DNA of 64,000 bases. Source: Boswellia sacra. Lineage: Eukaryota; Streptophyta; Magnoliopsida; Sapindales; Burseraceae. Of this stretch, positions 1 to 64,000 are shown one piece after another (the first letter of the stretch is position 1; the number at the start of each line of letters is the position of its first letter). Where the stretch lies: NCBI GenBank assembly GCA_013180625.2, contig SNVD02010212.1:310001-374000 (forward strand). Reading direction: 5' to 3'. A program made the translations under genes and the position numbers. The notes below the pieces were generated by a model, which saw only the letters and a program-made list of their open reading frames with translations, was not told the origin of the DNA and searched no databases.

Positions 1-990
1 ATCGAAGTACACTTTCCAAGTTGAAATCCGTAAGAAAACTCTATCACCCACCTTAAACTCAAGTTCTCTCCTACGCTCATATGTGTAACTTTTTTACCTA
101 TCTTCCGTTGCCTTCATTCTGTCTTTGATAACACTAATCTTCTCATTAGTGTCAAGCATAAATTCTGGGCCCAATAGCTTTCTCTCACCTACTTCATCCC
201 AACATACTAGAGTTCTACATTTCCTACCATAGAGTGCGTCATATGGTATTATCTCAATACTAGACTGATAACTATTATTATAAACAAATTCATTAAGAGG
301 TATATACACATCCCAATTCCCTTTAAACTCCACCACACATGCCTGTAACATATCCTCTAAAATTTGTATAGTCTTCTATGATTAACCATCTATTTGTGGA
401 TGAAAAGTTATACTAAAATTTAATCTAGTACCCATAGCCCTCTGTAAACTAGGCCAAAATCTAGATGTAAACCAGAGATCTTTGTTTGACACTATAGATA
501 CTAGTCTACCATGAAGTTGTACTATTTCCCTAACATATAAATTAACTAGTCTCTTTAAAGATTATGTAGCTTTAACAGGGAAAAAATGTACAGATTTAGT
601 AAGCCGATCAACAATTACCAAATACTATCATGTCCACTTTGAGTACGAGGAAGTCCAGTAATAAAATCCATCATAATATGTTCCCATTTCCATTCTGGAA
701 TAGAAAGAGGCTGAGCAAGTCCAGCTGGTATCTAATGTTCAACTTTAATCTGTTGACAAACTAAACATCTAGATACAAATTCTGTAATCTCTTTCATACC
801 TTGCCATTAATAATGTTCTTTCAAAGTACAATACATTTTTGTGCTACCCAGATGCATAGCATAGGTTAAATTATGTGCTTTTTCTAAAATGTCATTTTTT
901 TAAACTCTTCGTTATTTGGTACACAAAGTTTATTTCCTATAACCAAAGTCTCGTCATCTCTCAATAAGAAATCAACACATAGTTCATTAT
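1..990 (-). pseudogene. Integrase fragment (Del/Tekay type)
   Basis: This is the catalytic core of a retrotransposon integrase, which inserts the cDNA copy into chromosomes. On the minus strand, pieces near 540-610 read DRLTKSVHFFPVK, followed by a core aspartate block near 470-510 and a degraded HPQ-DG block near 390-420. The best open stretch, 94-351, holds YNNSYQSS, YGRKCRT and CWDEVGERK, typical of the segment after the DDE core. Stops and shifts break it throughout. The C-terminal part runs out of the window on the left. Confidence 0.8.
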
Positions 991-1030
991 GTACTTTATT
1001 CTTCAACTTCATTAAATAAAGATCTTGTGA

Positions 1031-1560
1031 CTACATTTGTCGTATCTGATTAATCAGAATAGGCTGAACTTGAAAAATAGCATGTGATGCAACTGATTCA
1101 CCTACTGCTAAATCAATATTCAAGGTTCTTAACCTTCTTAACAATGGAAGATGTATCACTCTCATATAAGACAAAGAACTAGAAGATTTCCTACTAAGTG
1201 CATCCACCACCATATTAGCCTTACTTGGATGAAAATCGATCATACAATCATAGTCTTTAACCAACTTTAGCTAACTCCTCTATCTAAGATTCAATTCTCT
1301 TTTAGTGAACAAATACTTCAAACTTTTGTGATCAGTGTAAAACTGACAAGTAACCTCATACAAATAATGCCTCCAAATTTTAAGTGCAAAAACCACTACT
1401 ACAAGCTCTAAATCATGCATCGGATAATTCCTCTCATGTTTCTTTAATTGTCTAGAAGCATAAGCTATTAACCTTCCATGTTGCATAAACACACAACCTA
1501 GCCCCTGTCTAGATGCAACACTGTAAACCACAAGCCTATTAAAACTAGATGGTAAAGCAA
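1031..1560 (-). pseudogene. RNase H domain of the Del/Tekay element
   Basis: Two minus-strand open stretches (1280-1531 and 1031-1264) carry the usual landmarks: [16 protein letters not shown], then a block where the family's TEKEL has become MHDLEL, then [12 protein letters not shown] and, in the second stretch, a DALSRK end motif. RNase H removes the RNA strand during reverse transcription. A stop or frameshift near 1264-1280 splits the domain. It lies directly after RT, as expected. Confidence 0.85.
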
Positions 1561-2440
1561 GTAGGTGCAGAAGTTAATCTTGCTTTAAGTTCTTGAAAAC
1601 TCTATTCACAGTCATCTATCCACTCAAATTTAACATTCTTCTGAGTCAACCTGGTAAGTGGTGCTGCTATTTTAGAAAATGCTAAAACAAATCTTCTATA
1701 ATACCTAACTAAACCAAGAAAACTTCTAATTTCTATCACATTGGAAGGACGTTCCTAATTTACCATTGCTTCCACTTTCTATAGATCAACATAGAATCCT
1801 TCAGTTGAAATCATATAGCGTAGAAATGCAACTCTAACCAGTCAAAACTGACATTTACTGAATTTAGCACACAACTGTTCTCCCTCTAAATCTATAAAAT
1901 AGTTCTAATATGCTTTACATGATCTGTCTCACTCTAGAAGTATATCAAAATGTCATCAATAAAAACAATCACAAACTGATCCAAGTAAGGATGGAAAACT
2001 CTGCTCATGAGGTCCATAAATATAGCTAGAGCATTAGTTAACCCAAATGGCATCAGTAAGAACTTATAATGTCCACAACACGTTCAGATTGTTGTTTTTG
2101 GAATATCTGCATCTTTGATTCTCAATTGATGGTAACTCGAATGTAAATCAATTTTAGAAAACACCCTGGCACCTCGTAACTAATCAAACAAATCATCAAT
2201 GTGTAGAAGTGGATACTTGTTATGTATAGTAACCTTGTTCAACTATCTATAATCAATGCACAGTCTCAAAGTCCCATCCTTCTTTTTCACAAGCAACACC
2301 AGTGCTTCCCAAGGTGATACACTAGGTCTAATAAAACCTTATATACCAATTCTTGCAACTGAATCTTCAACTCTATCAACTCCAATGAAGCCATTCTATA
2401 TAATGCAATGGATATAAGAGCTTTCCTTGGAATCGAATCT
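1561..2440 (-). pseudogene. Reverse transcriptase domain of the Del/Tekay element
   Basis: The minus-strand translation shows broken RT blocks. The clearest is the catalytic box, which reads FIDD at 1952-1963 inside [11 protein letters not shown], the common variant of YxDD in this group. Around 2040-2060 the MPFG-type block is recognisable, and near 2260-2290 a block matching the conserved CIDYR-type region. Many stops and indels mean no long ORF survives. Function is inferred from these blocks and from the position between protease and RNase H. Confidence 0.8.
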
Positions 2441-2997
2441 ATAACAACTCAATCTCTCTATTAGGTGGCAATCCTGGAAGATTATCAGGAAACATATCTG
2501 AAAATTCTCTCACAACCGGAATATCTTCTAACTTGGCTTCATTAACTCGGTTATCAATGATATAAGCAAGATAAGCTGGACATCGTTTCCTAAGTACATG
2601 TCTAGTAGTAATAGCAGATATCACATAAAAAAGAAAGATACGATGTTCACCACAAAAAACAAACTTTATTTCACCCAGTTTTCTAAATGTCACTTCCTTA
2701 TAGAAACAATCAAGAATAATGATTTATAAGCCAATCCATACCCAGTATGGCATCAAAGTCATGTATGTCAAGAGGAATTAGATCTATCTTTAACTTATGA
2801 TCACCTATCAAAATAGTACTACCTCTGTATCCATCCTTAGCTAATAATGTCTCTGGCATAGGTGCGACTACTGTTAAACTATAGTCTAGTGGTTTCAACT
2901 TGGAATCAACATGTGTGGCAAAAGTATATGAAACAGAAGAATGGGTAGACCCAAGATCAATCAAAATATAAGTATCATGACCAAAGATAGTCAACAT
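2439..2997 (-). pseudogene. Aspartic protease and protease-RT linker
   Basis: 2710-2997 on the minus strand encodes a retropepsin-like segment: LIDLGSTHSSVSY near the start and DFDAILGMDWL near the end. The catalytic triplet, normally D-[ST]-G, reads D-L-G, so this copy would be inactive even if translated. The protease normally cuts the Gag-Pol polyprotein. 2439-2693 is the linker that joins protease to RT in this family, with IPVVREFSDMFPDNLPGLPP. The two stretches are separated by a stop. Confidence 0.85.
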
Positions 2998-2999
2998 AC

Positions 3000-5743
3000 C
3001 AATAAGAACATTCGAGGTAGAATATGCCTTCTATTGTGTAAGAGCATATACAAGTGCCTGAATTAGTGGTCTAACTATCTGACCTCTATTGGTGGATGAA
3101 GATCCTCTCTTAAAATGAGAACACCTCAATCTCTGATACTGTCTTTTGCCACTTTGAGGACCCTGTGAATAAGTTCTTTATGCAGAACTACCTCTCTGAG
3201 AAGTGGTGGGAAATCTTTCCTCAAATGTCCAATCTGGTGACAATGATAACAACCAGATATTCATCTATAGCATTTTCGTACATGATATGTACCACATCTA
3301 GCACATTGAGGTCGTAAACCTCCACCAATACTACTACTCTATTGTCCACTATCATAAGGTCCCCAATTAACAACATTGTTGCCTACTGACTATTGACTCA
3401 TCGTCTATCCTGGCCTCTCTGAAAACCTACTCTTTGGACTCTATTCATCGGAGTACCTAGAGCACTTACCTTTCCTTTCAGGCATCCTATTGCTGGGGAC
3501 ATCTGCTAACCAATGCTAACCACTACATTTTTACCGTGGCCGTTCTTTTCTCTCTAATATTGCAAGACTCCTCTCAATTCTTATAGTAGCCTCTACCAAC
3601 TTCCCAAAGTTCATTTACACTCTTGTAGTCACTACAGTTCTAATTCATTATCTGAGTCCCTTCTTAAATCTTTCACATTTCTCCCTCTCATCTTAAACAG
3701 TTGATAGAGCAAATGTGGAAAGTTCAATAAATTTATTCATATATTCCTCCATAATTATGTTCCCCTACTCCAACTTATAAAATTCACTCTTTCTGGTATC
3801 CTGGTATAGGGGTGGGCACTCTTCGAGTCGGGTCGAGTCTGGTTTGAGCAAAACCAACCAGAGATCACTCATTAGGTCTCAATGTTAACCAATGTCGGGT
3901 ATTTTTCTTGGGATATCAGAGGCTAACCAACACCTCTTGGATTAGGTAAACCCAATCGGGTATATCAGGTTGTACTGGGCCTCTACAGAAACACAAAGAC
4001 ACTTATGAAAATGGAGATTAAGTAAAAAATTGAAACAATCAGCCTTTAAGAGCAGACATCTCACTAGCCCATTTATTTAATCCCATTACCAAATAACCTT
4101 TAACTGATGAACATTTATCTATTAAAGAAAAAAGAAATACTGAAAAAATGTTTTGCTTTTTGTTCTACAATAAAATAATTAATTAATGATCTTCTCTAAC
4201 GTCGTATATTGAGTGAGAGATAAGAAGTAATTGGATTATAAATTTGAAGTTCAATTTCAAATTAATGACAAATGAAAGTAATTGTTAATTAGAAATATTA
4301 AAATATAGCTAACCATACATCATGTCAGAATATAAAATGTATATGAACAAGTTTTAACAAGTAGAAGAAGTTGGAGGATAAGTTTAGTAGCTCAAGCCTC
4401 AACAGTGAGAAACAAAGGTGTGAGAGCTTTTCACTTCTGGGAGAATCTGAAGTGAGTTGGAAAAAGCGTACAAAAGAAAAAAAAATGAAAAACAAAACAT
4501 GCCCACCAAAAAAGACATTACAAGAAACAAAATCGAGAACTGTCTAGCAAAATGAGCACCATATATAAACCACCGAGAGCTGCAATTGAATGGCCAACAA
4601 GATAAGTTGCGCTTGAATTGAGGTGACAGGAGTTGAGATAACAGGCTTAAGAGCTGTATCATTAATAACCACTAACAACTGAGAGCAGCAAGTAGAGGAC
4701 AAATGTGCGTGAGAGTGAAAGGAAATAGATGACAGGCTACAAGGGTGTGACAGTGACCTGTGAGGGTGAGCGGACAGAGAGCCATGGCTACTAGGCTAAG
4801 TTACTGTGAGATGAGAGAAGTGATGTGAGAAAATTGTAGGGCTGTAGCGGCTACTAGGTGGGTTACTGGGGTAGGAAAATTTTAAGGTGTATATATAAAT
4901 ATACTGGAATTTGGTGTGGCAGGTTCTATGCTAACAGTTTAATATAGCCACTTAAAAATTGCCATGTGTAATATTTTATTTCTTCAAAAATAAAAATAAT
5001 GTTCAAGTCAGGTAGTATTCAGGTTTTAGGCTAATTACCCGTCATCTGGTTGGATATTGTCGAATACTCATAATATATAACCGATTTCGGGCATTTATTG
5101 CTGACTACCGGATCGGGGTCGGGTAAAACGGGTCAGGTGTCATTGGGTCGGGGATTTTTGCCCACCCCTATCCTGGTATACTCTAGGACAACTAATTAGA
5201 GAACTCCCGAAAACAATGGGTTATATAATCTTTACGGGATCTCTATATTTACGCTGGACTGACCTCTACCAATAGTAAGCTCTATCCTCCAAGAAAAATG
5301 TAGCAAATAGTAGTTTTTGTTCAACAGTACATCTTCTAACCTAAAATATACCTTCTAATCTAGTCAACAAAGACTTTGCCATAACAAAATTACCTGACCC
5401 ATTAAAGTTTCTAGCCCTAAGACTCTTGACACGGTCAATAGGATTCTCATCACCACGATGTCCCTATGTCTGATTTTGGACAACTGTAGTCACCAATAAA
5501 TCTAGTCTATCCATGAATTGTCCCATGTTAGGAATAACAAGTGGTGTTTGACTAGGGTTAGGGGGCACATTTGGTTGACCTTGAGGATTTGGCAGTATCT
5601 GATCAAGATTATGAGGTACATCTAATGGACCTTGAAGGTTTAATGGATGGACAGCTTACTTTCAAGTTCAGGTTCATTTTTCCTCTCCCTTGCTCTTACT
5701 AGTACTCCTAGTCTAGCTACAGGTCTCGTGTAGGGTCAGCCAT
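3000..5743 (-). pseudogene. gag of the Del/Tekay element, interrupted by a hAT insertion
   Basis: Gag would form the virus-like particle. A minus-strand ATG at 5743-5741 opens MADPTRD, a start seen in this family; in-frame stops follow soon. The second half (3000-3798) contains a zinc-knuckle relic near 3250-3310, with QCARCGTYHVRKC and then GCYHC, matching the double-cysteine gag knuckle of Del/Tekay elements. The sequence 3807-5170 is foreign (hAT element). Removing it and one 8-bp duplicate would rejoin the two halves. Confidence 0.75.
3807..5170. mobile_element. Non-autonomous hAT DNA transposon
   Basis: The ends are perfect 12-bp inverted repeats, TAGGGGTGGGCA at 3807-3818 and its complement at 5159-5170. 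They are flanked by a perfect 8-bp direct repeat, TCCTGGTA, at 3799-3806 and 5171-5178. An 8-bp duplication and this end sequence fit the hAT superfamily. Near both ends GGTCGGGT-like motifs recur, as in hAT subterminal transposase-binding regions. At 1364 bp without a transposase ORF it would have needed an enzyme from elsewhere. The short minus-strand ORF at 4399-4662 is hydrophobic and looks accidental. Confidence 0.92.
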
Positions 5744-5850
5744 GTGAACCCATACTGTACAAATAAAAGAAAACCATGTTTCTCAATAACCATACATATG
5801 CATGACATGCATAAGTCTACAGAATCTATAACCTATCCTCTATTCCTAGG

Positions 5851-5871
5851 ATCCAGACGCTCATAAGAAAA
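5851..5871 (-). promoter_or_regulatory. Degraded primer binding site of the Del/Tekay element
   Basis: On the minus strand the sequence just inside the presumed 5' LTR ends in GAGCGTCTGGAT followed by CCTAGG, the usual continuation of the Met-tRNA primer site (TGGTATCAGAGC) in this family. The 3' GAGC of that site survives but the upstream part is mutated. It fixes the inner edge of the LTR at about 5872. Confidence 0.5.
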
Positions 5872-6699
5872 TGATAATTGGAGTGAGTCTTATTATTTAT
5901 TGACTCTCGTGCCTCCATCGCACATTTTGACATTAAAGAAAATTCAAACATTTTGTAACTGAAAAACTAACAAAGTTTCCCCTATTTTTTTTACTTAACT
6001 ATCCTGCAATTATTCATAAAACAACTCTAATAAAGATTTCACAACTCAACTACCACTAAGAATTCTTCTTTCCCTCATTAACAAAAAACTTAGAACAACC
6101 ATATATTATGTCTCAGACCCCTCTCTAATATTGCAACAAAATATAGTATTGTACATCATCATCAATAGGTCTCGGACCCTCCATAACTTAGTAGCCAAAA
6201 ATAATATAACACATCGGTGGCATGTTTTATACATATTGGACAATCAACATGCTCACAAAATGTAGACTAGATAATGTAGACATATAAGCATGTGATGCAA
6301 AAATGATATGTCTCTCTATGAATTCGTCACATAGCCAACCTTACAAAAACGATCAGTTAGTCGCATGAAAGCTTGCAATGACCTAGGAAGGAACATAGAA
6401 AAATATAGGGAAAAAGTGAGCTAGAGCTCAGTGAGTGGATATTAGTTTTAATAATAAATCATTTTTAAACATTTAAATTAATCAGTTTCAGAATATAAAT
6501 ATATCTCTCATAAATATTTTAAATTTGAATCTTAGATTATATAAGCTTCACTGTTATAAAATATATGCCATTCCTATCATAAAACGTCACAAGGATATCA
6601 AATCATATAAATATGATTTCGAAGTGGCTCTCATTTAACGTAATATCTACCATACCAGAAAACCACACCAAACTAGTACTTAGAGTTATTACTAGTCAT

Positions 6700-6858
6700 A
6701 CCTAGTGGAACAACATCGACACTCAGGTAATATAATCACTACTTGGTGGATCAGCATCAATACCTAGGTAGGGTAATCTACCTAGTAGAATAACATCAAT
6801 ACCCAGGTAGGGTGATCATATGTGGTAGGAGAACATCAACACCCAGGTAGATATAACT
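6700..6858 (-). repeat. About 40-bp tandem repeat, four units, inside the LTR
   Basis: Four imperfect units start at 6700, 6741, 6780 and 6820. Each contains a CCTAGTGGA-like start, an AACATCAA core and a CCCAGGTAG-like end. Short tandem arrays in LTR U3 regions often hold promoter or enhancer elements; that role here is inference. Confidence 0.8.
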
Positions 6859-7375
6859 ACTATCATAGGCAAACATAAAGAAAATCTGTATACTGATGGA
6901 AACAAGTACTTCATAAGATGGTTAGAAACCACACATGCACTTTCACATTAACAAAACATCAATTTTCCACGTAACAATATTATAATTTCATATTCTGAAC
7001 TCATATCAATTCTGATGGATTATAAAAACAATTCAAAATGTTATTTAACTAAAATCCATACCAATATCACATAAACATGCTTAGTAATGCAATTAAATGT
7101 ATTTAATTTCAGTAAAATATCAGGACACGTCAAATGGCATTTTTAAGTAAATATTTAACCATTAAAAAATTATCCACTCACAAAATGTGGGTGCTCAAGT
7201 TTGGCTAATATTCAGATCCTCAGACTGGTCATCTACATGGTCTCTACCTATAACAATAGGTACAAAATAAATATTAGACTTAATGTAAACTAAAATATAA
7301 AAAATAATAAATTCTAAAATTCACCAAATATCACACTGGACTATTTACATTATTAAATAACTAGTAAATTTCCTC

Positions 7376-7495
7376 TTTATTATTTCTTTTTTCTCCTCAT
7401 TCTCTTTCTTTTTCTTTCTTTCTTCTCTTTTTCTTTCTTTTCTTTTTCCTTTCTTCTCTTTCTCGGTTTCTCTCTTTTCTTCCTCTCAATTTGGT
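7376..7495 (+). repeat. Pyrimidine-rich low-complexity tract in the LTR
   Basis: About 120 bp made of TTTCTTT and CTCTTT runs on the plus strand, purine-rich on the strand of the element. No coding content. Confidence 0.85.
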
Positions 7496-8141
7496 CTCAG
7501 ATTGGATGAATAATCAAAGCAAGCAGGTGAAGAGAATTTAAATGTCTCTTCAACCACTTCAACCAAGCAGCTCATAAGCTGCTTCCAAACCTTTGCTGAA
7601 ACAAGCAGTTGCTAGTTACAACTCGCAAATGAAAGCAACTAAGTTAGTTGCTTGACTTAAATAAACACGTGCATGACATAAAACCTTTTTTGTAACGATG
7701 TATATACCCTCATTTGTCTTATTCAAGAATAATATAATAATAAAATTTATAAAGAAAATAAAATTTGTTGACAATTAACTAAAAAACATAAATTAATTAA
7801 TAAAAAGAAAAAAGTTCCAATTTTCCTAACAATCAAACAATATATCTTTTTCTTATACTTTTTAAGAAAGGTATTTACAAACCCCATTATGTTTATAATC
7901 GAAAATAAATTTATGAAAACAAATTTCATTGTAAATTAACCTATCATGAACCATGAAAATAAGATCAACATAGTTAAAAGGCCCAAAGCGCTATGACTAA
8001 GGCCCAAATCACTGTGACTGCCTTTAACATTTTACTTTGACTTCTATCAACCGGCCCAATTGACTCACCACTACCTCTACCCTCTATAGATTACTCAACC
8101 ATTAACATTGCAACCACAAATCTTTCGGTTAACACTACCTC

Positions 8142-8219
8142 ATTAGCATCAAATACCAAATCGACAAATTAGCATCAAATACCAAACTGACAAATTAGCG
8201 TCAAATACTACATTGTAAC
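8142..8219 (+). repeat. 26-bp tandem repeat, three units
   Basis: Units start at 8142, 8168 and 8194. The first two differ by two bases (ATTAGCATCAAATACC core); the third is more diverged. The array reaches the outer end of the presumed LTR. Confidence 0.9.
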
Positions 8220-8220
8220 A

Positions 8221-8760
8221 ATCCTGTTAGGTTTTTTTGGAACTAAGGAATAATGTTCTAAGATATTTTTGGTGCAATTTACTCTTATTATATTATTTTC
8301 TTTCTTAGATTTATATGTTGGCTGAATTTGGGAGACTTTGTTTAGGATTAGTTTTTGACTTTCTTTTGTGTGTGTGGGGGGTTGGGGAATGAATTGTTCT
8401 AAAGTTTTCATTAATAAAATCATAACTTTATTAATTAATTTTTTGTAATTATTCTCCTTAGCCTTTACATTTAGTACCATAGCATTGGTCTTGTTAATCT
8501 AAAGTCATGACAGACAGATAAGAGCATAAAAGACTAAAAGAATGGAAGAATCAATTAGGATGTTAAGGAGAATTATGAGAAACAGGTAGAATCATTCATG
8601 GATTTGATTCAATTAATTATAACAATGAATCTTAAGTATGATCATATGGTGTCCAAAATGTAGGAAACTATCAACTCAAGGGAAGTTCAAGCTCAATTCC
8701 AATTCGATCACAATCTTGTTTGAAAATTTTCGTACAAAATTCTCAACATTGATTTTTTTC
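8221..8760. other. No gene seen; probable leader of a second gypsy fragment
   Basis: AT-rich sequence without a supported ORF. It directly precedes a plus-strand gag fragment, so part of it may be that element's leader. No LTR edge or primer site was recognised. Confidence 0.4.
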
Positions 8761-8764
8761 ATTG

Positions 8765-9195
8765 TTTAATGGGGACAATCCAATAGGTTGGATTCATAAG
8801 TTTGAAACATTTTTCAAATTTAATGGTACTAAAGAAAAGGATACGGTGAATTTGGCAACAATTCATTTGGAAGGGAAAGCTTGGAGTAATTTCAAGCATA
8901 TGAAATAAGAGGCAAAATGTAACATGGAAGATCTTTACAGATGACTTAATTACTACGTTTAGCCCTGGGCAATTTGGTAGTCTAGAAGAGTAACTGACAA
9001 AGTTGATGCAGAATGCTACTACAAAAAGGTATCAAGAGGAGTTTGAGATGTTAAGCGATAGAATTCGTGGTTAAAGGATGTTATCCGCGACTAGGTGATC
9101 ATATTTCGACCACCTAATTTGTCACAATCTATTGGATTAGCACTATTATAGGAGAATACTATGGAAGTAATCATCAAAGAATTTACAATAAATCA
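8765..9195 (+). pseudogene. Ty3/gypsy gag fragment (retrotransposon gag domain)
   Basis: Frame 8768 reads NPIGWIHKFETFF, then NLATIHLEGKAW, the conserved Gag core of plant chromovirus-type elements. After a stop the homology goes on in broken frames near 8980-9060 with LTKLMQNATTKRYQEEFE, another typical Gag block. It is the particle-forming protein of an element different from the one at 1-8220, on the opposite strand. No pol follows, so this is an isolated fragment. Confidence 0.8.
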
Positions 9196-9560
9196 AGATC
9201 TCAGCCTTTTTACTTGCGAGTTCCTATATTCCTTGAGTGCTTTTCAAGGTGACTAGCCTATGTTGCTTCTCTCTGTTGTTCGCTCTGATGACCTCTTGAA
9301 TTATTTCTACGTGACTTATTCCCTTATTCAGTATTAGTCACATTACATCATTGCCATCTTGTTATTGTTGTTGTCTTTGGATATACTCTAATGTTGTATT
9401 CATGTTTTGAGTTAAAGTCTCCACTTGTTCCAAATCAACCCTCAAACCACCATGAATTCGTGGCCTTCTAAGGGTGCTCTAGAGTATTCAGTTGATTTAC
9501 TTGTCGGCTCATAGCAACTTTGTTTTGATAGAATAATACTTTCAGCAATCTTTATCATAG
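9196..9560 (-). pseudogene. Possible gag N-terminal remnant, weak
   Basis: The minus strand in broken frames gives a glutamine-rich stretch (LEYIQRQQQQ) and segments such as RVDLEQVETLTQNMN, which resemble the coiled N-terminal part of plant gypsy Gag proteins. Stops occur every few codons. It could also be non-coding. Confidence 0.3.
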
Positions 9561-10624
9561 ATGCAGCCTATCTATTGATGTTAATTTTTTGCCAAGCAGA
9601 TGAATTACATGTGGAGGGTTTTAGGGAATTGCTATGGACGATGCTATCAAAAACAAAGAAAATGAACATGAAAGGAGTGCCATCGGTGTTGTCGATGAGA
9701 CCACTCAGACACTCAAGTCAGATTTCTAATAGTTTGGTTGAAAAGATTAGTAGCTTAATATTTTGGTTTTGTTGTACCTGTTTTAAGAGAAATGTAGACC
9801 ATTTATAGTTAAGTGACATAGCTTTGATCCTGCCCTTGAAGTTCTATCAAATATTGATTGAATAAGAAGAAAATAAAAATATCTCTTATGATTAATAAGG
9901 TGGGCAAACTTGATCTCATCTGATGAGAGTTATTAATCGATCTCATTAGGCTTGATAATAAACTTGTTATCCTCATCTTTGAGGAAATCTTTTTCTACTT
10001 TAAATGAAACTACTTTGGCAACACTTGCTTGTTTGGAATCACTTATCTTTTATCTGTGGGTCTTATGGGTTATAACATCCTTTTATGGGCCTTTTTCCCT
10101 TTTCTGTGAGCTAGGTTACAGAGGAGCTAAAAGCCTTTAATTCTCCTCTATAATAAGGTACGAAGCTAATATTTTATTTAATTTTTTTAGTATAATAACA
10201 TTCTCCTATGATCTCAGCTTTCTTGAGCTTTTATAGATCGTCTACTATGTGGATTCATTAACTATGAATGTTTAAGATGGACAAAATTCTTTCTCATTTT
10301 TCATGGATTTTGTGATAACCTGCAATCATGTTTGTGTTTTACCTAGGTGAAAATCACCTCAGGAAATGATCTTTGTCCCTATTAGATCTTATCACAATAA
10401 CAGGGTCAACCATTCTTATCACAGCCTAAATTACATTAATTATTTAGTATTACTTTCCAATTACTCTTCTGCATTGAAAAACTAATCATATGCTCCCCAC
10501 TATAAGAAAACAAACAAAATGAAATAAAATCAAGTCCAACTATTTAAATCATATTATGTAAAATCTAATTTAAAATCTTAATTTATTGATTCAATATATA
10601 ATATTTACCCCTTCTGATCTCATG
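9561..10624. other. No supported gene
   Basis: AT-rich intergenic sequence. The plus-strand ORFs at 9575-9808 and 9952-10140 have no recognisable domain and normal chance length. No repeat edges were recognised. Confidence 0.5.
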
Positions 10625-10660
10625 TCTATCTCTCTCTCTCTCTCTGCCTCTCTCTCTTTT
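10625..10660 (+). repeat. (CT)n microsatellite
   Basis: CT dinucleotide run with one interruption (CTGCCTC). Confidence 0.9.
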
Positions 10661-10761
10661 CTTTTACAAGAGAATGATTAATAGTTATAATAAATAAATT
10701 AATAAAAAGAGAGAATAAATACACTCCTTAATCATCCATCAATATGAAGATCTACTTGTCA

Positions 10762-10784
10762 ATATATATATATATATATATATA
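10762..10784 (+). repeat. (AT)n microsatellite
   Basis: Uninterrupted AT dinucleotide run of about 23 bp. Confidence 0.9.
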
Positions 10785-10809
10785 AGAATTAACACAAGAA
10801 TAATGAAAG

Positions 10810-12013
10810 CTAAGGTTAGAGGATCCACCTTTGATATATCAAATAAGGATAAACAACCTGATTATAACTCAATTAAAATCTACACATCAAGAAGATTCTA
10901 ATCGAAAGGTATGTCATTTAAGCCTATTTTAGTTATATAAATTATATTTGTTTCATTACTAATATTTATACCACTTCTTGTAAATGGGTTCAAGCATTCA
11001 ATGTGCCAATCACCATATATCTATAAAAAAATTAAGGTTCCTAACTAGACTTGTATTGGTATGAAAGAACCATACGACATCTAAAAAGGATTTAAGCATT
11101 TGATGTGCCAAGAATTATCTACAATGGATCAAGACATCCACTTTACGAGTGGTGTCAAGATTGATTAAGAAAATAAATATAAAACATATAAAATAAACAA
11201 CTCAAGACTATGATTTTTAAGCACATGTCAAAGGGTTAGAAAATCCTTATTCTCATATCAAGGGTTTCACCTTTTACCTTAGCAAGAGAGAATTTAGCAA
11301 GACATTATGCAAGAAAGAAAATAAATTGCAAGAAAAAAATGATTTATTAATAACATCAAAAGAACAAAACACAAGAGAGAAAACACAATGTTAAGAGATC
11401 CTAGCCAACAGCTAAGATGCCCTAATGGGTCACAATGCATCTCTATTTATAGATACATTCAGGGGTAAACTTGTCAAATTGGCAATTATAAAATATCTTG
11501 TTGATAATTTGGATCATCATGTGCATCGACTTTGACCACTAATTTTGGCAATGAAATATTTAGAATTTTGATCACATGTCTTCATGAAAGTTATAGATAT
11601 TTCTTCAACTTTCTAGAACATCTTGATTCATATGATTTTGATAAATATATCAAGAGATATGGTCAAAATATAGAGGCATGATTAGGTTGGGCTGAAACTA
11701 CAAATGGGTTCACTTCAAGCCCATTTTTGATCCACTAAAGGCCCGAATTTCATGATGCTTATGAAATATAATCTTGTAGATAATTTAATCAACTTTCTAA
11801 AAAATAAAGATTTGCACCATTTTGATCTATAAATAGAAAGTTATGCCCATTTTACCAAACCTATAACAAAAACCAAAATTAAGATGAAGTTAATTCAAAA
11901 GATGCAAGACTACAAATATGTTTAAGTTGAGGAATTTAATGACACTATTAGAACAATATGATGAATTAAGCTCTTATTAAACATACATATTTAAGTGTTC
12001 ATCACCTATTAAG
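10810..12013. other. Unassigned repeat-like noncoding DNA
   Basis: No ORF. Two related segments occur near 10987-11030 and 11091-11135, sharing a TTCAAGCATT / ATGTGCCAA pattern. A phrase about a CTTTCTTCAACTTT-like motif (11575-11620) recurs in diverged form near 11790. The style suggests an old retroelement leader or LTR, but no edges are visible. Confidence 0.35.
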
Positions 12014-12870
12014 TGGAGATAGTAACTTGTCGCCTAAGTTTCGTATATCTGATTTGCCCAAATTCAATAGAGAGGGCAATCCGAGGACGCATCTGAGACA
12101 GTATGCTGCTTTCATGGCCACCACTCCTTTGACAAAGGAGTACATTTTGAAATATTTCATCCTATCCTTAGAAGATGATACGGTAGTATGGTACATGATT
12201 TACTTAAGAGGGTTTGACAGGATTGGGGAGAACTATCTGAATAATTTGTGGAATAGTATCGCCATAATGCCCAATCGGGGGTAACCTTGAGGGATTTGGT
12301 GACGACTTGCCAAATGTCTAATGAAAATTTTCCAAACTACTTAGTCCACTAGAGGGCCAAAGTTGCTAAGATGACCACGAGGCTCAGAGAAGGACCAGGT
12401 CCGTATGGTGATTAATGAGGCCTATTCTTTCATTGGTGATAGGCTTGTGGGCTTTTCCATCAAAACTTTCAAAGACTTGTATGATTCAGGCATCCAAATA
12501 GAATATTTGGAGGTCAGATAGAAGAGAAGCAATAACAACTACCTTTAAAGAAATAAAGGGCAGTCTAATTAATCCAGCAGGTCAGATGATGAGGAGGTAG
12601 AAGTGCATACTATGAATCAACCAAGGAAGTTCATTCAATTGGGATGACCTTTATCCAAAGCATTTGAGGAGCTCCGTGCTGAATTTATGTTGTTCCTACA
12701 AATACCAAAGCCTCCATAAAACCCACGCCCAGCCAACCACAAGCATCATGAATATTGTGAGTTCCACTAACAAATCGACCATGTCACTGACAAATGTCAT
12801 CGCCTTCAACATTAGATAAAACACCTGATCAATAATGGAAGAATTCTTGACCTAGAGAAAGAATAATGAT
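12014..12870 (+). pseudogene. Tat-lineage gag fragment, left flank of the Athila element
   Basis: Frame 12027 reads KFRISDLPKFNREGNP, HLRQYAAFMATT and ILKYFILSLEDD, matching the Gag core seen in the other Tat copies of this window (27840 onward, 56409-56888 minus, 59908-60700 minus). Broken frames further on keep the nucleocapsid-like segment KHHEYCEFH...DHVTDKCHRL near 12740-12810. Homology starts abruptly at about 12014, so the 5' part is missing. It ends in the short noncoding stretch that follows gag in the other copies and is cut by the Athila LTR at 12999. Confidence 0.85.
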
Positions 12871-13338
12871 GCTTTAAAAAGCTTTGTTTTAAGAATTTTA
12901 TTTTGACATTTGAACTAAAGAAATGTGAGTTGTGTGTTCTTTTGATGATCATTGATAAAATCATGATACCATTGGAAATATATTTCTAGCAATGCATGTG
13001 ATAAGTGTCTATTTATATATCATTTTCATATCAATTCGTCCATGTTTCTTTGCTATATTCCTTGGTATTTTTATTTTTTGTGTGGTTTTGATGTTTGTAG
13101 GAGTTTTGGAGCAACTTGCACAAAAATGGAGTAAAACCCTTCATTTTCACCTCTACTAGTCAACCATCTTCTCGGATTTAATTGTATTGATATACAATGA
13201 ACCGGATAACATGCTATATACCATTGAAAAGCTCTCGAAGTCTATTTTCTGGAGAAATTACGGTTCACGAATTTATGTAGTGTACCGAAAGTTGTGATAA
13301 AAATGGTATGAGAAGTGTATATTTGTAATTCCATATAT

Positions 13339-13399
13339 CACTGTAGCATGTTATTAAATAAGGGGCACTGTAGCAAGTTACTGTAGCAGAGTATTTAAA
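13339..13399 (+). promoter_or_regulatory. Candidate LTR core promoter: ACTGTAGCA repeats and TATA box
   Basis: Three copies of ACTGTAGCA (13340, 13367 and 13380) precede a TATA-like box TATTTAAA at 13392-13399. The same layout occurs in the 3' LTR (TATTTAAA at 24700-24707) and in the solo LTR, where the box is a better TATATAAA (45395-45402). Transcription would then start near 13425, placing the hairpin group in the R/U5 leader. The start site is inferred. Confidence 0.6.
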
Positions 13400-13995
13400 C
13401 ACATTTTAGGGTTTTATTTTCATAACTTGAAGAGGGGAAAACGTGGGAGGAGGCTGCATTTCTGGATTTCTCTCATCCTTGGAGTTCTTGAAGGAGAAAG
13501 AAGATTTTGAAAGAGGAGGAACTACAATTCCAAGAAGATTCATCTACAAAGAAGATTTTCAAAGAATTTGCTAAGTTCTTTCTTTCCTTTTCAGTTCTGG
13601 AATTTCTCTGTATTGTATTTGTTATTCTGATTGAATATGTGTAACTAAATCTGAATTGGTTGAGGGTGATTTCAAAGCCTTTGATATGGATTTTGTGAGT
13701 TGATTGTGTAAGAAATTGTTATCCGATTCTCTAATTGAAGTTGCTTGTATTTTCCCATATCTAATGCTCATGATTGCTTACTGATTGTATTTGGAATGGC
13801 CAACTGAATATAATCTGTTGTTGTCTATTGCTAGATTAGAAATCTTGATCCGTAATTGTCATGAATTTCCAATCATGAGTAGCAAAATTGTGATCAGAGA
13901 TTGCAATTGGAAAATACAACCTAGGTTAAATAATCCGAACTTGTGTGATTAGTGCTTAGATCAACCTATCTTTCTCATCGTAATGCTTCTATTGA

Positions 13996-14122
13996 ATTAA
14001 ACTTAGAGAGCTTGTTCTAGGTTGTTTAATGGATAGAGATTAAATAAAGAGCTTGTTTTATTTAACCACAAAGTAAGGAAAGATTGGGATAACAGAGCTT
14101 GTTGTTATCTACGGTTGATAAC
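13996..14122 (+). promoter_or_regulatory. Three consecutive hairpins with the same loop GAGCTTGT
   Basis: Hairpin 1 (13996-14030) has arms ATTAAACTTAGA and TCTAGG-TTG-TTTAAT. Hairpin 2 (14040-14065) has arms TTAAATAAA and TTTATTTAA. Hairpin 3 (14088-14109) has arms GATAACA and TGTTATC. All present the identical loop GAGCTTGT, although the stems differ. A downstream GATAAC (14117-14122) could compete for the arm GTTATC of hairpin 3. The group is also present in the 3' LTR (25305-25431) and the solo LTR (45990-46116). Confidence 0.7.
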
Positions 14123-14297
14123 TTCAATGCTGTAATTGGATTACAATTCTATGTTAATTCACAAATTCATATATTGTGTCAGAGAAAGAACTCTTAACCA
14201 AGTGTCTCTTATTGATTTTTCACTCTATTGATAACTTTTAGCTTTGTGGTATCTTGATTTGCTTTCGTATTAAGTGGCGTTAATCAATCAAACAAAA

Positions 14298-14313
14298 CCC
14301 CCCCCCCCCCCCC

Positions 14314-14376
<63 letters not shown>

Positions 14377-14413
14377 ACCCCCCCCCCCCCCCCCCCCCCC
14401 CCCACCCTCCCCC
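14298..14413 (+). repeat. 116-bp poly-C tract in the 5' LTR
   Basis: Nearly pure C with single interruptions at 14314, 14377, 14404 (A) and 14408 (T). The 3' LTR has six C at the equivalent place and the solo LTR seven, so this is a local expansion or an assembly artefact. Confidence 0.95.
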
Positions 14414-14541
14414 ATTGACTCTGTTTTTGCTTTCGAATAACAAATTTAAGTAGAATCAATCCTCGTGGGAATGATATCTTACTCATCACTTTATTACTTG
14501 TGCGACTAGTATACTTGCTAGTTTCGAACGCATCAAGTTTT

Positions 14542-14559
14542 TGGCGCCGTTGCAGGGGA
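14542..14559 (+). promoter_or_regulatory. Primer binding site, tRNA-Asp type
   Basis: TGGCGCCGTTGCAGGGGA matches the 3' end of plant tRNA-Asp at all but one position (A in place of C at 14554), six bases after the LTR. Use of tRNA-Asp is characteristic of Athila elements. Reverse transcription of the element RNA starts here. Confidence 0.9.
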
Positions 14560-14641
14560 CTGATTTTCTAATCAATTTGTTATTCTGTTTTTACTACTGA
14601 TTCTTGATTGTTATTTCCTTATTGTTTGTGTTTAGGCTTTT

Positions 14642-16380
14642 ATGTCCAGGGAGAAGCGGATCAACGACTTAAGAGAATTAAGGAGTTTCTCCAATCCTCG
14701 AATTTAAGGCTAAATCGGTCAATTTCAACTCCACCCCCAGAATTTGACCTTGCACGACATACCTTCCCTCCCATCTTCCTGCCAGTTCAATCAAACTGAA
14801 TCGGAAGTAATGGCGATGGAAAACGATCAGACTCTTAAGGAGTTAGCGGCTCCAATTATTGATAAACAACCGCTATGCATAAGCACCAATTTTGAGATAG
14901 ATTTTGAACTTAAATCTGGAATGATTCATCTCTTACCTACATTTCATGGTTTTACAGGAGAGGATCCGAACAAACACCTCAAAGAATTTCATGTGGTATG
15001 CTCAAGTATGAAGCCAACCGGTGTTTCTGAAGAGCAAATTAAATTGAGAGCCTTCCCATTCTCATTAGCAGATTCGGCAAAAGATTGGCTATACTATCTA
15101 CCACTAGGTACCATTACCACTTGGAATGAGATGAGTAAACTCTTTTTGGAGAAATACTTTCAAGCCTCGAAAGTTACAAATATTAGAAAAGATATTAGTG
15201 GCATTCGACAACATAATGGAGAATCACTTCATGAATATTGGGAGAGATTTAAAAGGTTATGTGCTAGCTGTCCAAACCACCAAATTAGTGATGGACTCCT
15301 AAGTCAATATTTCTATGAGGGTCTCTTACCAATGGAAAGGAGTATCATTGATGCTGCTAGTGGTGGAGCACTAGTTAATAAAACACCGAACGTTGCAAGG
15401 CGTTTGATTAGTGACATGGCAGCGAACTCCCAACAATTCAGCAATCAATTTGAGCCACAACTACCAAAAAGAGTAATTGAGGTAAGTACTTCAAATATTG
15501 AACATCAACTTTGTGAACTTACCTCTCTTGTAAAAAAATGGCTGTAGGACATATGCAGCAATCTTATGCATGTGGAGTATGTTCTGCCATGGACCATCCA
15601 ACCGACATGTGTCCAACTTTGCTAGAAGGAGATACAGAACAAGCCAATGCCATGGGTGGATTTCCAGGAAAACCAAGGCAAAGGTATGACCCTTTCTCCA
15701 ATACTTACAATGCTGGATGGAGAGATCACCCTAATTAAAGATATGCGAATCGTCAACCAATTGCCCCAAATGCCATACCAAATCGACCACCAGGTTTCAA
15801 TCAAACAAGGGTGCAGCAACCATTACAAGCACAACCACAACCAGCACCACAACCAGCTCCACAAAATTCAGGTATGTCTCTCCAGGATATTGTTAAAGCA
15901 CTTGCCACTAAAACAATGCAATTTCAGCAGGAAACTAGGGCAAGTATCCAAAACCTGGAAAATCAAATGGGACAATTGGCCACTAACATGAGCAAAATTG
16001 AGAGTCAAAGCTCAGGAAAATTACCTTCTCAGCCGGTGATCAATCCAAGAGAGAATGCTAGTGCTGTAACTTTGAGAAGTGGGAAACAATTAGATATTCC
16101 ACCAAAGAAATCACAAATTGATGAAGGGGATGATACCACTTCTACCATGAACAAAACATCCACTTCTAAGATAAATCCTAAAATTTCCATTCATTCATAT
16201 GTTACCCCTCCACCATTTCCCAGCAGATTTGCAAAATCAAGGAAGGAGGAACAAGAACAAGAAATCCTGGAAACTTTTCGCAAGATCGAGGTAAACATAC
16301 CACTTCTGGATGCTATCAAGCAAGTGCCTCGTTATGCATAATTTCTCAAAAGAGTTATGCACCAATAAGAGGAAGTTGAA
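14642..16380 (+). pseudogene. Athila gag
   Basis: Gag builds the virus-like particle. Frame 14642 opens MSREKRINDLRELRSF, with stops at 14705 and soon after. The same frame is open from about 14744, with a first ATG at 14810 (MAMENDQT), to 15547. It contains the Gag core LLPTFHGFTGEDP, HLKEFHVVC, FPFSLADSAKDWLYYLP and EYWERFKRLC. After a frameshift, 15538-15738 carries a zinc knuckle C-GV-C-SAMD-H-PTDM-C. An in-frame TAA at 15736 and another at 16339 break the tail, which is proline/glutamine-rich (QAQPQPAPQPAPQ) and ends in the usual PPPFPSRFAK and LLDAIKQVPRYA blocks. Confidence 0.93.
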
Positions 16381-16381
16381 A

Positions 16382-17179
16382 GGAAATGAGAAGGTAAGTG
16401 TGGGGGAAAATGTTTCAGCTGTATTGCAAAGAAAAATTCCTCCGAAATGAAAAGATCCAGGTACGTTCACCATTCCATGCACTATTGGTAATACCAAGTT
16501 TGAAAGAGCTATGTTAGATTTAGGAGCATCTATTAATGTCATGCCATATTCTATTTATGCTTCTTTGAATCTTGGACCTCTTGCGAAAACTGGTATTGTA
16601 ATTCAAATTGCTGATCGTTCTAATGCATATCCCAAGGGAGTTGTAGAAGATGTGCTTGTGCAGGTGAATCAATTGGTATTTCCAGCAGACTTTTATGTTC
16701 TTGAAATGGAGGATGAGACATCTCCCAATCCAACACCGATTCTTTTTGGGAGACCATTCTTGAAAACTGCCCGAACTAAGATTGATGTTCATGATGGCAC
16801 TCTTACCATGGAATTTGATGGCGAGGTGATTCATTTCAATATTTTTGAGGCAATGAGGTACCCTAGTGACTTGCATTCTGTTTTTGCAGTGGATGTTATC
16901 GATTCTTTGGCACAACAACTTTTTGAGTTAACTCGCAAGGATGCATTGGAAGTAGCCATTAGTGAGCACATAGGGGCAGAAAATTCCAGAGAATCGAGGA
17001 AGTTGATACAAGTGTCTAAAGAAGTGGAGGAAGCTGTGGCAAGCTTGGATGAGACTATAGCTATCACCACAAATAGGTATGATGTTTCGTACATTGAATT
17101 GCCTTTATCTAATGAGAAACTTTTTCCTTCTGTGATGAAAGCCCTGCCTTGGAGCTTAAGCCTCTTCCAGATCATTTGA
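16382..17179 (+). pseudogene. Athila aspartic protease
   Basis: The open part, 16511-17179, starts MLDLGASINVMPYS, the Athila form of the retropepsin active site, with DLG where other groups have DSG or DTG. The flap region and ILFGRPFLKTARTKIDV follow. Upstream of 16511 the homology continues through a stop and a frameshift (16340-16450). Downstream an acidic linker (SYIELPLSNEKLFPSV) leads to RT, with a frameshift near 17150. The enzyme would process the polyprotein. Confidence 0.9.
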
Positions 17180-18300
17180 AACATGTATTCTTGGGTGAGA
17201 AGGATACTTTGCCAGTCATAATAGCCAAGGGCCTTACACCATTACAAGAAGAGAAACTCATCCGAGTGCTTCGAGATCACAAAACAGCCATTGGGTGGAC
17301 AATTGCTGACATCAAAGGTATTAGCCCAGCCATATGCATGCACCGTATCTTATTAGAAGAAGGATCCAAGCCCACTCGAGAAGCACAGCGGAGGTTGAAT
17401 CCTCCAATGATGGAAGTTGTCAAGAAAGAAATCCTGAAATTGTTAGATGTGGGTGTGATTTATCCAATTTCGGACAGCAAGTGGGTGAGTCAGTCCAAGT
17501 TGTTCCGAAGAAATCTGGTGTTACGGTGGTTAAGAATGACAATAATGAGCTAGTTCCCACTCGTATCCAAACTGGCTGGCGAGTTTGTATTGATTATCGG
17601 AAGCTAACTACAGTAACTCGCAAGGATCACTTTCCTTTGCCATTCATTGATCAAATGCTGGAGAGATTAGCAGGTCATTCTCATTATTGTTTTCTTGATG
17701 GCTATTCAGGATATAATCAGATTGTCATTGCCCCTGAGGATCAAGAGAAAACTACATTCACATGCCCATTCGGTACATTTGCCTATCGACGCATGCCATT
17801 CGGTCTTTGCAATGCCCCTGCCACTTTCCAAAGGTGTATGGTAAGTATTTTCTCTGATTATGTTGAGAACATTATTGAGGTATTTATGGATGACTTTAGT
17901 GTTTTTGGTGATTCTTTTGATAAATGCCTTGACAACCTTACCCTTATACTTCAAAGATGTATAGAAACTAACCTTGTTCTGAATTGGGAGAAATGTCATT
18001 TTATGGTAGATCAGGGTATAGTTTTGGGACATGTTATTTCTGCTAAGGGTATAGAGGTTGATAAATCCAAGATAGATCTTATATGTTCCTTACCACCTCC
18101 CACAAGTGTGCGGGATATTCGTTCGTTTCTTGGTCATGCAGGTTTTTATCGTAGATTCATCAAAGATTTCTCGAAGATAGCATTGCCCCTATGCAGATTA
18201 TTACAGAATGATGTGGCCTTTGAATTTGATGAGAAATGCAAAGAGGCATTTGAGAAACTGAAGGAACTATTGACTTCGGCTCCAGTAACCAATCTCCGAA
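17149..18300 (+). pseudogene. Athila reverse transcriptase
   Basis: The N-terminal part is in frame 17149 (LKPLPDHLKHVFLGEKDTLPVI, EVVKKEILKLLDVGVIYPI). After a shift near 17490 the rest is in frame 17334: WRVCIDYRKLT, FPLPFIDQMLERLAG, GYSGYNQI and MPFGLCNAPATFQRCM. The catalytic box FMDD lies at 17883-17894, then GHVISAKGIEVD and SFLGHAGFYRRFIKDFSKIA. All catalytic blocks survive, but the frame is broken at both ends. The enzyme copies the element RNA to DNA. Confidence 0.95.
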
Positions 18301-18675
18301 TTGGAATCATCCATTCGAGATCATGTGTGATGCAAGTGACTACGCTGTGGGTGCCGTTTTGGGTCAACGAATTGGCAGAATTCCACATGCCATTAACTAT
18401 GCATCTCGAACTTTAAATGATGCTCAGCTTAATTATTCTACCACTGAGAAAGAGCTGCTAGCGGTTATTTTTGCTTTAGAAAAGTTTCGATCTTATTTGA
18501 TTGGTACTAAAGTAACCGTTTATTCTGATCATACAGCTTTGAGGTACTTGCTCACAAAGAAAGATGCAAAACCAAGGCTTATCAGGTGGATACTCCTTTT
18601 ACAGGAATTTGACTTGGAGATCAAAGATAGGAAGGGAAGTGAAAACTTAGTTGCAGACCATCTTAGTCGCATTGT
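18301..18675 (+). pseudogene. Athila RNase H
   Basis: A frameshift near 18285-18323 moves the reading frame to 18323-19645. The block [15 protein letters not shown] holds the first catalytic aspartate, [17 protein letters not shown] the glutamate and [12 protein letters not shown] the second aspartate; LVADHLSRI marks the end. These residues are all kept. It degrades the RNA template after RT. Confidence 0.93.
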
Positions 18676-20060
18676 CCATGACGAGGATGTACTGCCATTA
18701 CAAGAAAGTTTTCCGGATGAACAATTACTGTCTCTACATGTAGCAGCCCCTTGGGATGCAGATATTGTTAATTACTTAGTTACCAAGAAGCTACCACATG
18801 ACTTGACTCGAGCTCAAAGAGACAAGATCAAAAACATTGCCAAATATTACATATGGGATGATCCATACTTATGGAAGCATTGTTCTGATCAAGTAATAAG
18901 AAGGTGTGTTTTTGAATCTGAATTTAATTCAATTTTGACCTTCTGTCATTCTTATGCATGTGGCGGTCACTTCGGACCAAAAAGAACAGCCCTGAAAGTT
19001 CTTGATTGTGGATTCTACTGGCCATCATTGTTCAAAGATGCATATCTATTTTGCAAAGCTTGTGAACGTTGTCAAAGGACAGGTAATTTAAGTGCCAAAA
19101 ATCAAATGCCACAAACCCCTATACTTGTTGTTGAGATTTTTGATGTGTGGGGTATTGATTTCATGGGTCCTTTTCCTTCATCTTTTGGTAATGTTTACAT
19201 TATACTTGCTGTGGATTATGTTTCTAAATGGGTGGAAGCAAAAGCTACAAGAACTAATGAATCTAAAGTTGTTGTAGATTTTGTGAAATCTAACATTTTT
19301 GCGAGATTTGGAACACCAAGAGCCATGATTATTGACAGAGGGACATACTTCTGCAACAAATCATTTGAAGCCTTGCTCAAGAAATACAACATCACTCACA
19401 AGGTGTCTACTGCATATCATCCACAAACTAGTGGTCAAGTTGAAGTTTCAAATCGGGAAGTCAAGTCCATTCTCGAGAAGACAGTGAATACGAGTAGAAA
19501 AGATTGGAGCCTACGATTGAATGATGCACTTTGGGCCTACCGAACTGCTTACAAGACACCTATTGGGATGTCTCCGTATAGGTTAGTCTATGGTAAGCCA
19601 TGTCACCTTCCAGTAGAGCTCGAACACAAAGATGGTGGGCAGTAAAGCTTTGTAACATGGAGATGGATGCTGCTGGAGAACAAAGGAAGCTTCAACTGCA
19701 AGACTTGGAAGTACTTAGAAATGATGCCTATGAGAATTCCAGAATTTACAAGAGGAAAAAACTAAGCATTTCACCCCCCCCCCCCCTTGATTAAAATGAT
19801 CTCCAGGAAGAATTTTGAGTGGACAGAAAGTTCTGTTATTCATTCTCGCCTCAAGTTATTTCCAGGTATTACGATCTCGGGATGGGTTGGCCCTTTGTTA
19901 GTACTACTGTTTTTCCTCATGGTGCAGTGGAAATCAAGAGCTTAAAACGGACAAAGTGTTCAAGGTGAATGGGCACAGGTTGAAGCCTTACTATGAGAAT
20001 TTAGTGATGCAGGACATCGATGAGGTACCTCTCTACGAGCCAACTTATCTTGATGGGTGA
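18676..20060 (+). pseudogene. Athila integrase
   Basis: The HHCC zinc domain is visible ([18 protein letters not shown] ... [11 protein letters not shown]). The DDE core follows: D in [11 protein letters not shown] in [13 protein letters not shown] and E in [12 protein letters not shown]. The frame stays open to 19645, ends in [19 protein letters not shown], and shifts to 19600-19794 (LQDLEVLRNDAYENSRIYK). A 13-base poly-C run at 19774-19786 and more shifts ruin the C-terminal part, traceable to about 20060 (VNGHRLKPYYENL). No chromodomain is seen, as expected for Athila. Confidence 0.93.
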
Positions 20061-20122
20061 GGACAGATAACGTCAGGCTGAGGACGTTAAACAAGCGCTT
20101 ATTGGGAGGCAACCCAATGTTT
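20061..20122 (+). promoter_or_regulatory. Conserved post-integrase Athila motif with a small hairpin
   Basis: GACGTTAAACAAGCGCT followed by ATTGGGAGGCAACCCAAT (20099-20116). The latter can form a six-pair stem (ATTGGG/CCCAAT) with loop AGGCAA. I know this phrase from Athila elements of other plants; its role is not established. Confidence 0.6.
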
Positions 20123-20521
20123 TTGAAATATAAATAAAAAGAGACAAAGAAAAGAATGTAGTTTTGATCAATTTTTGTGTTTCGAGGAGATTCCTCTCAT
20201 GGGCTATTATAATTGATCAGGTTTTATCTCTCTTTGCCATCTGTCTCATTTGCCTTGTTGTTTGTTTTTGACTTTCGTTTGCTCTTATGTTTTTATTTCT
20301 TTTATGTGTCTCTATTTTCTTTTCTTTTCTTTTTTGTGTTTATTTGATTATTCCGTGCTTGTGCTTGCTTGTGTGTTTGCTTCGAGTGCAGTTGTGCAAC
20401 AGCTTGAGGAAACATTCAAACGGGAGTTGAAGCCATTGTTCGAAGGTTTGAAACGTGCATATCTGGGAGAAGAACAAACTTAATCGCATTATCGGTAATA
20501 TCTCTCCTTTTCTTCTCTTCA
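20123..20521 (+). other. Spacer between pol and the virus-like ORF
   Basis: T-rich noncoding sequence. A frame open from a TTG at 20250 gives a hydrophobic stretch but has no ATG and no recognisable domain, so no gene is called. Confidence 0.5.
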
Positions 20522-21040
20522 ATGGATGCTGATATCTTTCTATCGAACCTTCGTAAATATTTCCCTTCACTTCCTCAAAATGCTGTGTTTAAAAATTATA
20601 AAGTACGGATGACTAGACTTTGGGCATTGATGCTCCTAAATGTGCCTGCTGATATCCGATGGCTTATCGAAGCCAAGGTGAGATTGTCCGGTAAGTCGGA
20701 CATTAATCTCGTAAAATACATGCCTGGTCTAGGAAAGAGCTACTACGCCAAGAGGCGAAGAGCGAAAAGGTTACAAGTATGTTATAAATGTGCTAGATGG
20801 AATTGTAACCAGACTTGTCGTTCATTAGGTTTTGCGTCCAGGAATAGAGAAGATAAACTTTCATTTATTAAGAATGGTTTGAGTAATGAGTCGCTGGATA
20901 ATGTTTTGTTAACTCTCGAGTCACATTCTTGTGGACTTGTTCAGCGTGAATTGCTTAATCTATGGACACAATTTCGTGATGAATTGCAGTGTTATAGTCT
21001 AGGGAATCTGACTAAAAACGACCCTGTTTGCCAGTTATAA
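20522..21040 (+). CDS. Intact 172-codon ORF with a basic stretch and Cys4 motif; resembles plant RNA-virus nucleic-acid-binding protein
   Basis: It opens with ATG at 20522 and is uninterrupted to the stop at 21040, unlike every other reading frame of the element. Residues 31-52 are helical and hydrophobic (ALMLLNVPADIRWLI). Residues 71-84 are GKSYYAKRRRAKRL, followed by Cys at 87, 90, 95 and 99 (C-x2-C-x4-C-x3-C), a possible zinc finger. A hydrophobic helix, then G-x-S-x-[YF]-A-[KR]-RRRA, then a Cys cluster is the pattern of the nucleic-acid-binding proteins of Betaflexiviridae (carla- and vitivirus-like). Several of these bind RNA and suppress silencing. That family link is motif recall, not a search. 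It could instead be a diverged Athila env-region ORF. It lies 0.65 kb before the LOG copy on the same strand. Confidence 0.6.
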   Translation: MDADIFLSNLRKYFPSLPQNAVFKNYKVRMTRLWALMLLNVPADIRWLIEAKVRLSGKSDINLVKYMPGLGKSYYAKRRRAKRLQVCYKCARWNCNQTCRSLGFASRNREDKLSFIKNGLSNESLDNVLLTLESHSCGLVQRELLNLWTQFRDELQCYSLGNLTKNDPVCQL

Positions 21041-21299
21041 GAAAACTGGATGGGAAGCAAATCCCCGACTCATAGAAGGCGTTTCAGCCGTTACTGGACG
21101 TAAAACCAGAGGAAGATGTGAGCCACAATCACAAGTACTTGTATATTTGAATGTGTGTTGTTGTCGTAGAATTTTTTTCTTGTTTCGTTTGATCTGATTA
21201 TCAATGTTGTTTTTGTGTTGTTGTTGTTTGTTGATTTTGTTAGTTTTAATTTCAAGTTTTCTTTTTGACAAACCATATGACTACCCTATGGCATAAGTA
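21041..21299 (+). other. Spacer, nothing recognised
   Basis: T-rich noncoding sequence between the virus-like ORF and the 67-bp repeat array; it contains GTTGTTGTTTG-type runs. Confidence 0.5.
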
Positions 21300-21500
21300 C
21301 ACGTGGGAGACAAGTGTGGGGGTTTTGTCAACCCCCGCCGAAAGTGTATCTCCATTTTCCATGCTACACGTGGGAGACAAGTGTGGGGGTTTTGTCAACC
21401 CCCGCCGAAAGTGTATCTCCATTTTCCATGCTTCACGTGGGAGACAAGTGTGTAGGTTTTGTCAAACCTCACCGAAAGCATATCTTATTTTTTTCAAATT
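21300..21500 (+). repeat. 67-bp tandem repeat, three units, each with a hairpin
   Basis: Units begin CACGTGGGAGACAAGTGTG at 21300, 21367 and 21434. The first two are almost identical; the third is diverged. Each contains a stem-loop: in unit 1, GTGGGGGTT pairs with AACCCCCGC around TTGTC (21316-21338). Unit 3 reads AGGTTT-TGTC-AAACCT, so both arms have changed while pairing is kept. A fourth, decayed half unit (CAACCCCCACCGAAA) lies near 21525. The array lies between the virus-like ORF and LOG. Confidence 0.9.
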
Positions 21501-21691
21501 TTGGGGCGATAAATCTGCATCGAGCAACCCCCACCGAAATTATGTCCCCATGTGTCAAATTTGAGAGTTTTACTTGTGTATATATCCATTTTGCATATTC
21601 TCAAATGTCATTTTATAACTTGTCTTGCACTTGAATCGCATAATACCTAACGTACATCATTGTCTTGCACAAGTTTAAAGCACTTTTAGAA

Positions 21692-22341
21692 ATGGAGAAA
21701 ACACCAATTCGGCGATTCCAAAATATATGCGTATTTTGTGGATCGCAATTGGGTAAAGATGGAGAGTTTACAACAGCAGCTCTTGATCTTGGTAGGACAT
21801 TAGCTGCGAGGGGCATTCATTTGATTTATGGAGGGGGTAGTCTTGGGTTAATGGGGTGTGTGTCGACAACTGCATCCTTAGGAGGAAGCAAAGTTCTCGG
21901 CATTATCCCTAAACCATTAGCTGTACGAGATATCGTAGGCAACACCATGGGAGACGAGTTACAGGTTTCTAGTATGCATGAGCGTATTGCACATATGGTC
22001 ATTAAATCTGATGCATTTATAGCTTTGCCCGGTGGTTATGGTACATTAGAGGAGATATTTCAACTCACCTCTTGGGCACAGCTAAACATCCATCGGAAAC
22101 CCATTGGTTTGTTAAATGTCAATAATTTTTTTGATGGTTTGTTGTCTTTTCTTGATCAAGCAGTAGAAAAAAACTTCATCTCACAGTCAGCGAGGCAAAT
22201 CCTGGTTACAGCTTCAACTGCAGGGAGTTAATTGACAAATTACAAGAATTCGTCTATTCACCTGATTCAACAATGGCTCGGATAGATTGGTTTGGAGAAG
22301 GCAATAAGAGGCGTAAACTGGATTTAACGCTCCATCTGTAA
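21692..22341 (+). pseudogene. LOG-like: LONELY GUY-type cytokinin phosphoribohydrolase, intronless, one frameshift
   Basis: LOG enzymes release active cytokinin base from cytokinin riboside 5'-monophosphate in the cytosol. The ATG at 21692 (MEKTPIRRFQNICVFCGSQ) fits the family start. The frame then shows the Rossmann-like YGGGSLGLMG (46-55), IPKPL, MHERIAHM (95-102, with the conserved Arg) and the signature PGGYGTLEE (113-121), then SWAQL, KPIGLLNV and FLDQAVEKNFI. A one-base deletion near 22221-22225 makes a stop at 22229-22231. The neighbouring frame continues the homology for 38 codons (ELIDKLQEF ... RKLDLTLHL) to TAA at 22339-22341, giving about 216 residues, the normal LOG length. Plant LOG genes have several introns; this copy has none, so it came from cDNA. 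It sits inside an Athila element on the same strand. Confidence 0.92.
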
Positions 22342-23534
22342 TGTCTATCTGCTGGTTTGCTTCATTTTCGTTTGTTTTCTCTTTATTGTGTTTATTTGAG
22401 TTGAGTTTTTTTTTCAGGTTGTTTCTTTCATCCCAGGTAATATTTTCTAATCTCGTTTTTTAGAGTGGTGGCTTAAAAAGTTTAATTCCTCTTGAAACGC
22501 ATTCTGGATCTCTTCAATCCATAATGGCTGAATAAGGAGGCTAACTTCTAAACTTTTTAGACCCATTCTAACTAACTTGTTTTTGTTTGCTGACTTGTTG
22601 AACTTTGTTATTTTATGAGTGAGTTTAGTTTTGCGTAATTTAGAGTTGTTATGTGTTTTTATCTTTATCAGTTTCGATTCAAAAAAAACAATTGTGGAAA
22701 AACCTGATAATGGCAGAATATGGGGTTTTCTTAACTCTTGAAACGCATTCTCTCTCAATGAATCTGTAGTTTGTTTATTTCATGTTGTTTGAAGTGTCTT
22801 GTTTCTTGTTTTGTTCTTTCATAATAAAGGTATATAGGCTGGAAACCTTAAGTATGCGGGCTACTGGTCCTAAGGATTGTTGAAATATACAATCTTGACT
22901 CAGGTGTAACAACGCCACGTACCTCTTTTCTTGCATTTGTGGGTCGATGATAAGATAATGATTGAATTAAGAATAACTCTTGAAAAATGATAAATGATGC
23001 ATGGATCTGTGTGCTTGAAATGTTTATTGGTTTTCGCTTTGCTTTTGATTCCTTGCGCAACATTGAGCACTGAGCTATTATCACTGAGTTATTTGTTCAC
23101 TTAGAGAAAGTTATGTAATTTAAATGTTTCTTCAGATTTCAATGAATTCTAGAACTTGTTTGATGGTCACTCGAGGCGAAATCCTAGACTGTGCAACATT
23201 GGGGAAATGATTTAGGCAATCTTTGGACCGTTTGAGCCTTAATAGCCAACCTTGACTGAAATTGATCCCTAGTTACCCCTTTGAGCCTCTGTAAACCTTT
23301 TTCTTTGTTAACTCACTAAAAGATTTCCTAACCTCAAATGAATTTGTTCCAAAAAGTTTATCCCTTACCTATGAGCATGTAGATCATTCACAATTAAATT
23401 TTGAGCTATGTTCTGGTTTTGGGAAGTTAGCGGAGGTTGGGATGTGTCATGAGCAATGCAAGTGAGTTCTATTGTGTTTGTAAAAAGAAAAAAAAGAAAA
23501 AAAAAGCCAATCTGTACTTATCATCCACGTACTT

Positions 23535-23576
23535 ACACATTGAGGACAATGTGTTGTTTAAGTGTGGGGGAGGGGA
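23535..23576 (+). promoter_or_regulatory. Hairpin followed by a PPT-like purine tract
   Basis: ACACATTG-AGGA-CAATGTGT (23535-23554) is a perfect eight-pair stem with a four-base loop, followed by AAGTGTGGGGGAGGGGA at 23560-23576. The purine run resembles the true polypurine tract at 24293. Further relatives lie at 23691 (AAGTGTGGGG) and 23752 (AAGTTTGGGGG). Confidence 0.6.
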
Positions 23577-23580
23577 ACTG

Positions 23581-23651
23581 TAATAAAAAAAAGAAAAAAA
23601 AGAAAAAAAGAAAAAAAAAGAAAAAAAAGAACAAAAGAAGAAGAATAAGAG
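23581..23651 (+). repeat. A/G low-complexity tract
   Basis: Runs of AAAAAAGAAAAAAAG about 70 bp long. An A/G tract occurs at the same relative place in the Tat gag-only elements (29237-29345 and their minus-strand copies). Confidence 0.85.
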
Positions 23652-24292
23652 ATCTATACCCTTAATATTCTTAAAAAGAATGAAACAACAAAGTGTGGGG
23701 TTGTAGTTTTCTTTTGTTTCCTAAAAAAAAAAAAGATTGAGTGTTCTAAATAAGTTTGGGGGTGTAACCTGGTGAATTGAAATGAAGTTGTGTTATAGGG
23801 TTGAGCTCTACATAGTCTTGAATGATTTATGTGTTTGTGGGTGATTTGAGCCAAATTATTCTCCTTTATCATACCTTCACCCAAGCCAAACGTTACAAGC
23901 TTAATAAAGTCCTACTTGATCCTTGGTGTTGTGCATGTCTACATTAGTGGAGAGTGACTTGAAAAGCAGGCCTATGGAGTTCATTTATACACACATCTTC
24001 AATATTAAATATGATTCATTTTTATGCATAAACTCATCCGGGTTACAAGTGATTAGGTGAGAATGGCTCTACACACACACACTTGAGGAATTGAAATGAA
24101 GCGAAACTAATCTTTAAGATAAAATTCTTGATCAAGTGCATTATTTTGAAGTTTTCCTTGGGTTATAATTAAGTACAATCTTTGAGGCCTATTTGCAAGA
24201 TGAAGCATTTGTGTGTTTTGATTTTTTGTTGATTCTGTTTCGGTTTAGTTTTATTTCATATTGTCGTAGTTGCTCGAGGACTAGCAAAGTCT

Positions 24293-24307
24293 AAGTGTGG
24301 GGGAATT
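24293..24307 (+). promoter_or_regulatory. Polypurine tract before the Athila 3' LTR
   Basis: AAGTGTGGGGGAATT directly precedes the TG of the 3' LTR at 24308. In LTR retrotransposons the RNase H-resistant purine tract primes plus-strand DNA synthesis. Confidence 0.85.
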
Positions 24308-25732
24308 TGATAAGTGTCTATTTATATATCATTTTCATATCAATTCGTCCATGTTTCTTTGCTATATTCCTTGGTATTTTTATGTTTTTGTGTGGTTTTG
24401 ATGTTTGTAGGAGTTTTGGAGCAACTTGCACAAAAATGGAGTAAAACCCTTCATTTTCACCTCTGCTAGTCAACCATCTTCTCGGATTTAATTGTATTGA
24501 TATACAATGAACCCGATGACATATCATATACCGTTGAAAAGCTCTCGAAGTCTACTTTTTGGAGAAATTTACGGTTTATGAATCCATTCAGTGTACCGAA
24601 AGTTGTAATCAAAACAGTGTGTGAAGTGTAGAAATGTAATTCCACACATCACTGTAGCATGTATAATACGGGACACTGTAGCACGTTACTGTAGCAGAGT
24701 ATTTAAACACATTTTAGGGTTTTATTTTCATAACTTGAAGAGGGGAAAACGTGGGAGGAGGCTGCATTTCTGGATTTCTCTCATCCCTTGGAGTTCTTGA
24801 AGGAGAAAGTAGATTTTGAAAGAGGAGGAACTACAATTCCAAGAAGATTCATCTACAAAGAAGATTTTCAAAGAATTTGCTAAGTTCTTTCTTTCCTTTT
24901 CAATTCTGGAATTTCTCTGTATTGTATTTGTTATTCTGATTGAATATGTGTAACTAAATCTGAATTGGTTGAGGGTGATTTCAAAGCCCTTGATATGGAT
25001 TTTGTGAGTTGATTGTGTAAGAAATTGTTATCCAATTCTCTAATTGAAGTTGCTTGTATTTTCCCATATCTAATGCTTATGATTGCTTACTGATTGTATT
25101 TGGAATAGCCAACTGAATATAATCTGTTGTTGTCTATTACTAGATTAGAAATCTTGATCCGTAATTGTCATGAATTTCCAATCATTAGTAGCAAAATTGT
25201 GATCAGAGATTGCAATTGGAAAATACAACCTAGGTTAAATAATCCGAACTTGTGTGATTATTGCTTAGATCAACCTATCTTTCTCATCGTAATGCTTCTA
25301 TTGAATTAAACTTAGAGAGCTTGTTCTAGGTTGTTTAATGGATAGAGATTAAATAAAGAGCTTGTTTTATTTAACAACAAAGTAAGGAAAGATTGGGATA
25401 ACAGAGCTTGTTGTTATCTACGGTTGATAACTTCAATGCTGTAATTGGATTACAATTCTATGTTAATTCACAAATTCATATCTTGTGGCAGAGAAAGAAC
25501 CCTTAACCAAGTGTCTCTCATTGAATTTTCAATTCATTTAATATTGTGTTGTGTTATTCTTTATTTGCCTTCGTATTCAGTTTAATTAATCATTCAACAA
25601 AACCCCCCATATTTAGTTTATTGTTGCTGAAAAATAACAAATTTAATTAGAATCAATCCTCGTGGGAACGATATCTCACTCATCACTTTATTACTTGTGC
25701 GACTAGTATACTTGCTAGTTTCGAACGCATCA
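24308..25732 (+). repeat. 3' LTR of the Athila element
   Basis: 1425 bp, TGATAAGTG to CGCATCA. It contains the same TATA box (24700-24707) and hairpin group (25305-25431) as the 5' LTR. Long stretches (about 24710-25490) are nearly identical to the 5' LTR, but 24500-24690 and 25500-25640 are clearly different; the latter agrees with the solo LTR at 45001. The following base pairs belong to a Tat leader, not to a duplicate of the left flank. Confidence 0.95.
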
Positions 25733-26200
25733 CTAAACCATTGGACCCTTGAGACTCAAGCCCATGTAGATGAATCCAGAAATTTTCAATAGGATGATTG
25801 TCCAAAACCCGTGTTGAATGCATGTCCATAGATATAAATTCCGCATGATTAGAATAACATTGACCTGTGAATGAATGGCACATGTCAAATCACCCATAAG
25901 AACAAATTGGAGGCATGTTCCATGAGTTAAAGTTATCATGACATTGAGAGCCATGTTATGATAATCATGGAGAATCCAACATCAATTTGAATGTTAGAAT
26001 TAGGAGAGGGAATCTCGCATTCCCACATTCCATGATGTTGACTTGGGAATGAGGCCAAAAATTTGAGGAAAAGACCTTACGTGTGTCGGAGGAATAAGGT
26101 TGGAAGGCTGAAAGTTTGTCTATGTCTTTGTATAAGCATGCATCATATCATGCATACATGCATGCATGTATGGCATTAATGCATTTGTTTGGCAACCATC
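25733..26200 (+). repeat. Tat-family 5' leader relic, right flank of the Athila element
   Basis: This noncoding stretch is a diverged copy of 26978-27455. Both contain ACCATTGGACCC-like starts, the palindrome CTTGAGACTCAAG, a TTATGATAATCATG block and ATGCATACATGCATGCATG before the gag start. It ends at about 26200, where an LTR fragment begins, so it is a truncated leader. Confidence 0.85.
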
Positions 26201-26204
26201 GACT

Positions 26205-26702
26205 AGACTCACATATGGTGGTGAGGAATTCACTAGTTATCAAGTCTTGACTTGAATGTCTATGTTTAATTTATAATATGAATGAATATGCAATGATTGT
26301 TATAAATGAATGAATAATATTTGAAGTGTTTTGAAGTAAATTTACTTTATTGTTGGAGAGCAATGTAATCGTATCCCTTATCCTCCATGTTTGAAAGGAA
26401 TTGTAACTCTATTCTACTACCTCTTTCTTTATGAATTTACAATTGCTTTGATTAATACCACCTTGCTTGCTTAAATAAGATAAAATTGGAAATTGGTATA
26501 GCTTAGTGGAGGTAGGATTTTGATCTAGGCGAAGCGAATAGCTTGTACCTAACTTCCTAAATCCACCTCTAAAGGGATGAGGGTAGTTTAGGTCGTGAAG
26601 TGAGGGATCAAATTGTTCCCATTCATTCCTAATTGAATAATTGGGTGGTGACTTCATTAATGTAGCGGTAAAAACACTCTGGTGGGGTGAAAGCCCTGTT
26701 CA
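26205..26702 (+). repeat. Truncated LTR (3' portion) of a Tat-family element
   Basis: It matches in reverse the low-coordinate parts of the minus-strand LTRs at 41226 and 61794, for example the CACATATGGTGGTGAGGAATTC and CCAATTGAATAATTGG-type blocks. It ends CA at 26702, just before the primer site. About three quarters of the 2-kb LTR is missing at its 5' side. Confidence 0.85.
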
Positions 26703-26705
26703 TAG

Positions 26706-26723
26706 TAGGGACTCCACTGGGGA
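26706..26723 (+). promoter_or_regulatory. Primer binding site, tRNA-Arg type
   Basis: TAGGGACTCCACTGGGGA is a degraded form of TGGCGACTCC(A/G)CTGGGGA, the tRNA-Arg-complementary site used by Tat/Ogre-type elements. The inner minus-strand element has a related site at 58089-58106. Confidence 0.75.
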
Positions 26724-27456
26724 TAAGGGAAGTTGATTCCGATTGGGATATGAAATTCTATTACCTTATGTTGATATTTTAAGTCCTTGTATTACTACAC
26801 TTTGCACACAATGAGAACGAACTACCTAAACTAGCCTTGTGGTATTGGCATGAGAAGTCCTTGCCTCTATTTGACCCTTAGATGACTCATGTTGGTGTCA
26901 CCACCTTTGAACACGTACCATTGAAGTGGTATTAAAAGAGATCGGCCCAAGGGGGCATCTCTAGCTTGAATGAGCCCAGACCATTAGACCCTTAAGACTC
27001 AAGCCCATGTAGATGAATCCGAAAATTTTTAATAAGATGAATGTCCAAAACCCATGTTGAAATGCATGTCCATCGATCCAAATTTCATATGATTAGAACA
27101 ACATTGACTTAAACCTCATGGAACGATGAATGAATACCACATCACCCATAAGAACAAAATAGGGGTATGTGCCACAAGTTAAGGTTATTATAACATTTAA
27201 AAGCCATGTTATGATAATCATGAAGATTCTAACTTCAGCTTGTATAATTAGAATTAGGAGATAGAATCTTGCAATCCCACATCCCATGATGATGACTTGG
27301 GAACGAGGCCAGAAATCTTAGGAAAAGAGGCTCCACCTCACATGTGTGGGACGAATAAGGTTGGAAGGCTAAAAGTATGTCTATGCCCTTGTATGAGCAT
27401 GTATTATATCATGCATACATGCATGCATGCATGGCATTCACACCTTTGTTTTGCAG
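26724..27456 (+). promoter_or_regulatory. Tat 5' leader with palindromes and an acceptor-like TTTTGCAG
   Basis: Noncoding. It carries the palindrome CTTAAGACTCAAG near 26991, a run of overlapping ATGCAT/GCATGC palindromes at 27412-27432 and, just before gag, CCTTTGTTTTGCAG (27443-27456), which looks like a splice acceptor. The same signals recur in the leaders at 25733, 57345-58088 and 61066-61793. Confidence 0.65.
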
Positions 27457-28680
27457 CCAACATAGCTTGGGTTAGACGAGGTGGTCGTTTAACAAGACAA
27501 GAGGAACTAGTCATTGAAATGGTTGCACCTAACAATAACAATTAAGAGATTGCCCAATTGAGAGTCGATATAACCGCACTCCAACCACAAATGCCCAACT
27601 CATTAAAGCTTTATAAAATGGGCCTAATCGCATGAACCAACCTTCGCCTGAAGGTAATGGTGGTGACGAGGGTGAGACTAGCCAAGGCAGAGATAGGGGA
27701 AAAGGCTCAACTATCTAAGACGAGCCCGAATCGATTAGGTAATTGGCCAAAGACATGGAGAAGGTCCAATCTCTCTTGAAGAAGAAGGGGTTGAAAGGGG
27801 TCGAAGACCTAGATGACATTTTGCTAATTGGAGATAGCGACTTGCCACCAAAGTTTGGATGTCAGATTTGCCCAAGTTCAATAGAAAGGGTAATCCAAAA
27901 GCACAATTGAGATAGTATGCTACTGTCATGGCCACAACTCCTTTATCAAAAGAGTATATTGAAGTACTTCATGCTATCCTTAGAAGATGATGCGACAGTA
28001 TGGTATCATGACCTTCCCAAAAGAGTTCAAGAGGATTCGGAGGAGCTATCTGAGTAATTCATGGAATAATATTGCAACAATATCTAATTGGAGGTAACCT
28101 TAAGGGATTTACAGATGACTCCCCAAAAGGCCAATGAGACTTTTTTGGAGTACTTAGTCCATTGGAGGGCCAAAGCCACCAAGATGACCACGAGGCCCGC
28201 ATAGAAGGACCAAGTCCGTATGGTGATCAATAGGGCTCATGCTTTCATTTGAGATAGGCTTGTGGGCTTTCCAATCAAAAATTTTGAAGACATGTATGAT
28301 TCGGGCATCCAAATAGAAGATTTGGAGGTCAGGAAGAAAAGAAACAACAACAACTACCCCAGAAAAAATCAAGGGTAGTATGACCAAACTCGTGGGTCAG
28401 ATGACAAGGATGTAGAAGAGCATCAACCAACAAAGTTTAGTCAATTGGAACGACCCTTATCTGAAGTATTTGATGAGCTCCGTAACCAATTTGTGTTGTT
28501 CCTATTGACACCAAAGCCTCCATAAAACCTATGACCAGCTAACCACAAGCATCATGAATATTATGATTTTACCAACAAGCTGGCCATGTTACCGACTAAT
28601 GTCGTTGCCTTCGACATGAGATACAAGTCATGATCGATAATGGAAGAATTCCTAACCCGGAGAAAGAATAATGATGTTCT
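27457..28680 (+). pseudogene. Tat-family gag, stand-alone
   Basis: Read through stops and shifts, it begins near WVRRGGRLTRQE (27470) and continues with a charged linker. It then reaches LPKFNRKGNPKA, YATVMATTPLSKEYI and SLEDDATVWYHDLPKRVQED (27870-28030), and an LVHWRAKATKMTTRP block. Near 28540-28610 is the nucleocapsid-like KHHEYYDF...GHVTD-C-R pattern. The reading frame ends at about 28665 and is followed by noncoding sequence rather than protease, so this is a Gag-only element. The protein would form particles and package element RNA. Confidence 0.85.
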
Positions 28681-30634
28681 GAAATGCTTGTTTTTAAGAA
28701 TGTTATGTTTGTGAGTTATGTGTTCTTTCGATGATCATTGTTAAAATCATGATACTCATTGGAAATAGATTTTTGGTAATACATGAGAATGTGTTGTTTA
28801 CATGCTTGACTCTTTTTACAAGTTGAGTTTCATTCTTGATTTCTTCAACATTTGAGCACAATAGCCACGAATATGGAATTTTATATCACTTAGAGAAACC
28901 TTTACGTGAATAAAGCTTGGTGTTGAGATCTCATAGGACTTTAGAACCTATTTGATCACCACTCGGGGTAAAATCCTAGGCTTTACAACATGAGGGAAGT
29001 GATTTAGGCCTTCTTCCGATCTATTGAGCCTTTCAAGCCCACCTGCATAAATGTCATTGTCCTTAGTATACCTATTGAGCCTAATCAAGCCTTTTCTTTG
29101 TCAAACCATAAAAGTTATCCTAACACTGAAAGATTTTCCTACATAATACCCTTCACTCATAGCATTCCAGAAAAGAGCATTGAGAGCCATGCTTATGGGA
29201 GAATGAAAGGAAGTTGACAAGTTTTTGTGCAATTTTGAGCTCGAAGAAGAAGGAAAAGAAAATAAAAGAAGGGAAAAAGAAACAAAGAAAAAGAGAAAGA
29301 GAAATAGGAAAGGAAAAAAGAAGAAAAAATAAAGAAAACAAAAAGAATAGTGCTAATCTCAGTGCTTATAATGTTTAGGGGCCACTCAAAATCAAAAGCA
29401 AAGCAAACGTGGTGGACAAAGACTTCAAAGTTTAGGGGTGTAACCATTCAAAATTGAAATAGAAGTGAACATTGTGATTAAGATAACCTGGTGCTCTCAA
29501 TTAAAACTTAGAATGATTGTCTGACTATGACTGAGATAACTTTATAGTTTCCTTTATCATACCTTGACCCTAGCCCACCATTACAAGCTTGATAAAGCCC
29601 TAATGATCATTGACGTTATGATCAGCCTACATTAGTGGAGAGTGGTGTGAAAATAGGCTTATGGTAGTCCTTTTATCTTTAGAGATTGATCACTAGTTTC
29701 TATTTGCATAAAGCTATTAGAGTCTTAACAAGTGAAGTATGATTGGCTATACTCACACATACAAAGAAACTTGAATGAAGCAATTCTTGCATTAGAATCA
29801 AAATTGTGAACAATCACGATGTCAATGCATTACCTTTGAGCTATTGAATTTGAGAAATCTTTGAAGAATTCAAATGTGAATCAAATTGATGCACAACTAA
29901 CATTTAGCATTCCAAGTTATTGTTAGAGGATATTAGATGCGTTGAAAACATGTTAAGAAGAAGAAAATTTGCCAGCAGTTCCCATCAATGTTATAAAGAA
30001 GGGAACATTGGCATCAACAGTAAAGAAGTAAGATATATAGAATAAGTTAGCCATTTCGTCTAGCATGCATGTCTACAAAGAAGGAGGAATAATGCCCTTA
30101 AAGCTAAATGAAAAAATTTCACAAGACAATACTAAACTTTTCATACGGAGGGCAAACAATTGCCCATTCATCTTGAGAAGTGAAAAGAAGCAAAAGGCAA
30201 AGAATTTCCAAATCATCTTGAGAAAGAAAAGAAGGGGCCAAGAATTGCCCATTCATCTTGAGAACACAAAAGAAAGAGGGGCAAAGAATTGCCCTAACCA
30301 TTTTGAAAATCATGGTAGATAGAATTGTCTCAATCATCTTGAAAGAAGCGTAAGAAATGGTGCTTGAAATAGGTAGATTGACTATTCGCTAGAGGATTGT
30401 TTTGAGCATTTGAAGATTCATTGCATGAGTTTGTAGTAGCAAAATTCTCCCCCTGCGCATTGCTAAGTCATCCTCAATATCCTCTCATAAGAAGAACAAG
30501 CTGGCCTAGAGTCTGTACACACACTCAATGATCGCCTAGCCCAAGAATAGAGCATGCATACATGAAGCATAAATCCTTTTCTTGCAAGAAGCATAAACCA
30601 AAATGAAGCAAAGTCCAGAAGTGACCGTTTGTAT
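28681..30634 (+). other. Tat 3' noncoding module
   Basis: No coding content. It contains a CACTCGGGGTAAAATCCTAGG...GATTTAGGC block (28961-29010), an A/G tract (29237-29345), a TTTATCATACCTTGACCC...AGTGGAGAGTG block (29551-29644) and three to four copies of a CAAAGAATTGCCC / CATCTTGAGAA phrase (30140-30350). Reverse-strand equivalents are at 47300-49200 and 54700-56400. The end is truncated where the LTR fragment starts. Confidence 0.7.
29237..29345 (+). repeat. A/G low-complexity tract
   Basis: Runs of GAAAAAG and GGAAAAG units, equivalent to the pyrimidine-rich tracts at 48550-48615 and 55690-55800 on the plus strand of the reversed copies. Confidence 0.85.
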
Positions 30635-31026
30635 GAATATATAATTGCTTTGATTGAATATCACCTTATATACTTAAAAAATATATAATTGGAAATGTGT
30701 GCATAAAGTGAACCACTTAACTGGACTGTACAACAAAATAAGCTATTTTTATTTGGTATACCGTATTAGTGGCCAGATTTTAATCCGGGCAAGGTGAATC
30801 GTTTGGTACCTAACTTCCCAAACCCATCTCTTAAGGGATAATGGTAGTTTAGGTCTTGAACCGAGGGATCAAATTGCCCCCATTCCTTCCCAATTGAATA
30901 ATTGGATGGTGACTCCATTTTTCTAGAGGTGCCCATGGCTTGTTTGTACTCCTTTAAGTCTCAAAATATGCTTTAACATAATGTCGTGGTCACAAACACT
31001 CTAGTAGGATGAAACCCCCATTCACA
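30635..31026 (+). repeat. Second truncated Tat LTR (3' portion)
   Basis: It matches about the last 390 bp of the LTRs at 41226 and 61794 in reverse, for example GTGCATAAAGTGAAC, TAGTTTAGGTC and CATGGCTTGTTTG. It ends CCCCCATTCACA at 31026. No primer site follows; coding sequence of a Tat element begins at once, so at least the leader and most of gag were deleted here. Confidence 0.85.
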
Positions 31027-31604
31027 GCCACCAATAAGAAGCCCAAGGTAGAATATCCCAGGGAATAAAAGGCCAAGGAGATCATTGAGAAGGTAAAAGA
31101 GGAGCCCGTTACTTTGGTAGCCCATATTTTCACCAAGAAAGGTGGATGGACCAACATTGCTATCAGGCAAAGCTTGGAGCCTGAATTTGTATGCCTCTGT
31201 GATCATGAGGAAGAGGAATAAGGAAAAGAAGATGAAGAAGTTGATGAGTTTAAAGTTGGAGAAGCATCCGTCAATAAGAAGCCCATGCCAATAAGTGCCT
31301 TTGGCAAGAAGTGGATGACTAGAAAAGGGGCTAGAAGAGGCCCACCACCTAGAAGACTTAAGGTAAAGAAGGGTAGTGAAAGTAGGAAGGAGAAGTGAGG
31401 TGAGAGCCTTGTGAGAAGAGAGAGCTTGCCTAAAAGGTGTAAAGAAGTTAGAGTCATGGGCATTTAGGATGACAGTCCTAAAGTCAAGGCCTCCAAACTT
31501 TTGGCCTGACTTTAATAGTGATAAAGAAGATGTTAGATAGTTGCCCTAAGAGCGTTCTGTAAAATTGTAGAAACATCATTAATAAATAAAGTTGTTATCA
31601 TTTA
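31027..31604 (+). pseudogene. Tat gag-protease junction region
   Basis: Broken frames give KPKVEYPRE, EKVKEEPVTLVAHIFTKKGGWTN and KKPMPISAFGKKWMTRKGARRGPP. It is lysine- and glutamate-rich, as in the spacer between Gag and protease of Tat elements. No enzyme motif is seen. Stops at several points show decay. Confidence 0.6.
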
Positions 31605-32270
31605 TTTTGCCCAAACGTGATTGTATTAATGAATGATGACTTACCTTTTGAAGGGAGGAACCACAACAAGCCTTTGTTCATCACCATGGAGATTGGTGGG
31701 AAGACGTCTCCTTGTGTTTTGGTGGATGATGGGTCGACTACTAATATTATGCCAATAAAGATATTGCACGAGTATGGGGCTAGTGAAGATGACCTTGAGT
31801 CTTGTGAGATGGTGATCAGGGCTTATGATGATTGGAAAATGAGTGCCATTGGGATTTTCAAGGCGTTAGTGAAGACTGGGCCCATTGAAGTAATGATCGA
31901 GTTCACAATCCTTGACATTCTTGTCACCTTTGCTACTTTGTTGGGCTGAGCATTGTTCCATCTGCTTAGTGGAGTTCCTTCCACTTTGCATCACAAGATT
32001 CGATTGAATGTAGATGGGGAAATTGTGACTATCCATGCTATCTCAAATATTGTGCCTGTTGCTTTGAGTGTGAAGGTTGGAAAGATACCATACGTGGGAG
32101 GCTTCTATGTAGCCATGATTATCGCTAGAATAATGAAGAAACAAGGATATTTGCCAGGAACTAGGCTTAGCAAGAATGGAAGTGGTTTGCTATCCCTTTT
32201 AGATTTTAAAGACCAAACTACTAGAAAAGAGTTGGACTTCATGTCTAATGAAGAATAAGACTTTGAGCCC
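31605..32270 (+). pseudogene. Tat aspartic protease
   Basis: Frame 31617 contains CVLVDDGSTTNIMP (active site D-D-G-S, the usual Tat form) and VIRAYDDW, then GPIEVMIEFTILDI. A stop at 31947-31949 is followed by frame 31953: LSGVPSTLHHKIRLNVDGEIVTI, the conserved block after the catalytic fold. The normal LLGRPWIH region sits across the break. It would process Gag-Pol. Confidence 0.9.
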
Positions 32271-32804
32271 AAGAATGGGGAGTTCATCAAGTTTGTAAAA
32301 GCCCAAGATAGGAAGTATGTGGGAGTTGCCGAACCGTGGGTTTACAAGGGAATGTTGAAGCCTGGATTTAAAGTTTTCAAGGATATCCTTCAAGTTGGAA
32401 TCTCTAAGGGATATGACTTGATCCAAGAAATGGAAAATATGAAGATCAAGGAGCTTCAAGATCAAGCACTCTCAATAGACCTGACCGTCTACATTGCTAC
32501 CTTCATTGAAGAAGGAATTAAAGACATTTGCTATAGAGATGTATTTGTTCCTAACCTTTTTGAAGAAGAGGACATTGTTTATGTTTCAAAGTTGAATGCA
32601 ATGAAAAATAATTTTGCTTACTTATTTGATGTCTATCCTAATAGCATTGTGCATGATAATTTGCATTTTACTAGTATATTTGATATCCAGACCATTCAAA
32701 CTCATGACATTAATCGAGGTACAATTGAAAAACCTGAGAACATATGCATTGCACTTGATACAACTCCTGAAGAGAGAGAGACATTCAAAAAATTGCTAAA
32801 ATAA
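32271..32804 (+). pseudogene. Tat protease-RT spacer
   Basis: A frame from 32319 to 32804 without a stop encodes 161 residues (MGVAEPWVYKGMLKPGFKVF ... TTPEERETFKKLLK). Glycine/lysine-rich and then acidic spacers of this kind join protease to RT in Tat elements. EERETFKKLLK leads straight into the RT start (HEEVFAWSYGDM) after a stop at 32802. No catalytic domain of its own. Confidence 0.75.
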
Positions 32805-33640
32805 CATGAAGAAGTCTTTGCCTGGTCCTATGGTGACATGCTTATAATCAATATAAGTATCGTTGACCATACGATTTCAACATATCCATATGTAAAGCCA
32901 GTCAAGCAGAAGTTAAGGAGGTTGAGACTGACATGGGCTTAGAAAATCAAGGAAGAAGTCTCCAAGCAGATTGAAGCTAAGGTTATAGATGTGGTGAAGT
33001 ATCCAAAATGGTTAGCCAATATGGTGCTTATGCCAAAGAATAATGGAAGGGTTCAAATATGTATTAATTGCAAAAACTTAAACAAGGCCTCTCTAAAGGA
33101 TGATTTTTCTTTGCCTCACATTGATGTATTGGTAGATAGCATGCTGTCATTGTGATGTTCTCTTTTGTAGATGGGTTTTCTGGTTACAACCAGATAATGA
33201 TGGCCAATAAAGACAAGATGAAAACGACCTTCATTACGGAGTGGGGAACCTATTGTTACAACGTTATGCCCTTCAGGTTGAAGAATGCAAGGGCAACCTA
33301 CCGATGAATGGTGATTATGCTATTCCATGATAAGGAGATAGAAGTATATGTGGATTCCATGATGATGTAATATGGGATGCAAGATGGTCATTTTAAAGCA
33401 TTAGACAAATTCCTAGAAAGGGTGAAGAAGTATAAGCTACGGCTTAATTTGAAGAAATGTGTTTTCGGAGTCACCTCAGGGAAGCTGTTAGGGTTCATAG
33501 TTGGCAAGAAGGGGATACAGGTAGATCCCAACAAGGTTAACACGATTACGGAGATGCCATCACCCAAGATGGAAAAGAAGTTAGAGTGTTTCTTGGGAAG
33601 ATCTAATACATCAGTCGATTTATCATCAAATTGACGACAA
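32805..33640 (+). pseudogene. Tat reverse transcriptase
   Basis: The blocks EVFAWSYGDM, KEEVSKQIEAKVIDVVKYPKWLANMVLMPKNNGRVQICINCKNLN (split here only by reading), a GYNQI-like block near 33185 and a YNVMPF-LKNA block near 33255 are visible. The catalytic box reads Y-V-D-S at 33347-33358 instead of Y-V-D-D, so a metal-binding aspartate is lost. The last part is open: LNLKKCVFGVTSGKLLGFIVGKKGIQVDP. Many stops; not functional. Confidence 0.88.
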
Positions 33641-34640
33641 TTTGTGCACTAATCTTCAGACGCCTAAAGAAGGATCAATCAGAAATGTGGAATGATCAGT
33701 GCCAAGAAGCATTTGAGAGATTAAGAAGTATTACAAAATCTGCTAGCTCTAAGACCGCCAAAACCCGACAAGAATCTAATTCTTTACTTGGCTCTTGAGG
33801 AAGAGGCCACAGGTGTTATACTTACACAAGAAGATGAGAACGGTATGGAACATGCCATTTACTATCTTAGCAAGAAGTTGTTACTATATGAGATGAAGTA
33901 CAGTTACGTGACAAAGATGTGCTTAGCCATGGTGTGGCTCTCAAAGAAGTTGAAGCACTACTTTCAGTCTTATAAGATTAAGGCAGTCTCAAAGGAGGAT
34001 CCGATGGAGAATCTTTATGAAGCACCATCTTTGATAAGAAAGCTAGCAAGTTGGCTAGTCTAGTTGTTAGAATTTGACATTGAGTATGTCACCAAGAAGG
34101 TGGTGAAAAGAAGAGTACTTGTAGAATTTTTGGCCATGAATTCGATCGATAATGATGAACCATAGGAGTTAGATTTCCCAGATGAACATATGGGGGTAAT
34201 CTTAGTATTGGGATGAAGAATGTATTTTGATGGAGTTGTTAATAGAAATGGTGTTGGAATAGGAGTTATTCTAGTATCACCAACTAAAGAAGTCATTCCA
34301 TTCGTTAAGAAGCTAGAATCTAGAGTTACTAACAATTTATGGCTGAGTATGAAGCTTGTGCCTTTGGGTTAGAGATCGTGATTGCGATGGGCATCGATGA
34401 AATAGAAGTGTTGGAAGATTCAAAGTTAGTCATCTCTCAAGCTAGTGAAGATTGGGATCTAAGGGAATGAAGATTGAAGCTGTATCTGGAGCATATTCGA
34501 AGGTTGATTGGGAGGTTCAAGTAGTGTACCTTCACCTACCTTCCTATAAATTAGAATCAGATGGCTGACACTTGAGCTTCTTTCGCATCAGTGGTGAATA
34601 CTTAAGAGCTATTAATGGGGCCAATAGTGATATCACAAGC
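33641..34640 (+). pseudogene. Tat dual RNase H
   Basis: The first, normal RNase H occupies about 33641-34140, including LALEEEATGVILTQEDENG, AIYYLSKKLL and DIEYVTKK. A second RNase H of the archaeal-like type follows at 34220-34620, with MYFDGVVNRNGVGIGVILVSP and SPTKEVIPF. Two RNase H domains in tandem are a hallmark of the Tat lineage. Both copies contain stops. Confidence 0.88.
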
Positions 34641-34779
34641 ATGGGGTCCTTGCTACATGGAATCCCATGTAATGGAAGCCAAAGTGGATAAGAAGTCATG
34701 GTTCTATGATCTAAAGAGATACCTAGAAGAAAGAATTCTATCGAATAGGGCAGCTGAGCAAGACAGGATTGTACTGCGC

Positions 34780-35937
34780 AGGTTGGTCCAAAATTTACTT
34801 ATCATCAGGGAGTGATGTATAAGGGAATGCGAGAAGGGATGAAATTGAGATGTGTTGATGAGCAAGAGGCTAGAAGGCTTATGGAAGAAATCTATAGTGG
34901 TGTATGTAAGCCATACATGAATGAGTTAATGCTTGCAAAGAAGATAATGAGATGAGGCTTTTACTGGATAACCATAGAGATAGACTGTGTCCAATTTTTG
35001 AAAAGGTGTCACCAGTGCTAGATCAATGGAAATTTGATTCACCAACCACCCTTGAAGCTATAAGGAATGACAACGCTGTGGCCCTTTGTTGTATGGGGCA
35101 TTGACATATATTATAGGTAAAATAAGGTCGTTAGCCTCTAATGGGCATCGATATGTGGTGGTGGAGATTGAATACTTCACCAAGTGGATAGAAGCTGAGT
35201 CCTATAACTAGGGGCAAACCAGATGACAAAGTTCATTGAGAAGAACATCATATGCAGATTTGGAGTACCATATCACATTATGACTAGCAATGGAGTTCAT
35301 TTCTAAACTGAGACTAAGGCTTTATGTGTGAAATATAGGATTGAGCACCATAAGTTATCTCCATACTGAGCATAGGCAAATGGAGCAATAGAAGCACCCA
35401 ATAAGAACATCAAGAAGATGTCGACCAAAATGTTGCAAACAAACAAAGATTGGACTGAGAAGCTGTTGTTTGTATTATAGGGTTATAGAATGACACCTAT
35501 AAGCTCTACAGGCATGACGCCTTTCTCATTGGCGTATGGTTCAGAAGCGATCCTACCAATTGAGATAGAAATAAAATCAGTGACGGTTCTAATGAAAACA
35601 TAAATTCCTAAAGGGAGTGGATTCAAAATAGATGTAAGCAGGTGGCCTTGATTGGCGAGAAAAGATGAAGGCCTGATATCATATGCAACTATGCCAAAAA
35701 TGGGTTGTTTGAGCCTTTAATAAGAGAATGAGGGTAAGAGAATTCAAAGAAGGGGAATTGGTCCTTAAACAAGCAAGGCCAGTAGTGTTTGATCCGAGAG
35801 GGAAGTTCAAACCAAAATAGGGAGGCCTATTCATTGTGACGAAGATCATATCCAGTAGAGCCGTCATCTCATAAGACATGGAAGGGAATGAGTTCACTGA
35901 GCCCATCAATGGACAGGCTAAAGAAATACTATGTTTA
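34780..35937 (+). pseudogene. Tat integrase
   Basis: A zinc-domain relic (near 34880-35030, with FYWITIEIDC and FLKRCHQC) is followed by core blocks VWGIDI (35093), FIEKNIICRFGVPYHI (35228) and IEHHKLSPY (35340). DWTEKL and TPFSLAYGSEAILPIE follow at 35447-35570. The C-terminal KNGLFEPLIRE, EFKEGELVLK-like and FDPRGKFKPKWGG-like segments reach 35937. Stops and shifts are frequent. Confidence 0.88.
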
Positions 35938-36754
35938 AAAGTGAGAATAAAAGAAAAAAGTGTGAGAGAAAAAATAATTAATCAGAAAACGAAAAATGGC
36001 TAATTATTGACAAGAGTTGTCTCATTGTGCACATGTTGTTCGGAGAACAAATTATTGTTCTTTTATTAATGAAATGAAATTGTTTGAAAACAAATATGCC
36101 TTTGAAATGTCTCATTATTTTGCATGATAACAAAAGGAAAGTATCTAACATCTAATCTAATAGAAAAATTGTCAATGTTTTTTCTACCTCTTCACTAGAC
36201 TACAAATAGGCTTGCCATATCAGTCGTAACATTGTCTGGCTCGAATAGTAGGATTAGGAATGGAAGCTTGAAGGGTCACCCAATCCTTGTACGAGTCGTT
36301 TGTCTGAAAATCAAGATCATGGAACAAATTCCTCTCGATAGTCTAGTGCGACCAATAGTCTCTCTCACACGTTTTAGATAGTGAGCAGACAGTCTCCTAA
36401 GACTAAAAGCAATCGATGAATCCACGATCATTTGCTTAAGCCCATAATGTCGACTTAGTCTAGCAAGATCATAAAAAGAACTGTAGGTAAAACCCGCCAA
36501 AGGCGCGCACGTGATGTAGGTCTCAACTATCACATGCTCTAACCTCTATCATGGATTGTGCCAACAGATCTGAGTATCTGATATGACTCGAAGCCAGTTT
36601 GCCTAAGAAAAATGTCTCTCAAGTCTCCCCCTCGTATGAAGTCGAGGGCTATAATGAGAAATATCCCTTTCAAGTGGTGCTAGAATAGACAGCCTCTTTT
36701 GTAACGAAATCTAAAAAGAAAAAAGAAGAAAGAAAAGAAAATTCCTACTAACTT
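35938..36754 (+). other. Start of the Tat 3' region, no gene recognised
   Basis: Noncoding. A minus-strand frame at 36276-36533 is open for 85 codons but shows no domain I recognise; it may be the tail of the antisense reading region that follows. Confidence 0.5.
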
Positions 36755-37060
36755 GAGAACCTGGAAAGGCGGTTCAGGTAAAAATCAAGGCAATCCTACT
36801 AAGTTGAAAACCCGAAAGGGCAACTTAGGCAAAAGTTAGGGTAGAAAAAGAATAAAGAAAAAACCCGCTAAGTTCAAAACCCAAAAAGGGTGGCTCAGGC
36901 AAAAGTTAGGGCAAGCTCGCTAAGTCAAAAACCCGAAAGGGCGGCTTAGGCAAAAATTAGAGAATGAAAGAAAGAAAGAGAAAAAGAAAAAAAAAAAGAA
37001 AAAGAAAAATGAACCTGCTAAGCTGAAAACCCGAAAGGTGACTTAAGCAAAAACAAAGGT
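36755..37060 (+). repeat. Minisatellite with CCCGAAAGGG core in the Tat 3' region
   Basis: Five imperfect units share the pattern GCTAAGT(T/C)GAAAACCCGAAAGGGCGGCTTAGGCAAAA in degenerate form, interspersed with A/G-rich spacers. CTAAG and CTTAG flank each unit as complementary arms, so each can fold into a hairpin. Reverse-strand equivalents lie at 54350-54665. Confidence 0.85.
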
Positions 37061-37079
37061 GAAAAAGAAAATATCTAAA

Positions 37080-40000
37080 GGAGCAGAAGATTACCAATGA
37101 ATCTCTGATCTAGATAAGTTCTTAAATGGTCCAGGCCAATCAATGTCTCAGCAAGAATCAAGAAAACTATCGTGAAACTATGTGAGGAATGATGGTCATA
37201 AGATATGGGTCACCAAGACCGTCTAGTGAGACCAGTAGAAACTATGCAAGAAGGCAGAACTAAAAAAGGCAAATCCAACTAGATGAGGTCCTATCCATCA
37301 TCTTAAGCAAAGGCATGATGGAAGACAATGTCACTCTACCACCCCTGGTGTAAATACCTATGGTAGAAATCAAAAAGTTGAAGAAGTTGGCAGCATCAGA
37401 CATTGACGATGTCTCAACAGTAGGCAGAGTGATGCTCTCAAAACTGGATGAATCACAATCGAGTATGGCAGTGAATCCTCATACAAGGGGCAAAGTTCTT
37501 GGCTGTTAAAGCGAAAGATGTGATCATAAGGATCCCAGCAGGTCATGCACTCCTTGAGAAAAGGAATGTCGAGTTTCACATGTTGAAGGAACTTCAAATT
37601 GTAGAGACTAATAGATTCGAGCCGCTGCTAGTCATCATCCGTTAGAAGCTTCAAGAGAGGCTGGAGGGTCTTGAGAAAGGCGTCAGATATGTTGAAAAGT
37701 GAGAAGAGGCATTGAGAAGCACGAAAGAAAATTCAAAAAACGAGGGAGGAAGTGTTAGAAGGTGTGTAAAACAGTGGAGAGGAAGAGCTCTTTTTATAAT
37801 GCAATAAGAGGGCAGAAAAAGGTAAAAGAAGGAAGGACTATTGGTAAGCAATGGAAGGACTATCAACTAACTATCCCACTACTGGTTGGCGATGCTAGGA
37901 CAACCGATCGATGGTTAGGGCAAAGGGACCTCCAACTTCCTTTTTTGCGTGTTTTTGACTTTTGATTTGCGTACCAACAAGCTGTTTCGAGTGTACGAGT
38001 TCAAGATTTTGTATTTTTATTCAGAATTGAATAAATGATGATGTAGGAACAAATTTGAACAAATTTGGATGTAAATTAGTCAAAATATGTATAGTTTAAA
38101 TAGCAGTGCACGAAGTTGAAAATAGAAAATTTTCACTAAAGTCTTTGAAATTTGGTCATATAACTGATTGCTTTGATTGTACATCATGAAAATTCAAAGC
38201 GTAAAAGTTCATACATGGAAGCTGAATGGATGAAAGAAAGAACTCAACATGAAGAAAATTGATGATGACAGTCCTTACTCATCACCATCATCATCTTCAA
38301 TAATAGAAGATGTAGCAACCTGGGCCTGAAGGCGCTTAATCTCGTGCTCCAAACGAGCATTCTCTTGATGACTGGTTTATTCCAAGAGAGAAACATATTG
38401 TTAGAGAAATTATTAAGATAGAAATCATGCATACATGAAGCATAGAATATTGTTTTACCTGTCACTAGTGAGACACCTGTAAAACATAACCATGAGAAGT
38501 AGGTTGCATCTCAAAGATATGCTTTATGGAAAATCGTGGTATTTGCATTACGTTGCATTTTTATAACTAACAAATATTTGAAGAATAACAAGAAACTTGT
38601 AGGAGACATAGTCAGAAGACTTACCAGATGGTATCATGAGGAATGAAAGGAACAGGCATGGTTGGATCTTCTGTGATCATATGGCTGCTGATCTGCTTGC
38701 TAGCATCCCACGTGTAGACTACATTGTTAGGGTAGAGGTTGCCAATCACATGACCAGCTGGAATGGCTGGAGTAGCTATAGGTGCTGGAGGCAGACATGG
38801 TTGCTCAGTAATAGTAGTAAAATAGGCAGATTTGGTAGGACCAAAAGGAAGAAACTCTCAATCTCTTCCCATGACGGGCAGAAGGGCTACCAGCACGATT
38901 AGAAGAACCATGAGCATTACTAGCAGGGGGATGGGGAACCTCATCAGCAGGTCGACCTGGCTTAGTATATAGTAATGTGGCTCGAGCCCACCAGCATAAG
39001 AAACTATCACCAAGGGGAACTCGATCTCGCTCAACTACATCCTAGCAATGTAGACATTCACCTTTGGCTCCATAGCCAAATCAGCAAAGTCCATCATCAG
39101 GACTGGTGGAGAAGGAGGAATTTGGCGATGCTCTGGACCTCTAAACCAATCCCAGACTCAGTCAGCCAAATACCAGATGATGTTGTCAATGCATGGAAAA
39201 AGGATATGGTAGTTGATATATGGGGAAGCAACCCTCATAGCAGCTGACTAACCCTCAATGGGCCCCCACCACTCAAGATGAATCTACGAAGGATAGAAAT
39301 GCGATAAGAATACGATAATCGTGCGATGAATGAAAATTGATTGCAATGTCTTTTACCTTATCCCAAGTCATCGTGTTGGATGTAATCACGAAAGAAATCC
39401 AGCTTACGAGATCTCTCAAGCTCTATATGATGCGCAACCCACCTCTTCATCTGTGGGAAAGAAAAGTCCTGACAAGCAAGAAGAGGTGAAGGTAGCACAC
39501 ATAACTCGTAGGCCCATATCTGTTATAAACAAGACATAATCAGAATAGAATTTATGCAGACAAAATATGATGTAAGAGAGAAGAAATTACCCCAAGCAAG
39601 CAAAGCTGATAATCTCGGCGATGCCTCGACATGAACGATCTAAGCCGAAGTATAACTGTTCGAAAGTAGCACAGCCCCAATCAAAAGTCCTCACTCGATC
39701 GAGATCCCGAAAGTCAAGAAGCAAAGTCAATAACGTAATGTTTGACGCATTTGCAAAAAGCATCAAACCAAGCAGATACATGATGAAACTACGTGCATAC
39801 TGATCTACCTTGACTAAAGTTAGATCGGATCTTCTATTCCAATATTCATACGATGCATGGTATCGAATGGTAATGTTGTTCTTGCTCTTGACATCACACC
39901 CAAGAAGTCAATGAACCAAAATCTTGTGATCCCTCGAGTTTGCAATACAACCATCGATGGGTATAGCCTCTCTACCCAATGTTGAATGACGTGTCAGTTG

Positions 40001-40560
40001 TCTCACCAATTGGAAGATGGAAAGTGTGAGTTGTGTCCATCCATCTCTCACATAGAGTAGCCAGGCTCGATGATCAGTATGCCAAGAGACATGTGAAAGG
40101 GAAGTAATAAACTCATAAAAGCCAATAGCAACAATCTTGTTCCTAATAGCCTCATTCTCTATCTCTAAGAACCAATTGTCGGCTCTAAAAAATAAGCCAC
40201 ACGTCTTGCTATCATGAAAATCCTAAGGCAAGAAATTGAAGTCTTTACATGAATATATGCCTAGAAAATTTGTAGAAAATGGAAAGACGATGAACAAAGA
40301 AGAATACATAATTGGTTGATTGTGTGGGAATCCACATCATGGACAATACGCACCTCTTGTTCTCTTGGAAGACCTCTCAACATCGATCTCCAGACTAAAT
40401 CATGCAAGTCAAGATGGACTAGATGATCGGTCATTCAAAAGAGGAAGTCTAGACAAACACGTAGGAGAAAACCAGAGTCTAATCAGATGAAAAATGAAGA
40501 AATGACGCGGGGATGAAGCAGAGGAGGACAAAGATATAGACCCTCCATCATTAAGCAGCT
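37080..40560 (-). pseudogene. Antisense plant-mobile-domain (PMD) ORF in the Tat 3' region
   Basis: The minus strand, opposite to the element, encodes PMD-type blocks: FLQHVKLDIPFLKECMTCW, then a FRFNSQELCPLYED-like block (37440-37600). Further toward the N-terminus come FIMYLLGLMLFAN, LLTLLLDFRDLDRVRTFDWGCATFEQLYFGLDR (split across lines of 20) and LWAYE (39490-39800). DWG..AT..LY..L and LLGLMLF are hallmarks of the plant mobile domain (aminotransferase-like), a family found in plant transposons and some silencing-related host genes. Stops break it. Extra antisense ORFs are known from Tat elements. Confidence 0.72.
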
Positions 40561-40627
40561 ATTGGCTGACTGCCAACTGATAGTCCTTCCATAGCCAACT
40601 GTCCTTTTAATAAGGGGCACATTGGTA

Positions 40628-40770
40628 AAAGGCCAAAAGAAAAAGAAAGAAAAAGAAAAGAAAGAAAAGAAAAAGAAGAAAAAAGAAAAAAGAAAAAAGA
40701 AAAAGAAGATAGAGAAAAAGAAAAGAAAAAAGAGAAAAGATAAGAGAAAGAAGAGAAGAAAAGAAATGAT
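40628..40770 (+). repeat. A/G low-complexity tract
   Basis: About 140 bp of GAAAAAG-type units. The lysine-rich plus-strand frame across it is a composition artefact. Confidence 0.9.
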
Positions 40771-41225
40771 AGAAAAGATCAACTCTACGTTAACCTTAAG
40801 ACTAAGAGAATTTTCAAATGTACCAGTGACAACCACCCAACTATGGTAATAGCATAGCGACTCACAAGGAAAGATGAGTAACATGGATCGATGAAATCTT
40901 CGATCGGAATCACATAGAAGAATTCCTCCAGAGACTAGAAAGCTATTTGTTAAAGAACACATTGAACAAGGTAAAATTTGAATTGATTTTAATTCATGAA
41001 CAGATGTTTGATATTTTACACGAATTTGCAATGACAATAGAAAGATCTCTAATGAGTTTGAGAATCAACAACATGATATGAACTACCCTAGTGAAAGGTC
41101 CTACGAATGCAAAAATCTGAAGAGATCAAGAACAAAGAATGCCAAAGCATAGCAAATCAAAATTTTTTCCCCAGTGGACTAGAAGAAATCAAGAATAGAA
41201 GCAAGAATACACAAAAGAAGGGCAT
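40771..41225 (+). other. End of the visible Tat 3' region
   Basis: Noncoding. 41100-41225 corresponds in reverse to 52080-52170 of the inner element. It ends with GGCAT (41221-41225), the left target duplicate of the outer element. Confidence 0.65.
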
Positions 41226-43279
41226 TGTGAATGGGGCTTTCATCCTGCCAAAGCATTTGCAATCACGACATTATGTCAAAGCCTCTTTCGAGACTTAAGG
41301 GAGCACAAACAAGCCATGGGCACATCTAGAGAAATGGAGTCGTCACCTAATTATTTAACTGGGAATGAATGGGGGCAATCTAATCCCTCGCTTTAGGACC
41401 TAAACTACCCTTATCCCTTCAGAGATGGGTTTACTAAGTTGGGTATGAACCATTTACGTTGCTTGGATCAAAATCAGGCCTTCACTAGGGTATAATAGCT
41501 CATGTTGTTACATAGTTTGCTTAGTGTAGTTCATTTTATGCACACATTATTCATTTTATCTTCATTAGACAAATAAGGTGATTTTCAAACATGGCAGTTG
41601 TAAATTCATATAAAGAAAGAGAGAGGTGAATAAAATTACGTTTTCTTTCAAATATGGGAGATAAGGGAGTGGATTACATTGCTTTTTAATAACAAAAATA
41701 AACTACTTCTAGCACTTCATATATCTCATTCATTCATTCATACAATTAAAGCATTCAATAATAGAAAGCACATTCGTGCATATTAAATCATTCAATTTGA
41801 GACTCGATAAATAGTGAATTCCTCACCATCATGTGTGAGTATATTCAATGTTATCAACTCTTCACATGCACATTCATATATTCACTTATTATTATAAGTA
41901 ATGGTCTCTCACCATCAATGTGAGTCCACCATCACTTCATGGTATCATACAATTATACTTCTAAACGTGGTATAATTAGTTCATATCAATCAATTAAATT
42001 CAAAGCCATAACATAGAATCATGGCACTTCTACCTAGTTTTGATATTGTTTATCATGGTAATTCTACCTAAGCATGACAATTCAAGCCTATTCATAGTAA
42101 TCATAGTGGATCATGGCATTTATAGCCTAAGTCAATAAATCATAACAAAACATGGCTATGCTATCCCAACTCAATCGATTAATCAAGATAATCATGGCAA
42201 TTTCAATCAATCTAAGCAATTCATGCCTATTCTATGCTATTTCCTAGCATGCTTCAAAACAATCATAAGTCTTCCTAGCATGATTCTAATCATGTGCTCC
42301 AAAGCATGATTCTATACATGTTCTCTTAAGAATATTTCTAAGTATTTGCAAAGAAATAAAATCCCTATTCATGTTTCAAAATAAGGAAAGGAAAGAATAC
42401 TTATCTTGACACGCTTACCCATCTCGCAAAACAAATAAGGGTTAGAACAATTCATAATAACCATAAACATGCTTCTAAGTATCAAAATAAAGCTTAAACA
42501 CGCTTATTATAAGTATAAAAAAGCTTAAATATACTTATTCTAAAGCAAGAAAAATATAGAAGAGATAAAGAGAGAGAAGAGAAAACTACTCACAAGATGT
42601 ACCCTTTCTGGGTTTAGAGCAATATAAAATGCTTGAAAACTTTAAACTGGAAAAGACTCCTTGAATTCTCAAGTGTGTCTTCAAGAGGGAAGAGAGAGAT
42701 ATTGATCTGTGAGTGAAAGTGAGGACAGGGGATGCTTATATAGGAGAAGGTGTGAGTTCAAAAACGAAGTAAAGACTTAAAAAGGAAGGTTCTGATTGAA
42801 AAATTGCAAAAATAAGGGAGGACAGCTGGCCAGCTATGGGAAGACTGTCGATCGACAATGGCATAGATGGTCTATTGTGTGTGGATTGTTAGCCGATGGT
42901 AGGACAGTCGGCTAGTTGTCCTACAACCGCTGGTCGATTGTGGCCCACTAAACCCCTTGGTTTTGAATTTTTTAAATGCAGCCACTTTTGACCTTCAACC
43001 ATTCAATCCCACATCACTCTTCGAGTACAATTTCAATTTGCTATCCGTTAAAATTCTTTGAAAAGTAGATATCTTTGGCTTTGTAATGGTACATGACTCA
43101 TCATCAGATTCCTTTTGGATTAATTTCTAATATTTTTTAAAGTCATGTGTTAGTTTCCAAAGTTTTCGTTGGTTTCCTCTCATCTTTCTTACTTTACTTC
43201 CAAGGGTATTTTGATCAATTTTTTTTTCTCAACATTCATCTTCACTTCATCATTGAGATTCAAAAATCAAGTGTCTATA
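41226..43279 (-). repeat. 3' LTR of the outer gag-only element
   Basis: 2054 bp; on the plus strand it starts TGTGAATGGGGC and ends GTGTCTATA, where the other copies have GTGTCTACA. It is AT-rich and noncoding, with several CATGGCA / TTCTAGCCTA repeats (42040-42290). It clearly aligns with 61794-63830. Confidence 0.92.
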
Positions 43280-44439
43280 GCTTGCCCCCTACTTTGGGGA
43301 AGTTTGTGTCTGGGAAGTTTGTGAGACACAGATCGATAAAGTACTCTTAGTTTGTCTTTCCTCTTCTCATCTTGGCATCTTTGCCTTCATCTGCATTCTA
43401 TTGGACTTCTCACCTTTTGCTTTCCTCTTCAATCTCCACAAAAGAAGTGTGTCCACTTAAAGGCTAGTGTGCCTACTCAAGTGCTAAAATGCATCCTTTT
43501 AATGCATGCAATGCACTCTTCTCGTGTGTGCATCTTTATGATGCACAATGTGCACTATTCTAGTGTAGACAAATGCATCTTTCTAATGCATGAAATACAT
43601 CCCTACAATGCTAAGATAAAATACTGTTCAGTGCACCTACTTACTAGGGTTTATTAGCACTCTTTAGTGTGCCTATTCTAAGGGCTTTAAACACTCTTAA
43701 GTGCACCTACTTTTTAATGTTTTTAAACACTCTTTGGTGCACCTCTTCTTAGGTCTTTTGCCTATTCTAAAGGCTTAAAACACTCTTAAGGAACTTTCAA
43801 CACTCTTCGGTGCATCTCTTCTTAGGGCTTATGCCTGTTCTAAGGGCTTAAAACACTCTTAGATGCACTTACTTCGTAGGGTTTCTTTTGATGGATGCCC
43901 ATTGGGAAAGGGTCTACCATGCACTTCATACCTTTGGCTGAGTATTCTTCATTCTTCTTTGATCTCTTTAGACTTTGCATTTGTTGGGTTTCAAGCCCTT
44001 CTCATAAGAATTCTTACTTTAACTCTTGATTTCTTCAAACTCACTAGGGAGAATTTTGTATATTGCATCTTTTTTATTTTTAGACCTTTCATTCACTGGG
44101 TTTCATGCCTTTTATTTAAGTACTTCTTGTCTCTATTTGCTTGTTCTATAGATTCTTACTCTTCACTGGGGAAATTTCTTGATATATTGTGCCCAATTAG
44201 ATTCACTAGGGATTTCTTCATTGTTCTTGCAAGCTCCTACAAAATATCAAACATCTTTTGATAATTTCAAATCAATTCAAAGTGTACGTTATTTGATTTG
44301 TTCTTCAACAATTTGCTTTCTTATCTCTGCAATAATTTTTCCCACATGTGTCGATTGGTCGTTCAATTCCATATGACTCAAATTTTCTTCTAAGTTCTTC
44401 TTCAAATCATTTCTTCAAGTTTGACTTCAAATTTGAACT
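43280..44439 (-). other. PPT-like sequence and tandem-repeat-rich 3' region of the outer element
   Basis: On the minus strand GTAGGGGGCAAGC (43280-43292) borders the LTR and could be the polypurine tract. Then follow about 50-bp imperfect repeats with AACACTCTT...GTGCACCTACTT (43620-43880) and a region equivalent to 51890-52170 of the inner element. No coding sequence; hydrophobic plus-strand frames here lack domains. Confidence 0.7.
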
Positions 44440-44690
44440 TCTTTCCTCAAGGTGAACTTCCAATTTCTTTTTAAAGATCCATTTTTCAAGGTAGACTATG
44501 AATTCCTTTTCAAGGGAGATTGTTTCTTCAAGATGCATCCCTTTTTCCAGGAAGATGCTTTCTTCACGGGAGATGCCTTCTTCAAGAGAGATTCCTTCTC
44601 TAAGGTATATGACTTCTTCAAAGGAGATGTCTTTCTTCAAGAGAGATTCTTTCTTTAAGGTGGACGTCTTCTTCAAGGTGAGTTCCCAGA
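44440..44690 (-). repeat. 18-bp tandem repeat array
   Basis: Imperfect units of the type GA(T/G)GCCTTCTTCAAGGGA. A longer version is at 52750-53065 in the inner element. Because 18 is a multiple of three, frames stay open on both strands, which explains the repetitive ORFs here. Confidence 0.85.
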
Positions 44691-45000
44691 CTGCATTGCC
44701 CACTCTTGGCAATATGTACTTCTTACAAACTATTGTGTCCCTCTAAACCATGTGAGTTCTTTTGAGAAAGTTTGACTTGTTTTATGTGATCTGCAAATCT
44801 TGTGAACTAAGTCTCCTGTAGATTGTACTTGAACTTCTTGTGCAGTTAACTATTTTAAATCTTTCTCCTTAAATGTGATCCTTTTAAGCTGTCTTCAATT
44901 ATGGTAGTCCTTATTTCTATAATGATCCTTCTCTATAACATTGTCCTGCTTCTGGCATGTGATACATTGTACTGCTTAAAAGCTTTATCCATGTATTTAG

Positions 45001-46418
45001 TGATAGGTGTCTATTTATGTATTACTTTCATATCAATTTGTCCATGTTTCTTTGCTATATTCCTTGGTATTTTTATGTTTTTGTGTGGTTTGATGTTTGT
45101 AGGAGTTTTGGAGCAACTTGCACAAAAATGGAGTAAAACCCTTCATTTTCACCTCTGCTAATTAGCCAATTTCTCGGAGTTGATTGTATCGATATACAAT
45201 TAACCGGATAACATGCTATATACCATTGAAAAGCTCTCGAAGTCTATTTTCTGGAGAAATTTACGGTTCACGAATTTATTTAGTGTACCAAAAGTTGTGA
45301 TAAAAATGGTATCAGAAGTGTATATTTGTAATTCCATATATCACTGTAGCATGTTATTAAATACGGGGCACTGTAGCAAGTTACTGTAGTAGAGTATATA
45401 AACATATTTTAGGGTTTTATTTTGATAACTTGAAGAGGGGGAAACGACTTGGAGGCTGCAGCTCTGGAATTCTCTCATCTTTTGGAGTTCTTAAAGGAGA
45501 AAGAAAGCTTGGAAAGAGGAAGAACTACAAATCTAAAGAGATTTGCAAATGATTTGCTAAGTTTCTTCATTTCCCTTTCATTTTCTGGAATGTTTTTGTA
45601 TTGTATTGTATTGACTACGTTTTTGAACATGTGTAACTGAATCTGAATTGGTTGAGGGTGATTTCAAAGCCCTTGATATGGGTTTTGTGAGTTGATTGTG
45701 TAAGAAGTTGTTATCCAATTCTCTAATTGAAGTTGCTTGTATTTTCCCATATCTAATGCTTATGATTGCTTGCTGATTGTATTTGGGGTGGCCAACTGAA
45801 TATAATATGGTTGTTGTCTATTGCTAGATTAGAAATCTTGATCCGTAATTGTCTTAAATTTCTAATCATTAGTAGCAAAAATTGTGATCAGAGATTGCAA
45901 TTGGAGAATATAACCTAAGTTAAATAATCCGAGCTTGTGTGTTTATTGCTTAGATCAACCTATCTTTCTTTTCGTAATGCATCCATTGAATTAAACTCAG
46001 AGAGCTTGTTCTAGGTTGTTTAATGGATAGAGATTAAATAAAGAGCTTGTTTTATTTAACAACAAAGTAAGGAAAGATTGGGATAACAGAGCTTGTTGTT
46101 ATCTACGGGTGATAACTTCAATGCTGTAATTGGATTACAATTCTATGTTAATTCACAAATTCATATCTTGTGGCAGAGAATAAACCCTTAACCAGGTGCC
46201 TCTCATTGATTTTTCAATTCATTTAATCTTGTGTTGTGTTATTCTTTATTTGCCTTCGTATTCAGTTTAATTAATCATTCAACAAAACCCCCCCTTATTT
46301 AGTTTATTGTTGTTGGAAAATAACAAATTCAATTAGAATCAATCCTCGTGGGAACGATATCTTACTTATCACTTTATTACTTGTGCGACTAGTATACTTG
46401 CTAGTTTCGAACGCATCA
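45001..46418 (+). mobile_element. Athila solo LTR
   Basis: 1418 bp, starts TGATAGGTGTC and ends CGCATCA, and aligns with the Athila LTRs at 12999 and 24308. Perfect 5-bp duplicates TTTAG flank it (44996-45000 and 46419-46423). No internal sequence remains, so the element was reduced by LTR-LTR recombination. It holds TATATAAA (45395-45402) and the hairpin group (45990-46116). It is inserted in the 3' region of the outer Tat element. Confidence 0.97.
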
Positions 46419-46479
46419 TTTAGCACATTGTACTACTTCGGGCGATCATTAGGTCTTATCAAGATGGAGCTGCCTTTGC

Positions 46480-47235
46480 ATGTCATACTAATTGAGAGAA
46501 GTCTCATTGAGACTGAGTTATCTGATCTAGGAAATCTACAAATTTTGCTAACTTAGGAGCCTGATCCAGGCGGCTAGCATATCATGCTAAACTAAAGAGC
46601 CAGATCCAGGTGGTTTGCACATTATGCTAACTGAGGAGTCTGATCTAAGCAACTTCCATATTATATCACTTCTATTATGTCTCATCAAGATTAAACTGCC
46701 TGATCTAGATGGCTTGCATATCATGGTACTTCGATTGGGTCTCATTAAGACTGACTTACACATTATGTTGCTTCCATTAGGTCTCATTGAGATTGAAATG
46801 CCTAATCTAGGTGATTTACACATCGTGCCACTTTTATTATGTCACATTGAGACTGAACTGCCTGACTTACACATCATGCTACTTTGATCATATCTCATCA
46901 AGATTGACTTGCACATCATGTTACTTTGATCGAGTCTCATCGAGACTGACTTACACATCATGTTGCTTCTATTGGTCTCATCAAGACTGACTTACACATC
47001 ATACTGCTTCCATTGTGTATCATCGAGATTGACTCACACATTGTCCTACTTCTATTGGGTCTCATCAAGACTGACTCACATATCATGCTATTTCTATCGG
47101 GTCTCCTCAAGACTGACTTGCACATCTTGTTTCCTTTGTTGGGTCTCACTAAGGCTGACTCATACATCGTGCTGCTTCTATTAGGTCTCATCGAGACTGA
47201 TTTGTACATCGTGTTGCTTCTATTCCTCGAGGTGT
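46480..47235 (+). repeat. 42-bp minisatellite of the outer Tat element
   Basis: More than ten imperfect units contain GGTCTCATC(A/G)AGACTGA and CACATCATG(C/T)TGCTTC. The length is a multiple of three, so 14-residue repeats appear in frames on both strands (for example MCKSVLMRPNRS on the minus strand); these are not genes. A short version remains at 53195-53365. Confidence 0.88.
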
Positions 47236-49282
47236 TGAGCTAATTTCTTTTGCGCATACCCCCAGTATTTCATACTATACTATGATTTTACAGAACTTGA
47301 TCACTTATGGACTATATACCCTTCTGGATTTATACTTCCTGCAAGAAAAAAGATTTATGCTTCGTGTATGGATGCTTTATGCTTATTATAAATCTGTATA
47401 TCTCTTGGTCTAGGTGATCATTGAGGGGGTGGACTGATTCTCGACCAGTTTGTTATTCTTATAAAAGGATACTGAGGATGACTTGGCGACTAGCAGAGAG
47501 AGACTTTGGGTACTACAGACTTGTGCAATGAATCTTCAAATGCTTAAAACAATCCTCCAATGACATATTATTTCTTTTGCTTTGTTTGAGATGATTGAGA
47601 CAACTTTATCACCCATGATTTTCAAGCTGGTTAGGGTAATTCCTTGCCCCTGCTTCTTTTCTTTTCTCAAGATGATTAGGCAGTTCTTTGACCCCTACTT
47701 CTTTTCACTTCTCAAGATGAATAGGCAATTCTTTGCCCCCTGCATGATGAGTTTAGTACTATCATGGGGAAATTCCTTCATTCTTACCTTTAAAGGCATT
47801 ATTCCTTTTCCTATGTGAACATCCATGCAAAATGAAATGGCTAAGTTCTTCCATATATCTTGTCTTCTTCATTGTTGGTGGCAAGGTTGCCTTTTTTGAT
47901 ACCCTTGATAGGAACTGTGGGTAAATTTTCTTCTTTTTGACATGTTTTCAACGCACCTAATATCCTCCAACAATAAGTTAAAATGCTGAATTTGACTTAT
48001 GCATTAATTTGATTCACATTTGAATTCTTCAAAGATTTCTCAAATTCGATAGCCTAAAGGTAATGCATTGATATCATGATTGTTCACAATTTTGACTGTA
48101 ATGCCAAAATGGCTTCATTCAAGTTTCTTTTTGTGTGTGTGTTTATAGCCAATCATGCTTCACTCTTTGAAACTCGGATAGCTTTATGCAAATAGGGCTA
48201 GTGATCAATCTCTAATATAAAGGTCTACCATAAGGCCACTTTTCACACCACTCTCCACTAATGTAGGTTGATCACAACATTAAGGATCATTAGGACTTTA
48301 TCAAGCTTGTAATGATAGGCTAGGGTCAAGGTATGATAAAAAAAACTATAAGGTTATCTTACCCATAGTCACACAACCATTCTAGGTTTTAATTGAGAGC
48401 ATCAACTAATCTTAATCACCATGTGTGCTTCGATTTCAATTTTGAATGGTCACACCCTTAAACTTTTGAGTCTTCATCCACCAAATTTGCTTTGCTTTTG
48501 ATTTTGAGTGGCTACATCCCTAAACTTTATGAGCAATGGGATTAGGACTCTTCTTTTTTTTTTCTCTCTCTCTCTCTCTCTTTTTTCTTTTTTTCCTTCT
48601 TCTCTTTTCTTTCTTGTTTGAGCTCAAAGTTGCACAAAAAATTGTCAACTTCCTTTCATTCTCTCATAAGCATGGCTCTCCATGCTTTTTTTTCTAGAAT
48701 GTTCATATGCTATGAGTGAAGGTTACTATGAACAAAAAATTTTTCCAGTGTTAGGATAAAGTTTGTGCTTTGACAAAAGAAAGGCTTGATTAGGGTCAAT
48801 GGGTTACACTGAGGACAATGAAGTAAGCATAGGTGGGCTTAAAAGGCTTAATTGGTCCAAAGAAGGGCTAAATCACTTCCCTTATGTTGTGAAGCCTAGG
48901 ATTTCAACTTGAGTGGTGATCAAACAGGTTCTAGAGTCTTATGACATCTCAACACCAAGCTTTATTCACATAAAATTTCTCTAAGTAATAAAAGTTCCAT
49001 ATTCATGGCTACTGTGCTCAAATGTTAAAAAATCAAGAATGAGAACTCATCTAGCAAAAAGAGTCAAGCATATAAATAACACAATCCCATGTATTACAAA
49101 AAATCTATTTCCAATAAGTGTCGTGACTTTACCAATGATTATTAAAAGAACATATAACTCACATTTCTTCAACTCAAACAAACACCAAAACAAAGCGTTT
49201 TAAAGCAAATTGAATTCAAGGCATCACTATACTTTCTCTAGGTCAAGAATTCTTCCTCCATCGATCAAGTCTTGCATCTCAT
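47236..49282 (-). other. 3' noncoding module of the outer element and end of gag
   Basis: Reverse-strand copy of 28640-30540. The AGTGGAGAGTG...TTTATCATACC block is at 48250-48340 and the GATTTAGCC / AATCCTAGG block at 48870-48920. A pyrimidine tract (48550-48615) matches the A/G tract. 49236-49282 holds the last codons of gag (ILDLEKE-like). The stretch ends with CTCAT (49278-49282), the target duplicate of the inner element. Confidence 0.75.
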
Positions 49283-51040
49283 TGTGAACGGGGCCTCCAT
49301 CCTGCCAGAGTGCTTATGACCACGATACTGTGCCAAAACCTCTTTCGAGACTTAAGGGAACACAAACGAGCCAGGGGCACGGCACTTCTGGAGAAAGGAG
49401 TTGCCACCCAATTATTCAATTGGAAATGAATGGGGGCAATCTTATCCCTCACTTCAGGACCTAAACTACTCTCATCCCTTCAGAGACGGGTTCGAAAAGT
49501 TAGATACAAGTCTTTCGATCCGCCTGGATATAAATTTGGCCTCAATTAAGGAAATACCTAATTGAAATAACTCATGTTGTTACTTAGTCCACTTAGTGTT
49601 GTTCATTTTATTCACACGTTTCTATTTTATCTTCGTTAGGCATGCGAGGTGATTATTCAATCAATGGTAGTTGTATATCCATTCAAAAAAAGAGGGAGGA
49701 GAATAGATTACATTTTTTGTCATGCATGGGGGAATGGGAAGAGGATTACATCATTTGTTCTTCAACAATAATAAAATATTTCATACATTCATATATTTGA
49801 ATATACATTCTAAGTAATAATCCCTCACCATCAATGTAAGTCCACCATCAGTTAATGGCATCACTCAATTGCACTTCATAATATATAAACATTCATGCAT
49901 TCATAAATAAACAAATTATAAATCAAACAAAGCCATAATCTAGTGTCATGGCACTTCTACCTAGATTTGATAATTCTATCGTGGAATTCTATCTATTGCT
50001 ATTCTAGCATTATTCATATCAATTCATGGCATTTCTAGCCTAAACATAATTATCTTGACATATTCTAGCCTAAACATGGCATTCATGGCATATTCTAGCC
50101 TAATTCTAGCAATTGAAATCAATCATAGCATCCAAGGGCAAAACGATAATTCTTACCTATTCTATGTTATTTCCTAGCATACATCAAAGCAAATATAAGT
50201 CTTCCTTAGCATGATTCTAAGCATTTGCAAAGTAATTAAATTCCTAAGCATGATTCTAATAAAGAAGGGATAGCGGACTTACCTCGACACGCTTATCCAT
50301 CTTGAAAAACAACAAGGGTTAGAGCAATTTATAATAATACTAGCGTACTTTTAAGCATAAAAATAAATCCTAAACATGCTTATTCCAAGCATAAATAAAC
50401 CTAAACATACTTAATTCTAAGCAAGAAAAATAAAGAAGAAAATATGAGGAAGAAGAGAAAACTGCTCTCAGGACGTACCCTTTCCAGGTTCAGAGCAATA
50501 TAAAATACCCGAAAAATATTAGACTATGACTCCTTGTAATTCTCACAAGTGTGTCCTAGAGGGAGAGATAGAGGACTTCTGGATGCCTTGAGAAATGTGC
50601 TCAAGGTGTGCTTAAATAGGTTTTTCTTGGAGTGAAAAAGTGATAAATACCCAATGTGGGATAATGATGAATTGTGAACGTGATTAGTATCGCATGAGCA
50701 GTGTAACTTTTGGCCCTTCCTATTTTACAATTTTGCATAGTAGTCCCTTCTAACCTTTCTCTTTTGAATTGCTTATAAATTTTTGACTTCAACTCTGATT
50801 CATAATTTGTAAATTCATATGAAAACTAGACATCTGTAGCTTCGCAATGGTATATGACTCATCATCAGATCCTGCCGAATTAATTTATGTGAATTTTCAA
50901 AGTCATGTGTTAGTTTTTGAGACTCTTCACCAACTTCTTCTCACCCTTCTCTTCTTGATCTTCAAGCTCATTTAGATCATTTTCATTGCTTGACATTCAT
51001 CTTCATTCCTTCATTGAGCCTCAAAAATTTAGTGTCTACA
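49283..51040 (-). repeat. 3' LTR of the inner element
   Basis: 1758 bp; plus-strand start TGTGAACGGGGC, end AGTGTCTACA. Clearly diverged from its partner at 58108 (substitutions in most lines), so the insertion is old. Confidence 0.93.
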
Positions 51041-51189
51041 ACTTACCCTTACTTTGGAGAGGTTTGTGAGACACAAAAGTCGACAAAGTATTCTTACTTC
51101 GTCTTTCAACATCTTCGACTTCGTCTCCTTCTATCAGGCTTCCTCATCATCTTTCTCTCTTTTTCTATTCCCACAAAAAAATGCACCCA
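51041..51189 (-). other. PPT-side end of the inner element's internal region
   Basis: On the minus strand AAGGGTAAGT borders the LTR, a degraded polypurine tract. The sequence aligns with 43280-43450 of the outer element. Confidence 0.6.
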
Positions 51190-51675
51190 TTCAAGTGTTA
51201 ATGTGCTCATCTAAGGGCGGATGTGCCTATCAAAGGCTGAGGGGCCCATCCAAGGATGAACTTGCCTATCTAAAGCAAGTGTGCCCATTCAAGGGATGAC
51301 ATGCTAATCTAAGGCGAGTGTGCTCATTCAAGGGCTCAAGTGCCCACCTAAGGGCTAACTTGCCTATCTATGGTGAGTGTGCCTATCTAAGGTGAATGTG
51401 CCCATTCAAGGGCTGACATGCCTATCTAAGGCAAGTATGCCCCTTTAAGGGCGGATGTGCCTATCTAAGGGTAGAGCTGCCCATTCAAGGGCGAACGTAC
51501 CTGTCTGAGGCGAGTGTGCCCATTCAAGGGTGGATGTGCCCATCTAAGGGCGGAGGTGCCCATTCAAGGGTGAATGTGCCCTATCTAAGGGGGAATGTGT
51601 CTGTCTAAGGTGAGTGTGCCCATTCAAGGGTGGATATGCCCATCTAAGGGTGCAGGCGCCCATTCAACGGCTAGA
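51190..51675 (+). repeat. Minisatellite of about 20-bp half units
   Basis: Alternating imperfect units GTGCCCATTCAAGGGCGGA and TGTGCCTATCTAAGGCGAG repeat more than 20 times. A much shorter version is near 43450-43490 in the outer element. Confidence 0.9.
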
Positions 51676-52454
51676 AAGCATCCTTATGATGCTATGGTAA
51701 AACACTCTTCAGTGCACCTACTTTTTAAGGTTTAGTAACACTCTTCAGTATGTCTATTATAAGGGCTTCAAACACTCTTAAGTGCACCTACTTTTTAGGG
51801 TTTTTAGCACTCTTTAGTGCGCCTCTTTTTAGGGTTTGTGCCTATTCTAAGAACATTAAAGTGCACCTACTTCGTAGGGTTTCTTTCTAATGCATGCCCA
51901 TTGGAAAAATTTCTATTATGCATTGCCTCGTGGTCTTTAGACCTTCTCATTCTTTGTGCCTTCAGCTAAGTATTCTTCATTCTTCTTTGATCTCTTCAGA
52001 CTTTACATTCGCTAGGCTTCAGGCATATCTTCTAGTATTCTTCATGCTTCTTCTAGTATTTGTATTCATTGGGTTTTGTGCCCCTCTTTTAGTATTCTTG
52101 CTTCTATTCTCGATTCTTTCTAGCGCACTGGAAAAATCTCTTGAGTTCATCTTTCTCGTATTCATGTTGTTCATCAACTAACTTATTGGGGATCTATCTT
52201 TTGTTTTTGCAAGTTCCGGCAAGATTCACAAATTTCTCAATGATGTACAATCAATTTAAATTTTACCTTGTTTAGTGTGTTCTTCAATGAATCGCTTTAT
52301 AATATGTGGAGGAATTCTTCCATGTGATTCCAATCGAAGATTCTATTGACTGATATTACTCTTCTCTTTCCTTGTAAGTTGCTAAGCTATTGACATGGTT
52401 AGGTGCTTGTCACCGATTCTATTTGGAAATTCTTTCAGTGTCTTAGGATTGATG
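51676..52454 (-). other. Noncoding 3' region of the inner element
   Basis: It starts with about 50-bp repeats (GTGCACCTACTTTTTAGGGTTT, 51710-51890), continues with sequence equivalent to 43890-44400 and shows no supported ORF. Confidence 0.65.
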
Positions 52455-52680
52455 AAAAATTCTTCTTTTTTCTTCTTTCTTGCTTTTCTCTTTCTTTTTT
52501 TCCTTCTTTCTTCTTTTCTTTTCTTTTCTCTTTTCTCTTTTCTTTTTCTTTCTCTTCTATTTTTCTTCTTTCTTTCTTTTTTTTCTTTTCTTTCTCTTTT
52601 TCTCTCTCTCTTTTCTCTCTCTTCCCTTTACCGTTTGAACTATCTGACTATGAATCTTTTTCTTTTTTTTTTTCAACTCC
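52455..52680 (+). repeat. Pyrimidine-rich low-complexity tract
   Basis: TTTCTT and CTCTTT runs, 200 bp or more, absent at this place in the outer element. The phenylalanine-rich frames across it are artefacts. Confidence 0.88.
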
Positions 52681-52749
52681 TTCAAGGTGAACTTCAAATT
52701 TCTTCTCCAAAATTCCTTCTGTAGGGTAAAATTCAAATTCCTTCTTCAT

Positions 52750-53065
52750 AAAGAGATGTCTTTTCAAGATGTACGTATTCTTCATGGTAGATGCCTTCTA
52801 CAAGGGAGATTCTTTCTTCAAAGTAGATACGTTCTTCGAGGAAGATGCCTTCTTCGAGGTGGATGCCATCTTCGAGGGAAATGGCTTCTTCGAGGGAGAT
52901 TCTTTCTTCAAGGTAGATGTGTTCTTCGAGGAAGTTGCCTTATTCAAGGGAGCTTCCTTCTCCAAGGTAGATGACTTCTTCAAGGGAGGTTCCTTCCTCA
53001 AGGTGGATGCCTTCCTCGGGGGAGATTCTTTCTTCAAGGTGAATGCATTTTTCAAGGTGAACATC
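52750..53065 (-). repeat. 18-bp tandem repeat array, about 15 units
   Basis: Units of the type GATGCCTTCTTCGAGGTG and GATTCTTTCTTCAAGGTA follow without spacers. The plus strand is open in two frames (FFKVDxFFEGD; LLRGRFFLQGR) and the minus strand in one (STLKKE). Since one unit equals six codons, no stop arises by repetition alone. Confidence 0.9.
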
Positions 53066-53730
53066 AAACTTGAAGGTGAACGCATTATTCAAGGTGAACA
53101 TCAAACTTGAACTTTATTCTTCAAAACAATGGTCCCTTTCGATTATCATTTGTTCCAGACAACTTGTACATGGCACTACTTGAATTGCTTAAACACATCA
53201 TGCTGCTTCAGGTGATCATTAGGTCTCAGCAAGACTAAGCTGCTTGATCTAAGTAACTTGCATATCGTGCTACCTATATTGAGACTAGCTTGCTCATCAT
53301 GTTGCTTCTATTCTTCTAGGTCTCATCGAGATTGATTTGCATATCGTGCTGCTTTTGTTACAATTCCTCTAGATGTTGAGCCCCCTTCCTTTACGGTTAT
53401 CCCTAGTATTTCATATTTCTTTGTGATTATACAAAACCTGGTCAGTTTTGGACTATGCTTCATTCTAGATCATGCTTTTTGCAAGAAAAGGATTTATGAT
53501 TCATGTATGCATGATGTCCATTTTTCTAACTACATGCTTCTTGCTTGGACCATACGGGTTGTTAGCAAAATAAGCGTCTAGAGCAAGAGCATCTTCGAGT
53601 TTAGGTTGTCGCTTCTTTAGTTAACATTCGTGACGATGAGTATAGATTGTTGCCATTGGCTTTCTCATTTTCCTTTCTACCTCTCATCATACCTTTCAAT
53701 ATCTCTTCTCATATTTTGTAATATGTCGAG
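53066..53730 (-). other. Remaining 3' region with short 42-bp repeat relics
   Basis: 53195-53365 has three or so 42-bp units as in 46480-47235. 53366-53730 matches the stretch before the antisense ORF in the other copies; no gene. Confidence 0.6.
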
Positions 53731-53734
53731 GCCT

Positions 53735-54170
53735 TCTCAAGACCTTCCAATCTCTTTTGAAGACTCTAAAGGATGATGAGTAGAAACGATTCGAATCCAT
53801 CGGTCTCTTTTACCTGAAGTTCCTTCGACATGTAAAGCTTGACGTCCCTTTTCTAGAGGAATGCACAATCTTTAGGGATCCTTATGATCATGTCGTTCAC
53901 TTGAATGGGCAAGAACTTTGCCCCTTATATGAAGAATTGTCTACCGTACTTGATCATCATTCATCTAGTTTTGAGAGCCTTATTCTTCCTACTATCTAGA
54001 CACCATCAGCAGCTGATCTTGCCCACTTCTTCGAATTCCTGACTTCCACCATAGGCATTCACACCAGGGGTGGTAGGGTGACATTTTCCTCCATCATGCC
54101 TTTGCTTGGGATGATTGACAGGACTTCGTCTAGTTGGCTTCACCTTTTTTAATTCTGCCTTCTTGCATGG
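53735..54170 (+). pseudogene. Antisense PMD relic in the inner element
   Basis: The plus strand, antisense to the element, reads FESIGLFYLKFLRHVKLDVPFLEEC, then DPYDHVVHLNGQELCPLYEE and GGRVTFSSIMPLLGMIDR. It corresponds block by block to 37270-37600 (minus) of the Tat element with pol. Only this end of the PMD ORF is kept; the DWG-containing part is missing. Stops (such as 53784 and 53998) show decay. Confidence 0.68.
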
Positions 54171-54349
54171 TCTCTATTAGTCTCTCCAAATGGTCTTAGT
54201 GACCTTTATCTTGTGATCATCATTTCTCAAATAGGCCTAGGTTTCATAATAGTTGCCTTGATTCTAGCTAAAATGTTCATCAAACTGTATCAAGTCAAGA
54301 TTAATCCTTGTCAGACATTTGGTGGCAGTCATTTGCTTCTTCAGGTTTT
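54171..54349 (-). other. Spacer, no gene
   Basis: Equivalent to 37080-37260 of the plus-strand Tat element. Confidence 0.5.
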
Positions 54350-54665
54350 TCTTCTAACCCTAAATTTTGCCTAAGAAGCCTTTTCGGGTTTTCAGCTTAG
54401 CAGGTTCAAATACTTTTCACTTCTTTTCTCTTTTTTTTTTACTCTAATTTTTGCCTAAGTCGACCTTTTCGGGTTTTTGACTTAACGAGCTTGTCTTAAC
54501 TTTTGCCTAAGCCACCCTTTTTAGGTTTTCCACTCAACAAGCTTTTTCTTCTTTTCTTTCATGCCTTAGCTTTTGCCTAAACTGCCACTTCAGATTTTCA
54601 GCTTAACGGCCTTGCCTTAATTCTTGCCTAAGCTGGCTTTTTAGGTTTTCAACGTAGTAGGCTTT
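54350..54665 (-). repeat. CCCGAAAAGG-type minisatellite, reverse-strand copy
   Basis: About five imperfect units of TTTTGCCTAAG...CTTTTCGGGTTTTCAGCTTAG. It is homologous to 36755-37060, so the array belongs to the ancestral 3' region shared by the pol-bearing and the gag-only elements. Confidence 0.85.
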
Positions 54666-56408
54666 TTCTTATTTTCCTTTTCTTCTTCACATTTGGCTAG
54701 AAGAGAGGTTGTCCATTCTTACATTTCCTTGAAGATGATTAACACAATTCTGTCTGACATGATTTTCAAGACAGTTAGGGCAATTCTTTACCCTCTTGCT
54801 TCCTTTCTTTCTCAAGATGAATGGGCAACTCTTTGCCCATTGCTTCTTTTCGCTTCTCAAGATGAATGGGTAACTTTTTGTCCTTTGTTTCTTTTCGCTT
54901 CTCAAGATGAATGGGTAATTCTTTACCCCCTGTATGAAGAGTTTAGTATTGTCTTGGGGAATTTCTTCATCCAACTCTAAAGGCATTACTCCTCCTTCTT
55001 TGTAGACATCCATGCTCGACAAAATGGCTCACTCCATATATCGTGCTTCCTTATTGTTGGTGGCAGAGTTGCTTATTTGATACCCTTAATTGAAACTGTT
55101 GACATATTTTCTTCTTTCTGACACGTTTTCAATAAACCCAACATCCTCTAATAACAGTTAAATGCTGAATGTGAGTTGTGTATCAATTTGGTTTACATTC
55201 AAGTTCCTTAAGGATTTCTTAAATTCAATAGCTTAAGATAACGAATTGACATCGTGACTGTTCACAATTTCGACTCTAAGCCAAAATTATTTCATTCGAG
55301 ATTCTTCTCGTGTGTGTGCGTAGCCAATCATACCTCACTTGTTAAGACTCAAATAGCTATATGTAAATAAAAACTAGTGATCAACCTCTAAAGATAGAAG
55401 ACCATAAGCCCACTTTTCACACCACCCTCCACTAATATAGGCTCATCACAACATCAAGGATCATTAGGGCTTTGTCAAGCTTGTAATGATAGGCTAGGGT
55501 CAGGGTATGATAAAGGAGACTATAAGGCTATCTCACCCATAATCATACAACCATTCTAGGTTTTAATTGTGAGCATCAACTTCTTCCATTTGTACCCCCA
55601 AAATTTGAGTTTTCACCCACCATGTTTGCTTCGCTTTTGTTTTTGAGTAGCTACACCCTTACACTTTGCGTGCAATGGGATTAGTACTCTTCTTTTCTTT
55701 TTCTTTCTTTTTCTTCCTTTTTCTTCCTTTTTTTTTTCATTTTCTCTCTTTATTTTTTTTCTCTTTTCTTTTCTTCTTTTTTCTTCTTTTTGCAAGCTCA
55801 AGATTGCACAAAACTTTATCAACTTCCTTTCATTCCCCCTTAAGTATAGGTCTCAATGCTCTTTTCTGGAATGTTCATATGTTATGAGTGAAGGGTATTA
55901 TGTAAGGAAAAAATTTTTCTGGTGTTAGGATAAATTTTGTGGTTAGACAAAGAAAATTCTTGATTAGGCTCAATAGGGTATACTAGTGATGATGAAGTAA
56001 GTATAGTTGGGCTTGAAAGGCTCAATCGATCTAAAAAAAGCCTAGTTCACTTACTTTTTGTTGTGAAGTCTAGGATTTCGCCTTGAGCGGTGATCAAACA
56101 GGTTCTAGAGTCTTATGAGATCTCAACACTAAGCTTTATTCACATAGAATTTCTCTAAGTAATATAAAGTTCCATATTCATGGCTATTGTGCTCAAATGA
56201 TTTGAAGAATCAAGAATGAAACTCATCTAAAAAGAGTCAAGTATGCAAATAAAACAATCTCATGTATTACCAAAAAATCTATTTCCAATAAGTATCATGA
56301 CTTTATCAATGATAATCAAAAGAATACACAACTCTTGCTTCATTCTTAAGACAAAATATTTCAAAACATCGTTGTTCTTTTCCCTAGGTCAGGGATTCTC
56401 ACATGCAG
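54666..56408 (-). other. 3' noncoding module of the inner element
   Basis: Reverse-strand copy of 28640-30360: CAAGATGAATGGG repeats (54815-54930), AGTGGA / TTTATCATACC block (55430-55520), pyrimidine tract (55690-55800) and GATCTCAACAC / CTAGGATTTC block (56065-56140). It joins gag directly at about 56408. Confidence 0.75.
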
Positions 56409-57345
56409 TTATGCATCCTCACTGTCTGATACATTAAATTGGTCATATTGCTCATGATTTTTGTTGTTGCTTCTCCTCTGCCTGGCCTCCAAATCTTCTA
56501 TTTGGATGCTCGAATAATACAAGTCTTCAAAGGTTTTGATTGGAAACCCCGTTAGTCTATCACTGATGTAGGCATAGGCCCTATTGATCACCATAAGGAT
56601 TTGGTCTTTGTTCGCAGGCCTCGTTGTCATCTTTGTGGTTTTGGCCCTCCAACGAACTAGATATTCTGAGAAAGTGTTGTTGGACTTTTGATGTGTCATC
56701 TCCAAATCCCTCAAAGTTACCCCCAGTTGAGTGTTGTAGTGATATCGTTCTATAAAGTGTTTTGATAGCTCTTCCCAATCTTCTCGAACTCCTTTAGGAA
56801 GATCTTGATACCACACTACTACATCACCTTCTAAAGGTAGCATGAAATACTTCAAGATATATTCCTTCGTCAAAGGAGTGGTGGCCATGACAGCTGCATA
56901 CTACCTCAAATGTCTTTGAATTGCCTTCTCCATTGAACTTGGGCAAGTTTGGCTAACAAAACTTTGGTGGTAAATTGCTATCTCTAATGAGTAAGATGTC
57001 ATCTAGGTCTTTGACCCCTTCCAACCCCTTCTTATTCAAGAGAGATTAGACCTTTTCTATGTCCTTGGTCAACTACCTAACCTATTTGAGTTCTTCCAGA
57101 TTGATTGGGCTTTTTCCCCTATTTCGACCTTGGCTATTCTCACCATAACTATCTCTATTACCTCGAATGGCGGTTGATTCATGCGGTTAGGCCAATTTGG
57201 AGTGCTTCAATAAGTTGAGCCATTTGCTGTTGGAGCGTGGTGATGTTAGCCCTCATTTGAGCCATTTCAGCATTGTTATTGGGTGATTCCATTTTGTCTT
57301 CTTGTTTTATCAAACCACCACCTCGTCTAACCCAAGCAATGATGG
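56409..57345 (-). pseudogene. Gag of the inner element, C-terminally shortened
   Basis: The longest clean frame, 56409-56888, gives 159 residues: MATTPLTKEYILKYFMLPLEG, DVVVWYQDLPKGVREDWEEL, DLEMTHQKSNNTFSEYLVRW and GFPIKTFEDLYYSSIQIEDLE. It starts inside the domain; upstream coding sequence reaches the acceptor-like TTGCAG at 57346-57351 with interruptions. After SDSEDA the frame stops. The nucleocapsid-like segment C-x2-H-x5-H-x4-C present in other copies is absent because the sequence jumps to the last gag codons. Gag alone could have formed particles. Confidence 0.88.
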
Positions 57346-58088
57346 CTGCAAAACAAAATTGTTAATGCCATGCATGGATGCATGTATGCATGATATGATG
57401 CATGCTCATACAAGAGCATAGACATGCTTTCAGCCTTCCAACCTTATTCCTCCCACACACGTGACGTCAAGTCTCTTTTCCTAAGGTTTTTGGCCTCATT
57501 CCCAAGTTATCATCATGGGATGTGGGAATGCGAGATTCTCTCTCCTAATTCTAACATTCATGTTGATGTTGGATTCGTCATGATTATCATAACATGGTTT
57601 TCAAAATGTCATAACAACCTTAACTCATGTCACATGTTCCCATTTTGTTCTTTTATGGGTAAGTTTACATACGACATTTGTTCATGGTGCCATGAGGTTT
57701 CGAGTTGATGTTATTCTAATCATGGGACATTTACATCCACAGACATACATTTCAGCATAGATTTTTGATATTCGTCCTATTAAAATTTCTAAAGTCATCT
57801 ACATGGGCTTGAGTCTCAAGGGTCCAATGATCTGGGCTCTTTTGAGCAAGAGATGTCCCTTTGGGCCGTTCTCTTTTTATACTAATTCAATGGTACGTGC
57901 TCAAAGGTGGTGATACCAACATGAGTTGCCTAGGGGTTGAATGGAGCCAAAGACTTCTGATGCCAATGCCACATGGCTAGTTTAGGCATTTCGTGCTCAT
58001 TGTGTGCAAAAGTGTAGTGATGCAAGGACTCAGTTTATCAACAAGAGGTATTAAAATTTGGTATTCCTATGGAAATCAACTTCTCCTA
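57346..58088 (-). promoter_or_regulatory. 5' leader of the inner element
   Basis: Noncoding. On the minus strand it has the acceptor-like TTTTGTTTTGCAG next to gag, an ATGCAT/GCATGC palindrome run (57370-57400) and the palindrome CTTGAGTCTCAAG (plus-strand reading, 57809-57821). Confidence 0.65.
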
Positions 58089-58106
58089 TCCCTAGTGGAG
58101 TCGCAA
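58089..58106 (-). promoter_or_regulatory. Primer binding site of the inner element, tRNA-Arg type
   Basis: The minus strand reads TTGCGACTCCACTAGGGA, a near match to TGGCGACTCC(A/G)CTGGGGA, directly beside the 5' LTR. Confidence 0.82.
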
Positions 58107-58107
58107 C

Positions 58108-59907
58108 TTTGAATGGGACTTCCATCCCGCTAGAACATTTGTGACCATGACACTATCTCAAAGCCTCTTTCGAGACTTAAGGGAACACAAACGAGCTATG
58201 AGCACTTCCGGAGAAAAGAGTTGCCACCCAATTATTCAATTGGGAATGAATGGGGCAATCTGATCCCTTGCTTTGGGACCTAAACTACCCTTATCCCTTC
58301 AGTAATAGGTTGGGGAAGTTAGGAACGATTCTTTTGACCTACCCGGATGTAAATCTGGCCTCCACTAGGGAAATACCAAATAAAAATAACTCTTATTGTT
58401 ACTTAGTCCACTTAGTGTTATTCATTTTATGCACACATTTCTATTTTACCTTTATTAGGCATGCGAGGTAATTATTCAATTAATGGCAGTTGTATATTCA
58501 TTCAAAGAAAGAGGAGGAAGAAGGGATTACATTTCTGTCATACATGAGGGAATGGGGAGAGGACTACATCATTTGTTCTTCAACAATAATAAAATATTCC
58601 ACACATTTTAATATTTGAATATTCATTCTAAGTAATGATCCCTCACTATTAATGTGAGTCCACCAGCACTTCATGGCATCACGCAATTACACTTCATAAT
58701 ATACAAACATTTGTACATTCATTAATAGACAAATTATAAATCAAACAAAGCCATACTCTAGTGCCATGACACTTCCGCCTAGATTTGATAATTCCATCAT
58801 AACATTCTACCTATTGCTATTCTAGCATTATTCATATTAATTCATGGCATTTCTAACCTAATCATAGTTATCTTGCTATATTCTAGCTTAAACATGGCAT
58901 TCATGGCATATGCTAGCCTAATTCTAGCAATTGAAATCAATCATAGCATCCAAGGGCAAAACGATAATTCTTACCTGTTCTAAGCTATTTCCTAGCATAC
59001 ATCAAAGCAAATATAAGTCTTCCTTAGTATGATTCTAATCATGTGCTCCTAAGCCTAATTCTAAGCATTTGCAAAGAAATTAAATTCCTAAGCATTATTC
59101 TAATAAATAAGGGATAACGGACTTACCTCGACACGCTTATGTATCATGTAAAACAAACAAGGGTTAGAACAATTCATAATAATCCCAGCATGCTTCTAAG
59201 TAAAAAAATAAGTCATAAACGTGCTTATTTTAAGCATAAATAAACCTAAACATACTTAATTTTAAGCAAGAAAAATAGAGAAGAAAATATGAGGGAGAAG
59301 AGAAAACTGCTATCAGGACTTACCCTTTCAGGGTTTAGAGCAATATAAAATACCCGAAAAAATTATGTTAGAAAGGAATCCTTGGAATTCTCACAAGTGT
59401 GTCCTAGAGGGAGAGAGGGAGAGGATTTCTAGATGCTTTGAGAAGTGTGCCCAAGCTGTGCTTATGTAGGTTTTCCTTGGAGTGAAAAAGTGATAATTTT
59501 TAAATAACCAAAGCGGGATTTGGATGAAGACTAATATGTGAACAGTGTCGCATGAACAGTGCATAACTACACTGTTTGGCCCTTCCTATTTTATAATTTT
59601 GCAATGTAGTCCCTTTTAACCTTTGTCTATTCAATTACTTATAACTTTTCAAGTTCAACTCCGATTCATAATCCATAAATTCTTATGAAAACTAGACATC
59701 TGTAGCTTCACAATACTACGTGATTCATCATTAGATTCCTCCCGGATTAATTTATGTGAATTTTCAAAGTCATGTGTCAGTTTTCGAAACTTTTCACCAA
59801 CTTCTTCTCAACTTTCTCTTCTTGAACTTCAAGCACATTTCGATCATTTTCATTGCTCAACATTCATCTTCATTCCTTCATCGAGCCTCAAAAATTCAGT
59901 GTCTACA
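58108..59907 (-). repeat. 5' LTR of the inner element
   Basis: 1800 bp; plus-strand start TTTGAATGGGAC (mutated from TGTGAA), end GTGTCTACA. It aligns along its length with 49283-51040. Confidence 0.93.
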
Positions 59908-61065
59908 CTCATGTCAAAGGCGATGACATTTGTTGGTGATATGGCCAGTTTGTTGGTGGAAATCATAATATTCATGATGCTTATGGTTGGCTGGTCGTGG
60001 GTTTTGTAGAGGCTTTGGTGTTAATGGGAGCAACAAAAATTAGGCATGGAGCTCCTCAAATACTTCAGATAAGGGTCGTCCTAACTGACTGAACTTCCTT
60101 GGTTGATAGTCTTCTATGTCCTCATGGTTTGACCTACTGCTTTGGTCATACTGCCTTTGATTTCTTCTAGGGTAGTTGTTATTCTTCTTCTGTTTTGCCT
60201 CCAAATCTTCTATTTGAATGCCTGAATCGGACTAGTCTTCAAAAGTTTTGATGGGAAAGCCTGCAAGCCTATCTTGATAAAGGCATGGCCCCTATTGATC
60301 ACCATTCATACCTGGTCTTTCTCTATGGGCCTTGTGGTCATCTTGGCAGCTTTGGCCCTCTAGCGAGCCAAGTATTATGGTTTTATTGGGCTTTTGGTGT
60401 GTCATCTCCAAATCCTTTAAGGTTACTCCTAGCTGGGTATTATGGCGATATTGCTCCATGAACTACTCAGATAGCTCCTCCCAATCCTCGAGAACTATTT
60501 CTGGAAGATCATAGTACCATACTACCACATCATCTTCCAAAGATACCATAAAATGCTTCAAGATATACTCTTTTGACAAAGGAGTGGTGGCCACGATAGC
60601 AGCATATTATCTCAAATGTATCTTCGGATTGCTGTCTCCATTGAACTTGGGGAAGTCTGGCATGTAAAACTTTGGAGGCAAATCAGTGTCCCTAATGAGC
60701 GAGATGTCATCTGAGTCTTTGAGCCCCTTCAACCCCTTATTCTTCAAGAGAGATTGGACTTTCTCCATGTCCTTGGCCAACTGCTTGATTGATTCGATCT
60801 CGTCTTGATTGGCTGGGCCTTTCCCCCTATCTCTACGTTGGCTAGTCTCACCCTTATCACCACTATTTCCTTTAGGTGACAGTTGGTTTGTGCGATTAGG
60901 CCTATTCTACATGGCTTCTATAGGTTGGGCTATTTGTTGTCAAAAAGCAGTGATGTTAACTCACACTTGAGCCATCTCAGCATTGTTGTTGTTGGGTGTG
61001 GCCATTTCAGTACCTAGTTCCTCTTGTCTTGTCAAATGACCACCTCGTCTAAACCTAAGCTATGA
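59908..61065 (-). pseudogene. Gag of the outer element, split by the inner element
   Basis: Minus-strand broken frames give PDFPKFNGDSNPK, VATTPLSKEYILKHFMVSLEDD, TQLGVTLKDLEMTHQKPN, AGFPIKTFED and RKFSQLGRPLSEVFEELHA. Near 59930-60000 comes the nucleocapsid-like HHEYYDFHQQTGHITNKCH. The coding sequence is cut at CTCAT (59908-59912) and resumes at 49282 with the last codons. Several stops. Confidence 0.85.
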
Positions 61066-61793
61066 TAGCCTTAAAACAAAGATGTTAATGCCATCCATGT
61101 ATATGTGTATGCATGATATGATGCATGCTCATACAAGGGTATAGACATACTTTTAGCCTTCTAACCTTATTTTTTCTACACACGTGAAGTGGAGTCATTT
61201 TTCCTAGGATTTTGGGGCTTATTCCCAAGTCAGGATCATGGGATGTAGGAATACGAGATTCTCTCTGCTAATTCTAACATTTAAGTTGAATTTTAACATG
61301 GCTTCTAAATGTCATGACAACCTTAACTCATGGCACATGTCCCCTTTTTGTTCTCATGGGTGACTTGACATATGGTATTCTTTCATGGTTCCGTGAAGTT
61401 TGGGTTTATGTTATTCTAATCATGTGAAATTTACATCCATGGACATGCACTTCAACATGATTTTTCGATATTCATCCTATTAGAAATTTCTAATTACATC
61501 TACATGGGCTTGAGTCTCAAGGGTTCAATGGTCAAAACTCCTTCGAGCGAGAGATGCCCTCTTGGGCTGGTCTCTTTTTATACCAAATCAATGGTATGTG
61601 CCCAAAGGTGTTAACACTAACATGAGTCATCTAAAGGTAGAATGAAGCCGTAGACCTCTCATGCCAATGCCATATAGCTAGTTTAGGTAGTTTGTGCTCA
61701 TTGTGTGCAAAGTGTAGTAATGCAAGGACCAAAAATATCAACATGAGGCATTAGAATTTGGTATCCCAATCAAAATCAACTTCTCTTATCGCC
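61066..61793 (-). promoter_or_regulatory. 5' leader of the outer element; primer site deleted
   Basis: It contains the same palindromes as the other leaders (61095-61130 and CTTGAGTCTCAAG near 61510). The acceptor-like motif is mutated (TTTGTTTTAAGG). Beside the LTR, TTATC joins GCC directly, where about 12 bases of the tRNA-Arg-type primer site should lie. Confidence 0.65.
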
Positions 61794-63830
61794 TGTGAAC
61801 AAGGCTTTCATCCCGCCAAAGCATTTGCAACCACAACACTGTGTCAAAGCCTCTTTCAGGACTTAGCAGAACACAAACCATGGGCACGTCCAGAGTGATG
61901 GAGTCGCCATCCAATTATTCAATTGGGAATGTATGGGGGCAATTCGATCCCTCACTTTAGGACCTAAACTACCCATATCCCTTCAAAGATGGGTTTGAGA
62001 AATTAGGTACGAGCCATTCGCCTTGCCCAGCTCAAAATCTGGCCTCCACTTGGGTATACCAAATTAAAATAGCTCATGTTGTTATATAGTCCACTTAGTG
62101 TAGCTCATTTTATGCACACATTGTTCATTTTATCTTCATTGGACAAATGAGGTGATCTTCAATCATGGAAATTGTATATTCATACTAAAAAAGAGGGAGG
62201 AGAATAGAATAATATTTCCTTTCAAACATGGGGGATAGGGGTCAAGATTACATTGCTCTCCAACAATAAAAATAAACTACTTCTAGCACTTCATTTATCT
62301 CATTCATTCATTCATATAATTAAAGCATTCAATAACAAAAAGAATATTCATGCATATCAAATCAATCAATTTGAGACTCGATTAATAATGAATTTCTCAC
62401 CATCATATGTGAGTCTTTTCAATGCTTATCAAATCTCTGCACACACATTCATACATTCAATTATTATTTTAAGTAATGGTCCCTCACCATCAATGCGAGT
62501 CCACCATCACTTCATGGCATGATACAATTATACTTCTAAACTTTGTATAATCATACATTCACTCATATCAATCAATTAAAATTCAAAGTCATAATCTAGA
62601 ATCATGGCACTTCTACCTAGATTTGATATTTCTTATCATGGTAATTCTACCAAAGCATGACAATTCTAGCCTATTCATGGTAATCATAGTGGATCATGGC
62701 ATTTCTAGCCTAAACGAATCAATCATAATAAAACATGGCTATGCTACCCCAACTCAATCGATCAATGAAGATAATCATGGCAATTTCAATCAATCCAAGC
62801 AATTCGTGCCTATTCTATGTTATTTCCTAGCATACTTCAAAACAATCATTAGTCTTCCTAGCATGATTCTAATCATATGCTCTTAAGCATGAATCTATAC
62901 ATGTTTCCTTAAGCATAATTCTAAGTATTCGCAAAGAAATAAAATCCCTATTCATATTTCCAAATAAGGAAAGGAAATAAGACTTACCTCACGCCTACTC
63001 ATCTCGCGAAACAAGCAAAGGTTAGAACAATTCATAATAACCCTAAACATGCTTCTAAGTATCAAAATATAACCTAAACATGCATATTCTAAAGCAAGAA
63101 CAATAAAGAAGAAATAAAAAGAGAGAAGAGACAACTACTCACAGAACATACCCTTTTCTGGCTTATAGCAATATAAAATGCCCGAAAACTTTAAACTAGA
63201 AAAGACTCCTTGAAATCTCAAATGTGTCTTCAAGAGGAAGAAGAGAGGATTTTGATATGTAAGTGAAAGTAAGGAGAGAGGGTGTTTATATAGGAGAGGG
63301 TATGAGTTGAAAAAGGAAGTAAAAGAAAAAAAAAAAAAAAAAGGTTCTAATTGAAACATTCCAACAATAAAGGGGGGACAACCGATCGGCTATGGGAGGA
63401 TTGTTGGCCATTAGTGGAATAGTCAGATGATTATGGACGGACCATCGACTAGTGGTAGAACAGCTGGCCGATTGTCCTATAACCATCGGCCAATTCTGGC
63501 CCCTCAAACCCCTTGATTTTGCATTTTTTTAATGCAATCCCTTCTGACCTTCAGCCATTCAACGCATGTAACTCTTCAAGTTCAATTTTGATTTATGATC
63601 CCTAAAATTCTTCGAAAACAAGACATCGGTAGCTTGGCAATGATTTATGCCTCATCATTAGATTCCTGCTGGATTGATTTATATGATTTTTTAAAGTCGT
63701 GTCAGTTTTCAAAGCTTTTGGTTGGTTTCTTCTCATCTTTCTTCCTTTTCCTTCCAAAGGTAGTTTGATCATTTCTATTGCTCAACATTCATCTTCTTCA
63801 TCACCAAGCCTAAAAAATCAAGTGTCTACA
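61794..63830 (-). repeat. 5' LTR of the outer element
   Basis: 2037 bp; plus-strand start TGTGAACAAGGC, end AGTGTCTACA. It aligns with 41226-43279 throughout. It contains an 18-base poly-A run near 63327-63344. Confidence 0.93.
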
Positions 63831-64000
63831 GACATGAAACCCAACAAATACAAGGTCTGAAGAGATAAAAGGAGAATGAAGAATGCTCAGTCAAACTCAT
63901 GAGGATTGAAAAAGTCTAAAGACTGTGAATAGTGTTTTAAGCCCTTAGAATATCCACAATCCCTAAAAAGAGGCACACCAAAGAGTGTTGAAAACCCTAG
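63831..64000 (+). other. Continuation of the plus-strand Tat element after the outer insertion
   Basis: It begins with GACAT, the right target duplicate. The sequence matches 43640-44000 in reverse (GAAACCCAACAAATACAA, AATGAAGAATGCTCAG, AGAGTGTTGAAAACCCT), which is the expected next part of the Tat 3' region interrupted at 41225. Confidence 0.8.

Follow-up and report, generated by a model that had tools for sequence, protein, structure and literature searches.

How does a reading frame for a cytokinin-activating enzyme of the LOG type come to lie inside a plant retrotransposon, and what has become of the protein there? Such a frame is found in a 64,000-nucleotide stretch of Boswellia sacra DNA, here called the window. 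The reading that we favour, with a probability of about 0.5, is that the frame belongs to an old accessory cassette. Its LOG would have turned into a protein that acts in the nucleus, binds co-repressors and has changed or given up its hormone chemistry, a function that we infer from the features set out below.

The frame lies within an LTR-flanked element made up of the following parts:

12999-25732, plus strand: whole element, an LTR-flanked gag-pol with frames for a nucleic-acid-binding protein (NABP) and LOG, all in sense
12999..14535, plus strand: 5' LTR (TG...CA), pairing with the 3' LTR
14542..14553, plus strand: putative primer binding site TGGCGCCGTTGC, directly 3' of the 5' LTR, which may be of the tRNA-Asp type
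14714..16338, plus strand: gag region (PF03732, E 1.1e-19), with a frame change at about 15517-15544 and a stop at 15736
16451..17176, plus strand: aspartic protease region (PF13650, E 3.9e-05)
17325..18413, plus strand: reverse transcriptase region (PF00078, E 3.9e-28)
18254..19642, plus strand: RNase H and integrase region (PF17917, E 6e-37; PF00665, E 7.5e-16; PF17921, E 1.8e-10)
24295..24307, plus strand: putative polypurine tract, abutting the 3' LTR
24308..25732, plus strand: 3' LTR

Between the LTRs, gag, protease, reverse transcriptase (RT), RNase H and integrase follow one another in the order of Athila elements. Within the OTA superclade of plant Ty3/gypsy elements, a second, archaeal-type RNase H marks Tat and is absent from Athila, as stated in the available part of PMC6317226. 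No Pfam match to this second domain was obtained at E 0.001 in the frames 16451-17176, 17325-18413 and 18254-19642, which points to Athila rather than Tat. The sequence from 12999 to 25732 is thus assigned to an Athila-type element, an assignment to which domain order and the RNase H criterion point, rather than an RT tree.

The two LTRs (12996-14303 against 24305-25608) are 94.4% identical over 1312 columns, with a K2P divergence of 0.060 over 1422 sites. This value was left unconverted to years because the full element is bounded by different sequences (GCATG before, CTAAA after) that form no common target duplication, and its LTRs may stem from different insertions. The surrounding repeat contains matches to both flanks, in parts that do not adjoin. 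The family is also represented by a solo LTR at 45001-46418, about 0.10 in K2P from the element's LTRs. It is bounded on either side by TTTAG, a perfect 5-bp target duplication, and this lends support to the called LTR ends.

Several features of the surroundings were also recorded. The 5' LTR contains a 116-base C tract (14298-14413), matched in the 3' LTR by a short C run only, that may be an artefact of assembly or sequencing. Round the element, at 25737-63836, older repeats form a nest of many diverged blocks (about 67-85% identity, in both orientations). A gag-like frame of another retroelement occupies 56409-56900 on the minus strand (PF03732, E 4.6e-06), and a search of the 64-kb window against Rfam gave nothing at the gathering score.

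Downstream of the integrase and upstream of the 3' LTR, on the same strand as gag, protease, RT, RNase H and integrase, the LOG gene is found in two parts:

21692..22231, plus strand: LOG-type frame of 179 codons counted from the ATG; the base-binding Lys is replaced by Ile, and PGGYGTLEE is intact
22219..22341, plus strand: C-terminal part of LOG in a shifted frame, through the stop (tblastn with protein P0002, 25/41 identical)

The open frame of the first part spans 21644-22231, with the ATG at 21692. It matches Pfam PF03641 at E 3.4e-36 and the Arabidopsis protein At2g37210 (PDB 2a33) at E 4.2e-61, and its best database relative gave E 8e-81, with 76% identity over 99%. When P0002 (217 residues) was used as a tblastn query, residues 1-217 were covered in two blocks separated by one frame change near 22219, with the alignment reaching the stop at 22339-22341; no intron was seen across these residues. 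The earlier note had described an intronless LOG frame with a single late frameshift, lying in sense between integrase and 3' LTR, and all of this was borne out by the PF03641 match, the P0002 blocks, the Pfam matches of the neighbouring domains and the LTR alignment. Cellular plant LOG genes normally have several introns. The lack of introns in the window LOG indicates that the frame is probably mRNA-derived.

The earlier reading of the element missed a virus-type second gene, as it did the EAR-type tail of LOG described below. This gene and a repeat lie between the integrase and LOG:

20522..21040, plus strand: NABP, a carlavirus-type nucleic-acid-binding protein frame (MDADIF...; CxxCx4Cx3C cluster)
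21298..21485, plus strand: tandem repeat between NABP and LOG, 2.8 copies of a 67-bp unit with 93% matches

The NABP frame changes near its end, and the remainder continues in another frame to about 21069. The window protein passes the curated cut-offs of two viral profiles, PF05515 (Viral_NABP; E 1.2e-11, 45.5 bits against 23) and PF01623 (Carla_C4; E 9.3e-06, 26 bits against 20.9), matching parts of each (111-224 of 227 and 36-65 of 91, respectively). At E 0.001 there were 205 database proteins that matched NABP; among the 24 relatives scanned, 23 carry PF05515 and 20 carry PF01623. Identity to P0122 was 70% over 80% of the query. No relative was found in a viral contig collection scanned with P0122, P0001 and A1, and a PDB search with the NABP profile gave no convincing match (best E 0.4). 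With a pLDDT of 58.2, the structure model of NABP has low confidence and was not good enough for a fold search. A putative descent of NABP from carlaviruses is suggested by the profile matches, which are its evidence.

To what extent NABP and LOG belong together can be seen in other plants. Single gene models containing both domains number 8 among the 120 NABP relatives listed of the 205: five from Orobanche gracilis and one each from O. minor, Rhamnella and Citrus. In Xanthoceras, the NABP protein P0161 and the LOG protein P0249 have consecutive locus tags and come from contigs of equal size, and in the Rhamnella protein P0196 the integrase C-terminus is joined to NABP. Among contigs of at least 2 kb, four sizes were common to the LOG list (26 entries) and the NABP list (34 entries), against 0.15 expected with 5% jitter. 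Shared contig sizes below 1300 (734, 905, 1018 and 1100) were discarded as too short for both full frames, and are due to chance or fragments.

These gene arrangements bear on whether LOG entered the site on its own, as a processed pseudogene or a real host LOG locus that happens to lie inside the element. The missing target duplication of the full element and its flanks, which match non-adjacent repeat parts, would agree with such a history. It is, however, opposed by the fused and adjacent NABP-LOG genes elsewhere, by the integrase joined to NABP in P0196 and by the nearest relatives of the window LOG, which are tailed members of the element-type clade described below, not host LOGs. In the repeat listings of the window, no separate target duplication was noticed round LOG. 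We rejected a separate insertion of LOG on the fused and adjacent genes of other plants, and regard it as highly improbable.

The two genes are nevertheless not always seen together. L001, a 3.3-kb plant-type contig, carries an integrase followed by NABP. The window LOG begins some 0.62 kb past NABP, so that a LOG would be expected inside L001; none was found in its remaining 0.98 kb, where the best of 202 LOG queries gave E 0.013 over 13 residues. Positions 3016-3099 of L001 align with 23205-23287 of the window, past LOG, although this is a weak anchor that also resembles 29024-29081. LOG may therefore be dispensable, and NABP and LOG look like separate additions to the element. The PF01623 score of the L001 NABP is 20.4 bits, just below the curated cut-off. 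Comparison of the window and L001 NABP genes gave an omega of 0.165 at a near-saturated dS of 1.7, with a bootstrap range of 0 to 0.28 in which saturated resamples were scored 0; for the integrase, dS was saturated. The plant-type retroelement DNA of L001 (194-2347, an open integrase part and NABP) sits in a record labelled as a Candidatus Nomurabacteria MAG and is a probable contamination of a public bacterial assembly.

To place the window LOG among its relatives, 202 proteins from two listings (120 listed each, of more than 7900) were pooled with two PDB references. Removal of rows under 170 aa and of six odd gene models left 194, from which 63 representatives below 88% identity were taken for tree building. 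In the first tree, 52 of the 63 representatives, including the window, form one clade (support 100/100, stem 0.85). In a second tree, built after masking the Lys region and all residues beyond 177, the same 52 of 62 fall on one side of a branch at 100/100, in a bootstrap that was not fully settled. The doubtful Lithospermum protein P0250 groups there with nine other, cellular rows. We call the clade element-type from the tree, element context having been seen for few of its members. Its named hosts include Populus, Xanthoceras, Acer, Reevesia, Diplodiscus, Parasponia and Melia; the fused gene models, which were kept out of the trees, add Citrus, Rhamnella and Orobanche. Full-length LOG relatives at about 60-76% identity to the window occur in plants of several families. 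For residue counts, membership was assigned to the 202 proteins and 2a33 by best masked BLAST hit, giving 137 rows inside the clade and 66 outside.

Three Populus proteins annotated as LOGL10 (P0032, P0050 and P0078) fall in the element-type clade, lack the Lys discussed below and carry an EAR-type tail. They are probably element genes misread as hormone enzymes, or else domesticated copies. That some clade members are LOGs domesticated from elements, now acting as host regulators, would accord with the annotation of these three, but annotation pipelines also name open frames of elements, and we see only a slim chance that this holds.

The age of the capture was also considered. The earlier note had argued that LOG is less damaged than gag-pol and so was captured more recently or held under selection. 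The gag-pol region (14714-19791) has six frame changes and one in-frame stop, about 1.4 per kb as read from the path of open frames rather than from an alignment to an intact relative, compared with one lesion in 0.65 kb for LOG and one in 0.55 kb for the NABP frame. Lesion densities are thus about equal, the age argument fails, and a recent capture judged by damage is rejected. Judging from its single clade, from named members in several rosid families and from fused gene models also in Orobanche, the capture of LOG is old. What stands of the earlier reading is that the LOG frame has no introns, probably comes from mRNA and is part of an Athila-type element; a recent capture peculiar to this copy does not stand.

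Both accessory genes of the window are broken, and an in-frame tail cannot be made from this copy. Accessory frames of LTR elements often have no known function, and it is conceivable that one element picked up a LOG mRNA whose copies then spread by drift as a passenger serving no purpose. The broken window copy would fit this, as would L001, in which NABP but no LOG was seen. Full-length LOG frames at the identities given above nevertheless persist in several plant families (in a protein search that finds open frames only), and the clade shares a new tail and a one-way residue change. On balance we consider drift without function quite unlikely.

The residue change concerns position 99, directly after the catalytic Arg98. 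Lysine occupies this position in 66/66 LOGs outside the clade, and the 137 clade rows have Ile (47), Leu (38), Met (30), Lys (21) or Asn (1), so that 115 are aliphatic (I/L/M). The remaining catalytic positions, all fixed in the 66 outside rows, are mostly retained in the clade (Arg98 in 129/137, Thr118 in 135/137 and Glu121 in 133/137). The window protein keeps R98, E121 and PGGxGTxxE, and has Ile where the type-I LOG criterion calls for Lys (K156 in CgLOG-II). Of the four LOG landmarks that the earlier note had listed as present, three are thus intact, and the fourth, MHERIAHM, contains this Ile. In Corynebacterium glutamicum LOG-II, replacement of the Arg, of the Lys (K156), of the Thr or of the Glu by Ala abolished activity, according to the accessible portion of PMC5379747.

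The conserved Arg, Thr and Glu speak against a simple loss of enzymatic function. An aliphatic residue at position 99 of an otherwise retained site suggests changed chemistry rather than decay, and the window LOG product has probably ceased to be an ordinary enzyme of cytokinin activation. Loss of catalytic residues is seen among the fused models. In Citrus P0218, PGGxGTLEE is broken to PGDLATLEA, with Ala for the catalytic Glu; the Arg is missing at its site in five of the six fused Orobanche models, with a gap in the sixth, and P0184 and P0192 are among those without it. The fused Rhamnella model P0200 keeps the catalytic Arg.

The same residues could be read as those of a working enzyme that raises free cytokinin and thereby the division of element-bearing cells and transmission of the element, the Lys change being tolerated and the tail serving as a localisation signal. 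The high retention of Arg98, Thr118 and Glu121, the 21 clade rows with Lys and a confidently predicted LOG fold would all suit an active protein. Against it stand the 115 of 137 rows with an aliphatic residue at a position where Ala abolished the activity of a bacterial type-II LOG, and the Citrus (P0218) and Orobanche (P0184, P0192) proteins that have lost a catalytic residue yet remain tailed. Retained cytokinin activation is, in our view, unlikely, if the foremost of the alternatives.

Rather than an intact hormone enzyme, our preferred reading of a remodelled, co-repressor-binding LOG draws on the C-terminus of the protein:

22318..22338, plus strand: EAR-type tail LDLTLHL (LxLxLxL), after the basic NKRRK, behind the frameshift

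An L.L.L end, with I, F, V or M allowed, is found in 97/119 clade rows of at least 200 aa and in 0/65 outside the clade; 92 of the 119 have a strict LxLxL end. The tail goes with the residue change: 95 of 102 clade rows without Lys are tailed, against 2 of 17 with Lys (P0039 and P0069), in counts of related rows and not of independent events. The remodelling is not universal in the clade, as 15 of the 17 Lys-keeping rows that reach 200 aa have no tail. The Lys-bearing rows, several of them from Xanthoceras and Acer, often end just short of it (SKRRRLD, SKKRRLA). In 38 tailed representatives, Asp occurs at -6 in 33 and Lys at -10 in 33, and the preceding linker varies; since these 38 of 39 (P0031 excluded) were picked by L.L.L, their fixed Leu residues are circular.

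The EAR motif is defined by LxLxL and DLNxxP, and the C-terminus of NIMIN1 reads LDLNLAL and the motif of ZCT1/2 LDLNLTP, in the text available of PMC9956375. The window tail region reads RRKLDLTLHL, and other examples are LDLNLYL in P0018 and IDLNLTP in P0030. In a structure model of P0002 the LOG fold is predicted with confidence (mean pLDDT 87.1), the nearest solved folds being At2g37210 (2a33, Foldseek E 8.2e-24) and At5g11950, and the tail residues 201-217 are poorly ordered at 55-60. Of the eight fused models, four have the L.L.L end (P0218 from Citrus; P0178, P0184 and P0192 from Orobanche) and four do not (P0200, P0207, P0215 and P0224); P0218, P0184 and P0192 thus keep the L.L.L end with a catalytic residue missing.

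Taken together, these observations are consistent with a model in which a now decayed Athila-type element carries a two-gene accessory cassette, NABP and LOG, downstream of its integrase. The product of the first gene would be a zinc-cluster protein, small and basic, of the type of the nucleic-acid-binding proteins of carlaviruses. The second gene would go back to a single ancient event in which a processed host LOG mRNA was captured, and would have been inherited within elements since then. In most of the clade, the base-contacting Lys would have given way to an aliphatic residue with the phosphoribose-binding loop and the catalytic Arg and Glu mostly kept, and a basic, NLS-like stretch and a C-terminal EAR motif would have been added. 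The two genes may be expressed, for example, from a spliced message, as env-like genes are. The LOG-derived protein would most likely enter the nucleus and recruit TOPLESS-type co-repressors by its tail. Its core would bind a nucleotide or act on a different one, in place of or in addition to the release of free cytokinin. On balance, host transcription in hormone or defence pathways would be shifted in the element's favour. We extend this model only tentatively, and with the balance somewhat against it, to a widespread host-manipulation module that pairs a virus-derived NABP with a hormone enzyme turned TOPLESS-recruiting nucleotide-binder, which would be the first known retroelement protein to use the EAR code.

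For most extra genes that plant LTR elements carry, no use is known; two can be traced here. For LOG the change of form leads from the host protein to one with a basic tail and, in most of the clade, with an EAR tail and without the Lys, and it yields clear predictions. If the tail binds TOPLESS, the plant co-repressor code would be used by retroelements as well as by pathogens and hormone regulators, and a way in which elements might blunt silencing or defence could be put to the test. Fixation of a virus-type protein in an LTR lineage would be a record of genes exchanged between RNA viruses and retroelements. Element genes that lack such activity may stand behind some of the LOGL10 and cytokinin riboside phosphoribohydrolase entries in databases.

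LOG genes in retroelements have precedents. Steinbauerova et al. in 2011 reportedly described a LOGL4-type extra ORF in Athila-like elements. A YgdH/LOG domain is present in Gypsy consensuses of Citrus and Populus, 'in line with' Steinbauerova 2011, in the part of PMC9289625 that was available; the claim that this class of capture is undescribed is thereby overturned. The likeness of those consensuses to the present element lies in the LOG-type domain, and both genera are among the relatives found here. The same portion of that account is without mention of an EAR tail, a Lys change or a virus-type neighbour. Among the open-licence PMC papers listed, nothing in the accessible text pointed to LTR elements with the Lys change, an EAR motif or a protein of the carlavirus type. 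The available part of PMC13317346, which reviews how plant elements capture genes, contains no lonely guy, cytokinin or Athila. Measured against that literature, the Lys change, the EAR-type tail and the carlavirus-type neighbour appear to be new here, and LOG in Athila-like and Gypsy elements was already known.

With plant type-I LOGs of the LOG3/LOG7 branch, the element-type proteins share the fold (2a33), PGGxGTxEE and the catalytic Arg and Glu. They differ in that most of the clade has I/L/M for Lys and a basic and L.L.L tail, and the window copy is intronless and inside an LTR element. The cysteine-rich nucleic-acid-binding proteins of carlaviruses (PF01623, PF05515) resemble NABP in the basic stretch beside a Cys cluster and in both profile cut-offs passed, whereas the window NABP lies in an LTR element, has relatives of about 182 aa and matches the profiles in part. 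In one study, a zinc-finger protein of a carlavirus reportedly acts as a transcription factor in plants. A parallel is offered by orchid Gypsy elements, in which an extra enzyme domain, an m6A demethylase of the ALKBH type, was fixed; the domain and hosts are other than here, and the orchid protein was tested in vitro (PMC9289625, as far as its text was available). With NIMIN1-like EAR proteins, finally, the clade shares a C-terminal LxLxLxL, but here the motif sits on a LOG fold in a retroelement, and co-repressor binding is predicted from this short motif.
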